Part shown: positions 1 to 64,000 of the stretch, piece after piece
Position numbering within the stretch: position 1 is the stretch's first letter
How the letters are laid out: the number at the start of each line of letters is the position of its first letter
Source: Robiginitomaculum sp.
GTDB taxonomy: Bacteria > Pseudomonadota > Alphaproteobacteria > Caulobacterales > Maricaulaceae
NCBI GenBank assembly: GCA_015485155.1
Contig: WFUF01000025.1
Span: forward strand, 186,001 to 250,000
Reading direction: 5' to 3'
DNA: 64,000 bases
Notes under the pieces: generated by a model
Database searches by the model: none
What the model was told of the DNA's origin: nothing
Seen by the model: only the letters and a program-made list of their open reading frames with translations
Position numbers and translations under genes: made by a program

Positions 1-432
1 AGTTTTCGTGAGGGCATGGATTTGGTGGAAGAGGCAGCAGCCTATCTTGACGGGCCGGGCCGCGAAGAATCCCGCGCTCTGCCGCGGGCAGGCGCTTTGG
101 CTTATGCCGGCGAGAGCATGCGCCTGACCACACGCTTAATGCAGGTTGCAAGCTGGTTGCTTGTACAGCGGGCAGTTCGCGAAAAGGAAATGAGCATCGA
201 GGACGCCTGTGATGAAAAATACCGGCTGGGCGATGATGCTATTCGCAAAGCAAACTTTTCCGGGGCCGAGACCCCCGCAGCCTTGCAAAAACTAATCAAG
301 CGCACAGACCAAGTTTATGATTCCATTCAGCGGCTGGACAAGCAGATTTACGGTGAACAGGGCCGCAATGGCCCCGCTAACCCGGTATCAGAGCATCACG
401 CACGATTGTCTGCAGCTTTTGGAGATCGCTAA
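1..432 (+). CDS. rcdA: RcdA (DUF1465) CtrA-degradation adaptor, 5' end cut by window edge
   Basis: The frame is open from base 1 and ends at the TAA at 430-432, so the visible 143 residues lack the N-terminus. An ATG at 16 exists, but the residues before it (SFREG) resemble the conserved sequence that continues upstream in this family, so I treat the gene as truncated by the window. The segment LVEEAAAYLDGPGREESRAL followed by GALAYAGESMRLTTRLMQ is characteristic of DUF1465. In Caulobacter this family is RcdA, a cytoplasmic adaptor that helps deliver CtrA and other substrates to ClpXP at the stalked pole. The function is by homology. A hairpin repeat array begins four bases after the stop codon. 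Confidence 0.85.
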   Translation, partial: SFREGMDLVEEAAAYLDGPGREESRALPRAGALAYAGESMRLTTRLMQVASWLLVQRAVREKEMSIEDACDEKYRLGDDAIRKANFSGAETPAALQKLIKRTDQVYDSIQRLDKQIYGEQGRNGPANPVSEHHARLSAAFGDR

Positions 433-435
433 AGA

Positions 436-640
436 GCATTTTTAGCAAAAGTGGGAACCGGTTTTGCGGCCAAAAATGCGACAGATAAAGATTTGCATTT
501 TTAGCAAAAGTGGGAACCGGTTTTGCGGCCAAAAATGCGACAGATAAAGATTTGCATTTTTAGCAAAAGTGGGAGTCTTTATTTGCGCTACCGCGACGGC
601 AAGCCTCGCTACTTGAGCGCGGGTTTTGGGTTCAAAATGC
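436..640 (+). repeat. 59-bp tandem hairpin repeat array (element A)
   Basis: Three copies of GCATTTTTAGCAAAAGTGGG start at 436, 495 and 554, a period of 59 bases. The first two copies are identical: each is a 44-base hairpin (arms GCATTTTT at 436-443 and AAAAATGC at 472-479, inner arms GCAAAA/TTTTGC) followed by a 15-base linker. The third copy has an inserted module at its tip, with ends GCGCT (585-589) and AGCGC (616-620), and closes with CAAAATGC at 633-640. The array fills the gap between rcdA and the convergent ampG and may act as a transcript end. Related copies lie elsewhere in the window. Confidence 0.9.
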
Positions 641-652
641 TTAAAATTTACT

Positions 653-1984
653 CTAACCAGGTTCTTTAGCCAAAGAGCGTGAAACCATCAGGCATAAGAT
701 AACCGCCGGTATGCCAATCAGCGCGGTACCAAAAAAGAACAGGGAATAGGCCGTGGCAAGATCAAAGCTGCGCTCCAGCAAATCTACAGTCTTGCCCGAA
801 AACCCTTTTAGGAACTTACCCAAAATGGCATAGAATGAAGACATTAACGCATATTGAGAGGCCGTATAGCCTGCGCTGGTAAGGCTCGACATCCATGCCA
901 CCAGAGCTGCACCGGCAAAGCCACCGGAAAAATTATCAATAATCATCGCAAGGTTAAACACCCAGATATCGCCGCCAGACCACGCCAATACGGAAAATGC
1001 GACATTCGAGCCAGGCCCCAAAATTGCCCCGGCAATTAAGGTTCGCACAAACCCGAAACGAATGGCGCAAAGCCCGGCAAAACCTACCCCCGCAATAGTT
1101 GCAATCAATCCATTTGTGGCGCGGACAGTGCCTATTATTTCCTTGGATATGCCAAGATCAAGATATAAGGGGCCTGCCATTGGGCCCATTACAAAATCTG
1201 CCAGCCGGTAAAGACTGATGGCCGCCAGCATCAATAATGCGGATTTTCCGTGAGCCTTGAAGAAAGTAATAAACGGCCCGGCAATAGCATCAAACATGCC
1301 GCGAAACGACCAGATTACAGTTTGTATGGTATGCGCCGAGCGCCTCTCTGGTGGCTCCGCAGCAAACAAGGTGGCGGTAATGCCAATGCCCATGGCCGCT
1401 GCCAGCAAAAAATATGACTGGCTCCAGCCGGTTTTGGCAACGACGATTAAAATCAGGGCATCAGTGATTAGCAAGGCTGCCCGATAGCCCAGCAGAAATG
1501 CCGATGACACCAGGGCCAATTGCTCATCATTTTCGGCGCTTTCAATACGCCATGCATCCAGAGCAATATCCTGAGTTGCTGAGGAAAAGGCCACAATCAA
1601 CGCAAATATACCAAAGGCAACAAGTCCGCCGCCAGGGCCAATTGCCGCCATTAAAAACAGGCCAGCACCAATTATCAATTGTGACAATAAAACCCAGCTA
1701 CGCCTGTGCCCCAGTTTTGAAAGAAAGGGCACACTGGTTTTATCAAGTAGCGGCGCCCATAAAAACTTGAACGAATACGCAAGACCAACCCATGACAGGA
1801 AACCTATGGCGCTTAAAGTTGATCCGCCGTCACGCAGCCACATTCCCATAGTGTTGCCGGTAAGCATGAATGGCAAGCCTGCGGAAAAACCCAAAAGCAA
1901 CGTCAAAAATACTTTTTTATTCTTTAGCGCCAGAAGAACATCTTTCATTCCCGGGGCTTTAGCTGTCTTTGTGTTTTTGCTCAA
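653..1984 (-). CDS. ampG: AmpG-type muropeptide permease (MFS)
   Basis: The 443-residue protein is an integral membrane protein with about 12-14 hydrophobic segments. It has AmpG hallmarks near the N-terminus: FSAGLPFMLTGNTMGMWLRD, then GFLSWVGLAYSFKFLWAPLLDK and a GHRRSW loop. AmpG imports anhydromuropeptides (GlcNAc-anhydroMurNAc peptides) across the inner membrane for cell wall recycling and, in many species, beta-lactamase induction. It lies 24 bases downstream of the PAS-receiver gene on the same strand, so it may be the last gene of a comM-PAS/REC-ampG unit. No ampC or ampR is nearby. The family assignment is firm; the exact substrate is inferred. Confidence 0.85.
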   Translation of the reverse strand: MSKNTKTAKAPGMKDVLLALKNKKVFLTLLLGFSAGLPFMLTGNTMGMWLRDGGSTLSAIGFLSWVGLAYSFKFLWAPLLDKTSVPFLSKLGHRRSWVLLSQLIIGAGLFLMAAIGPGGGLVAFGIFALIVAFSSATQDIALDAWRIESAENDEQLALVSSAFLLGYRAALLITDALILIVVAKTGWSQSYFLLAAAMGIGITATLFAAEPPERRSAHTIQTVIWSFRGMFDAIAGPFITFFKAHGKSALLMLAAISLYRLADFVMGPMAGPLYLDLGISKEIIGTVRATNGLIATIAGVGFAGLCAIRFGFVRTLIAGAILGPGSNVAFSVLAWSGGDIWVFNLAMIIDNFSGGFAGAALVAWMSSLTSAGYTASQYALMSSFYAILGKFLKGFSGKTVDLLERSFDLATAYSLFFFGTALIGIPAVILCLMVSRSLAKEPG

Positions 1985-2008
1985 AATCTACTTCCCGGAA
2001 ATTGTTTC

Positions 2009-2854
2009 TCAGGCTGTTTTGACTTGGGTTTGCTGATTTGTCCAACGCTTCTTTGCTGCATAAAGGGCATCAATGCTGATCGGCTTGGTTAAAAATCCGT
2101 TCATTCCAGCCCGATGACAGGACTTTTTATCTTCCGCAAAAGCATTGGCAGTTAAAGCAACTATTGGAGTTCTCTCCCATTTACCACCCAAAGCCCGAAT
2201 GGCACGAGTTGCGCTTAAGCCATCCATGAACGGCATGCGAATATCCATAAATACCAGATCAAAATCACGTTCCTTTGCTGCTGCCAGCGCCTCTTTTCCG
2301 TCCTGAACATGAGTAACAATACAGCCCGTACGCTCCAGCAGGGTACGGGCAAGCTTGGCATTTAGCAGATCATCTTCCGCCAGCAAAATATGCTGTGCTG
2401 CCTTGGCATCAGGGGCCGTAAACTGTTTTTTTGTGTCTTGTCCTGATTTTGTGTTCTGGTTCAGTGTTGCAGGCACTGCTGGCTTTTCTCTGCCATACAC
2501 ATCTGTATTATTGCGGCGGCGATCCCTGCTTTTGTCTACTTGTGCCCGCTGGGTTTTTCTTCGATCCAGATTAACCCGCCCAACCGCAAGGCTACCCCCC
2601 GCAGGAAGCTCTGCCTCATTCCATTCAACCCAATGCATTTTCCCATCAATAAGGATATGCCCATAGGCCCGGTTCTCATTAAAAGCACCAATTTGTGCGC
2701 CGGAAACGGCTCCATCCAGTTTTTGTCCCACCCAGTGCTCAGCATTGTAGCCGAAGGCTTCGATAAATGCCTCATTGACCCATTGAATTACTCGCTCATG
2801 ATCCCGATAAACCACGATGTCCGGTAGTTTTTGAAACAAGCTGGCGATATCCAT
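2009..2854 (-). CDS. PAS-receiver protein without a kinase core
   Basis: The 281-residue protein has a PAS-like domain at about residues 8-95 (RVIQWVNEAFIEAFGY core), a polar linker (about 96-150) and a C-terminal receiver domain (about 153-272). Receiver residues are intact: acidic cluster E160/D161/D162, phospho-acceptor D204 in LVFMDIRMP, T235 and K257. There is no HisKA H-box and no HATPase N/G box, so it resembles a hybrid histidine kinase that kept both ends and lost the middle. It must be phosphorylated by another protein or act without phosphorylation. It lies 54 bases after comM on the same strand. Its output and partner are unknown. Confidence 0.75.
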   Translation of the reverse strand: MDIASLFQKLPDIVVYRDHERVIQWVNEAFIEAFGYNAEHWVGQKLDGAVSGAQIGAFNENRAYGHILIDGKMHWVEWNEAELPAGGSLAVGRVNLDRRKTQRAQVDKSRDRRRNNTDVYGREKPAVPATLNQNTKSGQDTKKQFTAPDAKAAQHILLAEDDLLNAKLARTLLERTGCIVTHVQDGKEALAAAKERDFDLVFMDIRMPFMDGLSATRAIRALGGKWERTPIVALTANAFAEDKKSCHRAGMNGFLTKPISIDALYAAKKRWTNQQTQVKTA

Positions 2855-2908
2855 GACAAACCCTTAAAAATTGAGTCTTGGACATAACAGCGTAACTTTA
2901 AGAAACCG

Positions 2909-4453
2909 TCACCCGCTTGGCAAATTTACAAATGTATGAGTGTCCGAGGCCAATTTACTACGTCGACGCAAACCCAGACTCTCGGCAATATGGGCACGAT
3001 GAATTGACGTTGCCCCTTCAAGGTCGGCAATGGTGCGGGCTGTGCGCAGCACCCGATGATAGCCACGGGCAGTAAGTTGTAATTGCTCTGCTGCTTTTAA
3101 CAATAATTGCCGCCCCGGCTCATCAGGTGCTGCTACCTGGTCCAAAGCGGCAGTGGGAATATCTGAATTGGTCAGGCCGCCGGTCTCGTCCTTACGTGAT
3201 TCTTGTATGATTCGGGCCTGCTTTACCCGTGCTGCCACCTGAGAGGTTCCTTCGACAGAGGCCGGTAATGCCAGATCCGCAGCCGTAACTGCGGGTACGT
3301 CGATTTGCAAATCCATCCGATCCAGCAATGGCCCGGAAATCCGTGCCTGATAATCATTGGCACAGCGAGGCCCGCGTCGGCACGCATATCCATCATTGCC
3401 AGCAGAGCCGCACCGGCACGGATTCATCGCCGCGACCAACTGAAAGCGCGCCGGATAGGTAATATGGGCATTGGCTCTGGCAACACTGATTGTTCCTGTT
3501 TCCAGAGGCTGCCGCAGACTATCAAGCACCTGCGGAGAAAATTCCGGGAGCTCATCTAAAAACAAAATACCTCGGTGTGCCAAAGAGGCTTCCCCCGGCC
3601 TGGCCTTGTGCCCGCCGCCCACCAATGCCGCCATTGATGCTGAATGATGCGGGCTGCGAAAGGGTCGTGCCGCACTCAAACAACCTTTTTCCAACAAGCC
3701 AGCCAGTGAATGAATCATGGAAACCTCAAGCAATTCGCGCGAGGTCAATGGCGGCAGTAAACCAGCCAGCCGGGCAGCAAGCATGGACTTTCCGGATCCC
3801 GGCGGGCCAACCATCAACAAATTATGGCCTCCTGCCGCTGCGATTTCCAGCGCTCGCTTGGCCATTTCCTGTCCACGCACATCCGACAAATCCGGTACTT
3901 TCGGGCCCTCATCCAGCGGCCCGGGCCGAGGAGGAACAAGCAGGCCGCGCCCCTTGACATGATTAACCAGCGCAATCAGGCTGGGAGCAGCCAGAATATC
4001 CATTTCCCCGGCCCATGCCGCCTCTGCCCCATTATCCTGCGGACATATCAGACCCAGATCAGAGCTATTTGCCGCCATTGCCGCCGGCAGCGCCCCGGTA
4101 ACCGGAGCAATTAACCCGCTTAGAGACAGCTCACCAATGGCTGCGAAGCGATCAAAGGCATCTTCCGGCACAACACCAATTGCCATCATCAGCCCAAGAG
4201 CAATCGGCAGATCATAATGGGATCCCTCTTTTGGCAGATCAGCCGGGGCCAGATTAACCACCAGACGTTTGCCCGGCAGGGCCAGTCCAATGGCGGCAAA
4301 TGCAGCACGAACCCGCTCCCGACTTTCTGCAACAGCCTTATCTGCCAGCCCGACAATGGAAAAACTGGGTAGCCCTGAAACAATCTGCACCTGCACATCA
4401 ACAGGCTTTGCCTCAACCCCGTCAAAAGCATAAGTGGTTATGCTGATAGCCAT
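2909..4453 (-). CDS. comM: ComM/YifB family Mg-chelatase-like AAA+ ATPase
   Basis: The protein has 514 residues from the ATG at 4453, which follows a strong ribosome site (AGGGAGG, 4 bases upstream). The open frame runs on upstream to 4642, but that extension is not family-like. The N-terminal ChlI-like domain begins AISITTYAFDGVEAKPVDVQ and contains GLADKAVAESRERVRAA. The AAA+ core has Walker A GPPGSGKS and Walker B ILFLDELPEF, then a cysteine-containing NPCRCG segment and the C-terminal Mg-chelatase domain. ComM is a helicase-like ATPase that promotes branch migration during recombination, best known in natural transformation. No other competence gene is adjacent. Confidence 0.9.
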   Translation of the reverse strand: MAISITTYAFDGVEAKPVDVQVQIVSGLPSFSIVGLADKAVAESRERVRAAFAAIGLALPGKRLVVNLAPADLPKEGSHYDLPIALGLMMAIGVVPEDAFDRFAAIGELSLSGLIAPVTGALPAAMAANSSDLGLICPQDNGAEAAWAGEMDILAAPSLIALVNHVKGRGLLVPPRPGPLDEGPKVPDLSDVRGQEMAKRALEIAAAGGHNLLMVGPPGSGKSMLAARLAGLLPPLTSRELLEVSMIHSLAGLLEKGCLSAARPFRSPHHSASMAALVGGGHKARPGEASLAHRGILFLDELPEFSPQVLDSLRQPLETGTISVARANAHITYPARFQLVAAMNPCRCGSAGNDGYACRRGPRCANDYQARISGPLLDRMDLQIDVPAVTAADLALPASVEGTSQVAARVKQARIIQESRKDETGGLTNSDIPTAALDQVAAPDEPGRQLLLKAAEQLQLTARGYHRVLRTARTIADLEGATSIHRAHIAESLGLRRRSKLASDTHTFVNLPSG

Positions 4454-4629
4454 GCAACCTCCCTGTAAGCTTGCACATACATAACTCACTCCAACACCAA
4501 ATGCAAGAACAAAACCAGAACTTAAAAAACCAGGATTATCAGACAGCCACTCATAATTGAGGCCGGGGCTCCAAGAGCCAGAACTGTAGTTTATTCTTGC
4601 TTGATAAAATTGGAGTTTGACAAGCCGCA

Positions 4630-5604
4630 GTGAAAGTGTCACCGCCTGAGCTTATGCACGAGATATCTGCGCAATCAGTAAAAGTAGCATCTGCACCAAA
4701 TCGTGCTGACTGGCTGCGCTATTGTGCACTGGTAGCCATGTGGGGTTCCGCATTTGCCCTGTCAAAAATTTCGGTTGCAGAAATGTCTCCTTCGATTGTT
4801 GCCACCGGTCGGATCTGGGTTGCAGTGGCGCTGTTATACGGGTGGATGGTCTATCGCAAGCACCGCCTGCCCCGACTGCTGCCGAAACCGGATGTGCGCT
4901 GGTTATGGTTTTTGCCTGTTGGCCTTAGTGGCTCGGCCTTGCCATTTTTGCTGAATGCCTATGCCCTGCAGGTGCTGGATAGTGGTATGGTTAGTATTTT
5001 ACTGGCGACCATGCCGCTTTTTGTTGCCGCCCTTACTCACTTTACCATTCCTGAAGACCGTATGACCCTTGGTAAAATAACAGGCCTGTTACTGGGGCTT
5101 TTTGGTATTGTTTTGCTGGTTGGCCCCACCCTGTTACAGGATCTTGGCGGGCCATTTGCCTTGGCACAGATTGTAGTATTGCTCACAGCAGGTCTTTATG
5201 CGCTGAACAGCGTCCTGATCCATTTCATGCCGGAAACTCCGCCCAGCGTCTCAGCCACCGGCATGTTGCTGGTTGGCGCTCTGGTATTAACACCCTTTGC
5301 TATTATTGATGCGGTTCACTCTCCAATGCCAAGCCTGGGATCGCTTATTTCATTGTTGTTTCTGGGGCTGGCTGCCACGGGTATAGGCTCCATTTTCTAT
5401 ATGCAGACCATTCGCAGTGCCGGGCCAAGCTTTCTGGCCACCTCAAATTATTTTGTTCCTCCTTTTGCGGTGTTTGTCGGGGTGTTGTTTTTGGGTGAAA
5501 GTCTGTCAACCATGGCAATTACTGCACTGATGGTGATTTTTCTTGGCATCATAATAGAACGCCGGAACACTCCTAAGCAAAACAGCCCGAAACAAAGCAA
5601 ATAA
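4630..5604 (+). CDS. EamA (DMT) family transporter
   Basis: The 324-residue protein has ten predicted hydrophobic segments arranged as two EamA repeats (about residues 25-155 and 175-310), typical of inner-membrane drug/metabolite exporters such as RhtA/YedA relatives. The first repeat begins ALVAMWGSAFALSKISV. The second ends with FGVLFLGE-like sequence (FVGVLFLGESLSTMAITA). The GTG at 4630 gives the longest frame and the ATG at 4654 is a plausible alternative. It is divergent from comM and convergent with gpsA. The substrate cannot be predicted. Confidence 0.8.
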   Translation: MKVSPPELMHEISAQSVKVASAPNRADWLRYCALVAMWGSAFALSKISVAEMSPSIVATGRIWVAVALLYGWMVYRKHRLPRLLPKPDVRWLWFLPVGLSGSALPFLLNAYALQVLDSGMVSILLATMPLFVAALTHFTIPEDRMTLGKITGLLLGLFGIVLLVGPTLLQDLGGPFALAQIVVLLTAGLYALNSVLIHFMPETPPSVSATGMLLVGALVLTPFAIIDAVHSPMPSLGSLISLLFLGLAATGIGSIFYMQTIRSAGPSFLATSNYFVPPFAVFVGVLFLGESLSTMAITALMVIFLGIIIERRNTPKQNSPKQSK

Positions 5605-5613
5605 AACCAAGGC

Positions 5614-6609
5614 TTATTCGCGCTTAAGCGGGCGGGACAATAATGAAGCAATAGCTGTGTCCACGTCCAGCTCAGCGGCAATAATCATTGCCACTGCCTC
5701 GGTAATTGGCATTTCTATATTATGGTCTGCAGCGAGTTTCATCATCGCCGGAGCCGAAGCCACCCCCTCGGTTACCGCCAGCCGCCCGGAGAGAATTTCA
5801 TCCAGAGGCTTTCCCTCTCCCAAGGCCAGGCCACAACTCATATTGCGTGAAGTGGCCGAAGAACAGGTCAGCACCAGATCGCCAAGCCCGCACAATCCAC
5901 GCAAGGTTTCAGGCTCGGCACCAAGCGCCAGACCCAATCTTGTCATTTCGGCAAAGCCTCTGGTGATCAATGCCGCATGGGCGCTTTGTCCCAGTTTTTT
6001 TCCAAGAACAATACCGCAGGCAATAGCCAGCACATTTTTTACCGCCCCACCCACTTCAGCACCGATCAGATCATTGGCCAGATATGGTCGAAACTCTCTG
6101 GTTCCAATTGCCTGCATCAATTTGCGCCCGATCATCGCGTCCTGACAGGCCAAAGTTACAGCCGCAGGCAGGCCAGCAGCCACATCTACCGCAAAGCTCG
6201 GGCCAGATAATACCGCAGGTAAAGCCTGGGGCAGGGTTTCGGCCAATACCTGTGTCATCAGCTTCCCGCTTTGTTGTTCAATGCCTTTTGAACACAATAA
6301 GACGGGCTTTCCCTCTGGCAGATCATCACGCAAGCCTGCAAAGATGCTACGGGTGTGTTGCGCCGGAATCACCGACAAAACCGCATCACATTCAATGGCT
6401 TTTTTGGGATCGTTGCTGGCGATAATGGCTGGATCAAGACTAAAGCCCGGAAGAAATTTTTTATTCTCATGGGACTGGTTTATGGTGTTTTTTACATCTT
6501 CTTCCAGCACCCACATAATAACCTTGCGCCCGGCCCGGGCACAGGTTTGGGCCAAGGCCGTACCCCAGGCACCACCGCCCAAAATACCAATACTGGAAAA
6601 TTCATTCAT
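5614..6609 (-). CDS. gpsA: NAD(P)H-dependent glycerol-3-phosphate dehydrogenase
   Basis: The 331-residue protein has the N-terminal NAD(P)-binding motif [14 protein letters not shown], then [15 protein letters not shown] and the GpsA signature [13 protein letters not shown], which holds the catalytic lysine. It reduces dihydroxyacetone phosphate to sn-glycerol-3-phosphate for phospholipid synthesis in the cytoplasm. The start ATG overlaps the stop of tsaD in an ATGA arrangement, so the two are almost certainly co-transcribed and translationally coupled. The length matches the family. Confidence 0.95.
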
Positions 6610-7739
6610 GATTTAGGGCCCTTTTTGCCTGAACCGGAAGCTGGATTGTTTTTAGCCGAAAGCTCATCCAATGGCCACCTCGGACGAGCCGCCACCCTTA
6701 AGGAACTGACCATGCCTCGCTGCAGGCGCAAGGCTCCGGCCAGTGCGATCATGGCGCCATTATCTGTGCAATACCGTAATGGCGGAGCTAAGAACCCAAA
6801 ACCATTATTTCTGGCAAGCTCCTGTAGCTGACTGCGGATTGCCTGATTGGCTGCAACCCCGCCAGCCACAACCAAATGAGTGGCACCAAATTCACTAATA
6901 AAGCGCCTCATGGCCTTTTTGCTCTGTCCCACCAATATGTCACAGGCAGCATGCTGGAAACTGGCAGCAAGATCAGCCTTGTCTTGTTCGGTTGGGGCTT
7001 TTAATGAATGCCAATGGCGTTGCACCGCGCTTTTTAATCCGGCAAAGGAAAAGTCACAGCCGACCCGTTTTGCCAGAGGTCGGGGCAGATCAAACCGGGT
7101 TTTGTCCCCGGTTCTTGCTATTTTTTCCACTGCCGGGCCACCGGGAAAGCCCAATTCCATAATTTTGGCAGTTTTATCAAAGGCTTCTCCGGCAGCATCA
7201 TCAATGGTTGAGCCATAACGATGATAGCGCCCAAGGTCTTCAATCGCCAGCAATTGGGTGTGGCCGCCGGAAACCAGCAACAGCAAATAGGGAAAAGCCA
7301 AAGGTGCTGCCAATTGCGGACTTAAAGCATGGCCCTCTAAATGATTTATGCTCAAAAACGGCAGTCCGGAACCCAAAGACAGTGCTTTTGCAGTCATCAT
7401 TCCCACCAGCACACCACCGATCAGGCCGGGGCCGGTGGTAGCGGCAATCCCGTCCATATCCGCAAGTTCAAGCCCGGCCTCTGTCAGGGCCTGTTTCACC
7501 ATTCCATCCATAATATCGGCATGGGCGCGGGCAGCTATTTCGGGCACCACTCCACCAAAGGGGGCATGTTGTTCGGTTTGCGAAAAAATACAATCTGAGC
7601 GGATTGTAATTTCACCGGAGGCAGAAACTTCAACTATTGCTGCTGCGGTTTCATCACAGGAGCTTTCCAGCCCCAGCACCGTAACTTTAGGTCTGTGATT
7701 GAGTTCTTGCGCAAGGGGATGCTTTTGGTCTAGTTCCAT
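6606..7739 (-). CDS. tsaD: tRNA N6-adenosine threonylcarbamoyltransferase TsaD
   Basis: The 377-residue Kae1/TsaD protein transfers threonylcarbamoyl from threonylcarbamoyl-AMP to A37 of ANN-decoding tRNAs. It shows [15 protein letters not shown] near the N-terminus, the metal-ligand motif [20 protein letters not shown], and the C-terminal [12 protein letters not shown] and CTDNGAMIA. It is the first gene of the tsaD-gpsA pair. Its start lies 24 bases from hemC on the opposite strand, so the two promoters must overlap each other or the coding starts. A conserved tsaD/gpsA/hemC grouping is common in alphaproteobacteria (recollection). Confidence 0.95.
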
Positions 7740-7763
7740 GCTTCTTCGATACCATCAGGGATT

Positions 7764-8735
7764 ATGATGACGCAAGCTTTGCTGACATTAGGTTCACGCG
7801 GATCGCCTCTGGCGCTCGCACAAGCCCGTTTAACCCGCAAACTGATTGCCGGGCAATCAGGACTTGATGCGGATGAGGCCAAACAGCAAATAGCTATAAA
7901 AACCTTTACCACTTCTGGCGATCAATTACAGGATCGAACCCTGGTTGAAGCCGGTGGCAAGGGCCTGTTTACCAAGGAGCTGGATGCAGCACTGATTGCA
8001 GGGCAGATTGATGTTTCGGTTCACTCCATGAAAGATGTGCCAACCCTGGAGCCAGAAGGCTTAGAATTTGCCGGAATGCTGCCCCGTGAAGACCCCAGAG
8101 AAGCCTTGATTGCAGGGCAGATTAACTCTTTGGACGATCTGCCAAAGAACCCGGTTATTGGCACGGCCAGTGTCCGCAGGCAGGCACAGGTTCTAACCTT
8201 GCGTCCTGATGCAAAATTTGTCCTGCTGCGCGGCAATGTGGGCACAAGGCTAAAGCGCCTGAAGGAGGGCAGGTTTGATGCTACATTTTTAGCCTTTGCC
8301 GGACTAAAACGCCTTGGTATGGCCGAACATGCCAGTGCCGTATTGTCCACACAGCAAATGCTGCCTTCCCCGGCACAAGGGGCCATTGGTCTGCAAATTC
8401 GCACCAATGATCATAAAACGGCAAAAATACTGAGCGCTATATGCTGTCAAAAAACGCAAATTGAACTGGCTGCAGAACGGTCGTTCCTAGCGGCGCTGGA
8501 TGGCTCCTGCCGCACACCAATTGCCGCATTGGCACAAATATCCGGTCATGACATGAGCTTTTGCGGTGAGGTTTATGCTCTTGATGGCACTCAGATATGG
8601 CGTGAGCAACAAAAATTGCACCTGCCGGAATTTATGAATTTTTCTCAAAAATTGACGGCAGCTTCACAAATGGGGGCAAAGGCCGGACAAAGAATTGCAA
8701 AGCTTGCAGGCAATGCCATCCGGTTTGCGCTGTGA
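7764..8735 (+). CDS. hemC: Hydroxymethylbilane synthase (porphobilinogen deaminase)
   Basis: The 323-residue cytoplasmic enzyme polymerises four porphobilinogens into hydroxymethylbilane in tetrapyrrole synthesis. It has LGSRGSPLALAQA at residues 9-21, the catalytic aspartate D91 in HSMKDVP, GTASVRRQAQ at about 133-142 and the dipyrromethane cofactor cysteine C249 in LDGSCRTPIAA. The ATG at 7764 sits directly after a second in-frame option; either start keeps the fold. Its stop codon overlaps the GTG start of hemD. Confidence 0.95.
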   Translation: MMTQALLTLGSRGSPLALAQARLTRKLIAGQSGLDADEAKQQIAIKTFTTSGDQLQDRTLVEAGGKGLFTKELDAALIAGQIDVSVHSMKDVPTLEPEGLEFAGMLPREDPREALIAGQINSLDDLPKNPVIGTASVRRQAQVLTLRPDAKFVLLRGNVGTRLKRLKEGRFDATFLAFAGLKRLGMAEHASAVLSTQQMLPSPAQGAIGLQIRTNDHKTAKILSAICCQKTQIELAAERSFLAALDGSCRTPIAALAQISGHDMSFCGEVYALDGTQIWREQQKLHLPEFMNFSQKLTAASQMGAKAGQRIAKLAGNAIRFAL

Positions 8736-9445
8736 GCGCGGCCAAAGTGCTGATAACCCGCACACGGCCTGGGGCAGATCGTCTGGTCAAACGCCTGCAG
8801 GCTGTGGGTATTACATCCACATGCTGTCCATTACTGGATGTGGAACACCTGGCAGCGCCCATAGAGCATGACCCGGCGGCTCAAGGATATATCTTAACCT
8901 CGGCAGCAGCAATTCAGAGCTTGCCAGCTCCGGATAAACTGGGTGATATTCCTGTTTATTGTGTGGGAAGCCATACCGCAGAACAGGCCAAAGCATCAGG
9001 TTATAAAAACTGCATCCATGGCTCCGGCAATGGCAAAAAACTGGCAAAATTAATCGCCCGTAAAGAACGGACGGATACCGGGAAATTATTGTGGCTGCGT
9101 GCCGAAATTGCTGATGAGGCCATGAAAAAGGAGCTGATAGGCTCCGGGTTTGATATTGCCGAGACCATTTGCTATCGCACCCGCCAGGTAACAAGCCTTG
9201 CGCAATCAATAGAAACAGCACTTGCAAATGATGAATTTGCGGCAGTTTTGTTTCATTCACGCCGGGCGGCACAATGCTTTTGCAAGCTGGCGCCAGAGCT
9301 GGGGCAACAGACAAAAGCCGTGGTTTTCAGCGCCCAGATAGCCGAAGTTTTGCAGGATCTGGAATTTGCAGATACCATTATTTGCAAACAACCCAATGAT
9401 CAGGCGATGATTGCGACATTACAGGATATGTTTTTGCTTTCTTAA
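8732..9445 (+). CDS. hemD: Uroporphyrinogen-III synthase
   Basis: The 237-residue protein matches the HemD family in length and in the N-terminal motif VLITRTRPGADRLVKRL, followed by the weakly conserved two-lobed fold (TSAAAIQSL, YCVGSHTAEQAKASG, LFHSRRAAQCF). It cyclises hydroxymethylbilane with D-ring inversion. The start is GTG at 8732, overlapping the hemC stop (GTGA), which indicates coupling. HemD sequences diverge strongly, so the call leans on operon position as well as motifs. Confidence 0.92.
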   Translation: MSAAKVLITRTRPGADRLVKRLQAVGITSTCCPLLDVEHLAAPIEHDPAAQGYILTSAAAIQSLPAPDKLGDIPVYCVGSHTAEQAKASGYKNCIHGSGNGKKLAKLIARKERTDTGKLLWLRAEIADEAMKKELIGSGFDIAETICYRTRQVTSLAQSIETALANDEFAAVLFHSRRAAQCFCKLAPELGQQTKAVVFSAQIAEVLQDLEFADTIICKQPNDQAMIATLQDMFLLS

Positions 9446-9492
9446 ACCGTTTGCTTTGGTTAGTGTCGGGCAAGGCAGATACAGTGGATGTC

Positions 9493-10707
9493 ATGAGTAA
9501 AGATCAACCAGATAAAGACCATACAGCCGACGAGGTGATTGATGCTGAATTTGAACCGGTAAACGAACAGGTTCTGTCAGGGGGTCAAAGGACTTCCCCC
9601 TATGCAGGGCCGCTGCTTTGGGGGCTGTTTGTTCTGGCAATTGTGCTTGGCGGCATTTTGGGCATTATTGGCGGCAGGGTATTATTTCCTGCACCCATGT
9701 TACAAACCACAGACCTTGACACTGAAATTGCTGAGTTGAAGCAGGAATTGAGCAAAACCCGTAACCAGCTACACGAATTAAGCGCACAGGCAAAAAATGC
9801 TAAAGAAAACACTGCGCAAATAACAGCCAACACCAGAGCCATCGCCGACATTCAAGATAAGCTGCAAAAAGCCGCAAGTCTGGCGCCAGACCAGCAACAG
9901 TTTGAAGAAGCGCTTAGCAGGATTGAGCTTCTGGAAAACCGGCCCGCCGCCACAATATCAGACACCGGCGAACTTGATATCAATGCCATAACAGAACCGC
10001 TGCAACAGCAAATATCCGCACTACAGGCAAAACTTGAAACTGCTGCTGACTTGGCACCGGAGGCAAAGAACCTGATTCTTGATCTGGAAAATCGTCTGCA
10101 GGCATTAGAGGCAAGTTCGGAAGATGATATTAGCGCCAAGGAATTAGCAGCGCTTAATCTTCGCATTGATGCCTTGCAAAACAATCGCCAGCAAACAGGA
10201 AAAAGCGCATCTGCCACATTGGCGCTGGCGGATCTGAAACTTGCAGCGCAAGGCTCTGATCCATTTCCGGTTGAATATGCTGCGGTACGGCTGCAATTTG
10301 CAGATCATGAGGGGATAAAAAAGCTGGCGCCCATGGCCGCTACCGGAGTTGCCACCCGCCAACAATTAAAAGCCTCATTAAGCGCTATGATCCCGGATAT
10401 ATTACGAGCTGCAAGCCGACCCGATGATGGTGCGCCGCTGACGAAAAAGGCCGGATCGGCCATGCGTTCCCTGATTACAATTCGCCGCACAGACGGCAAG
10501 GGAAGCGAGCTGGAAATTCAACTGGCCGAAGCGGAAAAACAAATGGCTGCCGGAAACCTTGGCGCTGCGATCAGTCAGATATCTGCCATAAAAAACGGCC
10601 ATACCCAAGCCAGCAAAAACTGGTTGCAACAAGCCCGAGCCCGCCAGAATCTTGAACAAGTGCTGGCAGGGATTTTATCACAACACTCTGATGAGGTGGT
10701 GCCATGA
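9493..10707 (+). CDS. Mic60/mitofilin-like membrane protein (COG4223)
   Basis: The protein has 404 residues from the ATG at 9493 (the open frame extends to 9451). It has an acidic cytoplasmic N-terminus, one strong transmembrane helix at about residues 37-62 (LLWGLFVLAIVLGGILGIIG), a long periplasmic coiled coil with heptad-like ELKQELSKTRNQLHEL patterns, and a C-terminal mitofilin-signature-like domain. Alphaproteobacterial Mic60 homologues sit between hemD and hemY, as here, and are proposed ancestors of the mitochondrial cristae protein, shaping intracytoplasmic membranes. Its stop overlaps the hemY start (ATGA). Function is from family and context. Confidence 0.85.
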   Translation: MSKDQPDKDHTADEVIDAEFEPVNEQVLSGGQRTSPYAGPLLWGLFVLAIVLGGILGIIGGRVLFPAPMLQTTDLDTEIAELKQELSKTRNQLHELSAQAKNAKENTAQITANTRAIADIQDKLQKAASLAPDQQQFEEALSRIELLENRPAATISDTGELDINAITEPLQQQISALQAKLETAADLAPEAKNLILDLENRLQALEASSEDDISAKELAALNLRIDALQNNRQQTGKSASATLALADLKLAAQGSDPFPVEYAAVRLQFADHEGIKKLAPMAATGVATRQQLKASLSAMIPDILRAASRPDDGAPLTKKAGSAMRSLITIRRTDGKGSELEIQLAEAEKQMAAGNLGAAISQISAIKNGHTQASKNWLQQARARQNLEQVLAGILSQHSDEVVP

Positions 10708-12365
10708 TTAGGCTGGTATTACTGGTTTTATTCGTGCTTGTAATTGCTGCCAGCGGCTGGTGGCTGGCATCACAGACCGGTCTGGTGGTAATCAATGCCT
10801 TTAACCGGGAAATATCCTTGTCTTTGGCCGTTGGTATTGCCGGGTTTTTGCTATTAACCTTGATTTTGTTTTTGTTCTGGTATGGCATTGCCAATTTGGT
10901 GGCTTTGCCGAAAAAACTGCGCAAAATGCATCAGGCAGCCCGCCGCGAGCGAGGATATGATGCACTGGAGCGGGCGTTGATTGCTTCGGCTGCCGGAGAC
11001 ACCAAAAATGCCAGACAATATGCGGAAAAACTTCGAGACCTGATGGACCGCCCGGCCTTGTCGGGACTATTGGCGGCCCGTGCGGCACAGGCTGATGGTG
11101 ATGTGGTCGGTGCAGAGCGTCATTTTGAAACCTTGCTGGAGGACAAAAGAACCAGACTGGCAGCCAGGCGAGGTCTTACTGAAACTGCCCTGCAGAGGCA
11201 TGACAGCTCCGCAGCCATTACCCACGCAAGAGAAGCCTTTGCTGCTGATCCTGATGCCAAATGGGCATTTGAAACATTGTTTGATGCTCTGGTTGCGGCC
11301 CACAAATGGGAAGAAGCTATTGAGGCCCTAGGGCGTGGCGAAAAGAAAAACCATGTAAGCAAGCTGGCGGCAAGTCGCCGCCGTGCAGTTTTGCTGGCGG
11401 CTGAGGCCTCACAGGCGGAGATTAACAATGATGTGGAAACTGCCAGAAAACTGGCAGAAAAGGCGGTCTCCACAGCTCCCGGTTTTGCCCCAGGCGCGGC
11501 GCTGGCTGCCAGATTATTAGTTGAAGCCGGAAAAAACTGGCGGGCGGCGGGCCTGTTAGAGGACGCATGGGCTGGCGCTCCACACCCTGCGCTTTCCCTT
11601 GCCTATGGAGACTTAAAAGAGAACGAAACGACCAAGGCCCGGATCAAGCGCCTTGGCGGATTGGCGCAAATCAATCCGGATCACCGGGAGAGCAAAATCC
11701 TGCGGGTTGAGTTGGCTTTGCTCGGTGAGGACCCAAAACAGGCAAGCCAGTTACTTGATGAAATTTTGGCTGATGATGATGAACCGTCCTCGCGGATATG
11801 TTCTTTATATGCACAAAGTGAGCGCCAGGCGGGCAATAACACGCGGGCTAATGAGTGGCTGCGCAAATCTTTAAGCGCTCCTGATGAAGCTGACTGGTCA
11901 GACCTTGATCCTGATGGCCCGGCTTTTGGTTATCGCGCTGAAGACTGGGCGCGTCTGGTTTATAGTTTTGGCGATGCCGGTGAATTGATACATCCGCGCC
12001 ATGAACGCTTTGAGCGTGTTAATCATGCTGGTGAACACTTAATTCAAATTGAAGATGACCGCAGTGCAGAGCCGGAGCCGGAATCAGAGCCAGAGGCTGA
12101 AATTAAACCTGAGCCCGAACCTGAAGCTGAATCTGAACCCGCTCCAAAACCAAAAAGGGCAAAAAGCACCAGAACAAGAACAAAGACCAGCACTAAAACC
12201 GGCGGCAAAACAAAGCCAAAAACACGAAAACCTGCTCCCAAGACAAAATCCAAACTTAAATTGACCAGTGTCGATGAATTGCCGCGCCAACCTGATGATC
12301 CGGGGCCTGGCGCCAAGGCTGACCCGGCGGACAGTGTGCTGACCCGCAAGCGCAACGTGCATTAG
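10704..12365 (+). CDS. hemY: HemY-family TPR membrane protein with a charge-segregated tail
   Basis: The 553-residue protein has two N-terminal transmembrane helices (about 2-24 and 36-66), the HemY_N domain, and TPR-like helical repeats to about residue 430. It belongs to the gammaproteobacterial-type HemY family found in heme operons, not the protoporphyrinogen oxidase also called HemY. The last 110 residues are low complexity: an acidic Glu-Pro tract (about 452-480) followed at once by a basic Lys/Thr/Arg tract (about 485-520). The reading frame ends at TAG 12363-12365, inside the first copy of a 26-base repeat. Its biochemical role in heme synthesis is not settled. Confidence 0.85.
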   Translation: MIRLVLLVLFVLVIAASGWWLASQTGLVVINAFNREISLSLAVGIAGFLLLTLILFLFWYGIANLVALPKKLRKMHQAARRERGYDALERALIASAAGDTKNARQYAEKLRDLMDRPALSGLLAARAAQADGDVVGAERHFETLLEDKRTRLAARRGLTETALQRHDSSAAITHAREAFAADPDAKWAFETLFDALVAAHKWEEAIEALGRGEKKNHVSKLAASRRRAVLLAAEASQAEINNDVETARKLAEKAVSTAPGFAPGAALAARLLVEAGKNWRAAGLLEDAWAGAPHPALSLAYGDLKENETTKARIKRLGGLAQINPDHRESKILRVELALLGEDPKQASQLLDEILADDDEPSSRICSLYAQSERQAGNNTRANEWLRKSLSAPDEADWSDLDPDGPAFGYRAEDWARLVYSFGDAGELIHPRHERFERVNHAGEHLIQIEDDRSAEPEPESEPEAEIKPEPEPEAESEPAPKPKRAKSTRTRTKTSTKTGGKTKPKTRKPAPKTKSKLKLTSVDELPRQPDDPGPGAKADPADSVLTRKRNVH

Positions 12366-12425
12366 CACGGGTTACAAAAGAATCGCATTAGTACGGGTTG
12401 AAAAAGAATCTCATTAGCGTGAGAC
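12360..12425 (+). repeat. 26-bp short tandem repeat at the hemY 3' end
   Basis: CATTAG begins at 12360, 12386 and 12412, giving a period of 26 bases. Copies share CATTAG(C/T)ACGGGTT(A/G) AAAAGAATC-like sequence, and the third is partial. The first copy contains the hemY stop codon, so the repeat runs from coding to noncoding DNA. It ends before the convergent gene at 12453. Confidence 0.75.
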
Positions 12426-12452
12426 TTAAAGAGAGCACACCTGCAATAATTA

Positions 12453-12908
12453 TCAGCTTTTGCCGCCCCTGATTAGCTTAAGCTGTGGTTTAATTGCCAA
12501 AGAAGGTGGGGCTGGTTTTTCTTCTACAGACTCCAGAATAGGCTCTTTGTCTGGCCCGTCGGCATGCTGTTTCAGGTTTTTCTTTGAGCGTGTTGACTTA
12601 AATCCGTTACCCCGGTTCCATTTTTTGGGCTTTTTACCCTTAGCCTTATCCTCAATCTCCTTTAGCTTGATAGCCTGCCGATAGGACAGGGCATCGCCAA
12701 ACCGGCCCTTTTCCGGGTCGACAAATGCACTATCAAAATTTTCCAGCTTTTCTTCCAGGCTTTGGGCAAATTCGTTTTCCCAGTCAGAAAACGCCTGATC
12801 CTCTTCGAGTTCTTTTGCCTTTGCCAGAGCCTTTCTTATCCGCGACAGTGCTTTGCGCTTTTGGGCCTTGCGCCGCCGTTCACGCTTTTGTTCATCCTTG
12901 TCCTTCAT
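12453..12908 (-). CDS. Hypothetical charged protein
   Basis: The 151-residue protein is very rich in Lys, Arg, Glu and Asp and has no membrane segment. The N-terminal 45 residues form a basic helix (KRERRRKAQKRKALSRIRK) leading to an acidic helical stretch. A conserved-looking centre reads FVDPEKGRFGDALSYRQAIK, followed by a disordered basic tail. I do not recognise a named family. The composition fits an RNA- or ribosome-associated or nucleoid protein, but this is a guess. It is convergent with hemY and divergent from the TPR gene at 13055. Confidence 0.65.
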   Translation of the reverse strand: MKDKDEQKRERRRKAQKRKALSRIRKALAKAKELEEDQAFSDWENEFAQSLEEKLENFDSAFVDPEKGRFGDALSYRQAIKLKEIEDKAKGKKPKKWNRGNGFKSTRSKKNLKQHADGPDKEPILESVEEKPAPPSLAIKPQLKLIRGGKS

Positions 12909-13054
12909 CGCTCATCACACTAGGTCTGCAACCAGAGAACCAATCATGCCCGGGCATTATCAGAAATGTAAAGATCAAAATGAAGGAATGGTTGGGGATT
13001 TTAAGCGCAAGTTTTAATTCATCTTGAACCGGAAATGCCTTAGTGTCTTAAATT

Positions 13055-13621
13055 ATGAAGTTTATTTTGATTCTGCTTTTTGGATTGGCGGTATTGCTGC
13101 CAATCAAGGTCAGCGCCGAAGAAGATGGTGCAGTCAGTAATGCGGCTAGTGTAGATGAATTGCTTGATCGTCTTGCAGTTGCACCTGATGAGGAAGAGGC
13201 CAACCTGCTGGCAGAAGAAATATGGGCAAGGTTTCTAAGCAGCGGCTCTGCCAGTGTGGATCTGTTACTGCAACGGGGCATGGAAGTTCAGGCCATGGGA
13301 GAGCTTGATCTTGCAGGGGATTTTTTTGCTGATGTTGTGGAGTTTGCTCCCGAATTTGCCGAAGGCTGGAACCAGCGGGCGAAGCTGGAATACATGCGTG
13401 GTGAATATGTGGCTGCCATGGAAGACCTGGCACGGGCCATAGAATTACAGCCCAGGCACTTTGGCGCCAGAACCGGTCTGGGTCTGGTGTTAGAGCGACT
13501 TGGTAGCGCAGAAGGCGCCTATCAGGCCTATTTGGACGCTCTGGCCATTCATCCGTTTCTTGCCGAAGCGCAAGCGGGAATAAAGCGTCTGGAAAAACAA
13601 GTTAAGGGCCGGTCGCTTTAA
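13055..13621 (+). CDS. Secreted TPR-repeat protein
   Basis: The 188-residue protein starts with a Sec signal peptide ([21 protein letters not shown], likely cut after residue 21). About two to three tetratricopeptide repeats occupy residues 70-185, for example [20 protein letters not shown] followed by [20 protein letters not shown]. It is probably periplasmic and likely a protein-binding scaffold. It is upstream of gapR on the same strand with a 71-base gap. TPR proteins of this form are common in alphaproteobacteria; no specific partner can be named. Confidence 0.75.
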
Positions 13622-13692
13622 TCGCTTGCACTTGCTTACGTGCTTTTCTAGGTTGCCCGTCACAATCGATTCTCATTTTACAGGAAGCAAAC

Positions 13693-13941
13693 ATGACCGT
13701 AGACATGGGCCAAAGCACTCGTGAGCAATTAAAATCCACTCTGGCCCGGATTGAGCGTCTCGAAGAAGATAAAAAGGCCGTGCTGGAAGACATCAAAGCG
13801 GTTTATGATGAAGCCAAGGCTTTTGGTTTTGACACCAAGGTGTTACGGCAAGTGGTTCGGATACGAAAAATGGATCGTGAAAAACGACAGGAACAAGAAG
13901 CCATTTTGGACTTGTATCTATCTGCGCTTGGCGAGGCTTAA
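13693..13941 (+). CDS. gapR: GapR (DUF2312) nucleoid-associated protein
   Basis: The 82-residue protein is an N-terminal coiled coil ([20 protein letters not shown]) followed by the highly conserved DUF2312 core [20 protein letters not shown] and the ending [11 protein letters not shown]. In Caulobacter, GapR is an essential protein that binds AT-rich, overtwisted DNA ahead of polymerases and replication forks. The lysine/arginine residues of the core line the DNA channel of the tetramer. A purine-rich AGGAAGC site lies just upstream of the ATG. The assignment rests on motif and length. Confidence 0.93.
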
Positions 13942-13990
13942 AATTAAGAGAGTTGATCCCGTGTCATAACTCGGAACTTAAGGGATTTTG

Positions 13991-14059
13991 CCAGAATGCC
14001 CCAAGAGCGAATGTTTCAGGTATATAAAACCTGAAGCCGAACGTCACCTTGCATTCTGG
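13991..14059. other. Nested inverted repeat between gapR and rpmJ
   Basis: Outer arms are CCAGAATGC (13991-13999) and GCATTCTGG (14051-14059), a perfect 9-base pair. Inside lies a second hairpin, TTCAGGT (14015-14021) with ACCTGAA (14029-14035). The element sits between two convergent genes. It could be a bidirectional terminator or attenuating structure, or a small RNA. There is no long T run on either side, so a simple intrinsic terminator is not clear. Confidence 0.6.
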
Positions 14060-14106
14060 TAATTATTCCAATTGCCCCAATCTGGACACTTAACAGGATC
14101 AAGGAC

Positions 14107-14232
14107 CTATCCCTGACGCGCCTTAAAACGCGGATCAGTTTTATTGATCACATATAACCGACCCTTGCGGCGAACCACTTTACAGTCTTTGTGACGAGTT
14201 TTTAAGGATTTCAGAGAGCTGCGAACTTTCAT
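14107..14232 (-). CDS. rpmJ: 50S ribosomal protein bL36, cysteine-poor form
   Basis: The protein has 41 residues from the ATG at 14232; an upstream in-frame extension to 14298 has no family match. The sequence [20 protein letters not shown] and [22 protein letters not shown] is the bL36 family. Only one cysteine is present, so the zinc ribbon (C-X2-C...C-X4-H) is missing; this is the zinc-independent (C-minus) type of about 41 residues common in alphaproteobacteria. Confidence 0.95.
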
Positions 14233-14367
14233 AGTCCCGGTTCCATTGCTATAGATGTGATCAAAATTACAAAAGCGCCAATAACAGCCCCTTCGCAAGA
14301 GGCGCGGAACTTATGGGCGCAAAGCAGACCTGTCAACTAGGTTTTGCGTTAAACTGGATGAGATTTT

Positions 14368-15624
14368 ATGCGTATTCACATTTACCTTTTTATAATGTCC
14401 TTTGTTTTGCTCTTTGCGCTGCCCGCAAATCAGACAATAGCACAGGAAAACAACAAGCCCGAGCTTTCTGAGCGGGATTCAAGTTTTGAACGCTGGCGGG
14501 AGCAGTTTATACAAAAAGCTGTAGCCAGGGGGCATCAGGAGTCCGTGGTGCGCGAGTTGCTTTTGGGCCTGACCCCTGATGAAAAAGTTTTAGAACGTGA
14601 TCGCTTTCAGCCGGAATTCACCAGACCGATCTGGGAATATCTGCGCAGTGCGGTTTCAGATTTACGGGTTGCAAATGGCAAAGCTGCCCTAAAGCAGCAT
14701 CAGGAACTTCTGCACCATTTGCAAGATGAAACCGGGGTTCCAGCCACGGTTATTACTGCAATTTGGGGCCTTGAAAGCGCCTATGGGAAAATTCAGGGTG
14801 ATTTTGATATAATACGCTCGCTGGCAACTCTGGCTCATGATGGCCGCAGAAGAAATTGGGCCGAGGGTGAATTGCTGGCCGCCATTACCATGCTCGAACA
14901 AGGTGATGTGTCACGGCAAAACCTGACCGGGGCATGGGCCGGAGCCATGGGCCAGACCCAGTTCCTGCCCAGCACCTATTTGGCCTATGCAGTAGATGGC
15001 GATGGGGACGGTAAAAAGGACATCTGGAATTCAAAGGCAGATGCTTTGGCCTCAACCGCCAATTATCTGCGCCGTCATGGATGGCAGGCTAATAAGGATT
15101 GGGGGGTGGAAGTTAAATTAAAACCCGGCTTTGCCTATGAACTTGCCGATGACACGGTATTGTCAATTGGCTCATGGCAGGCCCGTGGTGCCGAGCCTTA
15201 TTCAGGACGAAAATGGCAACAGGCCGAACTAGGCGATGCAGCAAGGCTCTTGCTACCTGCGGGGGCTTTAGGGCCCAAAATCCTGACAGGAAAAAACTTT
15301 CGCGTGTTCAAACGCTATAATAATTCAACCGCCTATGCTCTTGGAGTCGGATTGCTATCTCGCGCCATTGCCGGCAAAGACGGCCTGTCCGAAAGCTGGC
15401 CCAAGCACCAAAAACCCCTGTCCAGAGCGCAAATCAAGGAAATGCAAAGCCTGCTCAAACAAGCCGGGCACGACCCCGGTGGTGTAGACGGCATGGCCGG
15501 GCCTAACACTCGTCGTGCCCTGCGCGCCTATCAGCACCAAATAGGACTGATCCCCGATGGCTTTGCTAGCACCCAGATGCTGGAAAATTTGCGGGTCAAT
15601 CATAAAAAGCCTGGCGCACACTAG
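14368..15624 (+). CDS. MltB-family lytic murein transglycosylase with peptidoglycan-binding domain
   Basis: The 418-residue protein has a signal peptide (residues 1-25, ending NQTIA), an SLT_2/MltB catalytic domain at about 35-330 and a PG_binding_1 domain at about 355-410 (GGVDGMAGPNTRRALRAYQ). The catalytic glutamate is E136 in AIWGLESAYG, and the GAWAGAMGQTQFLPSTYLAY segment is typical. It cleaves the MurNAc-GlcNAc bond to give 1,6-anhydroMurNAc products, which AmpG (653-1984) would import. There is no lipobox, so it is probably soluble in the periplasm. A small hairpin (AGGGG/CCCCT, 15623-15637) overlaps its stop. Confidence 0.9.
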   Translation: MRIHIYLFIMSFVLLFALPANQTIAQENNKPELSERDSSFERWREQFIQKAVARGHQESVVRELLLGLTPDEKVLERDRFQPEFTRPIWEYLRSAVSDLRVANGKAALKQHQELLHHLQDETGVPATVITAIWGLESAYGKIQGDFDIIRSLATLAHDGRRRNWAEGELLAAITMLEQGDVSRQNLTGAWAGAMGQTQFLPSTYLAYAVDGDGDGKKDIWNSKADALASTANYLRRHGWQANKDWGVEVKLKPGFAYELADDTVLSIGSWQARGAEPYSGRKWQQAELGDAARLLLPAGALGPKILTGKNFRVFKRYNNSTAYALGVGLLSRAIAGKDGLSESWPKHQKPLSRAQIKEMQSLLKQAGHDPGGVDGMAGPNTRRALRAYQHQIGLIPDGFASTQMLENLRVNHKKPGAH

Positions 15625-15959
15625 GGGGCAAACCCCTTTCGCCATTTTGGTACTTTCGCATAAGGCTTGATGTTGGTGCTGATAGAATTTGGGGGTTATC
15701 CGGGACCCAGCCTTAACAGATAGGGAAAATAATTAACCGGTATTGATAAATTGCCTTAGCTGCCATGGATACAGATTTTGCCGGTATGAGGATGGTTAGA
15801 TTAGATGGTGTCTTTGCCATAAATCTGTCCTATCGCTTTGCTGCTTGAGAAGTCTCTAATTGTCCTATCGCTTTGCTGCTTGAGGACTCTTTATTTGTCC
15901 TATCGCTTTGCTGCTTGAGGACATTTTGCTTCCAAAATGCTCAGGGCTAGTAGATATGG
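15625..15959. other. Intergenic region between mltB-type gene and flaEY
   Basis: This 335-base convergent gap begins with a short GC-rich hairpin at the mltB stop and contains the 35-base tandem repeat described separately (15826-15935). I see no credible gene in either strand in the first 200 bases. Confidence 0.6.
15826..15935 (+). repeat. 35-bp tandem repeat array (element B)
   Basis: TGTCCTATCGCTTTGCTGCT starts at 15826, 15861 and 15896, so the period is exactly 35. The second and third copies close with AGGAC and can pair with GTCCT at their starts; the first has lost this (AGAAG). After the third copy comes ATTTTGCTTCCAAAATGCTC, which resembles the right basal arm of the other hairpin elements. 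A left basal arm is absent, so this is a three-module array with one arm only. Confidence 0.85.
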
Positions 15960-18662
15960 CTAAAATAACCCGCCCTGACCACCGCCGCCACCGCCCAGAA
16001 GCCGGTTCAGACCGGCAGAGTAATTTGCCAATTGCGCCGAAAGATAAGCAGGAGCAGGGCCAGTGGCTGCACCCTCTCCATCAAGCAGAGCCTGCAGGGC
16101 CGGATCAATTGTCAATTGCCGATAGGCCGTGCGCACAAGCGAAAGCGCTTCATCTAACACCTTGTTGCTGGCAATGGCCGCAGTTAAACTACCAAGATCA
16201 AGGTCAGAGCTAATTCCCAAGGCATAAACCGGCGGCGCTTCCGGCTCGTGCTCACTGACTGCAGGGGACAATTGAACCACCCCTTCAGGCAGGCCCAGCG
16301 CTGACAACAAGTCCTGTCCCTTGGGGCCAGCAAACAGCTCTATGGTGTTTCCTTCTTCCGCACGAATGCGCAAAGTATCTCCATCAGCGCTCCGAACGGT
16401 TTCCGCCTTTCCATCCAGCAGTAAAACTCCATTGATCTTAAAGGTAAGCGCCCGGTAAGTATCATCTTTATCTATGCGAATAGTCCGTTTTGCACCGCCA
16501 TTTACACTGATCTGAAAACGATCCTGATCACGTGCCGATGAGCGGGTGGTTACCACCCGGCTGTCAGAGGTTGCTGCCAGCCCATTGGGCAGACGAAATG
16601 CGTCCAGAACCGACGTTCCAGACGTATCAATGGCAATTGCCGTTGCCGAAGAAACCCCGCCGCCGCCAGCGATCTGGTCACTCCCCTCCAGGGCTCCGCT
16701 GGCCATATCCAAACGGCTGATAAAAGCATTGCCAGTACCTTCCAGAACTCCGCCGCCCGGCATGGAGCCGCCTGTGGTGCCTGTTGCATAGATCTTGCCA
16801 TTGGCCGACGTAATATCAGCAATTTTATCTGTAGCCGCAGTACCTAAAAATGTTGTCCATGTGCGTTGAGGCGCGCCCAGACCATCTTCATCTATCCGGA
16901 GCAGAAACCCATCACGGTCACCAGCATGAGCTAGAACTCCCGTACCCAGACCATTTGCAGCCCCTGCGGAGCCGCCCACTAAAATAGCGGTTCCATCAAC
17001 CCGCAAGGATGAAATTGAACCATTATCCAGCGAACCAAGATCCATTTGCCAAACAGCCGGATCTGTTCCATTTGCAACACCAAACCGGGTAAGGACGGCA
17101 TTGCCTGATTGTTCGCTGGCAACCAGCAGATCACCATTGGCATCAATGGCAATGGCTTTAGCAAATTCATCAGCAGACGTGCCAAATTGCCGGGTAAACA
17201 AGGTTTTCCCCGTACTGTCCATAGCTCTGATATAACCGTCACTGGCACCATTTTGCGTCCCACTCATTGCCCCTTTGGTTGAGCCGGTTACATAAATATT
17301 CCCGCTGGCATCTGTGGTTATGGCGCTGGCCTGATCGTCAAAAGCAGTGCCAAAACGCTGTATGAATTGCTCGGTGCCGGAATCGTCGAATTTGGCGACA
17401 AAATTGTCTTTGCCGCCAAGCTCAGTGGTATTACCCAATGTGCCGCTAATGGTACCGGACAGGATAACTGAACCATCTGTTGCCACCGTCAGGTCACTTA
17501 CATCTATGTCCCCAATGGCACCAAGAGCGCGCGTATAGGCAATTTTACCAGCAGAATCATACCGAACCAGATAAATATCCTTTTCACCCTGAGGGTTGAG
17601 ACCCGCTATGGCGCCGTCAGAATTTACGATGGCATAAAGCTCGCCATTATTACCGGCTTTTGTTGCTAAAAACTCAGTAGTTGCATCTTGCGCAGCCTCA
17701 AGACGGGTAGAAAAATCAATGGCAGGGGCTCCACTGGCCTCAGCATCATATTTTGACAGGCGCGCAGTTGCCGTATCGCCAGAACCAGAAACCCCGGCCA
17801 CATAAACAGCAGGTGTTGACGAGGCGGCAGTAAATTCCAGAGGCTCCGTATCAGAGCCCTCAATTTCAAAGCCAAACCGGTTACCCTGCACTATTCCATT
17901 GTCATCCGGCTCGCCAATTTTAACCCGGGAAAAAGTGGAATACAGGCCGGCTGCCGCCAGTTGCGTATTTATATAACTTGCCACATTGTCAAGATTGCGA
18001 ACCGTACTTCCCATATCGGCCAGATTGATATTGACCGCCACATCGCCTGTTACCCGTTTGGCGGTAATGGTAAACTGCACATCTCCGGCAAATGATGGCA
18101 CTGCATCACTATAGGTGCCCTCATAAATCACCCCGGTTTGATAATTGCTGCGAGTGCGCTCAATTAATACCGTACTGTCTGCTTTGCTTCGCTTGTCACC
18201 CTTTAGGAAGGAGAGCTTCTCAAACTCCGTATTGGCCAAAAAACTGTCAAGCTGGCTCATCCCCTCCTGCAGTCTGCGATTCAGTGTGTTGCGGCGGCTA
18301 TCGGTGATGGTTTTGTCCGTAGCCTCAATGCTAAGAGCCGAAAGCCGGCGCAGCCCCTGATAAAGAGCAAACAGCTTTTTCTGATCCTCAGGAGCCTTGG
18401 TGTCAGAAAAACTTTCCAGATCCTCGTAAAAGAACTGACCGGAAGCCAGCGCCTTATTCAAAACTGCCTCCTGGCCCAGAGGTTTTGCTGCTGCATCCCA
18501 TGGCGGCGGCACTGAGGTATCCGGCTTGGCAGAGTCGGGGCTGGCAAGCTGCACTGATCCGGGATTTAACCGGGCCTGCCGCAAGGCGCTTTGAGCCTGA
18601 TAGCTGCTAAGCAGCAGATCAGGGCTAAAACCACCTAATCCAAATATACCATCCTGCGCCAT
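15960..18662 (-). CDS. flaEY: FlaEY-like flagellin regulatory protein with SBBP beta-propeller repeats
   Basis: The 900-residue protein has no signal peptide. The N-terminal 160 residues are helical with a flagellin-like pattern. The centre (about residues 320-690) has five or more seven-bladed-propeller type SBBP repeats, such as DNFVAKFDDSGTEQFIQRFG then ITTDASGNIYVTGSTKGAM and AIAIDANGDLLVASEQSG. The C-terminal part returns to a flagellin/hook-protein-like region and ends in a Gly-rich tail. FlaEY in Caulobacter, of similar size, affects flagellin assembly and expression and neighbours flagellin-modification genes. Here it directly follows the sugar cluster on the same strand, supporting a flagellar role. 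Assignment by memory of the family; subfunction inferred. Confidence 0.65.
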   Translation of the reverse strand: MAQDGIFGLGGFSPDLLLSSYQAQSALRQARLNPGSVQLASPDSAKPDTSVPPPWDAAAKPLGQEAVLNKALASGQFFYEDLESFSDTKAPEDQKKLFALYQGLRRLSALSIEATDKTITDSRRNTLNRRLQEGMSQLDSFLANTEFEKLSFLKGDKRSKADSTVLIERTRSNYQTGVIYEGTYSDAVPSFAGDVQFTITAKRVTGDVAVNINLADMGSTVRNLDNVASYINTQLAAAGLYSTFSRVKIGEPDDNGIVQGNRFGFEIEGSDTEPLEFTAASSTPAVYVAGVSGSGDTATARLSKYDAEASGAPAIDFSTRLEAAQDATTEFLATKAGNNGELYAIVNSDGAIAGLNPQGEKDIYLVRYDSAGKIAYTRALGAIGDIDVSDLTVATDGSVILSGTISGTLGNTTELGGKDNFVAKFDDSGTEQFIQRFGTAFDDQASAITTDASGNIYVTGSTKGAMSGTQNGASDGYIRAMDSTGKTLFTRQFGTSADEFAKAIAIDANGDLLVASEQSGNAVLTRFGVANGTDPAVWQMDLGSLDNGSISSLRVDGTAILVGGSAGAANGLGTGVLAHAGDRDGFLLRIDEDGLGAPQRTWTTFLGTAATDKIADITSANGKIYATGTTGGSMPGGGVLEGTGNAFISRLDMASGALEGSDQIAGGGGVSSATAIAIDTSGTSVLDAFRLPNGLAATSDSRVVTTRSSARDQDRFQISVNGGAKRTIRIDKDDTYRALTFKINGVLLLDGKAETVRSADGDTLRIRAEEGNTIELFAGPKGQDLLSALGLPEGVVQLSPAVSEHEPEAPPVYALGISSDLDLGSLTAAIASNKVLDEALSLVRTAYRQLTIDPALQALLDGEGAATGPAPAYLSAQLANYSAGLNRLLGGGGGGQGGLF

Positions 18663-18770
18663 AAGCGTAAATTCCCGTTTGTGGGCGCATTTTAGCGTAC
18701 AAACCCTGCCATTGACTTAAAGCCCCAAAAGAATCGTGGACGAAACTTAAATATTAGCTGTGTTTTGGTA

Positions 18771-19316
18771 TTATTGTTCTGCAGCCAACAAGCCATAAAA
18801 CAGGCAATCAGTCCATGTGCCATTTTCAAGGCGATGAGCTTCGCGGTGGCGGCCATCCAGAACAAAGCCGATCTTTGGCAAAAATGCTCGCTTGGCCTGA
18901 TCAATGGCATAAATCTCCGCCCATATCCGGTGTAATTTTAACTCCGAGAATCCGTATTTTAGCAATAACTTAGCTGTTTCCGGGGCATATTTATCATCAA
19001 TGTAAAGATCATCGGCACCAATATAGATAGAAAAATCAGCGCTTAAATTACGCCAGTCAATATAGCAAAGCCCGCAGGCGCCTAATAATTTCTGGCTGGA
19101 AGTTGCGGTTATGGCGAACATGCGAACCTGATCGTCAGCCAGCACTGTATTCTCATACCATTTTTGCTGCATGGCAGTAGAAATATCACGATACTCGCGA
19201 AAAAATTTACGAAAATGTGGCTTATTGCGCCACTGTCGCAATACTTCCAGATCATCGAGATCAATATTGCGCAATTGCACATTCTTGCCGGTCAGAATAG
19301 TGTCAGGCTGGGTCAT
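18771..19316 (-). CDS. GNAT acetyltransferase, PseH/FlmH type
   Basis: The 181-residue protein has the GNAT fold: VQLRNIDLDDLEVLRQWRN near the N-terminus, a central LLGACGLCYIDW strand and the acetyl-CoA region DKYAPETAKLLLKYGF followed by LHRIWAEIYAIDQAKRAFLPKIGF. This is the pattern of PseH-like enzymes that N-acetylate the 4-amino group of a UDP-sugar in nonulosonic acid synthesis. Its start overlaps the stop of the NeuB-type gene by four bases (ATGA). The specific sugar acceptor is inferred from context. Confidence 0.75.
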   Translation of the reverse strand: MTQPDTILTGKNVQLRNIDLDDLEVLRQWRNKPHFRKFFREYRDISTAMQQKWYENTVLADDQVRMFAITATSSQKLLGACGLCYIDWRNLSADFSIYIGADDLYIDDKYAPETAKLLLKYGFSELKLHRIWAEIYAIDQAKRAFLPKIGFVLDGRHREAHRLENGTWTDCLFYGLLAAEQ

Positions 19317-20407
19317 GAAAAATCATCCCGCATCAAGGCTTCGCCCCGGGCAAAGGCGCGCGGCAAAGGTTTGCCCAGCACATCTTGTTGCTGCCAGGGC
19401 TCCAGCGAGCCATTGGGGCGGGGACGCAAAGCCTGCAGGTCTTTTGCTTGCAATACATGGCCGGCTGGCAGGTCAGAAGCTGCCCGCAGACAACGGCGCT
19501 GCACAATGGCGGCATCAAACTCATTGTCTTCAATTCGTTTTACACCGTCCCCCAAAGCCAATTCCAGCTCCCGGGAGCGATCGACCATTTCCCGCCAGCT
19601 TTGCGGGTTCATTGAAAACCCGTGATCCGGGCCATCACGGGAATTGTCATCGGTAAAATGCTTCTCTACCGCCCGCGCACCCAAAGCTATTGCGCCAAGC
19701 ACTGTGGCATGGCCCGGCGTGTGATCAGACAGGCCCAGCACCATTTGCGGGAAACACTTTGCATAAGTGCGCAATACATTTAAGTTTATATATTTGAAAT
19801 TATTTATTTCACCTGTGTAATTTGTGTTGCACTGCATTAGGCATAAATCCGGGGTGTGCGCCAAAATCGCACCCACAGCTTGTTTCACATCTGTAATATC
19901 TGCGGCGCCCGTAGCCAGAAATACCGGCTTGCGGCGTTTGGCTACTGCCTCCAAAAAGTCCGTCCAACCAATATCTCCAGAGCCGATTTTATATGCCTGC
20001 ACCATCGGATCCATCAGCTGCAGCGCCGCCATATCATAAGGTGTTGTCATATAGTCAAGACCGGCCTTTTGGCACTCAGCAACCAAAGTTTGCGTCCAGT
20101 CTCTTGGCGTTTCATATTTTTCAAAAATCTCATAAACGCTTTGCTTCCACTTTGCCTGATGGGCGACCTGGCCGCCAAGCGCCCGAAAACCTTCATCAGA
20201 TACGATATCTTTTGCCAGAAAATGCTGAAACTTGGCGCAATCGGCACCCGCTTCGGCAGCCAAATGAATAAGATCCACGGCCCGCGCCAATTCGCCATCA
20301 TGAGATGAGGCAATATCCGCAATGAAATAAACCGGCTGATCTTGCGCCAGATGCCGCTGTCCAAGGGTTATTTTACTATTCCATTTCATGGTTTCTTTTC
20401 CACTCAT
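19313..20407 (-). CDS. neuB: N-acetylneuraminate/pseudaminate synthase family (NeuB/PseI)
   Basis: The 364-residue protein condenses phosphoenolpyruvate with an N-acetylated hexosamine to a nine-carbon nonulosonic acid. Seen motifs: FIADIASSHDGELARAVDLI (NeuB N-terminus), DYMTTPYD, YKIGSGDIGWTDFLEAVA, LGLSDHTPGH, GARAVEKHFTDD and the C-terminal SAF (antifreeze-like) domain from about residue 305. The substrate (ManNAc or an altrose/diamino sugar) cannot be read from the sequence. It overlaps the RmlD-like gene upstream by 14-32 bases depending on the start (ATG 20407 or 20389). Confidence 0.88.
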   Translation of the reverse strand: MSGKETMKWNSKITLGQRHLAQDQPVYFIADIASSHDGELARAVDLIHLAAEAGADCAKFQHFLAKDIVSDEGFRALGGQVAHQAKWKQSVYEIFEKYETPRDWTQTLVAECQKAGLDYMTTPYDMAALQLMDPMVQAYKIGSGDIGWTDFLEAVAKRRKPVFLATGAADITDVKQAVGAILAHTPDLCLMQCNTNYTGEINNFKYINLNVLRTYAKCFPQMVLGLSDHTPGHATVLGAIALGARAVEKHFTDDNSRDGPDHGFSMNPQSWREMVDRSRELELALGDGVKRIEDNEFDAAIVQRRCLRAASDLPAGHVLQAKDLQALRPRPNGSLEPWQQQDVLGKPLPRAFARGEALMRDDFS

Positions 20408-21245
20408 TCACCAGATTCACACAAACATCGTGCATGCCGGGCAGGTCACGGCCAAGCAATTGTTCGGCCCGACTTACATCAAGCCCTAATGATCGTGCCC
20501 GGCGCGGCTTTAACATAGCCACAGATCCCGAACTTACCCAGTCCAGCTCCACATTAACAAGTCTTGCCAGCATCATGATAAATTCCTGTTTTGAGGAAAC
20601 CTCGGAACTGGCAAGATTTAACAATCCGCTGGCTCCTTGCTCGATCAGATCAAATGCAGCCACGCAAAAAGTGTTTATATCTATGGTTGATCCATAAAAA
20701 TCATCAAACAGGGTCATTGGCTTGCGCCCGGCTATAGAGTTCAGCGCCCACGCAGCAAAGCCCCGACCATCAGGGTGAAATCCTGCAATGCTGGTGCGCA
20801 AGATCAAAGCGCTTTTTGCCTGTAGCGCGTAAACTTCACCGGCACGCTTGCTGGCGGCATATTTATTCAGCAAAACAACCGGTGCGGTTTCATCATGTTT
20901 GGCAGATCCGTCACCATCAAAAAAATGATCACTGGAAACTTGTACAAATGGCCGTTCGGTTTTTTGGCTCCATTTGGCCAGAACCTTTGCCGGTTCAGCG
21001 TTGATTGCAAAGGCCTCTTCGGTATTACTCTCACAATCTGCCAAATTCACATTTGCTGCGGCATTGATGATCAGGTCGGGAGATGTTTGCGCAAGCAGCT
21101 CATGCAATGCACCGCTATCTGTTATATCAAGATCAATGTCGCCGCCGCTACGCGCTACAGCCAAAGCCTGATATTGCTGTTGTTTGGCTCTTTGGCTAAA
21201 AGCCCGCCCCAACAACCCGGTGCCACCTAAAATCAGCGCCCTCAC
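20376..21245 (-). CDS. RmlD-like NAD(P)-dependent sugar nucleotide reductase
   Basis: The 289-residue protein is an extended short-chain dehydrogenase of the RmlD_sub_bind family: GGTGLLGRAF at residues 8-17, PDLIINAAANVNLADCE, then YxxxK as KYAASKRAGE. RmlD reduces dTDP-4-keto-6-deoxy-sugars; SpsK-type relatives occur with NeuB and SpsF homologues. Its N-terminus is two bases downstream of the cytidylyltransferase stop, and the end overlaps neuB, so the four minus-strand genes form one tight unit. The substrate is unknown. Confidence 0.78.
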   Translation of the reverse strand: MRALILGGTGLLGRAFSQRAKQQQYQALAVARSGGDIDLDITDSGALHELLAQTSPDLIINAAANVNLADCESNTEEAFAINAEPAKVLAKWSQKTERPFVQVSSDHFFDGDGSAKHDETAPVVLLNKYAASKRAGEVYALQAKSALILRTSIAGFHPDGRGFAAWALNSIAGRKPMTLFDDFYGSTIDINTFCVAAFDLIEQGASGLLNLASSEVSSKQEFIMMLARLVNVELDWVSSGSVAMLKPRRARSLGLDVSRAEQLLGRDLPGMHDVCVNLVNEWKRNHEME

Positions 21246-21246
21246 T

Positions 21247-22032
21247 TCAGGCTACATCCAATAAGCGGCTGGGAGCGCTTTGCAAATCTGCCCTGCTTGA
21301 GCCTTGCAGGCGCTGTTTATCAATACCGCCTTCATTGATGCGGGAAATATCAGGGCGCCGCAGGCAAAATGCCACCAATTCCGCAGCACTGGCCGTTTCG
21401 GCATTTTCGCCAAACTCTGCGATCAGAGCCCGAAAAAACTCCAAGTCTTCAGGCAAATCCAATGTCCAACGCATTTTCTCAACTCCGCCTGCAGGCCCTA
21501 GCAAATTAACCCGGTTTACTGCCGGATGCGTGCGGAACCACGGGGTAACATGTTCACGCTCAAAGGGTTTCTTGGCCTGATCCTCAGCAGCAAACAGCAA
21601 ATCAGCACCAAATGCTTCACAATCCAGACCATGCGGAAAACCTGGAGGCATATTGTTGCAGGCATAGTCCACCCTTGAACTAATGAGCAGATCCAGAACC
21701 TTTGCAGCAATTTGCGGATCAAGCAGCGGACAATCCGAGGTAACCCGGATAATGGTTTTGGCCCCGATTTCACGAGCCGCCTTGGCATAACGGGCTAAAA
21801 CGTCCTGTTCTGAACCGCGCGTCACAAAATACCCCGAATCAGCAGCAAGCTCAGCAACCTCATCATTTTCACGAGAGCCGGGAACCGCACAGACCACGTC
21901 ATCAACCCCGGCAATATTCCGGCACCGATCAAGACACCACAGCAAAGCCGGTTTGGAGCCTATCTGCTCCAGCACCTTGCCCGGCAGCCGGGAGGAGCCT
22001 TTTCTGGCCTGAACGATTACGGCAACTGTCAT
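21247..22032 (-). CDS. SpsF/CMP-sugar cytidylyltransferase-like protein
   Basis: The 261-residue protein starts VAVIVQARKGSSRLPGKVLE, the nucleotide-binding signature of SpsF-type (COG1861) cytidylyltransferases, followed by VVCAVPGSRENDEV, TIIRVTSDCPLLDP and the DLPEDLEFFRALI segment. It would activate a nonulosonic acid as the CMP-sugar or act as a related transferase. It is the first gene of the minus-strand sugar operon and is divergent from pseB with about 90 bases between start codons. The catalytic reaction is inferred from family and neighbours. Confidence 0.75.
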   Translation of the reverse strand: MTVAVIVQARKGSSRLPGKVLEQIGSKPALLWCLDRCRNIAGVDDVVCAVPGSRENDEVAELAADSGYFVTRGSEQDVLARYAKAAREIGAKTIIRVTSDCPLLDPQIAAKVLDLLISSRVDYACNNMPPGFPHGLDCEAFGADLLFAAEDQAKKPFEREHVTPWFRTHPAVNRVNLLGPAGGVEKMRWTLDLPEDLEFFRALIAEFGENAETASAAELVAFCLRRPDISRINEGGIDKQRLQGSSRADLQSAPSRLLDVA

Positions 22033-22121
22033 GACATCACTTTATAACCTGCTTGCTAACGTCTGGTTAACCATAGAAGCAGACTCTAGCATTGACTGCT
22101 GCACTTGTCAGGATCACCACT

Positions 22122-23234
22122 ATGACCGAAATTCCCCCATCGAACCACACGAAGGACGTCTCCTCAGGCTTTCCGCTTGAGCCGGGCTGTCCGTATCGTG
22201 ATTTTTTAAAACCCCGCATTGACCTTAACGGCAAGGTCATATTGATCACCGGCGGCACTGGTAGTTTTGGCCGCAAGCTGGTGCGTACCATCGTCTCTGA
22301 ATTTACTCCGGCGAAATTGATTATTTTTTCGCGCGATGAATTAAAACAGTACGAAATGGCGCAGTTGTTTCCGCAGTCAGAAATTCCATATATTCGTTAT
22401 TTCATTGGTGATGTACGCGATGAAAGCAGATTGTGTCAGGCCATGCGCGGGGTAGACTTTGTCATTCATGCTGCAGCCTTAAAACACGTAACCATTGCTG
22501 AGTATAATCCTTTTGAGTGCATCAAAACCAATGTAGTTGGCGCCGAAAATATTGTTCGTGCTGCCATTGATGCCCAGGTTACACATGTTTGCGCCCTGTC
22601 CACCGACAAGGCAGCCAACCCGATCAATCTGTACGGAGCCTCCAAATTAGCTGCGGACAAAATTTTTTCTGCAGCCCACGCCATGGCCGGGCAAAAGGGG
22701 CCGACATTTTCTGTAGTGCGCTACGGCAATGTAGTAGGCTCCAGAGGGTCGGTGGCACCGTTCTTTCGCAAGCTGGTAGCAGAAGGGGCGCGTGAGCTGC
22801 CCATTACCGACCCGCGCATGACCAGATTCTGGATTACCCTGACCCAGTCTGTAAATTTTGTTCTCTCATCCATGGCCATGTCCAAGGGTGGTGAAATTTT
22901 TGTTCCTAAAATTCCCTCGATGAGCACCGTAGCCATGGCCGAAACCCTGGCACCGGGACTTGCACATAAAATTATTGGCATTCGCCCCGGCGAAAAGCTC
23001 CATGAAACCATGGTTCCAATTGATGATGCCCATTCAACTCTGGAGCTTGAGGATCGCTATGTTCTGCTGCCAAGTCATGATAGCTGGCGGCGGCAGGCCT
23101 ATCTTGATGATGGTGCATCTCCAGTGGCCGATGACTTTTGCTATGCCTCAGACAGCAATCCAGAAGTACTTGACAGTAAAGGCCTGCAACACCTGCTTGA
23201 TGAGACCTATCGGCATGCAGAATCAGAACAGTAA
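22122..23234 (+). CDS. pseB: UDP-GlcNAc 4,6-dehydratase, PseB/FlmA type
   Basis: The protein has 370 residues from the ATG at 22122 (an upstream TTG at 22092 is also open). The Rossmann motif VILITGGTGSFGRKLVRTI is followed by LIIFSRDELKQYEMAQLFP, the hallmark of the PseB/FlaA1 inverting dehydratases. Other motifs are FVIHAAALKHVTIAEYNPFE, ALSTDKAANPINLYGASKLA (Y-x3-K) and YGNVVGSRGSV. It makes the UDP-4-keto-6-deoxy sugar, the first step of pseudaminic-type sugars; in Caulobacter the flmA homologue supports flagellin glycosylation. An extra 30-residue N-terminal segment precedes the fold. Its TAA is directly followed by the convergent SDR stop. Confidence 0.88.
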   Translation: MTEIPPSNHTKDVSSGFPLEPGCPYRDFLKPRIDLNGKVILITGGTGSFGRKLVRTIVSEFTPAKLIIFSRDELKQYEMAQLFPQSEIPYIRYFIGDVRDESRLCQAMRGVDFVIHAAALKHVTIAEYNPFECIKTNVVGAENIVRAAIDAQVTHVCALSTDKAANPINLYGASKLAADKIFSAAHAMAGQKGPTFSVVRYGNVVGSRGSVAPFFRKLVAEGARELPITDPRMTRFWITLTQSVNFVLSSMAMSKGGEIFVPKIPSMSTVAMAETLAPGLAHKIIGIRPGEKLHETMVPIDDAHSTLELEDRYVLLPSHDSWRRQAYLDDGASPVADDFCYASDSNPEVLDSKGLQHLLDETYRHAESEQ

Positions 23235-24038
23235 TTATTGCGGCTCAACCGTATAATTTAGCGCCAGACGGCCACCATCAGCATAGAGGCACTGGCCGGT
23301 CATATAACTGGCATCAGCGGATGCCAAAAAGAACACAATCCCGGCGATTTGTTCCGGCTCCGCTATATGTCCCAGCGGAGTTCTGGACAGGATTTTGCGT
23401 TTGGCTTCAGGGTTCCCCGCCACTGATTTTAATACATCGGTATTGATACTGCCCGGCCCGACCGCATTTACACGTATGCCATATTCTGCAAGGCTTAAAG
23501 CCATGGCCTTGGTCATCTGATTTATACCGCCCTTGGTGGTGACATAGGCCAGTTGATCAGCAATAGCCATAACCGCGTTCACCGAAGACATATTGATAAT
23601 TGCGTAATTGGCTAGGCGCTCGCGATTACGCTGCTGTTCGTCTTCCACTTGCGCAACCATTTGCCGGGCAGCTTCGCGTGCCACCAGAAAACTACCGCGC
23701 AGATTGACCCCCATTACCCGGTCATAATCCTCTACATCCAGTGACAGGATATCTCCCGGTGCAACAATACCTGCATTATTGACCAATACATCAAGCCTGC
23801 CAAAATTAGAGCGGATTTGCGCAAATAAATTGCGCACGCAAAGCAGATCCGACACATCACAGCAAACAAATGAAACCTCCGCTTTTTCAGTCGCCAAATC
23901 CTGTGCGGCCTGCTCTCCGGCCTGCTCATCACTATCGGCAATGATGATTTTGGCCTTTTGTTGCGCAAACCGCCGGGCGCACGCCAAGCCAATTCCCTTG
24001 GCTCCACCGGTAATTAAAACCACCCGCTCATGTGACAT
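23235..24038 (-). CDS. Short-chain dehydrogenase/reductase
   Basis: The start is the ATG at 24038 because CAGGAGATTGTC precedes it; the frame is open to 24065. The 267-residue protein has TGGAKGIGLACARRF (NAD(P) binding), LVNNAG, S and YVTTK catalytic residues in NMSSVNA and LAYVTTKGG, and a C-terminal MTGQCLYADGG typical of FabG/3-oxoacyl reductase-like classical SDRs. It follows the sugar cluster in the convergent orientation and could modify a sugar or be unrelated. No substrate can be assigned. Confidence 0.8.
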   Translation of the reverse strand: MSHERVVLITGGAKGIGLACARRFAQQKAKIIIADSDEQAGEQAAQDLATEKAEVSFVCCDVSDLLCVRNLFAQIRSNFGRLDVLVNNAGIVAPGDILSLDVEDYDRVMGVNLRGSFLVAREAARQMVAQVEDEQQRNRERLANYAIINMSSVNAVMAIADQLAYVTTKGGINQMTKAMALSLAEYGIRVNAVGPGSINTDVLKSVAGNPEAKRKILSRTPLGHIAEPEQIAGIVFFLASADASYMTGQCLYADGGRLALNYTVEPQ

Positions 24039-24103
24039 GACAATCTCCTGTGACGCGCAAGGCATGTGCGCGCATTACAATAAAAGCATAAAATAAACCG
24101 CTT

Positions 24104-24192
24104 AGAGCATTTTCGGCCAATATGGAAAGTTTTCTGTGTCTTATCGCTTCGCTGCTTTAAGGACAGGTTTTGCGGTTGAATAAACGCTCTAG
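24104..24192 (-). repeat. Hairpin repeat element C, one tip module
   Basis: On the plus strand it runs AGAGCATTTTCGGCC..., one module from GTCTT (24138) to AGGAC (24160-24164), then GGTTTTGCGGTTG and ends CGCTCT. Outer arms AGAGC and GCTCT are complementary. Read on the minus strand, its first bases include the TAG stop codon of the DUF465 gene (24189-24191), so the element provides that stop. The module stem GTCTT/AGGAC contains a G-U pair. Confidence 0.8.
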
Positions 24193-24359
24193 TTTAGTTT
24201 TTTAAGGTTGGCAATTTGCTCTTTTAAAGCCAGTTTTTGCCGTTTAAGCTCTGAAATGCGTATCTGATCGCGGGATGGATGTGTTAGCTCTTTGGTGATT
24301 TTCGTTTCTAATATTGCATGGCGATTGTTTAGTTCCCTGATCCGAGCCTGCATGGTCAT
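24189..24359 (-). CDS. DUF465 (YdcH-like) small protein
   Basis: The 56-residue protein starts at the ATG 24359, which is preceded by AAAGGAG and six bases; the open frame extends upstream to 24419. Two helices carry the DUF465 pattern: IRELNNRHAILETKITKELT and HPSRDQIRISELKRQKLALK, then KEQIANLKKLN. Function of the family is unknown; it forms a small coiled-coil. A second DUF465 gene lies at 25091 on the other strand, with ubiX between. The TAG stop is at the edge of repeat element C. Confidence 0.85.
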   Translation of the reverse strand: MTMQARIRELNNRHAILETKITKELTHPSRDQIRISELKRQKLALKEQIANLKKLN

Positions 24360-24448
24360 AAGCATCTCCTTTAGTGACTTTAAGGCTGTCAGTTTGACAG
24401 AAAATCGTGTATTCGTCACATGAAATTTTCAGCTAAACGGACAATTCA

Positions 24449-25024
24449 ATGAAAAAAACCGATGCCAAAGCACCTGTTATTGTCGGTGTGTCCGGTGCTT
24501 CGGGCAGCATATATGCGCTGCGGCTGTTACAAATCCTACAGGAAATGCAGGTGCCAACCCATTTGGTAATGAGCAAGTCCGCAGAATTAGCGCTTTCACT
24601 GGAAACAGACCTAAGGGCCCGTGATTTCAAGACTTTGGCCAGTAAAGTTTACAAGATTTCTGATGTGGGGGCGGCAATCGCCTCCGGGTCATTTGTCTCT
24701 CGCGGCATGATCATTGCTCCGTGCTCGGTGCGTACCTGGTCGGAAATCGCTACCGGGGTTACCTCCTCCTTACTGACCAGGGCTGCAGATGTAACCTTAA
24801 AGGAACAGCGCAAGCTGGTGTTAATGGTGCGAGAAAGTCCCTTGCATTTAGGGCATTTACGATCACTTACAACCCTGTCTGAAATGGGCGCAGTTATTGC
24901 GCCCCCGGTGCCGGCATTTTACCTAAAACCGCAAAACCTTGAAGAAATGGTAGATCATACCGTTCAGCGTGTGCTAGATTGTTTTGATCTGGCGCCAGCA
25001 GACAGCAGGCGCTGGAACCCCTGA
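24449..25024 (+). CDS. ubiX: Flavin prenyltransferase UbiX
   Basis: The 191-residue protein makes the prenylated FMN cofactor used by UbiD-type decarboxylases in ubiquinone synthesis. Motifs: IVGVSGASGSIYALRLLQIL at the N-terminus, then MIIAPCSVRTWSEIATGVTSSLLTRAADVTLKEQRKL with the conserved catalytic SVRTWS-type segment, and LGHLRSLTTLSEMGAVIAPPVPAFY. No ubiD is in the window. It is 66 bases from the next DUF465 gene on the same strand. Confidence 0.93.
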   Translation: MKKTDAKAPVIVGVSGASGSIYALRLLQILQEMQVPTHLVMSKSAELALSLETDLRARDFKTLASKVYKISDVGAAIASGSFVSRGMIIAPCSVRTWSEIATGVTSSLLTRAADVTLKEQRKLVLMVRESPLHLGHLRSLTTLSEMGAVIAPPVPAFYLKPQNLEEMVDHTVQRVLDCFDLAPADSRRWNP

Positions 25025-25090
25025 TTCGCACAAGGGTTTGCACAGGGTTTAGCGCTAGGATTAGCGAGAGGAACTGTATGGGAGGCCCCT

Positions 25091-25300
25091 TTGTCATTTA
25101 CAGATGATTCGGACAAATTGCGGCAAAAACTGGCTGATTTAACCGAGCAGCACGGCGATCTGGACAGCGCTATTTGCGCCCTGATTGAAACCGGAATTAA
25201 CGACCAGATTAAACTGGCGCGACTGAAAAAAAGAAAACTTGCCCTAAAGGATGAAATCATAAAACTGCAAAACCAGATCACCCCGGATATTATTGCCTGA
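25091..25300 (+). CDS. DUF465 (YdcH-like) small protein, TTG start
   Basis: The 69-residue protein begins at TTG 25091, preceded by GGGAGG with suitable spacing; no in-frame ATG gives a full family match. It contains the DUF465 signature LTEQHGDLDSAICALIETGI, NDQIKLARLKKRKLALKDEI and IIKLQN. It is a paralogue of the gene at 24189 and lies downstream of ubiX on the same strand. The role of the family is unknown. Confidence 0.85.
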   Translation: MSFTDDSDKLRQKLADLTEQHGDLDSAICALIETGINDQIKLARLKKRKLALKDEIIKLQNQITPDIIA

Positions 25301-25719
25301 GCCATCTGTTTTGTTGATAAATCAAGGGTCATCGCCAGGGTCATCTGCTGTATTACCGCTTACAATACCTGATACTCAAAACACCCTGTTTTAACCGTTA
25401 TTTGCCAAAAAACTGACCCTTATTTGACAAATAGTGACCCTAAGTGACCGTTGCGATGCGGGGATAAAACCCACCCATGCCCATGGTGAGATAATTTGCT
25501 ATATTAAAGCAATAATCAGCCAGATACTGCCTGATTCTACGCTCTTTGACATGGTAAACGCCAAAAACATGAAAAAGAACCATTGGTTTTCTGCGCTCTG
25601 ATGCCGGAGCAAGCAAATAGAACTGGCCCAAACCCCGGCAATAGCTGGCGGTTTTGGTTATTTTGCCCATAGGATAAACACATGGTAAGTTTTGCGAGAC
25701 TTAAATCTCGTAAATTTTA
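25301..25719. other. Intergenic region with AGGGTCA/TGACCCT motifs
   Basis: The 419-base gap holds ATCAAGGGTCAT at 25321-25332 and AGGGTCATC at about 25338, and in the opposite sense TGACCCT at 25414 and 25435. The same set recurs at 38070-38210. A 76-residue open frame on the minus strand (25440-25670) has no recognised similarity and I do not call it. No terminator or promoter stands out. Confidence 0.5.
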
Positions 25720-27186
25720 TTATTCCGCCACCTTGCTGGCCCGGGGGTCAAGATCATGTTCGCGCACCTTGCGATACAAGGTTGAGCGACCAATGCCCAA
25801 GCGTCGGGCAATTTCTGACATGTGTCCAGAATAGGCACCAATGGCAAATTCTATTAAATCACGCTCAATCGATTCTAGGGCCCGGATATGCCCGGACCTG
25901 TTGGTGATGTTCACCGGGCCCTCTGCACTGGACAATGCTGCTTTAGCAGGTTTTGATCCTTCCTGCTCAACAACCAAGGCATCTTCTTGCTCATCAGCTT
26001 CAATTTGGCGACAAACGCCTGAAATATGTGGAAAATCCTCGGCTTCCAACTCGCCGCCTTCACACAGAACCACAGCCCGGAAAATTGCGTTTTCAAGCTG
26101 GCGGACATTGCCCGGCCAGTTAAAGTTCCTGAGAAGGCTCATGGTTTCGCCCTTGACCCCGGTAATGTGAGTGCCTTCCTGGGCATTAAACCTGCCGATA
26201 AAATGGCGAACCAGTTCCGGCAGATCCTCCATACGCTCACGCAATGGCGGTACATCAATCGGAAAAACATTTAGCCGGTAAAACAGGTCTTCACGAAATC
26301 GGCCTTTGGTTACATCCTCTGTAAGGTCACGATTGGTTGCAGAAATAATCCTCACATCGACCTTGACCGACCGCTTGGCACCCACGGGATCAATCTCGCC
26401 CTCTTGCAGGGCGCGCAAAAGCTTGACCTGCATGTCCTGAGGCAGATCTCCCACCTCGTCCAGGAACAGTGTGCCGCCATCGGCCTCGCGAAACTTGCCC
26501 ATATGTTTGGAGACTGCGCCGGTAAAAGATCCCTTTTCATGGCCAAATAAAACGCTCTCGACCAAATTCTCCGGCAAGGCGCCACAATTAACAGTAATCA
26601 TAGGCTTGCCAGCCCGCGATGAAGCGCCATGAATAGCGCGGGCAATCAATTCCTTGCCCACGCCGCTTTCTCCTAGAACCAGTACCGGAATGTTAGACTT
26701 TGCAGCTCGTTCACCCAGCCGTACAACCTGCCGCATGGCTGGTGCGTCGGCAATCATGTCGCCAAAGGTCAATGCGCCAGTGGCTGTCTTGCGCAGGCGC
26801 ACAACTTCCCCCTGCAACTCACCCATTTTCAAAACATTTCTTATGGAAACAGCAAGCCGCTCCGGACTTACCGGTTTGACAAAGAAATCTGCAGCCCCGG
26901 CCTGCATAGCCTTTACCACCGTATCAATACCGCCCTGACCGGTTAGTACAATAACCGGAATATGCGGTGCCCGGGCCCGAATTTCACCCAGTGCCTTCAT
27001 GCCCCCTATTCCCGGCATCACCAGATCAAGCAGGATCACGTTGATATTGCCCTGTGTGGTCAATGCTTCCAGCGCAGCTTCTCCGCTCTCAGCATGAGCG
27101 GCGACAAATCCCTGCTTTTCGATGACCAGCTGCATCAACCGGCGTTGAGTCGGGTCGTCATCCACTATCAAAATTGTCTTAGTCAT
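25720..27186 (-). CDS. NtrC-family sigma-54-dependent response regulator
   Basis: The 488-residue protein has a receiver domain (1-120; phospho-acceptor D54 in ILLDLVMP), a sigma-54 AAA+ domain (about 140-380) with Walker A GESGVGKE at 172-179, the sigma-54 loop GSFTGA at 219-224 and Walker B LFLDEVGD near 241, and a Fis-type helix-turn-helix at the C-terminus (ALESIERDLIEFAIGAYSGH and SEIARRLGIGRSTLYRKVRE). It should activate sigma-54 promoters when phosphorylated. No histidine kinase is adjacent, so the cognate sensor and targets are unknown. It is the second sigma-54 activator in the window, besides PspF. Confidence 0.9.
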   Translation of the reverse strand: MTKTILIVDDDPTQRRLMQLVIEKQGFVAAHAESGEAALEALTTQGNINVILLDLVMPGIGGMKALGEIRARAPHIPVIVLTGQGGIDTVVKAMQAGAADFFVKPVSPERLAVSIRNVLKMGELQGEVVRLRKTATGALTFGDMIADAPAMRQVVRLGERAAKSNIPVLVLGESGVGKELIARAIHGASSRAGKPMITVNCGALPENLVESVLFGHEKGSFTGAVSKHMGKFREADGGTLFLDEVGDLPQDMQVKLLRALQEGEIDPVGAKRSVKVDVRIISATNRDLTEDVTKGRFREDLFYRLNVFPIDVPPLRERMEDLPELVRHFIGRFNAQEGTHITGVKGETMSLLRNFNWPGNVRQLENAIFRAVVLCEGGELEAEDFPHISGVCRQIEADEQEDALVVEQEGSKPAKAALSSAEGPVNITNRSGHIRALESIERDLIEFAIGAYSGHMSEIARRLGIGRSTLYRKVREHDLDPRASKVAE

Positions 27187-27306
27187 TTTTCACGCCTTCT
27201 ATTGTGCGTCTTGCAGTCCGCTTAAACATCATTTGCGCGCAATATGAACCAGTCACTGTAAAATTCCGGTTAGTTTTGTTGGTTACGCATCGGTTAACGC
27301 TTCATT

Positions 27307-28326
27307 TTGAAACAGCCCTATGCAATCTCATTGATTGACGAAGCCGTCTCAGGCGGCTATCCGCTCCCAATGACAAAAACACCTGACAACAATGATAAAA
27401 AACAAGAACAAAGGCGCCAGACCCCAGTGCTGCCTCTGGCCGAATTACATGGCGCCAAACCTGAAGCGCCTGCATGGTTTGCTGAGTGTCTTGCTGCAGA
27501 GACCTCTGAAGACAGTGTACTGGTTAATGGGGCCAATATCCAATATCGGGTATGGGGAGAAAAGGGCCGCCCGGGACTGATCCTTGTTCATGGCGGGGTG
27601 GCTCACAAGGGCTGGTGGGACTTCATTGCCCCGTTTTTTACGCCGCAATACCGGGTTATGGCTCTTGATCTATCGGGAATGGGGCACAGTGATTGGCGCA
27701 AAACATATGATATGATGACCTATGCCGATGAGGTTATGGCCTGCGCCGAACATGCCGACCTGTTTCTGGCCAGCGAAAAACCATGGCTGGTGGGCCATTC
27801 CTTTGGCGGTTTTGTTACCATGGGGTTTGCGGCGCGCCATGGCACAAAAATTCAAGGAGCCGTCGTAATCGACAGCCCGGTAAGGTCTGCTGACAAACAA
27901 CGAAAGAGCGCTCCGCCATCGCGAGGCGGCAAGGTCTATGACACTATTGAGATGGCTTTGGCCAGGTTTAGGCTGTTGCCCTCTCAGCCTTGTGAAAACC
28001 TGTTTTTAATTGATCATATTGCCCGCCATTCCCTAAAGCAGGTCGAGGGCGGATGGACATGGCGATTTGATCCTGAGCTGTGGTCAAAAATGCGCTATGA
28101 TATGCGCGCCGCCATCGAAGTGTTGAACGAGTTTAAATGCCCGGTTACCCTGATCAGGGGTGAGCAATCCTCATTGCTAAGTGATGAATTGTGGAGTTTT
28201 ATGAAGCAGGCTTTTCCAAAGGGGCCGCACCATTTATCCATACCTGTGGCACAGCACCATGTCTTGCTGGATCAGCCGCTGGCGCTGGTTGCGGCGCTTC
28301 GCGGGTGTATTGGGTCGGGATTATAG
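27307..28326 (+). CDS. Alpha/beta hydrolase
   Basis: The 339-residue protein has an alpha/beta-hydrolase core from about residue 80: LILVHGGVAHKGWWD (oxyanion region), VMALDLSGMGHSDW, the nucleophile elbow WLVGHSFGGF and a C-terminal catalytic histidine in AQHHVLLDQP. The TTG at 27307 gives the longest frame; the ATG at 27370 is an alternative. Neither has a strong ribosome site. It shares a convergent six-base overlap with the L,D-transpeptidase stop. Substrate unknown. Confidence 0.82.
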   Translation: MKQPYAISLIDEAVSGGYPLPMTKTPDNNDKKQEQRRQTPVLPLAELHGAKPEAPAWFAECLAAETSEDSVLVNGANIQYRVWGEKGRPGLILVHGGVAHKGWWDFIAPFFTPQYRVMALDLSGMGHSDWRKTYDMMTYADEVMACAEHADLFLASEKPWLVGHSFGGFVTMGFAARHGTKIQGAVVIDSPVRSADKQRKSAPPSRGGKVYDTIEMALARFRLLPSQPCENLFLIDHIARHSLKQVEGGWTWRFDPELWSKMRYDMRAAIEVLNEFKCPVTLIRGEQSSLLSDELWSFMKQAFPKGPHHLSIPVAQHHVLLDQPLALVAALRGCIGSGL

Positions 28327-28845
28327 GGCACAAGGTTCTGGCTCTGGAATAATCAAAACACTGGCTTTGGTTACAAGTTGCAAAATGCGTTGCATGTCCT
28401 CTTTGGCAATTGCGATGCAGCCTCTGGTTCCCGAGCCATCTTTGCGGGCTAGGTGGAAAAAAATAGCACTGCCAAATCCTGGCTGCGGAGGTTGGTCATT
28501 ATGGCCCAGAACTACCAGCAAATCATACAAATGATCATCGCGGAACAATGACTCTGCGGAAGCCCTATAAGGTAAGTACACTGGCTGATTATAAGCAGGG
28601 TCGTCCGGGTCATCACACCAGCCATCATTTGGGTCAATGGCCCGGCACGGCAGGCTGGTTTGCGGAGCATCAAGCCTGTCAGCACGATACAAAACCCGGC
28701 GAAATTCAAACTCTCCACAGGGAGTGGCGCCGTCACCCTCACGCTTGTTATCAAGAGCAATCAGCCCGCCTTTGCCTATCACAGCCGGACAATGGCCGTT
28801 TGGCCAGCGCAGGCAATTATCAGTTTCAAGAACCAGTTTCATCAC
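28321..28845 (-). CDS. L,D-transpeptidase (YkuD) family protein without a signal peptide
   Basis: The 174-residue protein matches the YkuD/L,D-transpeptidase catalytic signature: H131 and C143 in FHLARKDGSGTRGCIAIAKE, with the upstream GEFEFRRVLYR segment. Such enzymes form 3-3 peptidoglycan crosslinks or act as carboxypeptidases in the periplasm. No signal peptide is seen in the first 30 residues (MMKLVLETDNCLRW), which fits COG3786-type members but leaves export unexplained. It is divergent from the OmpR-type regulator at 28914. Confidence 0.82.
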   Translation of the reverse strand: MMKLVLETDNCLRWPNGHCPAVIGKGGLIALDNKREGDGATPCGEFEFRRVLYRADRLDAPQTSLPCRAIDPNDGWCDDPDDPAYNQPVYLPYRASAESLFRDDHLYDLLVVLGHNDQPPQPGFGSAIFFHLARKDGSGTRGCIAIAKEDMQRILQLVTKASVLIIPEPEPCAL

Positions 28846-28913
28846 TACACAATAGCGTGTTTAAGTACAAAACCCAACTTGCAAGTTTTGCAACAAGGCG
28901 GCATGTTGCACTA

Positions 28914-29600
28914 ATGAGTACGACAAAAACAATTTTAATCATCGATGACGATGATGATTTGCGTGAAACATTGAGCGAGCAGTTTGATCTGCACGAGGAG
29001 TTCCGGGTTCTGTGTGCCGCCAATGCCGGTGACGGGGTTGCAGCAGCAAAATCAGAGCATGTAAATGTGATTCTGCTGGATGTTGATCTTCCTGATATGG
29101 ATGGCCGTGAGGCGTGCAGATTGCTACGCAAAACCGGCATTGCGGTTCCCATTTTGATGCTTACGGGAGCCAGAACAGATGCCGACCAGATTCTGGGTCT
29201 GGATTCCGGGGCTAATGATTATGTCTTAAAGCCCTTCAAATTCAGCGTATTGCTGGCTCGTATTCGTGCACATTTGCGCTCCCATGAGCAAAGTGAAGAA
29301 GCTGTATTTACGGTTGGTCCCTACACTTTTCGGCCGAGCATGAAACAATTGCTTACCCAGGATGACCGGAAAATTCGATTAACGGAAAAAGAAACCGGAA
29401 TTCTAAAATACCTGTATCGTGCCGGAGGAAAGCCAGTATTGCGCGACGAATTATTGCACGAGGTTTGGGGCTATAATGCAAATGTCACAACTCACACACT
29501 AGAAACCCATATTTACCGGCTACGCCAGAAAATTGAGTCAAATCCCGGAGAGGCAAAAATTCTGCTAACCGAGGCAGGCGGTTATCGTCTGTCGCGCTAA
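28914..29600 (+). CDS. OmpR/PhoB-type response regulator
   Basis: The protein is 228 residues from the ATG at 28914; a longer open frame upstream (from 28548) overlaps the transpeptidase in antisense and is rejected. Receiver domain 1-120 with D11-D15 acidic residues, phospho-acceptor D56 in ILLDVDLPDMDG, T/K residues in LMLTGAR and YVLKPF. A winged-helix domain (about 130-228) has LTEKETGILKYLYRAGGKPV and LETHIYRLRQKIE. Divergent from the L,D-transpeptidase; no sensor kinase adjacent. Its stop is followed at once by a repeat half-element. Confidence 0.9.
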   Translation: MSTTKTILIIDDDDDLRETLSEQFDLHEEFRVLCAANAGDGVAAAKSEHVNVILLDVDLPDMDGREACRLLRKTGIAVPILMLTGARTDADQILGLDSGANDYVLKPFKFSVLLARIRAHLRSHEQSEEAVFTVGPYTFRPSMKQLLTQDDRKIRLTEKETGILKYLYRAGGKPVLRDELLHEVWGYNANVTTHTLETHIYRLRQKIESNPGEAKILLTEAGGYRLSR

Positions 29601-29650
29601 AGCATTTTCGGCCAATATGGAAACTGAGAGTTCTCTATGACTTCCATGAT
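29601..29650 (+). repeat. Partial hairpin repeat element D
   Basis: The sequence AGCATTTTCGGCCAATATGGAA starts directly after the TAA of the regulator gene. It matches the left part of element C (24106-24127), but the right basal arm and a full tip module are missing. It is a degenerate half-element. Confidence 0.65.
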
Positions 29651-29687
29651 CTAGCCAAGACCAGCGGGCCTATATTTGCGCTTGGCC

Positions 29688-30500
29688 CTATTGCTCTGGA
29701 GCCATAAATTCCAGTGTAACTGGCGCATGATCCGACGGGCGCTCCCATGAGCGGCAATGACTATGGGCCTCAAATCTGAAATTATCATTGTCGCCTTGCA
29801 AAGCCAAGGCTTTGGATAACCAGATATGATCCAGCCGGCGACCACGATTATTCTTTGTCCAGTCTTTGGAGCGATAACTCCACCAGGTAAATAACAGCTC
29901 AGGCTCAGGCACACAAATTCTGGCCATATCAACAAAATCAAAACTGTCTTGAACTGCTTTTAATGCCGCCACTTCTACCGGCGTATGGCTCACCACCCGC
30001 AATAACTGCTTGTGAGACCACACATCAAACTCCCCGGGAGCAATATTCAGATCACCAACCAGCACAATTGGAGCCTGGTTTTGATCAGACCGGGCGGCAA
30101 AACTGGATTTCATGCGATCCAGATATTCAAGTTTATGGGCAAATTTTGGGTTGCTGTTAACATCTGGCTCATCACCGCCAGCAGGAACATAGAGATTAAA
30201 AAGCTCAAAGCCCGCAACTTTTACAGCTTGGGCTCGCGCTTCTTCCTGCGGGCAAAAATCCAGCGAATCAGCAGCCTGCAATGGCAGTCTTGAAACAATG
30301 GCAACACCATGCATTCCCTTTTGCCCGCAAACTGATTGAAAGGGATAGCCCGCTTCAGCAAAAGCCTTTGCAGGAAACTGATCTTCAAGGCACTTTATCT
30401 CCTGCAGACATAATATATCCGGAGCGGTTTCAGATAAGAAGCGCTCAATCTGTGGCAGGCGAAGGCGTACCGAATTTACATTCCAGGAAGAAAGTTTCAC
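29688..30500 (-). CDS. xth: Exodeoxyribonuclease III
   Basis: The protein is about 270 residues from a GTG at 30500, preceded by AAGGAA; the open frame extends upstream to 30530 without family support. It has KLSSWNVNSVRLRLPQIERF, ILCLQEIKCLEDQFP with the catalytic glutamate, GVAIVSRLPL, LVGDLNIAPGEFD and the C-terminal RLDHIWLS and DHAPV motifs of ExoIII/AP endonucleases. It repairs abasic sites and degrades 3' ends in the cytoplasm. It is last in the ftsK-lolA-unknown-xth strand unit. Confidence 0.92.
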   Translation of the reverse strand: MKLSSWNVNSVRLRLPQIERFLSETAPDILCLQEIKCLEDQFPAKAFAEAGYPFQSVCGQKGMHGVAIVSRLPLQAADSLDFCPQEEARAQAVKVAGFELFNLYVPAGGDEPDVNSNPKFAHKLEYLDRMKSSFAARSDQNQAPIVLVGDLNIAPGEFDVWSHKQLLRVVSHTPVEVAALKAVQDSFDFVDMARICVPEPELLFTWWSYRSKDWTKNNRGRRLDHIWLSKALALQGDNDNFRFEAHSHCRSWERPSDHAPVTLEFMAPEQ

Positions 30501-30553
30501 AAAATATTCCTTTTTACGAAGACCGGGCATTACGCATCGTAATGAACCTAATC

Positions 30554-31141
30554 CTAAAACACATTGTAACTGGAGCCTGTAATGCCAATGGGCCAGCGGC
30601 CACGATTAAACAAGGACCAACGCAATGCAAACGGGTGGTCAGCTTGATCCTGATCCATATCCGACAAAATCAACAGCCCCATGCAATGGGCAGCTAGAAC
30701 AACATGGCCAACCATGGCGTTGGTTGCGGTTTCATCTATTTGTGAATTGTGGGCAAAACTGTCCAAGACTGCTTGCTGTGCCGTTTCCGCAGATTTGGCA
30801 GCAATCAGCTTAAGTAATTGTTCTGACCCTTCTTCGCTGGTCTGCTCCAGAACACTATGGTGCAGGCTGGAGCGCAATTGCTCTTCGGCTTCCCATGCAG
30901 CAGGGTCAAAGTCCAGCGCCTCTGCAACCCCCATTGCCTCGGCCAGGTGCAAAACCCGCGCCGGGTAAACATGGGCAAGGCCAAGGTTCTGCACATAACC
31001 CTCAGCTAAATGCAGATCCTGCTCATCCAAAGCCTGGCCTGTCCGGGAAAACAGTGTAGATGCAGATATGCTATCAGAAAATGCCCGCGCTCGCAGCAAA
31101 TGCGGTATTTCACCCAACAAGGAGGAATAATCCGTACTCAT
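30554..31141 (-). CDS. Hypothetical protein between lolA and xth
   Basis: The protein is 195 residues from the ATG at 31141 (start after CACC... and a weak AGG; the frame opens further to 31198). It is predicted helical and mostly soluble, with long acidic and Ala/Leu-rich stretches such as LLKLIAAKSAETAQQAVLDS and a hydrophobic segment near residue 160 (VVLAAHCMGLLIL). I do not recognise a family. Its position in a lolA-xth neighbourhood on the same strand suggests co-transcription. Confidence 0.6.
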   Translation of the reverse strand: MSTDYSSLLGEIPHLLRARAFSDSISASTLFSRTGQALDEQDLHLAEGYVQNLGLAHVYPARVLHLAEAMGVAEALDFDPAAWEAEEQLRSSLHHSVLEQTSEEGSEQLLKLIAAKSAETAQQAVLDSFAHNSQIDETATNAMVGHVVLAAHCMGLLILSDMDQDQADHPFALRWSLFNRGRWPIGITGSSYNVF

Positions 31142-31233
31142 AACCCTACCAATATCGCAAGCAATGCCCCTGTCTAGCTCAGGACAGTAAAACATCACAA
31201 TAAAATACTAAAAAATTACAGTATAATGTAGAA

Positions 31234-31264
31234 CGCCCGGTCGAGAGGGGAGATCGACCGGGCG
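31234..31264. terminator. Perfect 11-bp inverted repeat downstream of lolA
   Basis: Arms CGCCCGGTCGA (31234-31244) and TCGACCGGGCG (31254-31264) are perfectly complementary with a 9-base loop, GAGGGGAGA on the plus strand. On the minus strand, where lolA reads, the loop is C-rich (TCTCCCCTC). The following minus-strand bases are moderately T-rich (TTCTACATTATAC). It could be the ftsK-lolA transcript terminator or a stable structured RNA. Confidence 0.65.
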
Positions 31265-31412
31265 CTTAATATACGAATTCGGTGAATCAGTTTGCGGGGG
31301 GGGGATGAGCCGATCCACGCCAATGCTTCGTATGTGTGCATAAAAGCACAAGATTAAATAAAAATCAAATGAAATCTATGTAAGGTATTGCCTGTGCTAT
31401 TTTGGCAACGCT

Positions 31413-32078
31413 TTATCGCCTGCGACCGCCGCGTCGTCTGTCCTGCTCGCGAATTACAAACAGGGAAGAAGCCAGTTTTGAGCCTTCCTCAGTATCTTTT
31501 AGAACAAAGTCAACTTGTCCATCAAAAGGATTTGACCATGTCCAACCAAGCAGGCCAAGTTCAGGCTCCGAAAAAATAAGGGTAAACTCCCCGTCCACCT
31601 CACCATCGGGATCCTTTACTGTAACCCTTGTTTGATGTGGTAGTTTTTCTACACCAACCAGCTCCATACCCCGGGTCAGGTCAAAGCGCCTGGAAAGCAA
31701 AAACTTGTATGGAGTCCATGAAATACGAACCTGATCAATAGTTTCCAGATCCTTGTCTATCTGCGCAATGTTTGAGCCATCGGCAACGATAAGCAGCGGG
31801 CTTTCATCGTATTCTATGCGCAGCCTTGCCGGGCGTCGCCAATAAAACCTGCCCGTGGCAAGTGAGCCATTATCTGCTGTTTGCACAAATTCACCCTTAA
31901 TAGTGCGAATAGATCGCACAAAACTGTTCAGGCGTTTTATTTCTTTATCCATATCAAGCGCGGGAGCTGGCTTTGTGCTGCTTGCTGGCTCCGTTTCTGG
32001 CGTTTTTGAAGTGTTTGCGCTTGCCACTGGCAATACGCTTATCAACGCAAGACTTACACCCAATATCAAAGTTTTCAT
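31413..32078 (-). CDS. lolA: LolA-family outer-membrane lipoprotein carrier protein
   Basis: The 221-residue protein has a signal peptide (MKTLILGVSLALISVLPVASA, cut about residue 21), then a LolA-like fold: IRTIKGEFVQTADNGSLATG, FYWRRPARLRIEYDE, LVADGSNIAQIDKD and a C-terminal VDFVLKDTEEGSKLASSLF stretch. It would carry lipoproteins across the periplasm from LolCDE to the outer membrane. A basic Arg/Gly tail (RRRGGRRR) at the C-terminus is unusual for LolA. It lies between ftsK and the 31141 gene on the minus strand. Confidence 0.88.
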   Translation of the reverse strand: MKTLILGVSLALISVLPVASANTSKTPETEPASSTKPAPALDMDKEIKRLNSFVRSIRTIKGEFVQTADNGSLATGRFYWRRPARLRIEYDESPLLIVADGSNIAQIDKDLETIDQVRISWTPYKFLLSRRFDLTRGMELVGVEKLPHQTRVTVKDPDGEVDGEFTLIFSEPELGLLGWTWSNPFDGQVDFVLKDTEEGSKLASSLFVIREQDRRRGGRRR

Positions 32079-32166
32079 CGTCTACTTCCTGTTTATTGTG
32101 TGAGCAGCCTATCAGCAAGACACGACAAAAATGAGGCAAAGCCGTTCAGCCGCCATTCACGTACTC

Positions 32167-34479
32167 TCACAATTCTTCGGTCTCAGGAAGCAAAATTTCA
32201 CGTTTTCCCGTACGACTGGCAGCTCCGATCATACCCTCGTCTTCCAGGCGCTCAATTAAGGTGGCGGCACGATTATAGCCAATTTGCAGTCTTCGTTGTA
32301 AATAGGAGGTGGAAGCCTTTCGGTCTCTGGCAATAATGGCCACAGCCTTGTCAAACAGATCATCCCCTGTTGATGGCGTGCCAAACACGTCTGGAGCATC
32401 TCCGGAAATATCTTCTGCGGTAACCTCCTCAAGATAAACCGGCGCACCCTGTTTCTTCAAAAAGGCCGCTACTGCTTCTACTTCTTCATCAGAAACAAAC
32501 GGCCCATGCAGACGCCTGACCCTGCCGCCGCCTGCCATGAACAGCATGTCACCCATGCCCAGCAATTGCTCTGCGCCCTGGTCGCCCAAAATAGTTCGGC
32601 TGTCAATTTTAGAGGTAACCTGAAAGCTGATCCGTGTTGGAAAATTTGCCTTGATAGTGCCTGTGATAACATCCACCGATGGCCGCTGGGTTGCCATAAT
32701 AACATGAATACCTGCGGCTCGTGCCATTTGTGCAAGTCGTTGTACTGCAGCCTCAATTTCTTTTCCGGCCACTATCATCAAGTCTGCCATTTCATCAATG
32801 ACCACGACTATGTGTGGCAAGTGTTCCAGTTCTAGCTGTTCAGTTTCAAAAATTGGCTGGCCGGTTTCACTATCATAGCCGGTTTGAACGGTACGTTGCG
32901 CCTTTTTGCCTTTTTTGGCCGCCTGTTCGGCCATGGCATTATATCCGGCAACATTACGCACGCCGACTTTTGCCATTTTTTTATAGCGAAGCTCCATTTC
33001 CCGAACCGCCCAGCGCAATGCCGAAACAGCTTTCTTCGGGTCTGTAACCACCGGAGACAACAGGTGCGGAATGCCATCATAAACTGATAGCTCCAGCATT
33101 TTGGGGTCAATCATTATGAAACGGCACTGATCCGGTCCATGTCGATACAACAAGGACAGGATCATAGCATTAACGCCCACAGACTTGCCCGAGCCTGTAG
33201 TTCCGGCAATAAGCATATGCGGCATCCGGGCCAAATCAGCAATAAACGGATCTCCAGCTATGCTCTCACCCAATGCCAAAGGTAATGCTGCTTTGGATTT
33301 TTCAAACTGAACAGATGACAGTGTATCACGCAAATACACCGTTTCACGGCGGGCATTGGGTAATTCAATCCCAATAACATTACGACCCGGTATTACTGCA
33401 ACCCGGCAGGCAATTGCGCTCATCGAACGGGCAATGTCATCAGACAAGGAAATAACCCTAGATGATTTTAAGCCCGGCGCTGGCTCAAGTTCGTACAAGG
33501 TGACAACCGGGCCGGGCTGAACGTGTGTAATGTCTCCCTTAATGCCAAAATCATTTAAAACCGTCTCCAGCAGCTCAGCGTTTTGACGCAAACTAGCCTC
33601 ATCAACCGCATGATTCCTGGATTTTGGTTCAGACAATAATTCCAAATGGGGAAGCTCAAAATCTGCCGCCTTCACAAATGGCATTTTTAACTGCTTTTCT
33701 TGTTGCGCACGCGCTCCTGTCTTACGCTTTTTTACCGGAGCCACTTTGGTTTTTGGCTTTATGGCTCTGGCTTTGGGTGCCGGTTTTTGGGGCTTTCTTG
33801 ATTTAGGCGGAGAAGCTAGTACCGGCTTTTTGAAAATGGCCCGCCCCCAGAAAAGCAAGGTTTGTGCAACATCATAGGCGGCATCAGCAAGTTTGCCCGC
33901 ATCATCCTTTCGCAAGGCAAAGCCCCATAAAAACCCGATTACAGCCAGCCCAAAACTCAACAACCCAAAGGCAGTTCCTCCAAACGGCCCCCCTAAAAAC
34001 CCTTGAACAGGCAAAAAAATCACATCACCAAACAAACCGCCAAGGCCGGTAGAAAATGGCCAGGCCATAGGTACTGGTAATGATGATGCCGAGACAGACA
34101 AAAGCAAAGAAGCGCCAATTACTGCAAACACCTGACCCCGGGAGAACAGACGAAACCTTACAGGGCGCAATATGCTGGTAGCCCCCCAGACGAAGAATCC
34201 GGCGGCAAACCCATAGCCCCCCCAACCAAATATCTGCAGAACCAGATCGGAAACTATGGCTCCGGGAGCACCAAACACATTGGTTGCTACTTGTTCCGAC
34301 GCAGTATTCCATGAAGGATCAAGCGCCGCATGATCCAGAAGCGAGGCAAACACAAAAACGCCCAGACCAAACAGAACCAGTCCGCGCACCTTGCGCCTTA
34401 TGGACAATGGCACCATTCGTATGAAATTCATACCAACTACCTGTTGGTTATATGAAATTTCCGACATGCAATTGCTCAC
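32167..34479 (-). CDS. ftsK: DNA translocase FtsK
   Basis: The 770-residue protein has an N-terminal membrane domain with four helices (about residues 30-190), a linker rich in Lys/Pro (about 225-275), a motor domain (about 300-680) with Walker [28 protein letters not shown] and [13 protein letters not shown], and a C-terminal winged-helix gamma domain ([20 protein letters not shown]). It moves the chromosome terminus through the division septum. The first methionines are uncertain (several in the first 25 residues). It heads the ftsK-lolA unit. Confidence 0.95.
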
Positions 34480-34601
34480 TATTCGATAGAAACAGGCTAA
34501 AATAACAGTACTTGGTAAACTTTAGTTAATTTTGCTTGAGAAAAGATGAAAGCAAATGATTTCAGGCTGGCCTATTTCTGAATTCCGGTTAATTTGCGCT
34601 C

Positions 34602-35864
34602 ATGGAACAACGAACACGTAAATATGACGCGCTGATCGCAGGCGGTGGGCTGGTGGGCCTAACCACTGCCCTGGCACTTGAAAGTGCCGGTTTGCGAATT
34701 GCAGTTGTGGATACAGCCTCATTTGAAACCCAGCTCGCAACTAAATTCGATGGCCGGGCTTCAGCCATTTCATTTGCAAATATGCGAATGTTAGACGCCC
34801 TGGGAGTGCGCAAGCAGCTTACAACAAACATCGGCCCCATCAACCAGATTTTAGTCTCAGATGGCCGTCCTGGTGACGGATTGCGCCGGGGTGGGCCGGG
34901 TCCGTATCTACTGCATTTTGATCGAGATGAACTGCAAGAGCCAGACGCTGGAGAACCTTTGGGCTGGATGGTGGAAAATCGCCATATGCGCATTGCTCTG
35001 CTGGCGCAAGCACGAAAGAGCCAGAACATCACCCTGATCCCGGAAACCAGAATAAGGCAAAAACAGCAAGAGCACTCCAGATGGCAAATAAGGCTGGATA
35101 ACGGGCAGGAGTTAATTGCAGAATTGCTGATCGGAGCAGAGGGACGAAGCTCACCCCTGCGCGAAGCTGCCGGCATTCGCACTCATGAATGGGGCTATAA
35201 TCAGTGGGGGGTGGTAGCCACCGTAGAGCACGAACATGAGCACCACGGCATTGCCCATGAATATTTCCTGCCAGCAGGACCCTTTGCCATTCTGCCCCTC
35301 TCAGGCAGGCGCTGTTCGCTGGTCTGGACAGAAAAGCCGGCTGCTGCCCAGTTTTTACAATCCTGTGAGCAAGAGTTTTTTCAAGCGGAACTGGAACGTC
35401 GGTTTGGAGATTTTCTTGGCAAGCTAACAGCAACCGGGCCGCGTTGGGCATATCCGCTAACCCTGATGGCAGTAGAGCAATATACAGCTCCTGGCCTGGT
35501 TCTGGTTGGCGATGCGGCTCATGGCATGCACCCGATTGCCGGACAGGGGTTTAATGCCGGCATAAGAGATGCCGCAGTATTGGCCGATATACTGGCAGGC
35601 AATTTGCGCAATGGCCTGGCGACAGATGATGCTACTGCCTTGAAAACCTATGAGCAAAGGCGCAGATTTGACAATGCGTCCCTGCTGGCAGCAACCGATA
35701 TGTTTGTGCGTCTGTTCTCCAATGACATTGCCCCGATCAGGCACTTGCGAGGACTGGGGATGAGTGCCGTAGATGCCATTGGCCCGGCCCGGAGGTTTTT
35801 CGCCCTTGAGGCCGGAGGCGGTATCGGGTCACTGCCAAACCTGTTGCGTGGCGAACTACCCTAG
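34602..35864 (+). CDS. UbiH/UbiF/VisC-type FAD-dependent hydroxylase
   Basis: The 420-residue flavoprotein has the FAD motif LIAGGGLVGLTTALALE, the DG motif region (LIGAEGRSSPLRE) and the second FAD signature LVGDAAHGMHPIAGQGFNAGIRDA. It belongs to the ubiquinone hydroxylase family (UbiH/F/I, COQ6). Which ring carbon it hydroxylates cannot be decided here. UbiX (24449-25024) is also in the window, but not adjacent. It is divergent from ftsK and convergent with the Trm112-like gene. Confidence 0.85.
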   Translation: MEQRTRKYDALIAGGGLVGLTTALALESAGLRIAVVDTASFETQLATKFDGRASAISFANMRMLDALGVRKQLTTNIGPINQILVSDGRPGDGLRRGGPGPYLLHFDRDELQEPDAGEPLGWMVENRHMRIALLAQARKSQNITLIPETRIRQKQQEHSRWQIRLDNGQELIAELLIGAEGRSSPLREAAGIRTHEWGYNQWGVVATVEHEHEHHGIAHEYFLPAGPFAILPLSGRRCSLVWTEKPAAAQFLQSCEQEFFQAELERRFGDFLGKLTATGPRWAYPLTLMAVEQYTAPGLVLVGDAAHGMHPIAGQGFNAGIRDAAVLADILAGNLRNGLATDDATALKTYEQRRRFDNASLLAATDMFVRLFSNDIAPIRHLRGLGMSAVDAIGPARRFFALEAGGGIGSLPNLLRGELP

Positions 35865-35874
35865 GGGTCAAACC

Positions 35875-36069
35875 CTAATCTTCCAGAGGTCTGGCTTCTT
35901 CTTCGAGCATTATCGGCACGCCGTCACGAACCGGAAATGCCAACCGGGCTTTTTTAGAAACCAATTCCTGTTTTTCCCTATCATAAACCAGTGCCCCATG
36001 GGTAACAGGGCAAACCAGCAGCTCAAGCAGTTTTGGATCCGGGTTACGCGGCTCAGCATCCTTTACCAT
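35875..36069 (-). CDS. Trm112/YcaR family small protein
   Basis: The 64-residue protein has [20 protein letters not shown] and the [20 protein letters not shown] ending of the Trm112-like/UPF0434 family. Only one of the usual zinc cysteines is present. The bacterial family has no settled function; eukaryotic relatives activate methyltransferases. It follows the CnoX-like gene on the same strand by eight bases. Confidence 0.9.
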
Positions 36070-36077
36070 GGTTTTTC

Positions 36078-36977
36078 CTAATTAAACAAAAGCGACGACA
36101 ATCGGCGGCGGCCCGAAGCCGTTACCTCGGAGGTTGCACCTGCCACATCAAATAATTTTAGCAGCATTTTGCGGGCTGCCTGATCATTCCAGTTCAGGTC
36201 TGCTTCCAAAATGACAAACAGCTCTTCAATTGCGGCTTCTATCTTGCCTGTACCAGAGAGGGCTTCGGCCAATGCATATCGCGCCTGCCAGTCTGTCGGA
36301 TTGTTCTTTACAGCATCAAGCAATGACCCAAGCTCATCATCAGATGGCGCGTTTTGCGCCAATTCCAGCGCCTGCTGCGCACCCTTAACCGAAGCATCAT
36401 TTAAATCTTCTTCGGCAACCATGGCCAAAACGCTTTTTGCCCCTTGAAGATCAGAATTTGCCAGATAAACCCTCGCCATTCCGGCCAAAGCCTGGGGGCT
36501 TTTATCATTCAGGCCAAGGGCGGCAGCAAAATCCTGTGCTGCACCGCCCATATCGCCAAGCTCAAGGCTTTTGTTGGCACGATCAACCAGTTGCTGCACC
36601 TCCTTGTCCACATCCATGTCACCGGTTAATTTATCCACAAATGACTGCAGTTGACTTGTGGGCAAAGCACCGGCAAATCCATCAACCGGCTTACCATCCT
36701 TGAACGCAAAAACCGCAGGAATTGAGCGCACCTGCAATTGTCCGGAAATTCCGGGATTTTCATCAACATTGATTTTTACCATGCGGACTTTTCCTGCAGC
36801 CTTTTGCACAACTTTTTCCAAAGCCGGGCCTAATTGCCGACAAGGCCCGCACCACGGAGCCCAAAAATCCACAATTACCGGCACGGTTTTGGAAGCCTCT
36901 ACCACGTCGGCCATAAATGTTGCATCGGAGCCATCTTTAATCAGCTCATTTGGATCAAAATTATCTTCGTTGGTCAT
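36078..36977 (-). CDS. CnoX/YbbN-like thioredoxin with TPR domain
   Basis: The 299-residue protein begins at ATG 36977 (an in-frame ATG at 36992 is possible). A thioredoxin fold (about 15-115) has the active site [18 protein letters not shown], and TPR-like helices follow (about 120-299). E. coli CnoX has lost the active-site cysteines, whereas alphaproteobacterial homologues keep CGPC (recollection), so this one may be redox active. It likely acts as a holdase for stressed proteins in the cytoplasm. Next to the Trm112-like gene and a proline-tRNA deacylase. Confidence 0.85.
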
Positions 36978-37006
36978 CGGTTTAGCCTTCACGTAAAACT
37001 ATCTGC

Positions 37007-37552
37007 TTACAAATGGCCCGGATCATCAGGCAAAACAAGAGTGGGTAACCCATCTTTATCTGCGGCAAAATCCACAATAGTCGCAGGGTGACCCGTAGCT
37101 TCAGCAAATCGCAACAGGTCTTTTGCCTTAATAGCAGTAGTTGCGTCATTTTTCAGCGGATGAAAATTAACCGGATTTTTGCGTAAAAGAGCAGCGTCCA
37201 GCACAAAACTGATCTGATTTTTAGTATCATTTAGCAAAGCAAATGCCGTAACCGAACCCGGGGTGACGCCCAAAACCTCTTCCATCAACTCCGCCTTGCC
37301 AAAAGAAAGTCGGGCACAGCCCAATACTTTATGGAGTTGATTCAAACGAATTTGTGTCTGATCCAGGGCGCTTAACAGGAACAGCTTACCCTTTTTATCT
37401 TTCAAGAATAAATTCTTGCTGTGGGAGCCGGGCAGGGAAGCCTTTATGTCAGCGCCTTCTTCCACAGTAAAAACTGGGCGATGTTCAGTGGTTTTATGGG
37501 CAATGCCCAAATTATCGAGAAAAGCAAAAAGCTCTGAGCGATCAATTGGCAT
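37007..37552 (-). CDS. Prolyl-tRNA deacylase (ProX/YbaK family)
   Basis: The 181-residue protein uses the ATG at 37552 after GGAAAAATTG; the open frame begins at 37564. Motifs: [77 protein letters not shown] and [12 protein letters not shown] of the YbaK/ProXp-ala fold. It hydrolyses Ala-tRNA(Pro) or related misacylated tRNA in the cytoplasm. The exact tRNA specificity is not visible. A tRNA-Gly gene lies 111 bases from its start on the opposite strand. Confidence 0.88.
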
Positions 37553-37663
37553 CAATTTTTCCAAAAGCTGTTAAATCTTAAAAACCATGTCTTGCATTAG
37601 CGACGAGTTTGCGCAATAAGGCGCGCCTGTCTGCCATTGATCAGACGGAAATTTCTATTGGAT

Positions 37664-37738
<75 letters not shown>

Positions 37739-38223
37739 GTTGAGCTTCAAAATAATCCATACCTTCATCTATTGAGCTGATAGCGGGTCTGGCTGCGGAT
37801 TGCTGCCGCCCAAACAAAATTTTGGTCAAGAGCCTTATCCACCGCCTAAAATCTGACACAGACACGGTAAATTCGGCAAGGACTGTAAATGGTTTGCCTG
37901 CACTCGGTAAAATACCAAAACCTGAAACCCTTATGAGTATTGGTTCCCTATAGGGCTGAAAAGAAGTATTCACCTGTCAAAGAGCTTCTGTTTGGGTGCA
38001 AGGCACCCCAACCCTTGCATTATAACAGTTTTTGGGCATGCGGGCATCTTTTGCACTTATCCTCACACCTCAAGGGTCAGTCAGTGTCATCAAGGGTCAT
38101 TTAAGGGTAAGTTTATTAACCACAAGTGCTGTTTTGGTGTGATTACAGGGTGGCGCAAGTATTACTCAAGGGACAGTGAAAATTTGCGCTGACCCTAAAA
38201 GTGACCCTTCGCCGGGAGCAGAC
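37739..38223. other. Intergenic region with AGGGTCA/TGACCCT motifs
   Basis: The 485 bases after the tRNA carry AAGGGTCAG at 38072-38080 and ATCAAGGGTCAT at 38089-38100, with TGACCCT at 38190 and 38202 in the opposite sense, matching the set at 25321-25450. No gene is clear; a short plus-strand frame at 37992-38192 has no recognised similarity. It is a tRNA-downstream site, where integrated elements often lie, but no integrase remains. Confidence 0.5.
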
Positions 38224-38868
38224 TCAAGCCTGCTTGCCAACAAGAAAAATGCAATATCTGGTGGTTTTGCCATTTAGCTCATAAGACGGTTTTGCAATTG
38301 CTGGCGGCAAATCTGCTTTCCTTGGCCATTTTACCACCACCCGCTTTTGAGCACAGCGCAAAGCTGCGAGTATCAATTCTGCGCTATCCTTATCAGGGCC
38401 AACCAGCTTTCTTAAATCGCGCATGGGCTGTTTTACCAATGCGGATTTGCTGCGGGCCGGGTGCATGGGGTCGATATAGACTACTTCCGGGTTTAGGCCG
38501 TAAAGAGCCGATATGGCATCAGCAGTAATTAACGTGATGCGCCGTGCCGGCTCTGCAAACAGGGCTTCAGCGTTTTTTGCAGATTGCAAAGCCCTAGCTA
38601 GAGATGCTGCCACCTTTTCCTGTCGCTCTATCATGGTCACTTTCGCCCCAAGATGGGCCAGAACAAACCCATCCCGGCCCAGGCCTGCTGTAGCATCAAC
38701 AATATGTGGCTCGCGACCCTTGCCAAAACCAACAGCCCGGGCCAGAGCTTGTCCACGGCCACCACCATTGATCAGTCGATGCCGAAAAGCGGCGCTGGTA
38801 AAATCAATTTCAGGCATATTGGCAACCATCATATGAAACCCCTGTTCCCAACTTGTGTTTGCCGCCAT
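38224..38868 (-). CDS. RsmJ-like 16S rRNA (guanine-N2) methyltransferase
   Basis: The 214-residue protein resembles E. coli RsmJ: DFTSAAFRHRLINGGGRGQAL, the SAM motif VDATAGLGRDGFVLA with acidic VTMIERQEKV, the catalytic region VYIDPMHPARSKSALVK and the LVGPD segment. RsmJ methylates G1516 of 16S rRNA. The N-terminal 35 residues present in the gammaproteobacterial enzyme seem shorter. RsmJ is best known in gammaproteobacteria, so its presence here is a mild surprise. It is divergent from the permease. Confidence 0.8.
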   Translation of the reverse strand: MAANTSWEQGFHMMVANMPEIDFTSAAFRHRLINGGGRGQALARAVGFGKGREPHIVDATAGLGRDGFVLAHLGAKVTMIERQEKVAASLARALQSAKNAEALFAEPARRITLITADAISALYGLNPEVVYIDPMHPARSKSALVKQPMRDLRKLVGPDKDSAELILAALRCAQKRVVVKWPRKADLPPAIAKPSYELNGKTTRYCIFLVGKQA

Positions 38869-38933
38869 TTAAGATCAATATGCGTTTTGTCTGGCAAAAG
38901 ACAATCTGCCTGAAAATCAATATCGGGGAAAAT

Positions 38934-39989
38934 ATGGATACCGCAACCAAAACCGGCATTTTACTATTGGCGAGCGCCGCAACAATTGTTGGTCTGTACT
39001 GGTTCCGCGAAGTATTGGCTCCATTTGCTCTGGCGGTGTTTTTGTGGCTTATCATTGATGGCTTTACCGATCTGATTGAAAAAATCCTGAAAGTTCTGCC
39101 ACGCTGGTTTGCGCTTTCACTGGCGCTGATTGTAGTTACTTTGTGTATTATCATAATCGGCATTGTCATAATTGATACCGCCAACGGAATGGTTAGCAAT
39201 TCAGATGCCTATGCTGCCCGGATAAATGAACTGGCTGCAAGTATATATGCAATTTTCAGCTCCCAGCCCGCCCCGACACTGGACCAATTATTCACCCGCG
39301 CCAATCCGGCCAGACTAATTGGTGCCATTGCCCAATCCTTGCAAAGCCTGACCTCTGACGCCTTGTTTGTTGCCGTTTATGTGGGGTTTTTATTTGGGGC
39401 CCAGTCAAATTTTCCAGCTAAAATTGCCGCCATGTTTCCAGAGGCAGAAAAACTAAAAAGAGCAAATAATCTGGCCGGTTCCATGCGGGTAGCCATTGAA
39501 AAATATCTGTGGGTGCAAACTGTAACAGCAGCTGCAACAGCCGTTGGCTCGTGGGTTGTTATGGTGGCAGTCGGTGTAGATCAGGCATTATTCTGGGCAT
39601 TTGTGATTTTCCTGCTGAACTATGTTCCGACCATTGGCCCGATAGTAGGCACTATACTACCTGTTCTGTTTGCTTTGGTGCAGTTTGAAACCTATTGGCA
39701 GCCTGTAATAGTGCTGGCCGGCGTTGGTTTTTTCCAGTTTTCAATTGGAACTTTTCTGCAACCTAAAATGCAAGGGAACAGCATGAATTTATCAACTCTG
39801 GTTGTTATTTTATCTCTATCGCTTTGGGGCGCGATCTGGGGAATACCCGGAATGTTCCTTTCTGCGCCGCTTACGGTGATGCTCATGCTGGTGCTGGCAC
39901 AATTCAAGGGTACCAGATGGATTGCAATTTTGCTTTCCATGGACGGGCAACCCGAAAAGGGCATTAAAAGCATTAAAACTAACGACTGA
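38934..39989 (+). CDS. AI-2E (PerM/YhhT) family transporter
   Basis: The protein has 351 residues from the ATG at 38934, preceded by GGGGAA (the frame opens to 38853). Eight or so hydrophobic segments follow the AI-2E (PF01594) arrangement: FREVLAPFALAVFLWLIIDG near the N-terminus and the diagnostic C-terminal block LLNYVPTIGPIVGTILPVLF then GTFLQPKMQGNSMNLSTLVV. Family members include the AI-2 exporter TqsA, sodium/proton antiporters and proteins of unknown substrate. It is not operonic with the downstream dehydrogenase. Confidence 0.85.
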   Translation: MDTATKTGILLLASAATIVGLYWFREVLAPFALAVFLWLIIDGFTDLIEKILKVLPRWFALSLALIVVTLCIIIIGIVIIDTANGMVSNSDAYAARINELAASIYAIFSSQPAPTLDQLFTRANPARLIGAIAQSLQSLTSDALFVAVYVGFLFGAQSNFPAKIAAMFPEAEKLKRANNLAGSMRVAIEKYLWVQTVTAAATAVGSWVVMVAVGVDQALFWAFVIFLLNYVPTIGPIVGTILPVLFALVQFETYWQPVIVLAGVGFFQFSIGTFLQPKMQGNSMNLSTLVVILSLSLWGAIWGIPGMFLSAPLTVMLMLVLAQFKGTRWIAILLSMDGQPEKGIKSIKTND

Positions 39990-40099
39990 GCCGCAAAAAG
40001 AATCAAAAAACCCCAAAACGATGAGGTTTTAAGCGCCCACAGGCGTATAATGGTTGTGGTCACTGCTAATTGGCAGTGTTGCTACTGTTTATCGAGCCG

Positions 40100-40122
40100 T
40101 TTGTTCACTTAAGCTGAACAAA
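40100..40122. promoter_or_regulatory. 8-bp inverted repeat upstream of the candidate 6S RNA
   Basis: TTTGTTCA (40100-40107) and TGAACAAA (40115-40122) are perfect inverted arms around CTTAAGC. It is followed directly by AATAAT (40121-40126), a possible -10 box about seven bases before the proposed RNA start. It could be an operator for a dimeric repressor or a part of the promoter. No regulator can be named. Confidence 0.5.
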
Positions 40123-40128
40123 TAATCC

Positions 40129-40276
40129 GGTTTGACGCAAGGCCTGTGTGCGTGTCCCAGCCCGCATATTCGGTCTTGTGGGTCGCCAGGCACTGTCCCC
40201 GTTTGGCGGCCCACACGGATTTTATAAAACCCTCCCCAGAACGCTTAAAATAAAGGTTGCAGAAGCAGGCCGAACC
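40129..40276 (+). ncRNA. ssrS: Candidate 6S RNA (SsrS)
   Basis: The 148-base sequence folds on paper as a long rod. Closing stems are GGTTTG (40129-40134) with CGAACC (40271-40276) and GGCCTG with CAGGCC. The terminal hairpin has GTGGG-CGCCA pairing with TGGCG-CCCAC. Between them is an open region with GTCCCAGCCCGC on the left and CCCAGAACGCTTAAAATAAAG on the right, like the E. coli 6S bubble (GAAGCCTTAAAAC). 6S RNA mimics an open promoter and binds sigma-70 RNA polymerase. The call is from shape and the CTTAAAA box; no alignment was run. Confidence 0.62.
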
Positions 40277-40302
40277 CGATTATTGCTGTAACTAACTGAC
40301 AG

Positions 40303-40332
40303 TTCTTACCGGTTGCTTGCAACTGGCAAGAA
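40303..40332 (+). promoter_or_regulatory. Imperfect hairpin in the gdh leader
   Basis: TTCTT-A-CC-G-GTTGC (40303-40316) can pair with GCAAC-T-GG-C-AAGAA (40319-40332) with one mismatch and a G-U. It lies 48 bases before the start codon of the large glutamate dehydrogenase, before an AGGAGGG ribosome site at about 40371-40377. It might influence the transcript's 5' end; no riboswitch family fits. Confidence 0.45.
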
Positions 40333-40380
40333 CACCCCGGAACATGGGGCTTCGGGGCGGCGCCGATCCAGGAGGGTTTT

Positions 40381-43300
40381 ATGAGCGCAACCAATGGCGG
40401 CCACTTGGCTTTTGAGACAGGTGCATTTTTAGGTTTAGCCTCTAAAAAGCCCGGAGCTGTTTTTCAAAAGAACGGAAAACTGACGCCAGCCGCCCGGCAG
40501 TTTCTCTCTGGAATACAGGAAAATGCGGTAGCTGATGACCTGCTTGGCCTTGAAATGGAAGATGTATTGCATTTGGCCGTTGGCATTTGGAATTTTGCTG
40601 AAAACAGAATGCCAGGAGAAACACTGGTTCGAATCATTCCAGCCACCGGAGCTGATGGCCGTGAAATAGAACGGGATATTCTGGAAATAGTGACCGGGGA
40701 CAAACCGTTTTTGGTTGATTCTGTCATGGGTGAGCTTACTCGTCTGGAAGTGCAGACTAGGGCCATGTTTCACCCGGTATTTGATCTGGGGCGCTCTGAT
40801 GCCGGCCCAAGATCAGATACGGCGCCACTGATTCGCGAATCAATAATTCAGGTTTATATGGAGCCTTTAAGTCCTGAGGTTCGAGAACAGGTTTTAGAGG
40901 GAATAAAATCCACCTTGTCTGATGTGGCTTTGGCTACCGGCGACTGGATGGCAATGCGCGAGGCCATGAACCGGGCGATTGAGGAATTGCACAATGCACC
41001 GGCTGTTGCCCCCGAAGAAGAAGTGGTTGAGTGTATTGAATTTCTGCGCTGGCTTCGTGATGAACACTTTGCGTTCCTTGGCTCAAGGCAATATGTCTTT
41101 CCTGTTGATAATGAAGGAAACTTGCTGCCACTGGAGCCAGATATTGTTGAAGGAACCAGTCTTGGTATTTTGCGTAATGAAGAGGCAAATGTTCTGCGGC
41201 GGGCCTCAGAGCCTTCCCTGCTGACCCCGGCCATAAAGGACTTTGTAAACAATCCAACTCCTTTGGTGGTCGCCAAATCAAACCTGCGCTCGCGAGTGCA
41301 TCGTCAGGTATATATGGATTATATAGGTGTAAAACGATGGAATGAAGATGGGCAGGTGATCGGGGAAACCCGCTTTGTTGGCCTGTTTACTGCTGAGGCC
41401 TATGACCGGATGGCCAGAGACGTGCCCTTGATCCGCAGAAAAGTCCGGCGGGTATTAGTGCGGGCAAAACGCGGGGCTGGCACCCATAACACCAAGCGCT
41501 TGCAGAATATCGTAGAAAACTATCCCCGCGATGAATTATTTCAAATATCCGAAGAGGAATTGCTGGAAATTTCTCGTGGAATTTTGCATTTGTTTGATCG
41601 GCCACGACCGAAATTATTTGTGCGCCATGATCGGTTTAATCGCTTTGTTTCGGTTTTCGTATTTGTGCCCCGTGAGCGCTACAATACCCAGATGCGCCAA
41701 AATGTCGGCGAAATGTTGCGAAAGGCATATGGTGGACGACTGTCTGCTTATTATCCACATTTTGGTGATGGGCCACTGGCGCGGGTTCATTTTATTATCG
41801 GGCTGGATCCAAAAAACCACTCCAGGCCAAATCTGGATGATCTGGAAGCAAGACTGGTTGAAATGGCGCGGTCCTGGCATGATCGTCTGGAAACCAGAGC
41901 CAGAGAGGCCGCGCTTTCCAGGCGGCTGCACTCGCGGGTCAGAACCTATCGCGAAGCCTTTTCGGTGGCTTATCGTGAAGCTTTCTCCGCACGGCAGGCG
42001 CTGGATGATATTCTAATAATAGAAAAACTTGATCAAAGCTCTGGCCTGCTTGCCAATATTTACCAGTTGGAAAACGACCCACCATCAGTGATTCAGGTTA
42101 AGTTGTTTCGCGCCGGTGAAAGTTTGAATCTGTCCTCAGTTATGCCAATGTTTGAGGAAATGGGCCTAAACGTTGTCAGCGAGGCCAGCTATCCTGTAAA
42201 ACGAAAACAGCAGGAATTGGTTTGGGTTCATGTCTTTGAAATGGTTCGTGCTGACGGCGAGGCGGTAGATTTATCGCTGATCAAAAAACCCGTTGAAGAT
42301 GCATTTGTGGCAATCTGGAGTGGTAAGTCAGAAAATGACGGCTTCAACCAGCTTATCTTGTCTTTGGGCGTAAGCTGGCGCTCTGTGGCGTTTTTACGTA
42401 CTTGCGCAAAATACCGGCAGCAAACCGGCCTTGATCCCAGCCAATATGTGCAAGAAGAAGCATTGGTGGAAAATCCGCAAATCGCCCGGCTCTTGCTTGA
42501 ATTGGCTAAAGTCCGGTTCCGCCCCGATGGCCGAAAATCCATAAGCGCACGACAAAGCAAACAGGAAAAACTGCTTGGTGAAATTATCGAGGCCCTGAAC
42601 TCGGTTCCCAGCCTAGATCATGATAAAGTGCTTCGCCGTTTAATGCGCTTAATATGTGCTATTTACCGCACCAGCTTTTATCAAACCGACGCCAATGGCG
42701 AACCATTGGAGCGAATTTCAATTAAAATCGCCAGCCGTGAACTTGCAACCCTTCCTGCGCCCAAGCCCTATCGGGAGATATTCGTCTGGTCACCGCGGGT
42801 TGAAGGGGTGCACTTGCGCTTTGGTCCCGTGGCAAGGGGCGGATTGCGCTGGTCAGATCGCCGGGAGGACTTTCGCACAGAAGTATTGGGGCTTGTAAAA
42901 GCACAGCAGGTAAAAAACTCGGTAATTGTGCCCGTTGGCTCCAAGGGCTGCTTTTTTCCCAAACTGCTTCCAAAGCCTGATGACCGTGAAGCCTTCATGA
43001 AAGAAGGGATTCGTTCCTATAAAACCTTTATCAGGGGGCTTCTGGATATTACTGACACCCTTTCTGGTGATGGCGATGTAATACATCCCAAAAACACTGT
43101 TATCTGGGATGATGAAGACCCCTATCTGGTGGTTGCTGCTGATAAGGGAACCGCGACCTTTTCCGATATCGCAAACTCTTTGGCCGAAGAATATAATTTC
43201 TGGCTGGGCGATGCCTTTGCATCCGGAGGCTCTGTTGGATATGACCATAAAAAAATGGGAATTACTGCCAAAGGCGCCTGGGAGGCGGTAAAGCGTCATT

Positions 43301-45282
43301 TCCGGGAAATGGGGAAAAACACCCAGACTGAGCCTTTTTCAGTTATTGGCATTGGCGATATGTCAGGAGATGTTTTTGGCAATGGCATGCTTTTATCCAA
43401 AAAAATCAAACTGGTAGCAGCCTTCGATCATCGAGATATTTTTATTGATCCAGACCCGGTAGATCTGGATGCAAACTGGAATGAAAGAAAGCGCCTGTTT
43501 GATATGCCGCGATCAAGCTGGAGGGACTATAACACAGAACTAATCTCAGAAGGTGGTGGGGTTTTTTCACGCAGCGCCAAAGCCATACCCCTTTCCAAAG
43601 AGATGCGCCAACTCACCGGATTATCCGGGGGCGAGACCACTCCGGTAGAGCTTATGACCGCTCTGCTAAAGGCTGATGTGGAGTTATTATGGTTTGGCGG
43701 CATTGGCACCTATATAAAATCTGCAGAAGAACAAAACTGGGAAGTCGGCGACAAAGCCAATGATGCAATAAGGGTAAATGCTGACGAAGTTCGCGCCAAG
43801 GTAATAGGCGAAGGCGCAAATCTGGGCATTACACAAAAGGGGCGAATTATTTTTGCCTGTCATGGCGGCCGGATTAACGCTGATTTTGTTGACAATTCCG
43901 CTGGCGTCGACACTTCAGACAATGAAGTTAATCTGAAAATTTTGCTAAACAGCGCCGTGCAGGCCAAAAAGATATCAACAGAGGAGCGTAACAAGATTCT
44001 CGCCAGCATGACCGATGATGTGGCAAAGAATGTTCTGGAGCACAATTATCAGCAAACCCTAACCCTGTCATTGGCTGAATTAACCGGACAGGCCGACATG
44101 GATGCCTATGGGCGCTTTATGGATCATTTAGAAGCCGAAGACCGTCTTGATCGGGAAGTTGAAACCCTGCCAGATGCCGACCATATCTCTGCGCGCTATG
44201 CTGATGGGCCTGGCATGACACGGCCTGAAATTGCTACACTAATGGCTTATGCCAAAAACACGCTGGTCGAAGACCTGATTGCAGGATCTGCTCCCGATGA
44301 TCCGCATTTTGCCAAAAAACTGCTGCAGTATTTTCCAAAGAATGTTCAAAACTTTAAGCAAGAGCGCGAGCATCACCGGCTGCACCGGGAAATAATTGCC
44401 ACAATGCTTGCCAATGACATGCTTGATCGCGGCGGCCCTACTTTTTGCTATCGCTTATGCGGTAGTGCTGGGGTTGATGCAAATACAGCAGCGCTTTGCT
44501 TTGAGGGAGTTCGCGAACTATTTGGCTATGAAGAGCTGGTTGCCAGAGTAAATGCCCTTGACAATAAAATACCGGCAAAATCTGTTTATCATGCACACTA
44601 TGAGATCATGAGCGTATTGCGCCGTAAAAGCTATTGGATGGCCCGGCACCCGGAAGTGCTAAAGAACGGTCTTGGCGGGCTGTTTGAAACCTATCGTCCG
44701 GGCATTGAGGTAATGTCAAAGAACATCAATAAATTTTTATCCCAGTATGAAATAGAAAAAGCCGAATCGCGGGCAAACAGCCTGATTGATTCAGGTGTTC
44801 CCAAAGCCCTTTCCAAAGAAATCGCTAATTTACGGACTCTGGTTTCTGCAAGTGATATAATTGATTTGTCCGCACAAGAAGACTGGCCACTACTTTCTGT
44901 GGCCTGCCTGTATCATGGGTTTGGGGATGTATTCTGGTTTGATCGCTTGCGCGGTGCCGCCAGCACCTTACATGCTGCCGACCATTGGGACAGGCTGGCG
45001 GTTCGCAGACTAATCGAGGATTTTTATCGCGCCCAGCAACGCCTTACCCGTGCGGCCATGTCTCATATTACGTTGCTGTCTAATGGGCTGGGAGAGGGAA
45101 AACAAAAACCAACTCGCGCTTGGGCTAAAAATGCGCTGGAATCTTTTTCTCGTGTCAACGCCTCTGCTGTAGAGCATGCCCAGACCGCCTTGGTGGAGCT
45201 TGACAAAGGGCAGTGGACACTTGCCAAGCTGGCCATTGCCAATACGCAAATGCGCGAATTATCGGTAACGGCTGTGAGCTAA
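40381..45282 (+). CDS. gdh: NAD-specific glutamate dehydrogenase, large type
   Basis: The 1633-residue cytoplasmic enzyme belongs to the NAD-GDH family of about 180 kDa (GdhZ in Caulobacter). It has long N-terminal ACT-like regulatory modules (to about residue 700), the catalytic core with ARGGLRWSDRREDFRTEVLG and VPVGSKGCFFPK, and the Rossmann domain with GIGDMSGDVFGNGML. It oxidises glutamate to 2-oxoglutarate and ammonia. A good AGGAGGG ribosome site precedes the ATG. The GdhZ homologue in Caulobacter links metabolism with cytokinesis, by recollection. A repeat element begins one base after the TAA. Confidence 0.93.
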   Translation: MSATNGGHLAFETGAFLGLASKKPGAVFQKNGKLTPAARQFLSGIQENAVADDLLGLEMEDVLHLAVGIWNFAENRMPGETLVRIIPATGADGREIERDILEIVTGDKPFLVDSVMGELTRLEVQTRAMFHPVFDLGRSDAGPRSDTAPLIRESIIQVYMEPLSPEVREQVLEGIKSTLSDVALATGDWMAMREAMNRAIEELHNAPAVAPEEEVVECIEFLRWLRDEHFAFLGSRQYVFPVDNEGNLLPLEPDIVEGTSLGILRNEEANVLRRASEPSLLTPAIKDFVNNPTPLVVAKSNLRSRVHRQVYMDYIGVKRWNEDGQVIGETRFVGLFTAEAYDRMARDVPLIRRKVRRVLVRAKRGAGTHNTKRLQNIVENYPRDELFQISEEELLEISRGILHLFDRPRPKLFVRHDRFNRFVSVFVFVPRERYNTQMRQNVGEMLRKAYGGRLSAYYPHFGDGPLARVHFIIGLDPKNHSRPNLDDLEARLVEMARSWHDRLETRAREAALSRRLHSRVRTYREAFSVAYREAFSARQALDDILIIEKLDQSSGLLANIYQLENDPPSVIQVKLFRAGESLNLSSVMPMFEEMGLNVVSEASYPVKRKQQELVWVHVFEMVRADGEAVDLSLIKKPVEDAFVAIWSGKSENDGFNQLILSLGVSWRSVAFLRTCAKYRQQTGLDPSQYVQEEALVENPQIARLLLELAKVRFRPDGRKSISARQSKQEKLLGEIIEALNSVPSLDHDKVLRRLMRLICAIYRTSFYQTDANGEPLERISIKIASRELATLPAPKPYREIFVWSPRVEGVHLRFGPVARGGLRWSDRREDFRTEVLGLVKAQQVKNSVIVPVGSKGCFFPKLLPKPDDREAFMKEGIRSYKTFIRGLLDITDTLSGDGDVIHPKNTVIWDDEDPYLVVAADKGTATFSDIANSLAEEYNFWLGDAFASGGSVGYDHKKMGITAKGAWEAVKRHFREMGKNTQTEPFSVIGIGDMSGDVFGNGMLLSKKIKLVAAFDHRDIFIDPDPVDLDANWNERKRLFDMPRSSWRDYNTELISEGGGVFSRSAKAIPLSKEMRQLTGLSGGETTPVELMTALLKADVELLWFGGIGTYIKSAEEQNWEVGDKANDAIRVNADEVRAKVIGEGANLGITQKGRIIFACHGGRINADFVDNSAGVDTSDNEVNLKILLNSAVQAKKISTEERNKILASMTDDVAKNVLEHNYQQTLTLSLAELTGQADMDAYGRFMDHLEAEDRLDREVETLPDADHISARYADGPGMTRPEIATLMAYAKNTLVEDLIAGSAPDDPHFAKKLLQYFPKNVQNFKQEREHHRLHREIIATMLANDMLDRGGPTFCYRLCGSAGVDANTAALCFEGVRELFGYEELVARVNALDNKIPAKSVYHAHYEIMSVLRRKSYWMARHPEVLKNGLGGLFETYRPGIEVMSKNINKFLSQYEIEKAESRANSLIDSGVPKALSKEIANLRTLVSASDIIDLSAQEDWPLLSVACLYHGFGDVFWFDRLRGAASTLHAADHWDRLAVRRLIEDFYRAQQRLTRAAMSHITLLSNGLGEGKQKPTRAWAKNALESFSRVNASAVEHAQTALVELDKGQWTLAKLAIANTQMRELSVTAVS

Positions 45283-45283
45283 A

Positions 45284-45503
45284 GCATTTTTAGCAAAAGT
45301 GGGAAACTCTTTTAATGTCCTATCGCCTATCGCCTAGCGGCTACTTGAGGAGTCTTTTAGTGTCCTACCGCTTCGCTACTTGAGGACGGGTTTTGCGGTT
45401 CAAAAATGCGATAAACAAAGATTTGCATTTTTAGCAAAAGCAGGAAGTTCTTGTTTGTTCTATCGCTTCATACTTTAAGAACCGGTTTTGGGTTCAAAAT
45501 GTA
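45284..45503 (+). repeat. Double hairpin repeat element with three tip modules (element E)
   Basis: GCATTTTTAGCAAAAGTGGGAA starts at 45284, directly after the gdh stop. Two modules lie in its tip (GTCCT at 45317 with a degenerate end; GTCCT 45362-45366 with AGGAC 45383-45387), then GGTTTTGCGGTTCAAAAATGC closes the hairpin. A 15-base linker (GATAAACAAAGATTT) leads to a second basal hairpin with one module whose ends are GTTCT (45457-45461) and AGAAC (45478-45482), closing with CCGGTTTTGGG. The changes from GTCCT/AGGAC to GTTCT/AGAAC are compensatory. Confidence 0.85.
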
Positions 45504-45507
45504 ACCC

Positions 45508-45795
45508 TTAGAAACCTGAGGCTGATTTAGCGGTCTCTGGTCGAACTATGGACCCTAAGCGCAGGCCAAGAAGGTTTTTATCCTTTTCTCGAGAGCAACC
45601 GCCTTGCCCAAAGGCCAGCAATAAAGCCCCCCGATCCTTAGGCGCAATTTGCAGCGTCATTGGCCCAAGGCATAAGGTGGCAACGGCCCGTTGTTCCAGA
45701 GGCGCGTCAATATTTTTGCCGGGCTCCTCCGCCTCGCCAGCAGAGCTAGCCAGCCAAGGCAAAATGGCAGAGATAACAAGTATTCTTAAAAACAT
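45508..45795 (-). CDS. Small secreted protein downstream of pspC
   Basis: The 95-residue protein has a signal peptide (MFLRILVISAILPWLASSAG, cut near residue 20) and two cysteines (ATLCLGPMTLQ and GGCSREK) that could form a disulfide in the periplasm. I recognise no family. It is 50 bases after pspC on the same strand and could be a distal psp-operon gene. Confidence 0.65.
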   Translation of the reverse strand: MFLRILVISAILPWLASSAGEAEEPGKNIDAPLEQRAVATLCLGPMTLQIAPKDRGALLLAFGQGGCSREKDKNLLGLRLGSIVRPETAKSASGF

Positions 45796-45845
45796 GAGTG
45801 TCCCCGTTGTAAAGCTTTAGCGCTGGAAGCTGCTTGGATCTGATC

Positions 45846-46253
45846 CTAGTTTTCCAGATCCCGAAATTCCCTGCGCAATTTCCACTCCTTTGAAGTGACA
45901 GAGCGCTCAAGATCGGCCAGTCGATCATCCATATCCCGGAACTGATACCGCAAATTCGAAAATGTGGTAGAGGGGTGTTTTTCCACCGCCCGCCAGAACG
46001 CATCTTCATCCGGTCTTAAGTTTGTCCGCATATCCCTATTGCGGACCGGCATAAAGAGACAGGCGACAAAATATGCAATAATTGAAATCGGCCCAAGAAT
46101 AAAAATTGACACAAACCAGCCAATGCGAACCAGAATAACGTCTATATTGAAATAATCGGCAAACCCGGCACAAACACCACACAAAACCCCATTTAGCTTG
46201 TTACGATACAAACGGTGTGGATTAGGTGGTCTTGAATACTCATTATTCCTCAT
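45846..46253 (-). CDS. pspC: Phage shock protein C (PspC)
   Basis: The protein has about 135 residues from ATG 46253; an upstream in-frame start (46283) lies inside pspB. The PspC domain is NPHRLYRNKLNGVLCGVCAG, then a transmembrane stretch with VRIGWFVSIFILGPISIIAY and FVACLFMPV. The C-terminal 65 residues form a polar coiled coil. PspC is an inner-membrane sensor that, with PspB, releases PspF from PspA inhibition under membrane stress. It overlaps pspB by about 11 bases. Confidence 0.9.
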   Translation of the reverse strand: MRNNEYSRPPNPHRLYRNKLNGVLCGVCAGFADYFNIDVILVRIGWFVSIFILGPISIIAYFVACLFMPVRNRDMRTNLRPDEDAFWRAVEKHPSTTFSNLRYQFRDMDDRLADLERSVTSKEWKLRREFRDLEN

Positions 46254-46464
46254 TTTTTTTTCTCCAATCTGGCTGCTCGGCATCTAAAATCGCTTCTAGG
46301 GAAACAATGCGGCTTTCCATCCGCCGGGCACTGCGCCACAAATCCTCAAGCATGTGCTCATCCTCAGCTGACAAGCCCTTACCCTCTGCCCATTTTGTAA
46401 TATGGTGGAAAACAATCCACACCACAGCCAGAATAAAGGTAAATATGATAACTAGCTCTTCCAT
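46243..46464 (-). CDS. pspB: Phage shock protein B (PspB)
   Basis: The 73-residue protein has a transmembrane helix at residues 3-22 (ELVIIFTFILAVVWIVFHHI), a polar coiled-coil (EDEHMLEDLWRSARRMESRI) and a length typical of PspB. It works with PspC at the inner membrane. It lies 33 bases after pspA. Confidence 0.9.
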   Translation of the reverse strand: MEELVIIFTFILAVVWIVFHHITKWAEGKGLSAEDEHMLEDLWRSARRMESRIVSLEAILDAEQPDWRKKNEE

Positions 46465-46497
46465 GAAACTTCTCTCTTTTTAATGGCCATATGCGGA

Positions 46498-47187
46498 TTA
46501 CGCTTTTGCTTTTGCTTTTGCTTTGTGTTTGCTGGCCATTTGAGCTTTTAATTCCGATAGCTCAAGCTCGACATTTTCCTCGCCTTCCAATTCCTCAAAC
46601 TGACTTTTCAAGCTTTTGGCCTGATTAAGGTCAAAGGCATCTGCCTGGGCCTCCAGCTCATCTACTTTGCGCTCCAACGCCGCATAGCGGCTTAAAGCAT
46701 CCTCGATCTTGTGATCAGCAACGGTTTCACGCACCCTTAGCCGGTTTTGTGCGGTTCCTGCGCGGATTAACAGGGCTTTGTGCTTGGCCTTGGCCTCATC
46801 CAGCTTGTCCTGAAGTTTTGCCATATCCGATTCAGCCTTATCAATTGCCTGATCAATAATATCCAGCTCATTGCGCAAAGCCTCAACCATGCTTGCAGCC
46901 TTGGCTTTGGCCTGCAGTGCTCCTCTGGCCAGATCCTCGCGGCCCTTGCTAACTGCCAGCTCTGCCTTGTCCGACCACTCCGCACAAGACGCCTTAAACC
47001 TGGTCAGTTTGCGACTAACATCCTTTTTGTCGGCAATAGCCCTGGCTGCTGCGGTGCGCACCTCAATTAACGTATCTTCCATTTCCTGAATGATCAGCCG
47101 GGCAATTTTTTCAGGATCTTCGGCCCGCTCCAGCATGGAATTGATGTTTGAATTGATAATATCGCCCATTCGCGAAAAAATACCCAT
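46498..47187 (-). CDS. pspA: Phage shock protein A (PspA/IM30)
   Basis: The 229-residue protein is nearly all coiled coil, starting MGIFSRMGDIINSNINSMLE, the amphipathic membrane helix of PspA, then DPEKIARLIIQEMEDTLIEV. PspA binds PspF in unstressed cells and forms protective membrane oligomers under stress. The C-terminus ends in KHKAKAKAKA, coded by a six-base (GCTTTT) repeat at 46502-46525 on the plus strand. It is 45 bases after the 56-residue gene. Confidence 0.94.
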   Translation of the reverse strand: MGIFSRMGDIINSNINSMLERAEDPEKIARLIIQEMEDTLIEVRTAAARAIADKKDVSRKLTRFKASCAEWSDKAELAVSKGREDLARGALQAKAKAASMVEALRNELDIIDQAIDKAESDMAKLQDKLDEAKAKHKALLIRAGTAQNRLRVRETVADHKIEDALSRYAALERKVDELEAQADAFDLNQAKSLKSQFEELEGEENVELELSELKAQMASKHKAKAKAKA

Positions 47188-47232
47188 AATCTTTCTCCTG
47201 ATTTATATGAAACACCGGATCAATGGATCGCC

Positions 47233-47403
47233 TTAAAAGAACAATCCACCAATCAACAATCCGGCAATAAAGAAACCCCAGCACTCCATCGGCCGGGTTC
47301 GCAAATAGCGCCAGAATTTTGATGTTATCTCGCGCCAGTCATCAGCAGCCGCCTGTGATCTTGGGTCTCTTATATCTTCGTAAGGGTCATATTTTTTTGT
47401 CAT
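47233..47403 (-). CDS. Psp-operon first gene: 56-residue single-pass membrane protein
   Basis: This frame is in none of the obvious longer frames. It reads MTKKYDPYEDIRDPRSQAAD, then a Trp-rich stretch (DWREITSKFWRYLRT), and ends with a hydrophobic C-terminal helix (residues 40-56, WGFFIAGLLIGGLFF). It is likely an inner-membrane protein with a cytoplasmic N-terminus. It lies between the sigma-54 promoter and pspA, so it should be induced with them. The ATG is close to an AGGA that is only one to two bases upstream, so the ribosome site is weak. I recognise no family; PspD/PspG-like roles are possible. Confidence 0.75.
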   Translation of the reverse strand: MTKKYDPYEDIRDPRSQAAADDWREITSKFWRYLRTRPMECWGFFIAGLLIGGLFF

Positions 47404-47466
47404 TTCCTGCTCACTTGTTAAACCTGGTTGTAGATATCCGGCAATAATCCGGTGTGGTTAATAGAT

Positions 47467-47482
47467 AGCAAGCACCGTGCCA
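47467..47482 (-). promoter_or_regulatory. Sigma-54 -24/-12 promoter of the psp operon
   Basis: Reading on the minus strand, TGGCAC-GGTGC-TTGCT matches the sigma-54 consensus TGGCAC-N5-TTGCW at every defined position. The predicted start is near 47455, about 50 bases before the first gene's ATG at 47403. The activator must be PspF, whose gene is 130 bases away on the other strand. Confidence 0.9.
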
Positions 47483-47540
47483 GTTTGTGCCAGAGTCATA
47501 ACTATATGTTATATTTGAGTAAATTCTGTGGGGGCTCTAA

Positions 47541-47588
47541 TTCACAAACTCAATAACGTGAAAATCACTTATTTTTATTGAAAATCAC
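47541..47588. promoter_or_regulatory. Candidate PspF upstream activating sites
   Basis: Two direct copies of GAAAATCAC start at 47560 and 47580, 20 bases or two helical turns apart, and TTCAC...GTGAA (47541-47545 and 47558-47562) is an inverted pair. They lie 60-120 bases upstream of the sigma-54 promoter, the usual distance for enhancer sites. They also abut the start of pspF (47612), so PspF could repress itself. Confidence 0.6.
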
Positions 47589-47611
47589 AGAAAACCTGGT
47601 ACTATTCACAG

Positions 47612-48667
47612 ATGTTGTCAGAAGATGCGCTCCCGCCATTGATCGGCCAGTCCGTAGAGTTTTTAAGCACGCTGGATCGAATATCCAAAGCGGCAGGGCT
47701 TGACCGGCCTCTGCTAATTATCGGGGAGCGGGGCACCGGCAAGGAATTGATGGCGGCCCGCGCTCATTTTTTATCAAACCGCTGGGCAGAAAACTATATT
47801 TCGGTAAATTGCGCGGCCCTGTCCGAAACCTTGCTCGAAAGCGAATTGTTTGGTCATGAGGCCGGGGCCTTTACCGGGGCAACCAAACGCTATATCGGGC
47901 GTTTTGAGCGAGCAAATAAAGGCACATTGTTTCTTGACGAGATTGCCGGGGCCTCTTTAAGGGTGCAGGAGAAAGTCCTGCGAATTGTCGAATATGGCGA
48001 GTTTGAACGGGTGGGGGGAACAAAAACCCTGCGCTGTGATGTTCGCTTGATCGGGGCAACCAATCTTGATTTGCCAAAACAGGTTCAAGCAGGAAAATTT
48101 CGCGCCGACCTGCTCGACAGGCTGGCTTTTGAGGTGATCACTCTGCCTCCCTTACGAGCGCGCTGGGAGGACATTCCGGTTTTAGCCCAGCATTTTGCTC
48201 AAAACATAACCCGTGAAACCGGGCAAAACCCTTTTGGCGGGTTCTCAATGGAGGCCATGGAGGTGTTGATGACACACCATTGGCCGGGCAATATTCGTGA
48301 GCTTAAAAATGTAGTGGAGCGCAATACTTATCACGCCCATGCCAGGAATGAGCTTAAACAGACTATTGTTGAGGATATTTTACTGGATCCCTTTAGCTCT
48401 CCATGGCGGCCGGATACTTCGGCAACAATCCAAACCGGCAATACGAAAACCGGGCAGGAGATGAATTTGCCGGAGCCAGATTTGGCAAAACCGTTTATAG
48501 AGCAGACCAACCGCTTTGAGAGGGTATTATTGCGCCGCGCCATGCGAGCCAATCAGCAACATATTGGCAAAAGCGCAAAGGCGCTTGATCTAAGCTATGA
48601 TCAAATGCGCCATTATCTGAAAAAACATAAATTGCTGGCAAAACGCAAAACAGACCAGCCAAACTGA
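47612..48667 (+). CDS. pspF: PspF-type sigma-54 activator
   Basis: The 351-residue protein is a sigma-54 AAA+ activator with no receiver domain, as in E. coli PspF. Walker A GERGTGKE at residues 38-45, GAFTGA at 85-90, Walker B LFLDEIAG, and a C-terminal helix-turn-helix (QQHIGKSAKALDLSYDQMRH). It drives the psp operon when PspA releases it. It is divergent from the psp genes, as in many bacteria. Confidence 0.9.
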   Translation: MLSEDALPPLIGQSVEFLSTLDRISKAAGLDRPLLIIGERGTGKELMAARAHFLSNRWAENYISVNCAALSETLLESELFGHEAGAFTGATKRYIGRFERANKGTLFLDEIAGASLRVQEKVLRIVEYGEFERVGGTKTLRCDVRLIGATNLDLPKQVQAGKFRADLLDRLAFEVITLPPLRARWEDIPVLAQHFAQNITRETGQNPFGGFSMEAMEVLMTHHWPGNIRELKNVVERNTYHAHARNELKQTIVEDILLDPFSSPWRPDTSATIQTGNTKTGQEMNLPEPDLAKPFIEQTNRFERVLLRRAMRANQQHIGKSAKALDLSYDQMRHYLKKHKLLAKRKTDQPN

Positions 48668-48730
48668 TTATTAACCAGATTGCCCTATATTGCTGACAAC
48701 AATTAAGAACCCTGTCAAAAGAGCGGGCAT

Positions 48731-49594
48731 ATGAACGACAAGCAAGCACCTTATCCTGAGTTCCCCTATCCTGAGTTCAAAGAGCGGCGCAAAGGTCAAA
48801 GGCATCTGCACTTCATAAACAGTCTGTTTGACAAGATTGACTTTAACCAAACCGTTGAACGCATCACCGAGCGGCCCACTGGCTCAGCATTTCGTTTCGT
48901 GGTTACCCCGAATGTTGATCATCTGGTTCGGATGCAAAGCGAGCCAGACTGGATAAAAAAAATATATGCAGAGGCTTGGCTTACCGTCTGTGATTCCAGA
49001 ATTTTGGAACTGATGGCCTGGCTGTCAGGTGAAAAGCTTGCGGTAACGCCGGGATCTGATTTGACAGAAAGCTTGTTTGAAAACCATATCGATCGGCACG
49101 AACCAATTACTATTGTTGGTGCAAGCAGGGCGGTAATAGATGCGCTGGCTGTGCGTTATGGCTTGACTGATATACGCTGGCATGAGCCACCGATGGGGTT
49201 GCGCAAGAACCTGCTGGCTATAGAGCAATGTGCGGAATTTGTCGCCATGAACCCGGCCCGGTTTACCTTCTTGTGTGTTGGCTCTCCCCAGCAGGAAATG
49301 GTTGCCAGAGCCTGTTTGCGCCGGGGGGATTGCGAAGGAACAGGTCTTTGTGTCGGCGCAAGCCTGGATTTTCTGGCCGGAAAAGTCGCCCGCGCCCCAA
49401 AATGGATGCAAAAAGCGCGGATTGAATGGCTGCACCGCCTGCTTAGTGAGCCCAGGCGGATGTGGCGGCGCTATCTGGTTACCGGCCCAAAAATTATTTT
49501 GCTCTGGTGGCAATGGCAAAAAAACTGCAAAAGCAAGCAGGATACGCAAAATCCGGTATCTTTGGAAACACAAACCGGCAGCACAAAGACTTGA
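48731..49594 (+). CDS. WecG/TagA/CpsF-family glycosyltransferase
   Basis: The 287-residue protein shows the WecG/TagA motifs FRFVVTPNVDHLVRM, LTVCDSRILELMAWLSG and FLCVGSPQQEMVARACLRR, then VGASLDFLAGKVARAPKWMQ and ARIEWLHRLLSEPRRMWRRY. Such enzymes transfer N-acetylmannosamine-type sugars onto lipid-linked acceptors. The N-terminus has a direct repeat, YPEF-P-YPEF, from a 15-base tandem repeat (48752-48778). It is downstream of pspF by 63 bases. Confidence 0.85.
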   Translation: MNDKQAPYPEFPYPEFKERRKGQRHLHFINSLFDKIDFNQTVERITERPTGSAFRFVVTPNVDHLVRMQSEPDWIKKIYAEAWLTVCDSRILELMAWLSGEKLAVTPGSDLTESLFENHIDRHEPITIVGASRAVIDALAVRYGLTDIRWHEPPMGLRKNLLAIEQCAEFVAMNPARFTFLCVGSPQQEMVARACLRRGDCEGTGLCVGASLDFLAGKVARAPKWMQKARIEWLHRLLSEPRRMWRRYLVTGPKIILLWWQWQKNCKSKQDTQNPVSLETQTGSTKT

Positions 49595-49627
49595 CGCAAT
49601 ACCTTGAATCTTCGTAACCCTTATCCC

Positions 49628-49840
49628 GTCGGTATGTTTGCAAGCAAGGCCATGGGTAATGGCTGAGCCTGCAAACATGACAACAGGGAATACGGTGAGA
49701 AATTTATTTCAAATCCGTAACTGTGCCCGCAGCCGTAAGCGGTTGGCCGAGCGCAAAACCCACTGGAGCAGATCGTTAGAAAATGCTTTGGGAAGGGGTG
49801 CTCAATGGCTGTTAATCCGTAAGTCGGAAGACCTGCCGAC
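49628..49840 (+). ncRNA. Cobalamin (AdoCbl) riboswitch
   Basis: The region has the cobalamin aptamer signature: P1 stem GTCGG (49628-49632) with CCGAC (49836-49840), GGGAATACGGTG, AATCCGTAACTGTGCCCGCA, GCCGTAAGCG, CCACTGG, GGGAAGG and the B12 box AGTCGGAAGACCTGCC (49822-49837). It lies 128 bases before the predicted btuB start and would repress the btu operon when cobalamin is plentiful. Expression platform is not resolved; TCTGA/TCAGA hairpin after it (about 49853-49869) is a candidate. Confidence 0.95.
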
Positions 49841-49967
49841 ACTCGTCCGCTTCTGATCCGGGGTCAGATCATCAAAGCGCGGGTACATCAATACCGTTCG
49901 TGGCGAAATGTTTTGGTTTTCGGCAATTGACCTGTTCAAGAGCCGTAATTTGTCATGGAGAACGACA

Positions 49968-51848
49968 TTGAGAGTCAAATTATCCCTTATTATATCTACA
50001 GGCCTGCTTGGCCTTGCATTTCCTGCTCTGGCACAAGAGCCGGAAGAAAAATCTATAAAAGAACCGGATGAGATCATACTGGTTACCGGCGCCAGAGTTC
50101 CGGTGCCGGTAACTAAATATACCGGATCAGCAAGTGTGCTTGATGAAAAACAAATTCTGGCACGGGGCGATGAGTTTGTAACCGATGCCTTGCGCCGTAT
50201 TCCAGGTGTGGCGGTTAATCGCTCTGGACCTGTTGGGGCTTTAACTCAGGTGCGCCTGCGTGGATCGGAGGCTAATCAGGTTCTGGTTCTGATAGATGGA
50301 ATTGAGGCCAGCGACCCCTTTTCCGGCAGTTTCGGGTTTTCATCCCTAACCAGTGCCGGAGTACAAAGGATTGAAATTCTGCGCGGTGAGCAATCTGCCC
50401 TGTGGGGAACCGATGCCATTGGCGGGGTTATCCAGATACTGACCGAGCCTGACAAGCAGGGCGAAAGTCTGGAAACACGGTTTGAAGCAGGCTCCTTGCA
50501 AACCCGTTCCGGATCTTTGGATGCGGCAAAAGTACGCGGACAGACAAAGCTATGGCTTAATTTGTCCGGCATGCAAACCGCAGGCTATGACGTCTCTGGT
50601 CAAAATGGCGAACAAGACGGATTTTCGCAACTTTCAGCTTCCGGCGGCATTAATTATGACATTGGCGCAAATTGGGCTGTTAAATTGCGTGGACGAAGCA
50701 CAAAGGCCAATGCTCAGTTTGACAGTGATACTGACTTTGACGGTCGGCTGAACGATACCTTGTCCGAGCTTGACAGCGATTTGTCTTTGGGTCGGATAGC
50801 TTTGGTGGGAAACAGCCTGAATGACCGCCTGACAAATGAGATATCCGCCTCTTATTTACGAAGCACAACCAGATCCGGCGGCAACACCTCCATTGGTCAA
50901 CGAACTCGCCTTGGCTGGCAGATCAGCACTGACTGGGAAACAGGATCTATACAGCACCGACTCACAGGAATAATTGAGGGCCGGTTCGAAACCTATCAAA
51001 ATGACGGCGGTGCCGGGTCAGGCATCAATCAGCGCCAAGAATCAAATCAGGTTTCAGGCGCTTTTGACTATCAGGCAGATCGCGGGCCTGTAACGTTCTC
51101 GGTTTCAGCGCGGCATGATCAAAATGATTTGTTTGAAAATGCAAATGCCTTTCGTGCCGGGCTGGCCTGGAACATTGCTGCCACCAACAGCAAAATCCAC
51201 GCCTCCGCAGGTCAGGGCGTCAAGAACCCCGGTTTTTTTGAATTGTTTGGTTATTTTCCGGCATTTTTTGTCGGAAACCCCAATTTGAAGCCAGAAAAAT
51301 CCACCGGGTTTGAGCTGGGCTGGGTGCAGGGTTTTTCCAACGGCTCTGCCTCGGTAACAGTGTTTAGCTCAGAGCTGCAAAACGAGATCTATACAGATTT
51401 TGGTGCCTTTCCGGCCACTGCCCGCAACCGGGCAAATAATAGCACCCGTGAAGGGGTGGAGCTTGCTGCTGATATCAATTTATCCAGAGGGCTTGGCGCT
51501 TCTGGCTCCATGAGCTTTCTTCGATCACAGGAGGCCGGTGTGCAAGAAATTCGCCGTCCCAACTTTATGGCCAGCTTCTCGGTTTTTTGGAGCGATCCGG
51601 CGGAGAACTGGCAAATTGCTCTTGGTCTGGATCAAAACGGTAAAATGACAGATATTGATTTTAGTACATTTCAAACCGTAACCCTGCCGGCGTACACATT
51701 GCTGCGCGGTAAAATTTCCAGAAGAGTAAGCGACAAGCTAAACATTTATGTTAGAGGCGAAAACCTGTCCAATTCCCGCTATACCGAAGTGGTTGGATAT
51801 CGGGCACAGGAAAGGACGCTATATGGCGGTATTTCTGCGCAATTCTAA
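49968..51848 (+). CDS. btuB: Vitamin B12 TonB-dependent receptor BtuB, TTG start
   Basis: The protein is 626 residues from a TTG at 49968, which follows GGAG by seven bases and begins a typical signal peptide (RVKLSLIISTGLLGLAFPALA). The frame also opens at ATG 49908, which would add 20 residues before the signal. A TonB box-like DEIILVTG, a plug domain (DALRRIPGVAVNRSGPVGAL, QVLVLIDGIEASDPF, VQRIEILRGEQSALWGTDA) and a barrel ending in phenylalanine (YGGISAQF) follow. It takes up cobalamin through the outer membrane with TonB. The btuF start overlaps its end. Confidence 0.92.
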   Translation: MRVKLSLIISTGLLGLAFPALAQEPEEKSIKEPDEIILVTGARVPVPVTKYTGSASVLDEKQILARGDEFVTDALRRIPGVAVNRSGPVGALTQVRLRGSEANQVLVLIDGIEASDPFSGSFGFSSLTSAGVQRIEILRGEQSALWGTDAIGGVIQILTEPDKQGESLETRFEAGSLQTRSGSLDAAKVRGQTKLWLNLSGMQTAGYDVSGQNGEQDGFSQLSASGGINYDIGANWAVKLRGRSTKANAQFDSDTDFDGRLNDTLSELDSDLSLGRIALVGNSLNDRLTNEISASYLRSTTRSGGNTSIGQRTRLGWQISTDWETGSIQHRLTGIIEGRFETYQNDGGAGSGINQRQESNQVSGAFDYQADRGPVTFSVSARHDQNDLFENANAFRAGLAWNIAATNSKIHASAGQGVKNPGFFELFGYFPAFFVGNPNLKPEKSTGFELGWVQGFSNGSASVTVFSSELQNEIYTDFGAFPATARNRANNSTREGVELAADINLSRGLGASGSMSFLRSQEAGVQEIRRPNFMASFSVFWSDPAENWQIALGLDQNGKMTDIDFSTFQTVTLPAYTLLRGKISRRVSDKLNIYVRGENLSNSRYTEVVGYRAQERTLYGGISAQF

Positions 51849-52695
51849 CCGGTCAGTCTTCAGGGCCATTGGCAACCTTGTTGCTGTATTGGCCCTGTTT
51901 GCTACCAGCAATACGCTGGCGCAGGGGGTGGCATCGACCTCGCTTTGCTCTGATGCTTATGTTCTGGAGATGGTAGAACCAGAGCGCATAAAAGCGCTTT
52001 CATGGCAGGCAGGCAGCCCGCTTTCCCTCGCGCCAAAACCCTTGCAGTCACTTGCTGGCGCCTGGGTGGAGGCCGAAACCCTGCTGGCTCTTGCCCCGGC
52101 GCAGCTTGTATTTGACGCGGGCACCAATGTTAAGATAGGCAAGCTGGCGATAGAAAGAGGCTCAGAGGTTTTTCAATTGCTACCTGCCAGCAATTTTGAG
52201 CAAATTAACCAAAACCGCAGAAATTTAGCCCGATTTTTAGGCAAAACCGAACAGGCCGAGACAATCATAGAAAAGCAAAATCAGCGAATAGCTGATCTTG
52301 CAGCGAAAAAGCACAATGAAAGCGGGCGCTTAAAAGTGCTGTATCTTACGCCAACGTTAGGAACCGCCGGCTCCAACACCCTCGTTGACAGCGCCATTAC
52401 TGCTGCCGGCGGGATCAACCTTGCTACAGAATATGGTATTTCCGGATGGGGACAGATACCGCTGGAACGGCTGATTTCCAATCCCCCCGACCTAATTGTC
52501 AGCAGCTTTTTCTCCGCCAAAACTCATTCCGTTCTGCAATTTCGCTCCAACCACTCCATTTTACGCAATCTACGAAAACAGGTTCCCGTCATACATATTT
52601 CCGGTGCGCTTTGGGTCTGTGCCGGGCCGCACCTTATTACGGCGGCAGAACTGATTGCCAATGAGTTGCAACAATTGCAAGGAAGGCGGCCATGA
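51823..52695 (+). CDS. btuF: BtuF-like periplasmic cobalamin-binding protein
   Basis: The protein has 290 residues from the ATG at 51823, which follows AGGAAAGG and overlaps the btuB stop by 26 bases. A signal peptide (about residues 1-34, ending SNTLAQ) leads to a class III periplasmic binding domain with LCSDAYVLEMVEPERIKAL, LLALAPAQLVFDAGT and ISNPPDLIVSSFF. It delivers cobalamin to BtuCD. There is no lipobox. Confidence 0.88.
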   Translation: MAVFLRNSNRSVFRAIGNLVAVLALFATSNTLAQGVASTSLCSDAYVLEMVEPERIKALSWQAGSPLSLAPKPLQSLAGAWVEAETLLALAPAQLVFDAGTNVKIGKLAIERGSEVFQLLPASNFEQINQNRRNLARFLGKTEQAETIIEKQNQRIADLAAKKHNESGRLKVLYLTPTLGTAGSNTLVDSAITAAGGINLATEYGISGWGQIPLERLISNPPDLIVSSFFSAKTHSVLQFRSNHSILRNLRKQVPVIHISGALWVCAGPHLITAAELIANELQQLQGRRP

Positions 52696-53681
52696 TGATA
52701 CGGATTGTTGCAACTTTGCTGTTTGTTTTGTTGGTTTTACTGCTCCTGTCATTAACATTGGGCCCATACAATATTTCGCTGGCAGAGGTTTTTGCTGCGC
52801 TCTTTGGCAAGGCCGATACCGCAGAGCAAACAGTCTTGTGGCAGATCAGACTGCCTAGATCCTTGCTGGCCATTATCGTTGGGGCTGGCCTGGGTGCCAG
52901 CGGAGCTGCTTTGCAGGGCCTGCTACGCAATCCTTTGGCCGATCCGGGGGTGGTGGGAATTTCCTCAACTGCAAGCCTGTTTGCTGCCCTTGCGATTTAT
53001 ACCGGAATCGCCACAAGCTTGCCCGGATCCTTATTTGTCGGCGCATTATCCGGAGCAGGGCTGGCAGCAATATTTCTTACAACCCTGTCGGCCTTGCGCG
53101 CATCGGTTACCAGCCTGATCCTTGGCGGTGTTGCCTTATCTGCTATTGCCACATCGCTAACGGCGTTATTGATGAATTTGTCGCCAAACCCCTGGGCATT
53201 ATCAGAAATTGCCTATTGGCTGATGGGCTCGGTAGCTGACCGGTCATTAGCTGATGTTGCAATTGCAGCCCCGCTGGTTGGCATTGGGGTGTTTGCCTTA
53301 ATGCAAAGCGGGCGCGGCCTTGATCTGCTGGCTCTTGGTGAAGATACCGCAATAACATCGGGTATTTCCATAACCCGAACCAGCTTTTGGGTAATAACAG
53401 GCTCTATGCTGTGCGTTGGAACCGGGGTGGCCAGCGCCGGAGCTGTCGGGTTTGTAGGGCTGGCTGCTCCGCATTTGGTGCGGCCCTTTTTTGGCTATAT
53501 GCCAAGCAGGATTATTTTGCCCTCTGCGCTGGTTGGTGGCGGGCTTTTATTGATTGCCGACATGGTTTCACGCCTGTTAAGTGGCCCTGGAACCCCGCTT
53601 TATCTTGGCGTGGTTACCGCCCTGCTTGGTGCCCCGCTATTTCTTATTCTGGTCTTTAAAGCTCAACGGCAAAGTATCTGA
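52692..53681 (+). CDS. btuC: BtuC-like ABC transporter permease
   Basis: The 329-residue FecCD-family permease has about ten transmembrane segments. Motifs: VLWQIRLPRSLLAIIVGAGL, ASGAALQGLLRNPLADPGVV and the cytoplasmic loop AGAVGFVGLAAPHLVRPFFG before the C-terminus. It is coupled by overlap with btuF (ATGA) and btuD (TGATATG). Confidence 0.92.
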   Translation: MMIRIVATLLFVLLVLLLLSLTLGPYNISLAEVFAALFGKADTAEQTVLWQIRLPRSLLAIIVGAGLGASGAALQGLLRNPLADPGVVGISSTASLFAALAIYTGIATSLPGSLFVGALSGAGLAAIFLTTLSALRASVTSLILGGVALSAIATSLTALLMNLSPNPWALSEIAYWLMGSVADRSLADVAIAAPLVGIGVFALMQSGRGLDLLALGEDTAITSGISITRTSFWVITGSMLCVGTGVASAGAVGFVGLAAPHLVRPFFGYMPSRIILPSALVGGGLLLIADMVSRLLSGPGTPLYLGVVTALLGAPLFLILVFKAQRQSI

Positions 53682-53682
53682 T

Positions 53683-54396
53683 ATGCTGGAAGTTTGTAAA
53701 ATATCACTGGATATGAATGCCCGCCCGGTTTTGCGGGATTTAAGCCTGCAAGTGCCGCCGGGCCTTAACATTGTGATCGGGCCTAATGGTTCTGGTAAAA
53801 CATCGCTGATACGTGCAATTGCAGGTTTAATCCCTGTAAAAAGCGGCCGGATTTTGTGGCGCGGCCAGGATGTCCTTAGCACAAAATCCGCAAATCGTGC
53901 GCAATGGATGGCTTATTTGGCACAAAACCCGCCTGTCCACTGGCCGCTGCTGGTTCGCCATCTGGTTGCCCTTGGTTGCCCAAATAGCAAAAACCCACCA
54001 GATGCTGTTTATCGCACTATGGATGATTGCGGGGTTTTACATCTTGCAGACCGCCGGATTGACCAGATTTCCGGCGGGGAGCGGGCGCGGGTGCTTCTGG
54101 CACGACTTTTGGCAGCAAATGCAGAGGTGTTGCTGGTTGATGAGCCTACCTCTTCCCTTGATCCGGCGCGGCAGCTAGACATGATGAAAATTTTGGGGAA
54201 ACAGGCAAAAAAAGGGAAAACCATATTGTGCGTTTTGCATGATTTGCCTTTGGCGGCACGGTTTGCCGATAATTTAATTCTGCTGGATTTTGGGCAAATA
54301 GTTTGTGAAGGGGAGCCTCAAACCGTGTTGCGCTCAGCAGAAATGCAGCGGGTTTTTAGTCTGAAATTTAATGCCAGCGGGTATTTAATGTTATAA
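53683..54396 (+). CDS. btuD: BtuD-like ABC transporter ATPase
   Basis: The 237-residue ATPase starts at ATG 53683; the upstream frame to 53581 overlaps btuC. Walker A GPNGSGKT, signature ISGGERARVL, Walker B VLLVDEPTSSLD and H-loop VLHDLPLAARF are all present. It energises cobalamin import with BtuC. Confidence 0.93.
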   Translation: MLEVCKISLDMNARPVLRDLSLQVPPGLNIVIGPNGSGKTSLIRAIAGLIPVKSGRILWRGQDVLSTKSANRAQWMAYLAQNPPVHWPLLVRHLVALGCPNSKNPPDAVYRTMDDCGVLHLADRRIDQISGGERARVLLARLLAANAEVLLVDEPTSSLDPARQLDMMKILGKQAKKGKTILCVLHDLPLAARFADNLILLDFGQIVCEGEPQTVLRSAEMQRVFSLKFNASGYLML

Positions 54397-54402
54397 CAGG
54401 GT

Positions 54403-55242
54403 TTGAAAAAACAAGGCAGACCTAAAATGGAACAAAATACCGCTGACAACTGGGGCCGGTTTGCACCAAATAAATTACATGCCTGGGCCATTGAGCAAAG
54501 CAATAAGCGCCCCGATAGTCTTTGGGGCTCATTTTGCCGCCGACTGGTTCTAACCGGCTTGAAGCATCCGCTGGATGTACGATTGTGGGGCGCAAAATTT
54601 CGCCTCTATCCCAATGACAATTTATGCGAAAAGCGAGCCTTGTTATCACCAGACAAGTTTGATGTTCAGGAGCGTAATGCCCTGCAACACCGCATACATT
54701 CTGATTTCAAATTTGTGGATGTGGGTGCCAATGTGGGCCTTTATTCGCTTTTTGTCGCCGCCCAGCCGCAGTTTAAGGGCAAAATACTGGCCATTGAACC
54801 ACAGCCAATAATTAAACAGCGCTTGCAATTTAATCTGCTAACAAACCCGGGTTTTGACATAATCCATGAAGATTGCGCCGTGTCTGACAAGAAAGGTCTG
54901 GCACGAATGCAGATATCACAGCGCAACCGGGGTGCCTCTGGCTTTGACTTGCGTTCCGGCAAACAAGCTGATGAAGAATTTATTGTGCCAACCCTGCCTT
55001 TGGCCGAAATACTTGATAGGCACAATATGAACGGTGCCGATGCCTTAAAAATAGACATTGAGGGCGCAGAGGATCAGGTATTGCCCCTGTTTTTCAAGCA
55101 AACCCCTGCCACAGATTTACCCGGCCTGTTAATTATGGAAAGAAATGAATCTTGGAAAACCGACTGCATCGCATTGGCCGAAGAAAATGGCTATGAACAA
55201 ATTATTCAATCACACATGAATGTGGTTTTGGAAAAAACCTGA
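54403..55242 (+). CDS. FkbM-family methyltransferase
   Basis: The 279-residue protein begins at TTG 54403 or ATG 54427. The FkbM domain has FVDVGANVGLYSLFVAAQ (SAM binding), ILAIEPQPIIKQRL, DFDIIHEDCAVSD-like and DALKIDIEGAEDQVLPLFF. Such enzymes O-methylate sugars, glycolipids or other small molecules. It follows btuD by six bases, so it may be read from the B12-controlled operon. A repeat element follows. Confidence 0.78.
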   Translation: MKKQGRPKMEQNTADNWGRFAPNKLHAWAIEQSNKRPDSLWGSFCRRLVLTGLKHPLDVRLWGAKFRLYPNDNLCEKRALLSPDKFDVQERNALQHRIHSDFKFVDVGANVGLYSLFVAAQPQFKGKILAIEPQPIIKQRLQFNLLTNPGFDIIHEDCAVSDKKGLARMQISQRNRGASGFDLRSGKQADEEFIVPTLPLAEILDRHNMNGADALKIDIEGAEDQVLPLFFKQTPATDLPGLLIMERNESWKTDCIALAEENGYEQIIQSHMNVVLEKT

Positions 55243-55270
55243 TCCTCGACGCAATCAGTATCATTACTAA

Positions 55271-55388
55271 GCATTTTTAGCAAAAGTGGGAAGCTCTTTT
55301 AATGTCCTACCGCCTATCGGCTACTTGAGGACTCCTTGCTGCGCTACCGCTTCACTACTTGAGGACGGGGTTTTGGGTCGAAATGTGC
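55271..55388 (+). repeat. Hairpin repeat element with two tip modules (element F)
   Basis: GCATTTTTAGCAAAAGTGGGAA starts at 55271. Two modules occupy the tip: GTCCT (55314-55318) with AGGAC (55348-55352 approx.), and a second starting GCGCT (55341-55345) but ending AGGAC, so its ends are mismatched. It closes with GGGGTTTTGGGTCGAAATG. It lies 29 bases after the FkbM stop. Confidence 0.8.
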
Positions 55389-55432
55389 CAAGATAAAGGT
55401 TTAATAAACTTTGGTTCGTTTGATCTAAACAC

Positions 55433-56119
55433 CTAACTGGCTTTTATCGCGCTGTTTCCGGCATCACGAATGGCGCTGATATTTGCTTGGTAAACCCCCG
55501 TGTCTTGCGCCCCTTTGCCAAAAACAGCAGAACCTGCAACCAGCACATCAGCCCCGGCACTCATAACCAGCGGCGCGGTGTTGGGGTTAATGCCACCATC
55601 TACCTCGATTAAAATGTCACGATCCGCAATCATGGCTTTCAGGCGTTTAATTTTGGCAATCTGACTGGGCAAAAAGCTCTGACCGCCAAAGCCGGGGTTA
55701 ACACTCATAACAATAACCAGATCAAGGCGATCCAGTACATTTTCCAACGCGGTTTCCGGCGTGGAGGGGTTAAGTGCAGCTCCGGCCTTACAGCCCAGAT
55801 CACGAATTAGCTGTAAGCTGCGATCCAGATGCGGCCCGGCCTCAGGGTGGATGGATATATGATCAGCGCCAGCCTTGGCAAAGGTTTCCAAATATCTGTC
55901 CACCGGCTCTATCATTAGATGGACGTCCATTATGGTTTTGATGTGGGGCCGAATGGCAGCGCACACATCTGGGCCAATGGTTATATTTGGCACATAATGC
56001 CCGTCCATCACATCCACATGCACCCAATCGCAACCGGCTTGCTCAATGGCTCTTATTTCGGTGCCTAATTGCGCAAAGTCGGCAGATAAAATACTTGGTG
56101 CTATTTTGGTCATGATCAT
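55433..56119 (-). CDS. rpe: Ribulose-phosphate 3-epimerase
   Basis: The 228-residue TIM-barrel enzyme interconverts ribulose-5-phosphate and xylulose-5-phosphate. Motifs: [54 protein letters not shown] and [13 protein letters not shown]. The ATG at 56119 overlaps the tkt stop (ATGA); the ATG at 56113 is also possible. Confidence 0.95.
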
Positions 56120-58104
56120 ACTTTCAGACAGGACATTGCCTTGTCGACAATTGCCTTTGCGGTAATGCCAAAATGATCAAACAGATCAGGTGCCGGAGCC
56201 GAGGCGCCAAACCCGCTCATGCCGACGAAGTTTTCCGAAGACCCTGTATAGCGTGACCAGCCAAATTCCACGGCTGCTTCCACCGCAATCCGCGGGGCCT
56301 TGCCTAATATTTGTTCGCGGTATTCTTTGGATTGCTGTTCAAACTTTTCCTGACAGGGCATGGAGACCACTGCTGCTTGTATTCCCTGTTCGCCTAGCTT
56401 TTGTGCTGCTTCCACTGCCAGATGTACTTCAGAACCAGTCGCGATCAGGGTTATGTCACGGCTTCCTTTGCTTTCGTGCAAAACATAAGCTCCGCGTGCG
56501 CACAGATTTTGTGACTCCGGTTTTTGACGCAATGTAGGCAAGGCCTGACGGGTAAGAGCGAGGGTTGAAGGGGCATCATTTTGTTCCAGTGCAGCCTGCC
56601 AGCATTCTGCGGTTTCCACAGAATCACAGGGGCGATAAACATACATGCCCGGCAGGCTTCGCAAGCTGGCCAGCGTTTCAACTGGTTGATGGGTTGGCCC
56701 GTCCTCACCAAGGCCGATACTGTCATGGGTAAGCACATAGACAACCCTTAGCCCCATCAGAGCTGAAAGCCGCATTGCGCCTAACATATAACCGGCAAAC
56801 ACTAAAAAAGTCCCGCCATAGGGAATAAATCCGCCATGTAATGCCAGACCGTTCATCACTGCGGCCATGGCATGTTCGCGCACCCCATAATACAGATAGC
56901 GCCCGCTAAAATCATCAGGGGCTATAATGCCCATATCCGCAGTAAGCGTATTGTTGGAGCCGGTAAGATCAGCCGATCCGCCAATAGTGTTGTCAATAAC
57001 AGGGTTTATGGCCTGCAGGGTTTTTTGTGATGCAATTCTTGTGGCCTGTTTCGGTTGCTCTTGAACCAATGTTGATTTTAGCTGCTCAATCACCTCTGAC
57101 AGTATTTTAGAGGGTTGTCCGTGCAGGGATTGTTCAAACTCAGCGCCATTAACGGAGGATTGCAGCAGCTTCTGCCATTTTTGACGTTTTGCAGCGCCTT
57201 TTTTACCGGATTTGCGCCATTGGTTCAATATGGCATCAGGAATTTCAAAGGCTGCATAGGGCCAGTTAAGGGCTTTGCGGGTGGCCGCAATTTCTTCTGC
57301 ACCAAGTGGTGCGCCGTGTACCTTGCTTGTTCCGGCCTTATTGGGTGAGCCCTTGCCGATTATAGTTTTTAAGGCAATCAGCGTTGGTTGTGTGTGCTTG
57401 CGTTTTGCTGTCAGAATTGCCTTGTGAATGGCGCTCTGGTCATGGCCGTCCACACTGAGAACCTGCCATCCGGCAGCTAAAAACCGTTTTTTCTGATCAG
57501 TGGCAGTGGACAGATCGGTGGAACCATCAATGGTGATTGAATTATCATCCCAGAATACTATCAGCTTTCCAAGGGCCAAATGTCCGGCCATGTCGATAGC
57601 TTCGTGACTTATTCCTTCCATTAAACAGCCATCTCCGGCCATTACCCATGTATAATGATCGACTAGTTCATCTCCAAATCGGCTGTTTTGCAGTCTTTCG
57701 GCCAGCGCCATGCCGACAGCCATGGTGATACCCTGTCCCAAAGGTCCGGTGGTGGCTTCTATTCCGGCTGCGTGCCCATATTCAGGATGACCGGCGGTTA
57801 TAGCCCCTAATTGGCGAAAGTTTTTTATCTGCTCGAGACTCATATCCTCATAGCCAAGCAGATAGTGCACCGCATATTGCAACATGGAGGCATGGCCCGC
57901 TGAAAGTATAAACCGGTCACGATCCGGCCAATCAGGGTTCTTTACGTCCAGCTTTATGTGTTTGGTGAACAACACCGTGGCAGCATCTGCCAGACCCATT
58001 GGTGCCCCGGGGTGGCCGGAATTGGCGGCCTGTATGGCATCTATGGCCAGAAACCGGATTGCATTGGCCATTTGCTGTGAGTCTGCTGTAGGGGCTGAAG
58101 TCAT
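56116..58104 (-). CDS. tkt: Transketolase
   Basis: The 662-residue thiamine-diphosphate enzyme of the pentose phosphate pathway starts at ATG 58104; the longer frame to 58167 overlaps fbp. Motifs: [22 protein letters not shown], the ThDP site [13 protein letters not shown] with DDNSITIDG, and [21 protein letters not shown]. It exchanges two-carbon units between ketose and aldose phosphates. It is between fbp and rpe. Confidence 0.95.
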
Positions 58105-58117
58105 GTCCGTTTTCCTG

Positions 58118-59095
58118 TTAAGGTTTAAAATAGCTGCGCACCAGCTCGACCTGCTTGTTAGATCCAAACACGAAGGCTACTCTTTGGTGCAACTCACTTA
58201 AGGGCAGGTCGAGAATCCGGCTTGTGCCGTTGGTTGCCATTCCGCCAGCCTGCTCGATCACAAACGAGACCGGGTTAGCTTCGTATAATTGTCGTAGGCG
58301 GCCTTTCTCATAGCCAGGGCGATTATCCGCCGGATATAAAAATATCCCGCCACGAGATAAAATTCTGGAAGCATCGGCAACTAATGAGCCCACCCAGCGC
58401 ATATTGTAATTCTCGCCCAATGGCCCGGGCTCTCCGGTCAGGCAGTCACTGATAAAAAGTTGAACAGGTGTCTGCCAGTGCCGGGCATTGGCGGCATTTA
58501 TTCCGTATTCCGCCCGCGCTTCAGCCAGACGAAGTTTCGGGACAGCCAGAACAAATTGTCCGGATTTTGGCTCCAGCACATATAATTCCACCCCATTGCC
58601 ACAGGTAACAATCAAGGTGGTTTGCGGTCCATAGACAAAAAACCCGCCAACCAATTGCTCATTACCGGGCCGGAAGAATGAATTTTCTGCCGCTCCTGGT
58701 GCTGTTGGGAAAATAGAAAAAATGGTTCCAATCGATACATTGGTATCAATATTGGAGGAGCCATCAAGCGGGTCTGCTGCAACACTAAGTGCAGCGCCGG
58801 GGGCAAGGGTGTTGATGCCTTCTTCTTCTTCAGAGGCATAATAAGCCACTGGCTCCTGCCGTAATTTTGCAATGATTATTTCATCTGATTGGACGTCAAG
58901 TGCCTTTTGGTCATCGCCGTCAGCATTTTCTATTCCGGTAACCGCTCCCAATCCGCTGATTAATGGCCCCTGCGCGCACAGGTCGGATATTTCTTTAGCT
59001 GCATCACAAAGCGCGCCAACTGTGGAAAGAACATTTTTGCGCAAGTTTTCATCATGAAGGTTTGTGGCGAAGTCGGCGGAAAATTGAATGGCCAT
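58118..59095 (-). CDS. fbp: Class I fructose-1,6-bisphosphatase
   Basis: The protein has 325 residues from the ATG at 59095; the open frame to 59152 is not supported. The metal site is seen in YYASEEEEG and SVAADPLDGSSNIDTNVSIG. It hydrolyses fructose-1,6-bisphosphate in gluconeogenesis and could serve a Calvin-type cycle. It heads the fbp-tkt-rpe operon; no RuBisCO or phosphoribulokinase lies in the window. Confidence 0.93.
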   Translation of the reverse strand: MAIQFSADFATNLHDENLRKNVLSTVGALCDAAKEISDLCAQGPLISGLGAVTGIENADGDDQKALDVQSDEIIIAKLRQEPVAYYASEEEEGINTLAPGAALSVAADPLDGSSNIDTNVSIGTIFSIFPTAPGAAENSFFRPGNEQLVGGFFVYGPQTTLIVTCGNGVELYVLEPKSGQFVLAVPKLRLAEARAEYGINAANARHWQTPVQLFISDCLTGEPGPLGENYNMRWVGSLVADASRILSRGGIFLYPADNRPGYEKGRLRQLYEANPVSFVIEQAGGMATNGTSRILDLPLSELHQRVAFVFGSNKQVELVRSYFKP

Positions 59096-59259
59096 ATGTT
59101 GGCTGCCCCATATTGTTATGATCACATAAACTCCTGTACCTGTGCATAGCAAAGTTCTGCAAAAAGAAAATTGAAAAAACCAGCATGCGGGAAAAAAGAG
59201 GCTTATAATTTGAACAAAATGCGCTAGTCTGAACTCAAATACAGATATAAGGAATTATC

Positions 59260-59703
59260 ATGTCCATTAAAAAACGATCAGGTCTGTTTGCCAGTGCAGT
59301 TGTTCTTTTTAGTGTTTTTGCCCTTGCTGCATGTGGCGAGTCATCACCAACCACAGAACCAGATAATGCAAAAACATCAGATGCAGCAAACACACTAAAA
59401 TTATCAGCCTTGGCTGAACAGGGTAAAGTCTATTACGACAGGAGTTGTGCTCAATGTCATGGCCTGGACGTCATGGGAACCGATATGGGGCCACCATTGA
59501 TACATGAAATCTACAATCCCGGCCACCATGGGGACAATGCTTTTTTTAGAGCCATAACTCAAGGAACAGTTCAGCACCATTGGCAATTTGGCAATATGCC
59601 GCCTCGCCCTGAGGTCAAAGACTCAGAAATTGGCGGCATAATTCAATATGTGCGTGAATTACAAGTAGCCCACGGTATTGTTTACAAACAACACAGAATG
59701 TAG
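59260..59703 (+). CDS. c-type cytochrome lipoprotein
   Basis: The 147-residue protein has a lipoprotein signal peptide with lipobox LAAC (C25), a flexible linker and one heme motif, CAQCH (63-67). The likely sixth ligand is methionine in FGNMPPRPE. The family is a small cytochrome c, possibly membrane-anchored, donating to or accepting from a respiratory oxidase. The partner is not in the window. Confidence 0.85.
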   Translation: MSIKKRSGLFASAVVLFSVFALAACGESSPTTEPDNAKTSDAANTLKLSALAEQGKVYYDRSCAQCHGLDVMGTDMGPPLIHEIYNPGHHGDNAFFRAITQGTVQHHWQFGNMPPRPEVKDSEIGGIIQYVRELQVAHGIVYKQHRM

Positions 59704-59772
59704 TCGTTGCTGTTTAACAGGCAGGCATGCGAAGATACGCAATAATTAGTGTATCTGTAAGATCGCCTTGTT

Positions 59773-61152
59773 GTGAGGCTGAATTTGGATGAAAAGGAAA
59801 GCGCTTTGAGCAAAGATCCCGAGGCACCCGCACAAATCAGCCAACCTGAAAGTACAGCCTATTTAGGCTGGGTAATGTTTACGCTGGTTCTGGTTTATAC
59901 GTTTAATTTTGTTGATCGTTCGATCATCAGTATTTTGGCTATTCCAATTCAAGAAGAGCTGGAAGTCTCTGATATGCAAATCGGGCTGATGCGCGGGCTG
60001 GCATTTGCAATTTTATATTCCACTCTTGGAGTTCCGGTGGCGTGGCTGGCTGATCGACATAACAGGGTGTGGATTATTGGCCTTGCCCTGGCACTTTGGA
60101 GTGGCATGACCGCCGTTTGCGGTTTGGCGGGTAATGCGCTGCAATTATTTTTTGCCCGCATGGGAGTGGGTGTTGGTGAAGCAGGCGGCATTGCACCGTC
60201 TTATTCGATCATTGCCGATTATTTTCCGCCACACAAACGCGCCACCATGTTGGGAATATTCTCGATGGGTATACCTATTGGCAGTGCTGTCGGCATTGTC
60301 TTTGGCGGGGTAATGGCCGCACTTTATGGATGGCGCATGGCGTTTTTTGTTATTGGTGGGCTTGGTGTGCTATTGGCCCCCCTGTTTATTTTAACTGTGC
60401 GCGAACCAAAAAGAGGCCGTTTTGACAAGCCGGGAGCAAAGATCGAAAAAGCTTCATTCTCTCAAGTTTTTGCTTTGTTGTTGTCTAAAAAGTCTTTCTG
60501 GTTGATTTCTTTTGGTGCTGCGGCCTCATCGATTGTCGGCTATGGGGCTTTTGCATGGATTCCTAAATTTCTTGTGCTTACTTTTGGGGTAGAGCTGCCC
60601 GAATTTATGAGTTTTCTTCCCGGTTGGATGACACCAAATCCCAACCCTATTATTTATGTTTCTTATTATTTTGGATTAGTTATGCTGATCGGCGGGGTTA
60701 TTGGCATATTCCTTGGCGGATTTTTAGCTGACAAGTTCGGAACCAAGAATAAATCTGCTTATGTGATAGTGCCAGCTTTGGCATTTTTAATAACGGCGCC
60801 ATTTTATATGACAGGCATGATGCTATCATCTTTGGGCCTGTTGTTTTTTGTCCTGTTGTTTCCTGTGGCTTTGAGTCTGGCATGGCTGGGGCCAGTGGTT
60901 TCATCCATTCAGCATATCGTGCCAACCAGCATGCGTGCGACAGCAACAGCCATATTTTTGCTGATCAATAATTTATTGGGGCTGGCAATTGGTGATCCGT
61001 TAATTGGAAGAATATCAGACGTGTTAAAACCATCTTATGGGGATGACAGTCTGCGCTATGCTATTTTTGTCTGCTCAGCTTTATATATACTGGCTTCGGT
61101 ACTGTTTTTTCTGGCTATCAAGCCATTGAAAAAAGACTGGATTCACCAATAG
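59773..61152 (+). CDS. MFS transporter, spinster-like
   Basis: The 459-residue protein starts at a GTG (59773). It has about 12 transmembrane segments and the MFS motif A region VAWLADRHNRVWI between helices 2 and 3. GVGEAGGIAPSYSIIADYFPP matches spinster-type (COG0477) transporters, often annotated as hexuronate or sphingolipid-like carriers. Substrate unknown. Its neighbour downstream is the N-formylglutamate amidohydrolase-type gene. Confidence 0.82.
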   Translation: MRLNLDEKESALSKDPEAPAQISQPESTAYLGWVMFTLVLVYTFNFVDRSIISILAIPIQEELEVSDMQIGLMRGLAFAILYSTLGVPVAWLADRHNRVWIIGLALALWSGMTAVCGLAGNALQLFFARMGVGVGEAGGIAPSYSIIADYFPPHKRATMLGIFSMGIPIGSAVGIVFGGVMAALYGWRMAFFVIGGLGVLLAPLFILTVREPKRGRFDKPGAKIEKASFSQVFALLLSKKSFWLISFGAAASSIVGYGAFAWIPKFLVLTFGVELPEFMSFLPGWMTPNPNPIIYVSYYFGLVMLIGGVIGIFLGGFLADKFGTKNKSAYVIVPALAFLITAPFYMTGMMLSSLGLLFFVLLFPVALSLAWLGPVVSSIQHIVPTSMRATATAIFLLINNLLGLAIGDPLIGRISDVLKPSYGDDSLRYAIFVCSALYILASVLFFLAIKPLKKDWIHQ

Positions 61153-61191
61153 GCTCTACCTGTAATTAGTGTAAGTGATTCTGGATCTTAA

Positions 61192-61935
61192 ATGCCTGAT
61201 TTTGAAATTGCCCGCACCGTGGGCGCAAAAGGCCAAAGCCCTGTCTTTTTGTTTTGTGATCATGCCGGTAACGCAATTCCAGAGAAGTTTTCCTTTCTGG
61301 GGCTGGGGGCTGATTTATTGCAGGATCACATAGCATTTGATCCAGGTGCGGCGGCCTTGACCGAGGCTTTGGCAGATAAATTACAGTCCCGGGCCCTGTT
61401 TTGTCAGTTTTCCAGGCTGCTTATTGACCCAAATCGTGGGGTAGAGCGCGATGATTTGATCTTGCAAATTAGTGATACGATTGAAATTCCGGGCAATCAG
61501 GGACTGTCCCACAATCAAAAACAAGCCCGAATACAAGAGTATTTTGACCCCTATCATCAGCTATTATCAGAAGAGCTTGACGCTCTTGGCTCGGCCCATT
61601 CTGATCCATTTGTTGTTTCCATTCATTCCTTTGCCCAAAAAATCAGGAGCTCAGAGGTTATCAGGCCGTGGCAAATAGGCCTGCTGTGGTGTGATGATGA
61701 AGCCAGCGCGCAAGCTCTGATGAAGCATTTGCAAAAAAACGAAATAATCGTTGGTGACAACCAGCCATATTCAGCCAAGCTTTATAATTATTCAGTCAAT
61801 CGGCATATTGTCCCCAGAGGTTTTAGGCATATTACCCTGGAGGTTCGCCAGGATTTACTTGCGGATAGGGCGGCAATAAATCGTATGCGTGATTTGCTTT
61901 TTCCACCATTACAGGCTTTGATACGAGGCAGATAA
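61192..61935 (+). CDS. N-formylglutamate amidohydrolase family protein
   Basis: The 247-residue protein begins VFLFCDHAGNAIPEKFSFLG, then HIAFDPGAAALTEALADKL and FSRLLIDPNRGVERDDLI, and later FVVSIHSFAQKI with the metal-binding residues. This is the FGase (PF05013) family of histidine degradation type II. No hut genes surround it, so another amide substrate is possible. It is 19 bases upstream of the YbdK-type gene, likely co-transcribed. Confidence 0.85.
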   Translation: MPDFEIARTVGAKGQSPVFLFCDHAGNAIPEKFSFLGLGADLLQDHIAFDPGAAALTEALADKLQSRALFCQFSRLLIDPNRGVERDDLILQISDTIEIPGNQGLSHNQKQARIQEYFDPYHQLLSEELDALGSAHSDPFVVSIHSFAQKIRSSEVIRPWQIGLLWCDDEASAQALMKHLQKNEIIVGDNQPYSAKLYNYSVNRHIVPRGFRHITLEVRQDLLADRAAINRMRDLLFPPLQALIRGR

Positions 61936-61954
61936 ACAAGAGCAGGGGGCGCAG

Positions 61955-63085
61955 ATGGACTTGCCGGCTTTGACCATCGGCATAGAAGAAGAATATTTGC
62001 TGGTTGATCCAAAAACCCGCGATCTGGCCTCTGATCCACCACCGGAATTACTTGAAAATTGCAAGGCAGAACTTGGTGAAAGCGTTAGCCCGGAATTTCT
62101 AAAATGCCAGATCGAGGTGGGCACACCTGTTTGCCAGAACATATCTGAAGCCCGTGAGCATTTAATTCGTCTGCGCACATGTATTAAAAAGAACGCGCAA
62201 CATATGGGGCTTGAATTGATGGCGGCCTCAACTCACCCTTTTGCCAGTTGGGTCGGGCAACACCACACCCGTGCGCCACGGTATGACAAACTAAATCAGG
62301 ATATGGGCGGGGTAATTCGTCGCATGTTGATTTGTGGCATGCATGTCCATGCGGGGATTGAGGATCCTGATTTGAGAATTGATCTGATGAATCAGATGAA
62401 TTATTTTTTGCCGCACCTGCTGGCTTTGTCCGCATCCTCTCCGTTTTGGGCCGGGCGTAAAATGGGAATGATGTCCTATCGAACCAATGTCTGGGACGGC
62501 ATGCCCAGAAACGGAATTTCCAATCAGTTCCAAAGCTGGGGTGAATATGAGCGCTTGACACAGGCGCTGATCAGGGCCGGAGCTATCGAGGATGCCTCCA
62601 AAATATGGTGGGACTTGCGGCCCAGTGCCAAATTTCCAACCTTGGAAATGCGCATTACTGACATATGCCCGCGCCTTGAAGATGCGCTTACCATTGCCGC
62701 TTTATATCAATGTTTGCTCAGGTGGCTGGCCAGGTTAAAGCGCTCTAATATGAAGTGGCGCATTTATCCTGATCTGTTATTGCAGGAAAACAGATTTCTG
62801 GCAGCCAGAAACGGCGTACAGGAAAAGCTGGTTGACCTGGGAAAGAGTGAAATGGTGCAATTCTCCGAATTGATGGACGAAATTATTGAGCTGGTGGCCG
62901 AAGATGCCGTTGCATTAAACTGTGTTGCCGAAGTAGAGCATGCGCGCACCATAGTTAAGCGCGGCTCCTCTGCCAGCCAGCAATTGGCCACATTCGACAG
63001 CGCCATTGCAAATGGTGATGATGAGCATGAAGCCTTGTGTCAGGTGGTGGATCAAATTATTGAGCAAACTGCACAAGGTCTTTGA
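61955..63085 (+). CDS. YbdK-type carboxylate-amine ligase (GCS2 family)
   Basis: The 376-residue protein has the glutamate-cysteine ligase type 2 core: TIGIEEEYLLVDPKTRDL, QIEVGTPVCQNISEAREHL, the catalytic ICGMHVHAGIEDPDLRI, and FPTLEMRITDICPRLEDAL. Family members ligate glutamate to cysteine weakly or to other amines. Paired with the amidohydrolase-type gene, it may form a small gamma-glutamyl or N-acyl amino acid pathway. Confidence 0.88.
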   Translation: MDLPALTIGIEEEYLLVDPKTRDLASDPPPELLENCKAELGESVSPEFLKCQIEVGTPVCQNISEAREHLIRLRTCIKKNAQHMGLELMAASTHPFASWVGQHHTRAPRYDKLNQDMGGVIRRMLICGMHVHAGIEDPDLRIDLMNQMNYFLPHLLALSASSPFWAGRKMGMMSYRTNVWDGMPRNGISNQFQSWGEYERLTQALIRAGAIEDASKIWWDLRPSAKFPTLEMRITDICPRLEDALTIAALYQCLLRWLARLKRSNMKWRIYPDLLLQENRFLAARNGVQEKLVDLGKSEMVQFSELMDEIIELVAEDAVALNCVAEVEHARTIVKRGSSASQQLATFDSAIANGDDEHEALCQVVDQIIEQTAQGL

Positions 63086-63188
63086 TTTTGCCCTGCCTGT
63101 ATAAACTATCTGCACCCGTACTACTGGCCAAGGCGTTTTGTACGGGTAATATGTCCTGAATAAAATTGCCATCAAAGAGAAATTATTC

Positions 63189-64000
63189 ATGTCTAAAACA
63201 AATGCCCCGGTATTGGAACTTCAGGATTTGAATGTGAATTTTACTACCCCGGATGGGGAGGTAAATGCGGTGCGTGGTGTTTCGATGACCATTGAGCCTG
63301 GTCAGTGTGTTGGGGTCGTAGGCGAATCCGGCTCTGGCAAGAGCCAAAGCTTCCTTGCGGCCATGGGGCTTTTGGCCAGTAATGGCAAAGCTACTGGTTC
63401 TATTAAGTTTCGTGGTCGGGAGATTTTGAATTTGCCGCGACGTGAGCTAAATCAGGTTCGCGGCGCAAAAATGACCATGATTTTTCAGGATCCTCTGACT
63501 TCATTGACCCCGCACAAACGGGTTGGTGCCCAATTGATGGAGGTTCTTGCCATTCATAAGAATATGCGCGGTGAACAGGCACAAAAGCATTGTATTGACT
63601 GGCTTGACAGGGTGCGACTGCCAGAGGCGGCACGCAGGATGAAGCAGTATCCACACGAATTGTCAGGTGGTATGCGACAGCGGGTAATGATTGCCATGGC
63701 CATGTTATGTGATCCGGAGCTGCTTATTGCTGATGAGCCTACTACGGCTTTGGATGTAACTGTGCAGGCGCAGGTGCTGGATTTGATGAATGAGCTTAAA
63801 AACGAAACCAAGGCTGCAATTGCCCTGATCACTCATGATATGGGTGTTGTTGCCCGAATGTGTGAAAAAATCTGCGTAATGGAAAAGGGAGTTTATGTAG
63901 AAAAAAACAGTGCCGATAATATTTTTTATCATCCAGAACATGATTATACAAAAATGTTGCTATCATCTATGCCGCGTCTGGACAGGCCGGGACAGATATT
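63189..64000 (+). CDS. oppD: Oligopeptide ABC transporter ATPase OppD, cut by window edge
   Basis: The frame starts at ATG 63189 and stays open to the window end (270 residues seen). Walker A GESGSGKSQ, MIFQDPLTSLTPHKRVG, the LSGGMRQRVMIAMAM signature, LLIADEPTTALDVTVQAQ and ITHDMGVVARM are the OppD pattern. It powers peptide uptake; oppF should follow beyond the window. No oppA, B or C is upstream. Confidence 0.93.
   Translation, partial: MSKTNAPVLELQDLNVNFTTPDGEVNAVRGVSMTIEPGQCVGVVGESGSGKSQSFLAAMGLLASNGKATGSIKFRGREILNLPRRELNQVRGAKMTMIFQDPLTSLTPHKRVGAQLMEVLAIHKNMRGEQAQKHCIDWLDRVRLPEAARRMKQYPHELSGGMRQRVMIAMAMLCDPELLIADEPTTALDVTVQAQVLDLMNELKNETKAAIALITHDMGVVARMCEKICVMEKGVYVEKNSADNIFYHPEHDYTKMLLSSMPRLDRPGQI

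Follow-up and report, generated by a model that had tools for sequence, protein, structure and literature searches.

We analysed a stretch of DNA of 64,000 nucleotides (hereafter the window; C25:186001-250000) that forms part of a genome of 2,394,068 bases (2.39-Mb) in 27 contigs, referred to here as G000. The focal site adjoins an ORF for a 1633-aa protein, for which the named encoding records are six Robiginitomaculum MAG contigs, the best of them 98% identical; Robiginitomaculum MAGs are the nearest named relatives of G000, with the NCBI lineage Maricaulales. One nucleotide past the stop codon of this ORF starts a basal palindrome whose tip holds two modules (45284-45409), the first a 36-nt module with a non-complementary outer triplet (GTC/GAG, 45317-45352) and the second a 26-nt module (GTC/GAC, 45362-45387). 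A second basal palindrome follows at 45425-45503, with a worn 3' arm and one module in its tip (GTTCT/AGAAC, 45457-45482). These and all the other elements of the window lie on the plus strand.

A first-pass annotation of the window had described six intergenic sites at which a basal hairpin carries copies of a module in its loop, and we found the basal arms and modules at the positions that it gave. The module-in-tip arrangement is present in both palindromes of the focal site; at 554-640, where a single 36-nt module of the long loop type has the outer stem GCGCT/AGCGC (585-620); at 24104-24192, where a palindrome with variant arms (GCATTTTCGGCCAATATGG) holds one module whose stem, GTCTT/AGGAC, includes one T-G pair (24138-24164); and at 55271-55388, where a palindrome with a worn 3' arm holds a 29-nt GTC/GAC module (55304-55332) and a 26-nt module with a non-complementary outer triplet (GCG/GAC, 55341-55366). 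It is absent, however, from the site given as 15826-15935, which consists of three tandem modules with a 35-nt period (GTC/AAG, GTC/GAC, GTC/GAC) and then a basal 3' arm only (15827-15922), and from 29601-29650, a variant left arm alone, with no module, that starts one base past the stop of the ORF ending at 29600. The units at 436-479 and 495-538 are empty basal hairpins, the second of them within an exact 59-nt repeat of the first (repeat family D7). The stem versions reported, GTCCT/AGGAC and the three others named above with their positions, were read correctly, and module ends do pair in several versions; the annotation did not mention, however, that three of the ten window modules are non-complementary at the outer triplet (those at 15827, GTC/AAG, and at 45317 and 55341). 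A different repeat was seen at 37951-38208, near a tRNA-Gly gene; parts of it match two loci, L220 and L231, of a sister genome, G006 (mean identity over all pieces 92.7-92.8%), and a stretch of L126 matches there too.

Copies of both units occur in G000 far beyond the six sites. The 20-nt basal arm (GCATTTTTAGCAAAAGTGGG) gave 53+66 matches genome-wide and the 26-nt module 45+41, in each case at up to 3 mismatches and with zero matches to the reversed-pattern control. By parsing the stretches around the listed arm and module sites, we obtained at least 203 modules in 89 arrays (206 parsed, minus 3 double parses; the module at 45457-45482 was missed by the parser and lies outside the 203). Each array contains 1 to 8 modules, such that the zero to two modules per tip that had been proposed apply within the window but not to the genome. 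At many sites, empty basal units of ~60 nt, between one and three in number, come first, and then a unit with one or more modules in its tip, placed between GTGGGAA and GGTTTTGC. Repeat copy number in G000 is probably underestimated, since contig ends (e.g. L061, L083, L084, L091, L104, L117, L119) were seen to lie in or beside repeats.

Each module is built of a T-tract, a 5-bp outer stem, a fixed internal loop and a variable inner hairpin, according to the pattern T-tract, three or four bases, NNNCTAYCG, inner hairpin, CTRCTTGAG, and then the complement of NNN. The module loops in G000 are TTC (93), CTAGCG (71), CTATCG (12), GACGGCAAGCCTC (11) and others (16), and because of these loop variants the modules are mostly 26, 29 or 36 nt long, and not of the constant 26-27 nt first reported. 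In 53 modules from other genomes, T makes up 55-79% per position at -9 to -5 of the module, and no conservation was found 3' of it. The T-tract seems to travel together with the module, since one coding insertion (L143, described below) holds both tract and hairpin.

The first-pass annotation had treated arm and module as a single architecture. We instead identified two repeat families, with largely separate distributions. A 55-base query of the basal palindrome matched 152 plasmid records at E<=10, of which 46 are from Rhizobium and 36 match 80% or more of the query in a single place; the 20 matches listed are 80-85% identical over 84-98% of the query, with 4e-6 as the best listed E. The plasmid matches in Rhizobium, Sphingobium, Shinella and others agree with the earlier suggestion that this palindrome resembles intergenic palindromes of alphaproteobacteria. 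Its core (AAAAGTGGGAACCGGTTTT) is kept in other alphaproteobacterial genomes, in which the arms differ yet still match each other (e.g. GCATCG/CGATGC, GCGCGTT/AACGCGC and GTGCATTC/GAATGCAC).

At up to 2 mismatches, we counted 104 basal cores in G014, 59 in G009 and 27 in G016, where strict modules number 9, 7 and 9, respectively. Conversely, G026 has 26 modules and zero basal cores, and genomes of genus g21, which may be Brevundimonas, have up to 37 modules, with no core in the five genomes checked, which are not the module-richest. G000 and G006 are the sole genomes seen with well over 100 modules plus dozens of cores (48 and 37). A looser, order-wide module pattern matched 275 of 398 genomes; its reversed control was about equally frequent in many of them, and we therefore restricted its use to high-count genomes. 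Modules and basal palindromes mostly occur apart, and outside the species pair the module occurs mostly without the palindrome. Of the 95 loose matches to the module recorded at 76 loci in other genomes, many being chance hits, one is nested (L137, position 1498, in G009 of the same genus), inside a palindrome with other arms (AACCCAAAAAGTGGGAAC ... ATTTTTTGGTT). From this single copy, nesting has occurred at least once outside the species pair; as far as we looked among the genomes examined, dense nesting is limited to G000 and G006.

We investigated the complementarity of the outer stem using shuffles that take no account of relatedness among modules. In G000, exact complementarity of the outer triplets was found in 125 of 203 modules, against a shuffled mean of 69.8 and a count reached by 0 of 5000 shuffles. 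The complementary types are GTC/GAC (82), GCG/CGC (27), CTC/GAG (13), GTT/AAC (2) and ATC/GAT (1); the 78 modules that are not fully complementary are chiefly GTC/GAG (25), GCG/GAG (11) and GTC/CGC (7), with one extra G allowed, and just 4 further modules pair fully if G-U is allowed. In the sister genome, 116 of 173 modules are complementary, versus 67.2 in shuffles. As the G000 and G006 copies are related, the modules of other genomes provide the stronger test of pairing. Here, with L139 and L149 left out (6 of 59 modules), 46 of 53 modules are complementary (shuffled mean 14.8, reached by 0 of 20000 shuffles), or 41 of 48 versus a mean of 12.2 when only modules distinct per locus are counted, and eight complementary triplet types occur (GCG, GGC, GTG, GCC, GTC, GGG, GCT and AGG with their partners). 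In modules from other genomes, the three inner pairs also agree in 19 of 24 cases, versus a shuffled mean of 7.0. The position next outward of the outer triplet has no clear pairing in the other-genome modules, and the CT/AG pairs are fixed by the search pattern, from which we take the outer stem to be of five pairs.

A similar result was obtained with a gap-free alignment (A1) of 18 rows, hand-chosen from the other-genome modules and all 30 nt long. In this alignment, 96.5% of cells are paired versus 76.6% in shuffles, and the covariation score is 0.441 versus 0.098 shuffled and at most 0.060 with the partner slid; the two measures based on counting pairs or types are unexceptional, being reached by 135 and 64 of 500 shuffles. 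Two other pairing arrangements were considered and rejected: that across the spacer of neighbouring modules (55 of 114 versus 40.9 shuffled, 1 of 5000 shuffles), which is weaker than pairing within modules, and that between the two end modules of an array (29 of 55 versus 22.1 shuffled, 40 of 5000 shuffles).

With complementary triplets above the shuffled counts, a genome-wide excess of paired changes exists, and its lack is what the first-pass annotation had named as grounds for abandoning the hairpin. The matched-pair stem changes across related bacteria point, on sequence comparison, to a fold that is kept. The annotation had gone further, reading the paired changes as selection for an RNA or DNA hairpin; the excess of pairing stands, but the step to selection does not follow from it. 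Wobble pairs are rare and half-switched modules many, so that recombination between module types and hairpin-templated copying also need to be considered. A mutational origin of the paired changes, in which both arms of a stem are changed in one step, through quasipalindrome correction or through gene conversion between module types, would fit the whole-triplet switches, the few wobble intermediates and the many half-switched copies. We nevertheless regard it as improbable, because pairing does not extend past the fifth pair and the genera share a fixed internal loop, whereas templated correction would be expected to carry pairing into the loop.

The folding energies of the elements were compared with those of shuffled sequences. 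The composite element at 45284-45409 folds no better than shuffles (RNA z 0.63, DNA z 0.02), and that at 554-640 gave an RNA z of -0.26. Single modules fold slightly or not above shuffles (RNA z -0.54 to -2.05; DNA z -0.17 and -1.33), and the empty basal hairpin modestly so (RNA z -1.85 and -2.50, the former for the unit at 436-479, which folds at -13.9 kcal/mol). As the energies of the composites are not beyond those of shuffles, it is covariation, rather than stability, that carries the case. In an Rfam search of the window and seven element-bearing loci, the gathering score was reached by tRNA and, in the window, by a cobalamin riboswitch only (49643-49854, 80.9 bits), which lies upstream of an ORF that begins at 49908; at element-bearing loci, the BjrC68, ctRNA and plastid matches fall below gathering scores, and membership of a known RNA family was accordingly rejected.

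We identified turnover of the arrays between G000 and its sister genome. G006 loci matched G000 element regions in 42 of 50 cases. At 23 sites that were comparable on both sides (one empty duplicate row of 24 being dropped), with flank identity of 91.8-98%, none of the orthologous arrays has the same layout (arm/module order) or length, G006 being a fragmented MAG, 77% complete, in which assembly error is possible at single sites. The focal site has units of two modules and then one in G000, but in the sister an empty unit and then units of one, two and one. Judged by its left flank, one more site carries a module array in G006 and a lone, differently armed palindrome in G000. Searching for a clean empty site with target duplication, we obtained none; L210, the one examined of eight candidates (the others being L201, L205, L207, L212, L214, L222 and L241), was rejected as a presence/absence site because its flanks are joined from two G000 contigs, the left of which has a lone palindrome with different arms. 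Separately, four G006 loci (L220, L231, L244 and L246) join flanks that lie at different G000 element sites, as where window 1-421 adjoins the sequence from window 55392 on, through either rearrangement at the repeats or misassembly.

The placement of the elements was surveyed at the 68 G000 sites flanked on either side by a called gene, using mechanically called ORFs. The neighbours are convergent at 41 sites, run in one direction at 26 and are divergent at 1, and 6 of the 68 sites overlap a mechanical ORF. At 57 of the 68 sites the 5' gene is on the same strand as the element (binomial p 1.3e-8). At 39 of 68 sites (39 of the 57 same-strand sites), the element starts, in sense, 0 to 6 nt past the upstream stop codon, and at 26 of those 39 it lies exactly one base after the stop. 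The stops ahead of these 39 elements are TAG (21), TAA (16) and TGA (2), compared to TAG 14, TAA 18 and TGA 19 for 51 window ORFs, and at three further G000 sites the ORF continues for 10 nt inside the element, whose own TAG ends it. The element at the focal site did not supply the stop, since in relatives that lack it the ORF ends at the same codon. Three G000 arrays begin 7-9 nt past the 3' end of a tRNA, and in other genomes a module lies just after a tRNA at L138 (tRNA confirmed) and at L141 and L148 (by eye). Modules at L145 and L151 lie beside pieces that resemble tRNA 3' ends, with T-arm, CCA and T-run, likewise by eye.

Coding copies were identified in other genomes. A listing of ORFs of at least 150 aa with 90 nt on each side of the module contained 10 of the 53 modules, several of the ORFs being probably not genes. 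In the aminotransferase of L143, an in-frame insertion containing T-tract and hairpin corresponds to a 14-residue gap relative to 1vjo, between YW and the conserved YHHTAP, and in the flavoprotein of L134 a 7-residue in-frame gap was found relative to 3v76. Two other ORFs, a terminase-like ORF in L134 and a TrmB ORF in L311 (RSSSEAIAQTEE repeats), read through modules that may likewise be insertions. The same terminase-like ORF has two related stretches, PPPPAGE and PPPPEGE, that look like another in-frame repeat family. At L136 (G007), a module is flanked by two copies of a 39-bp sequence resembling a gene start, the same module being found in L140 (G002); this duplication might mark how the module inserts.

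One interpretation of the placement is that the elements are chiefly functional components of 3' untranslated regions, whose hairpins block 3'-to-5' exonucleases or damp translation at the stop codon, with selection on the RNA keeping the stems. It would account for the sense orientation, for the start within 6 nt of the stop at 39 of 57 same-strand sites, for the modules directly after tRNAs, and for sites that are kept between the sisters while their contents are exchanged. The scarcity of G-U pairs, an array size that differs at each orthologous site compared and the coding copies in relatives argue against it, and we consider this interpretation unlikely overall, with a candidate RNA role at 3' ends being possible. 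That the elements are ordinary intrinsic transcription terminators seems very remote, for all that they follow stop codons and that T-rich spacers come after many modules: the conserved T-tract precedes the hairpin, and a terminator consensus scan of four of the six window sites, confined to loops of 3-8 and so blind to stems with longer loops, detected none inside the elements (found versus shuffle-expected 0/1.6, 0/0.7, 1/1.1 and 0/1.3, the single hit being in the upstream gene).

We additionally identified an enrichment of GANTC in the arrays. GANTC occurs at 7.74 per kb inside elements versus 1.39 outside (103 found versus 26.8 in a Markov simulation), with 6.75 inside and 1.20 outside per kb in the sister, and it is present in 88 of 114 inter-module spacers, with the middle base G in 43, C in 42 and A in 3. 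The window as a whole is depleted in GANTC (89 found versus 171.5 expected from dinucleotides), the repeats being rich in it. A CcrM-like methylase is encoded in the genome, and the arrays could be carriers of CcrM methylation sites in which selection would act on the GANTC of the spacers, a proposal also made for the CIR repeats of Caulobacter. We consider this quite improbable, since GANTC is found in just 13 of 89 3' flanks of last modules, in neither the empty basal units nor the array spacers examined at L138 and L144, from two further genomes of the genus, and since the CcrM model score of 608 is below the curated cut-off of 830.

The explanation that we favour, and hold to be somewhat probable, is of two small palindromic repeat families, one nested in the other, that are mobile, with the fold kept and copies persisting at transcript 3' ends. 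The basal palindrome would be a variant form of an intergenic palindrome that is widespread in the Alphaproteobacteria, and the module a second, mobile hairpin repeat, present in several families of the order. The module may have entered the tip of the basal palindrome in the G000 lineage, after which arrays of both would have spread and been reshuffled. The unit kept would be the folded single strand, for which any outer triplet works given a matching partner; the fold would presumably be recognised by a mobilising enzyme, and the arrays would change through recombination among their many copies. Copies would persist where the hairpin does least harm or helps, past stop codons and tRNA 3' ends and in sense, with a transcribed hairpin at the 3' end of a message perhaps tolerated or protective.

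The identity of the mobilising enzyme was considered. Y1_Tnp has 0 matches in G000 and is absent from 22 of 26 module-bearing genomes, G000 included, being present in 4; mobilisation by RAYT was rejected because of this distribution. A further reading, which we advance tentatively, is a mobile hairpin family of ~40 nt across the order, moved by a non-Y1 enzyme that reads the fold and not the sequence of the stem; each unit would comprise the T-tract, the outer stem of five pairs, an asymmetric internal loop that is fixed, and an inner hairpin free to vary. The landing places of such a family, proposed with the same reserve, would be after stops, after tRNAs, in frame in enzymes and in the tip of the palindrome. 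Should the elements be moved by something other than a Y1 transposase, that activity has yet to be found. The elements offer a clean natural data set on whether the hairpin is kept as single-stranded DNA for its mover or as RNA at the transcript end, and both ideas can be tested with the matched-pair triplets, the ~200 copies per genome and the layouts that differ at 23 sister sites.

Finally, we compared the elements with known small palindromic repeats; in the open-licence literature searched, no description of the module or of the nested form was found. REPs are described, in the parts of PMC3733652 drawn on here, as lying near 3' ends, often supplying a TAG stop, forming clusters and having copies inside genes, and GTAG-type REPs as having an unpaired GTAG at one end of a stem of 6-13 bp. 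Like the GTAG/CGTC-tagged REPs and BIMEs of that account, our elements are short palindromes between genes, present in high copy number near 3' ends and with complementary variants of the stem, and the general features of REPs (many copies, mostly intergenic, near 3' ends, with complementary stem changes) are all found in them. Unlike REPs as described there, they have no terminal GTAG/CGTC tag beside a stem of 6-9 bp, no Y1 transposase in G000, and one family set within the other's tip; on the minus strand of the module, G[T/C]AG lies inside the internal loop, between the 5-bp outer and the 1-3 bp inner stem, rather than unpaired at one end of a stem.

The Rickettsia palindromic elements (RPEs), which according to the portions of PMC2229807 and PMC10969869 used are ~105-150 bp long and located in frame inside conserved enzymes, resemble the module in its in-frame position within conserved proteins, which was seen in other genomes only (L143, L134). 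In contrast to these elements of 105-150 bp, the module unit measures 26-36 nt plus the T-tract and is mostly outside genes in G000. Among the palindromes of alphaproteobacteria, including RIME as partly described in PMC2573895, the basal unit is similar to rhizobial plasmid palindromes, and may be of the RIME type; it differs from the intergenic palindromes of that description in that its tip holds modules of another family. The GANTC enrichment and the CcrM-like gene recall, by analogy, the CcrM-associated intergenic repeats (CIR) of Caulobacter, which the excerpted account (PMC2229807) gives as ~110 bp, with two arms and a linker, and not intragenic. By that description only, the likeness extends to being intergenic, hairpin-forming, in part GANTC-bearing (many units lack it) and alphaproteobacterial, whereas the module has 26-36 nt and has coding copies in relatives, unlike repeats of ~110 bp with two arms and a linker for which no intragenic copies are described there. 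The nested hairpins look less like a novel class of system than like a new variety of small palindromic repeat, a group already known.
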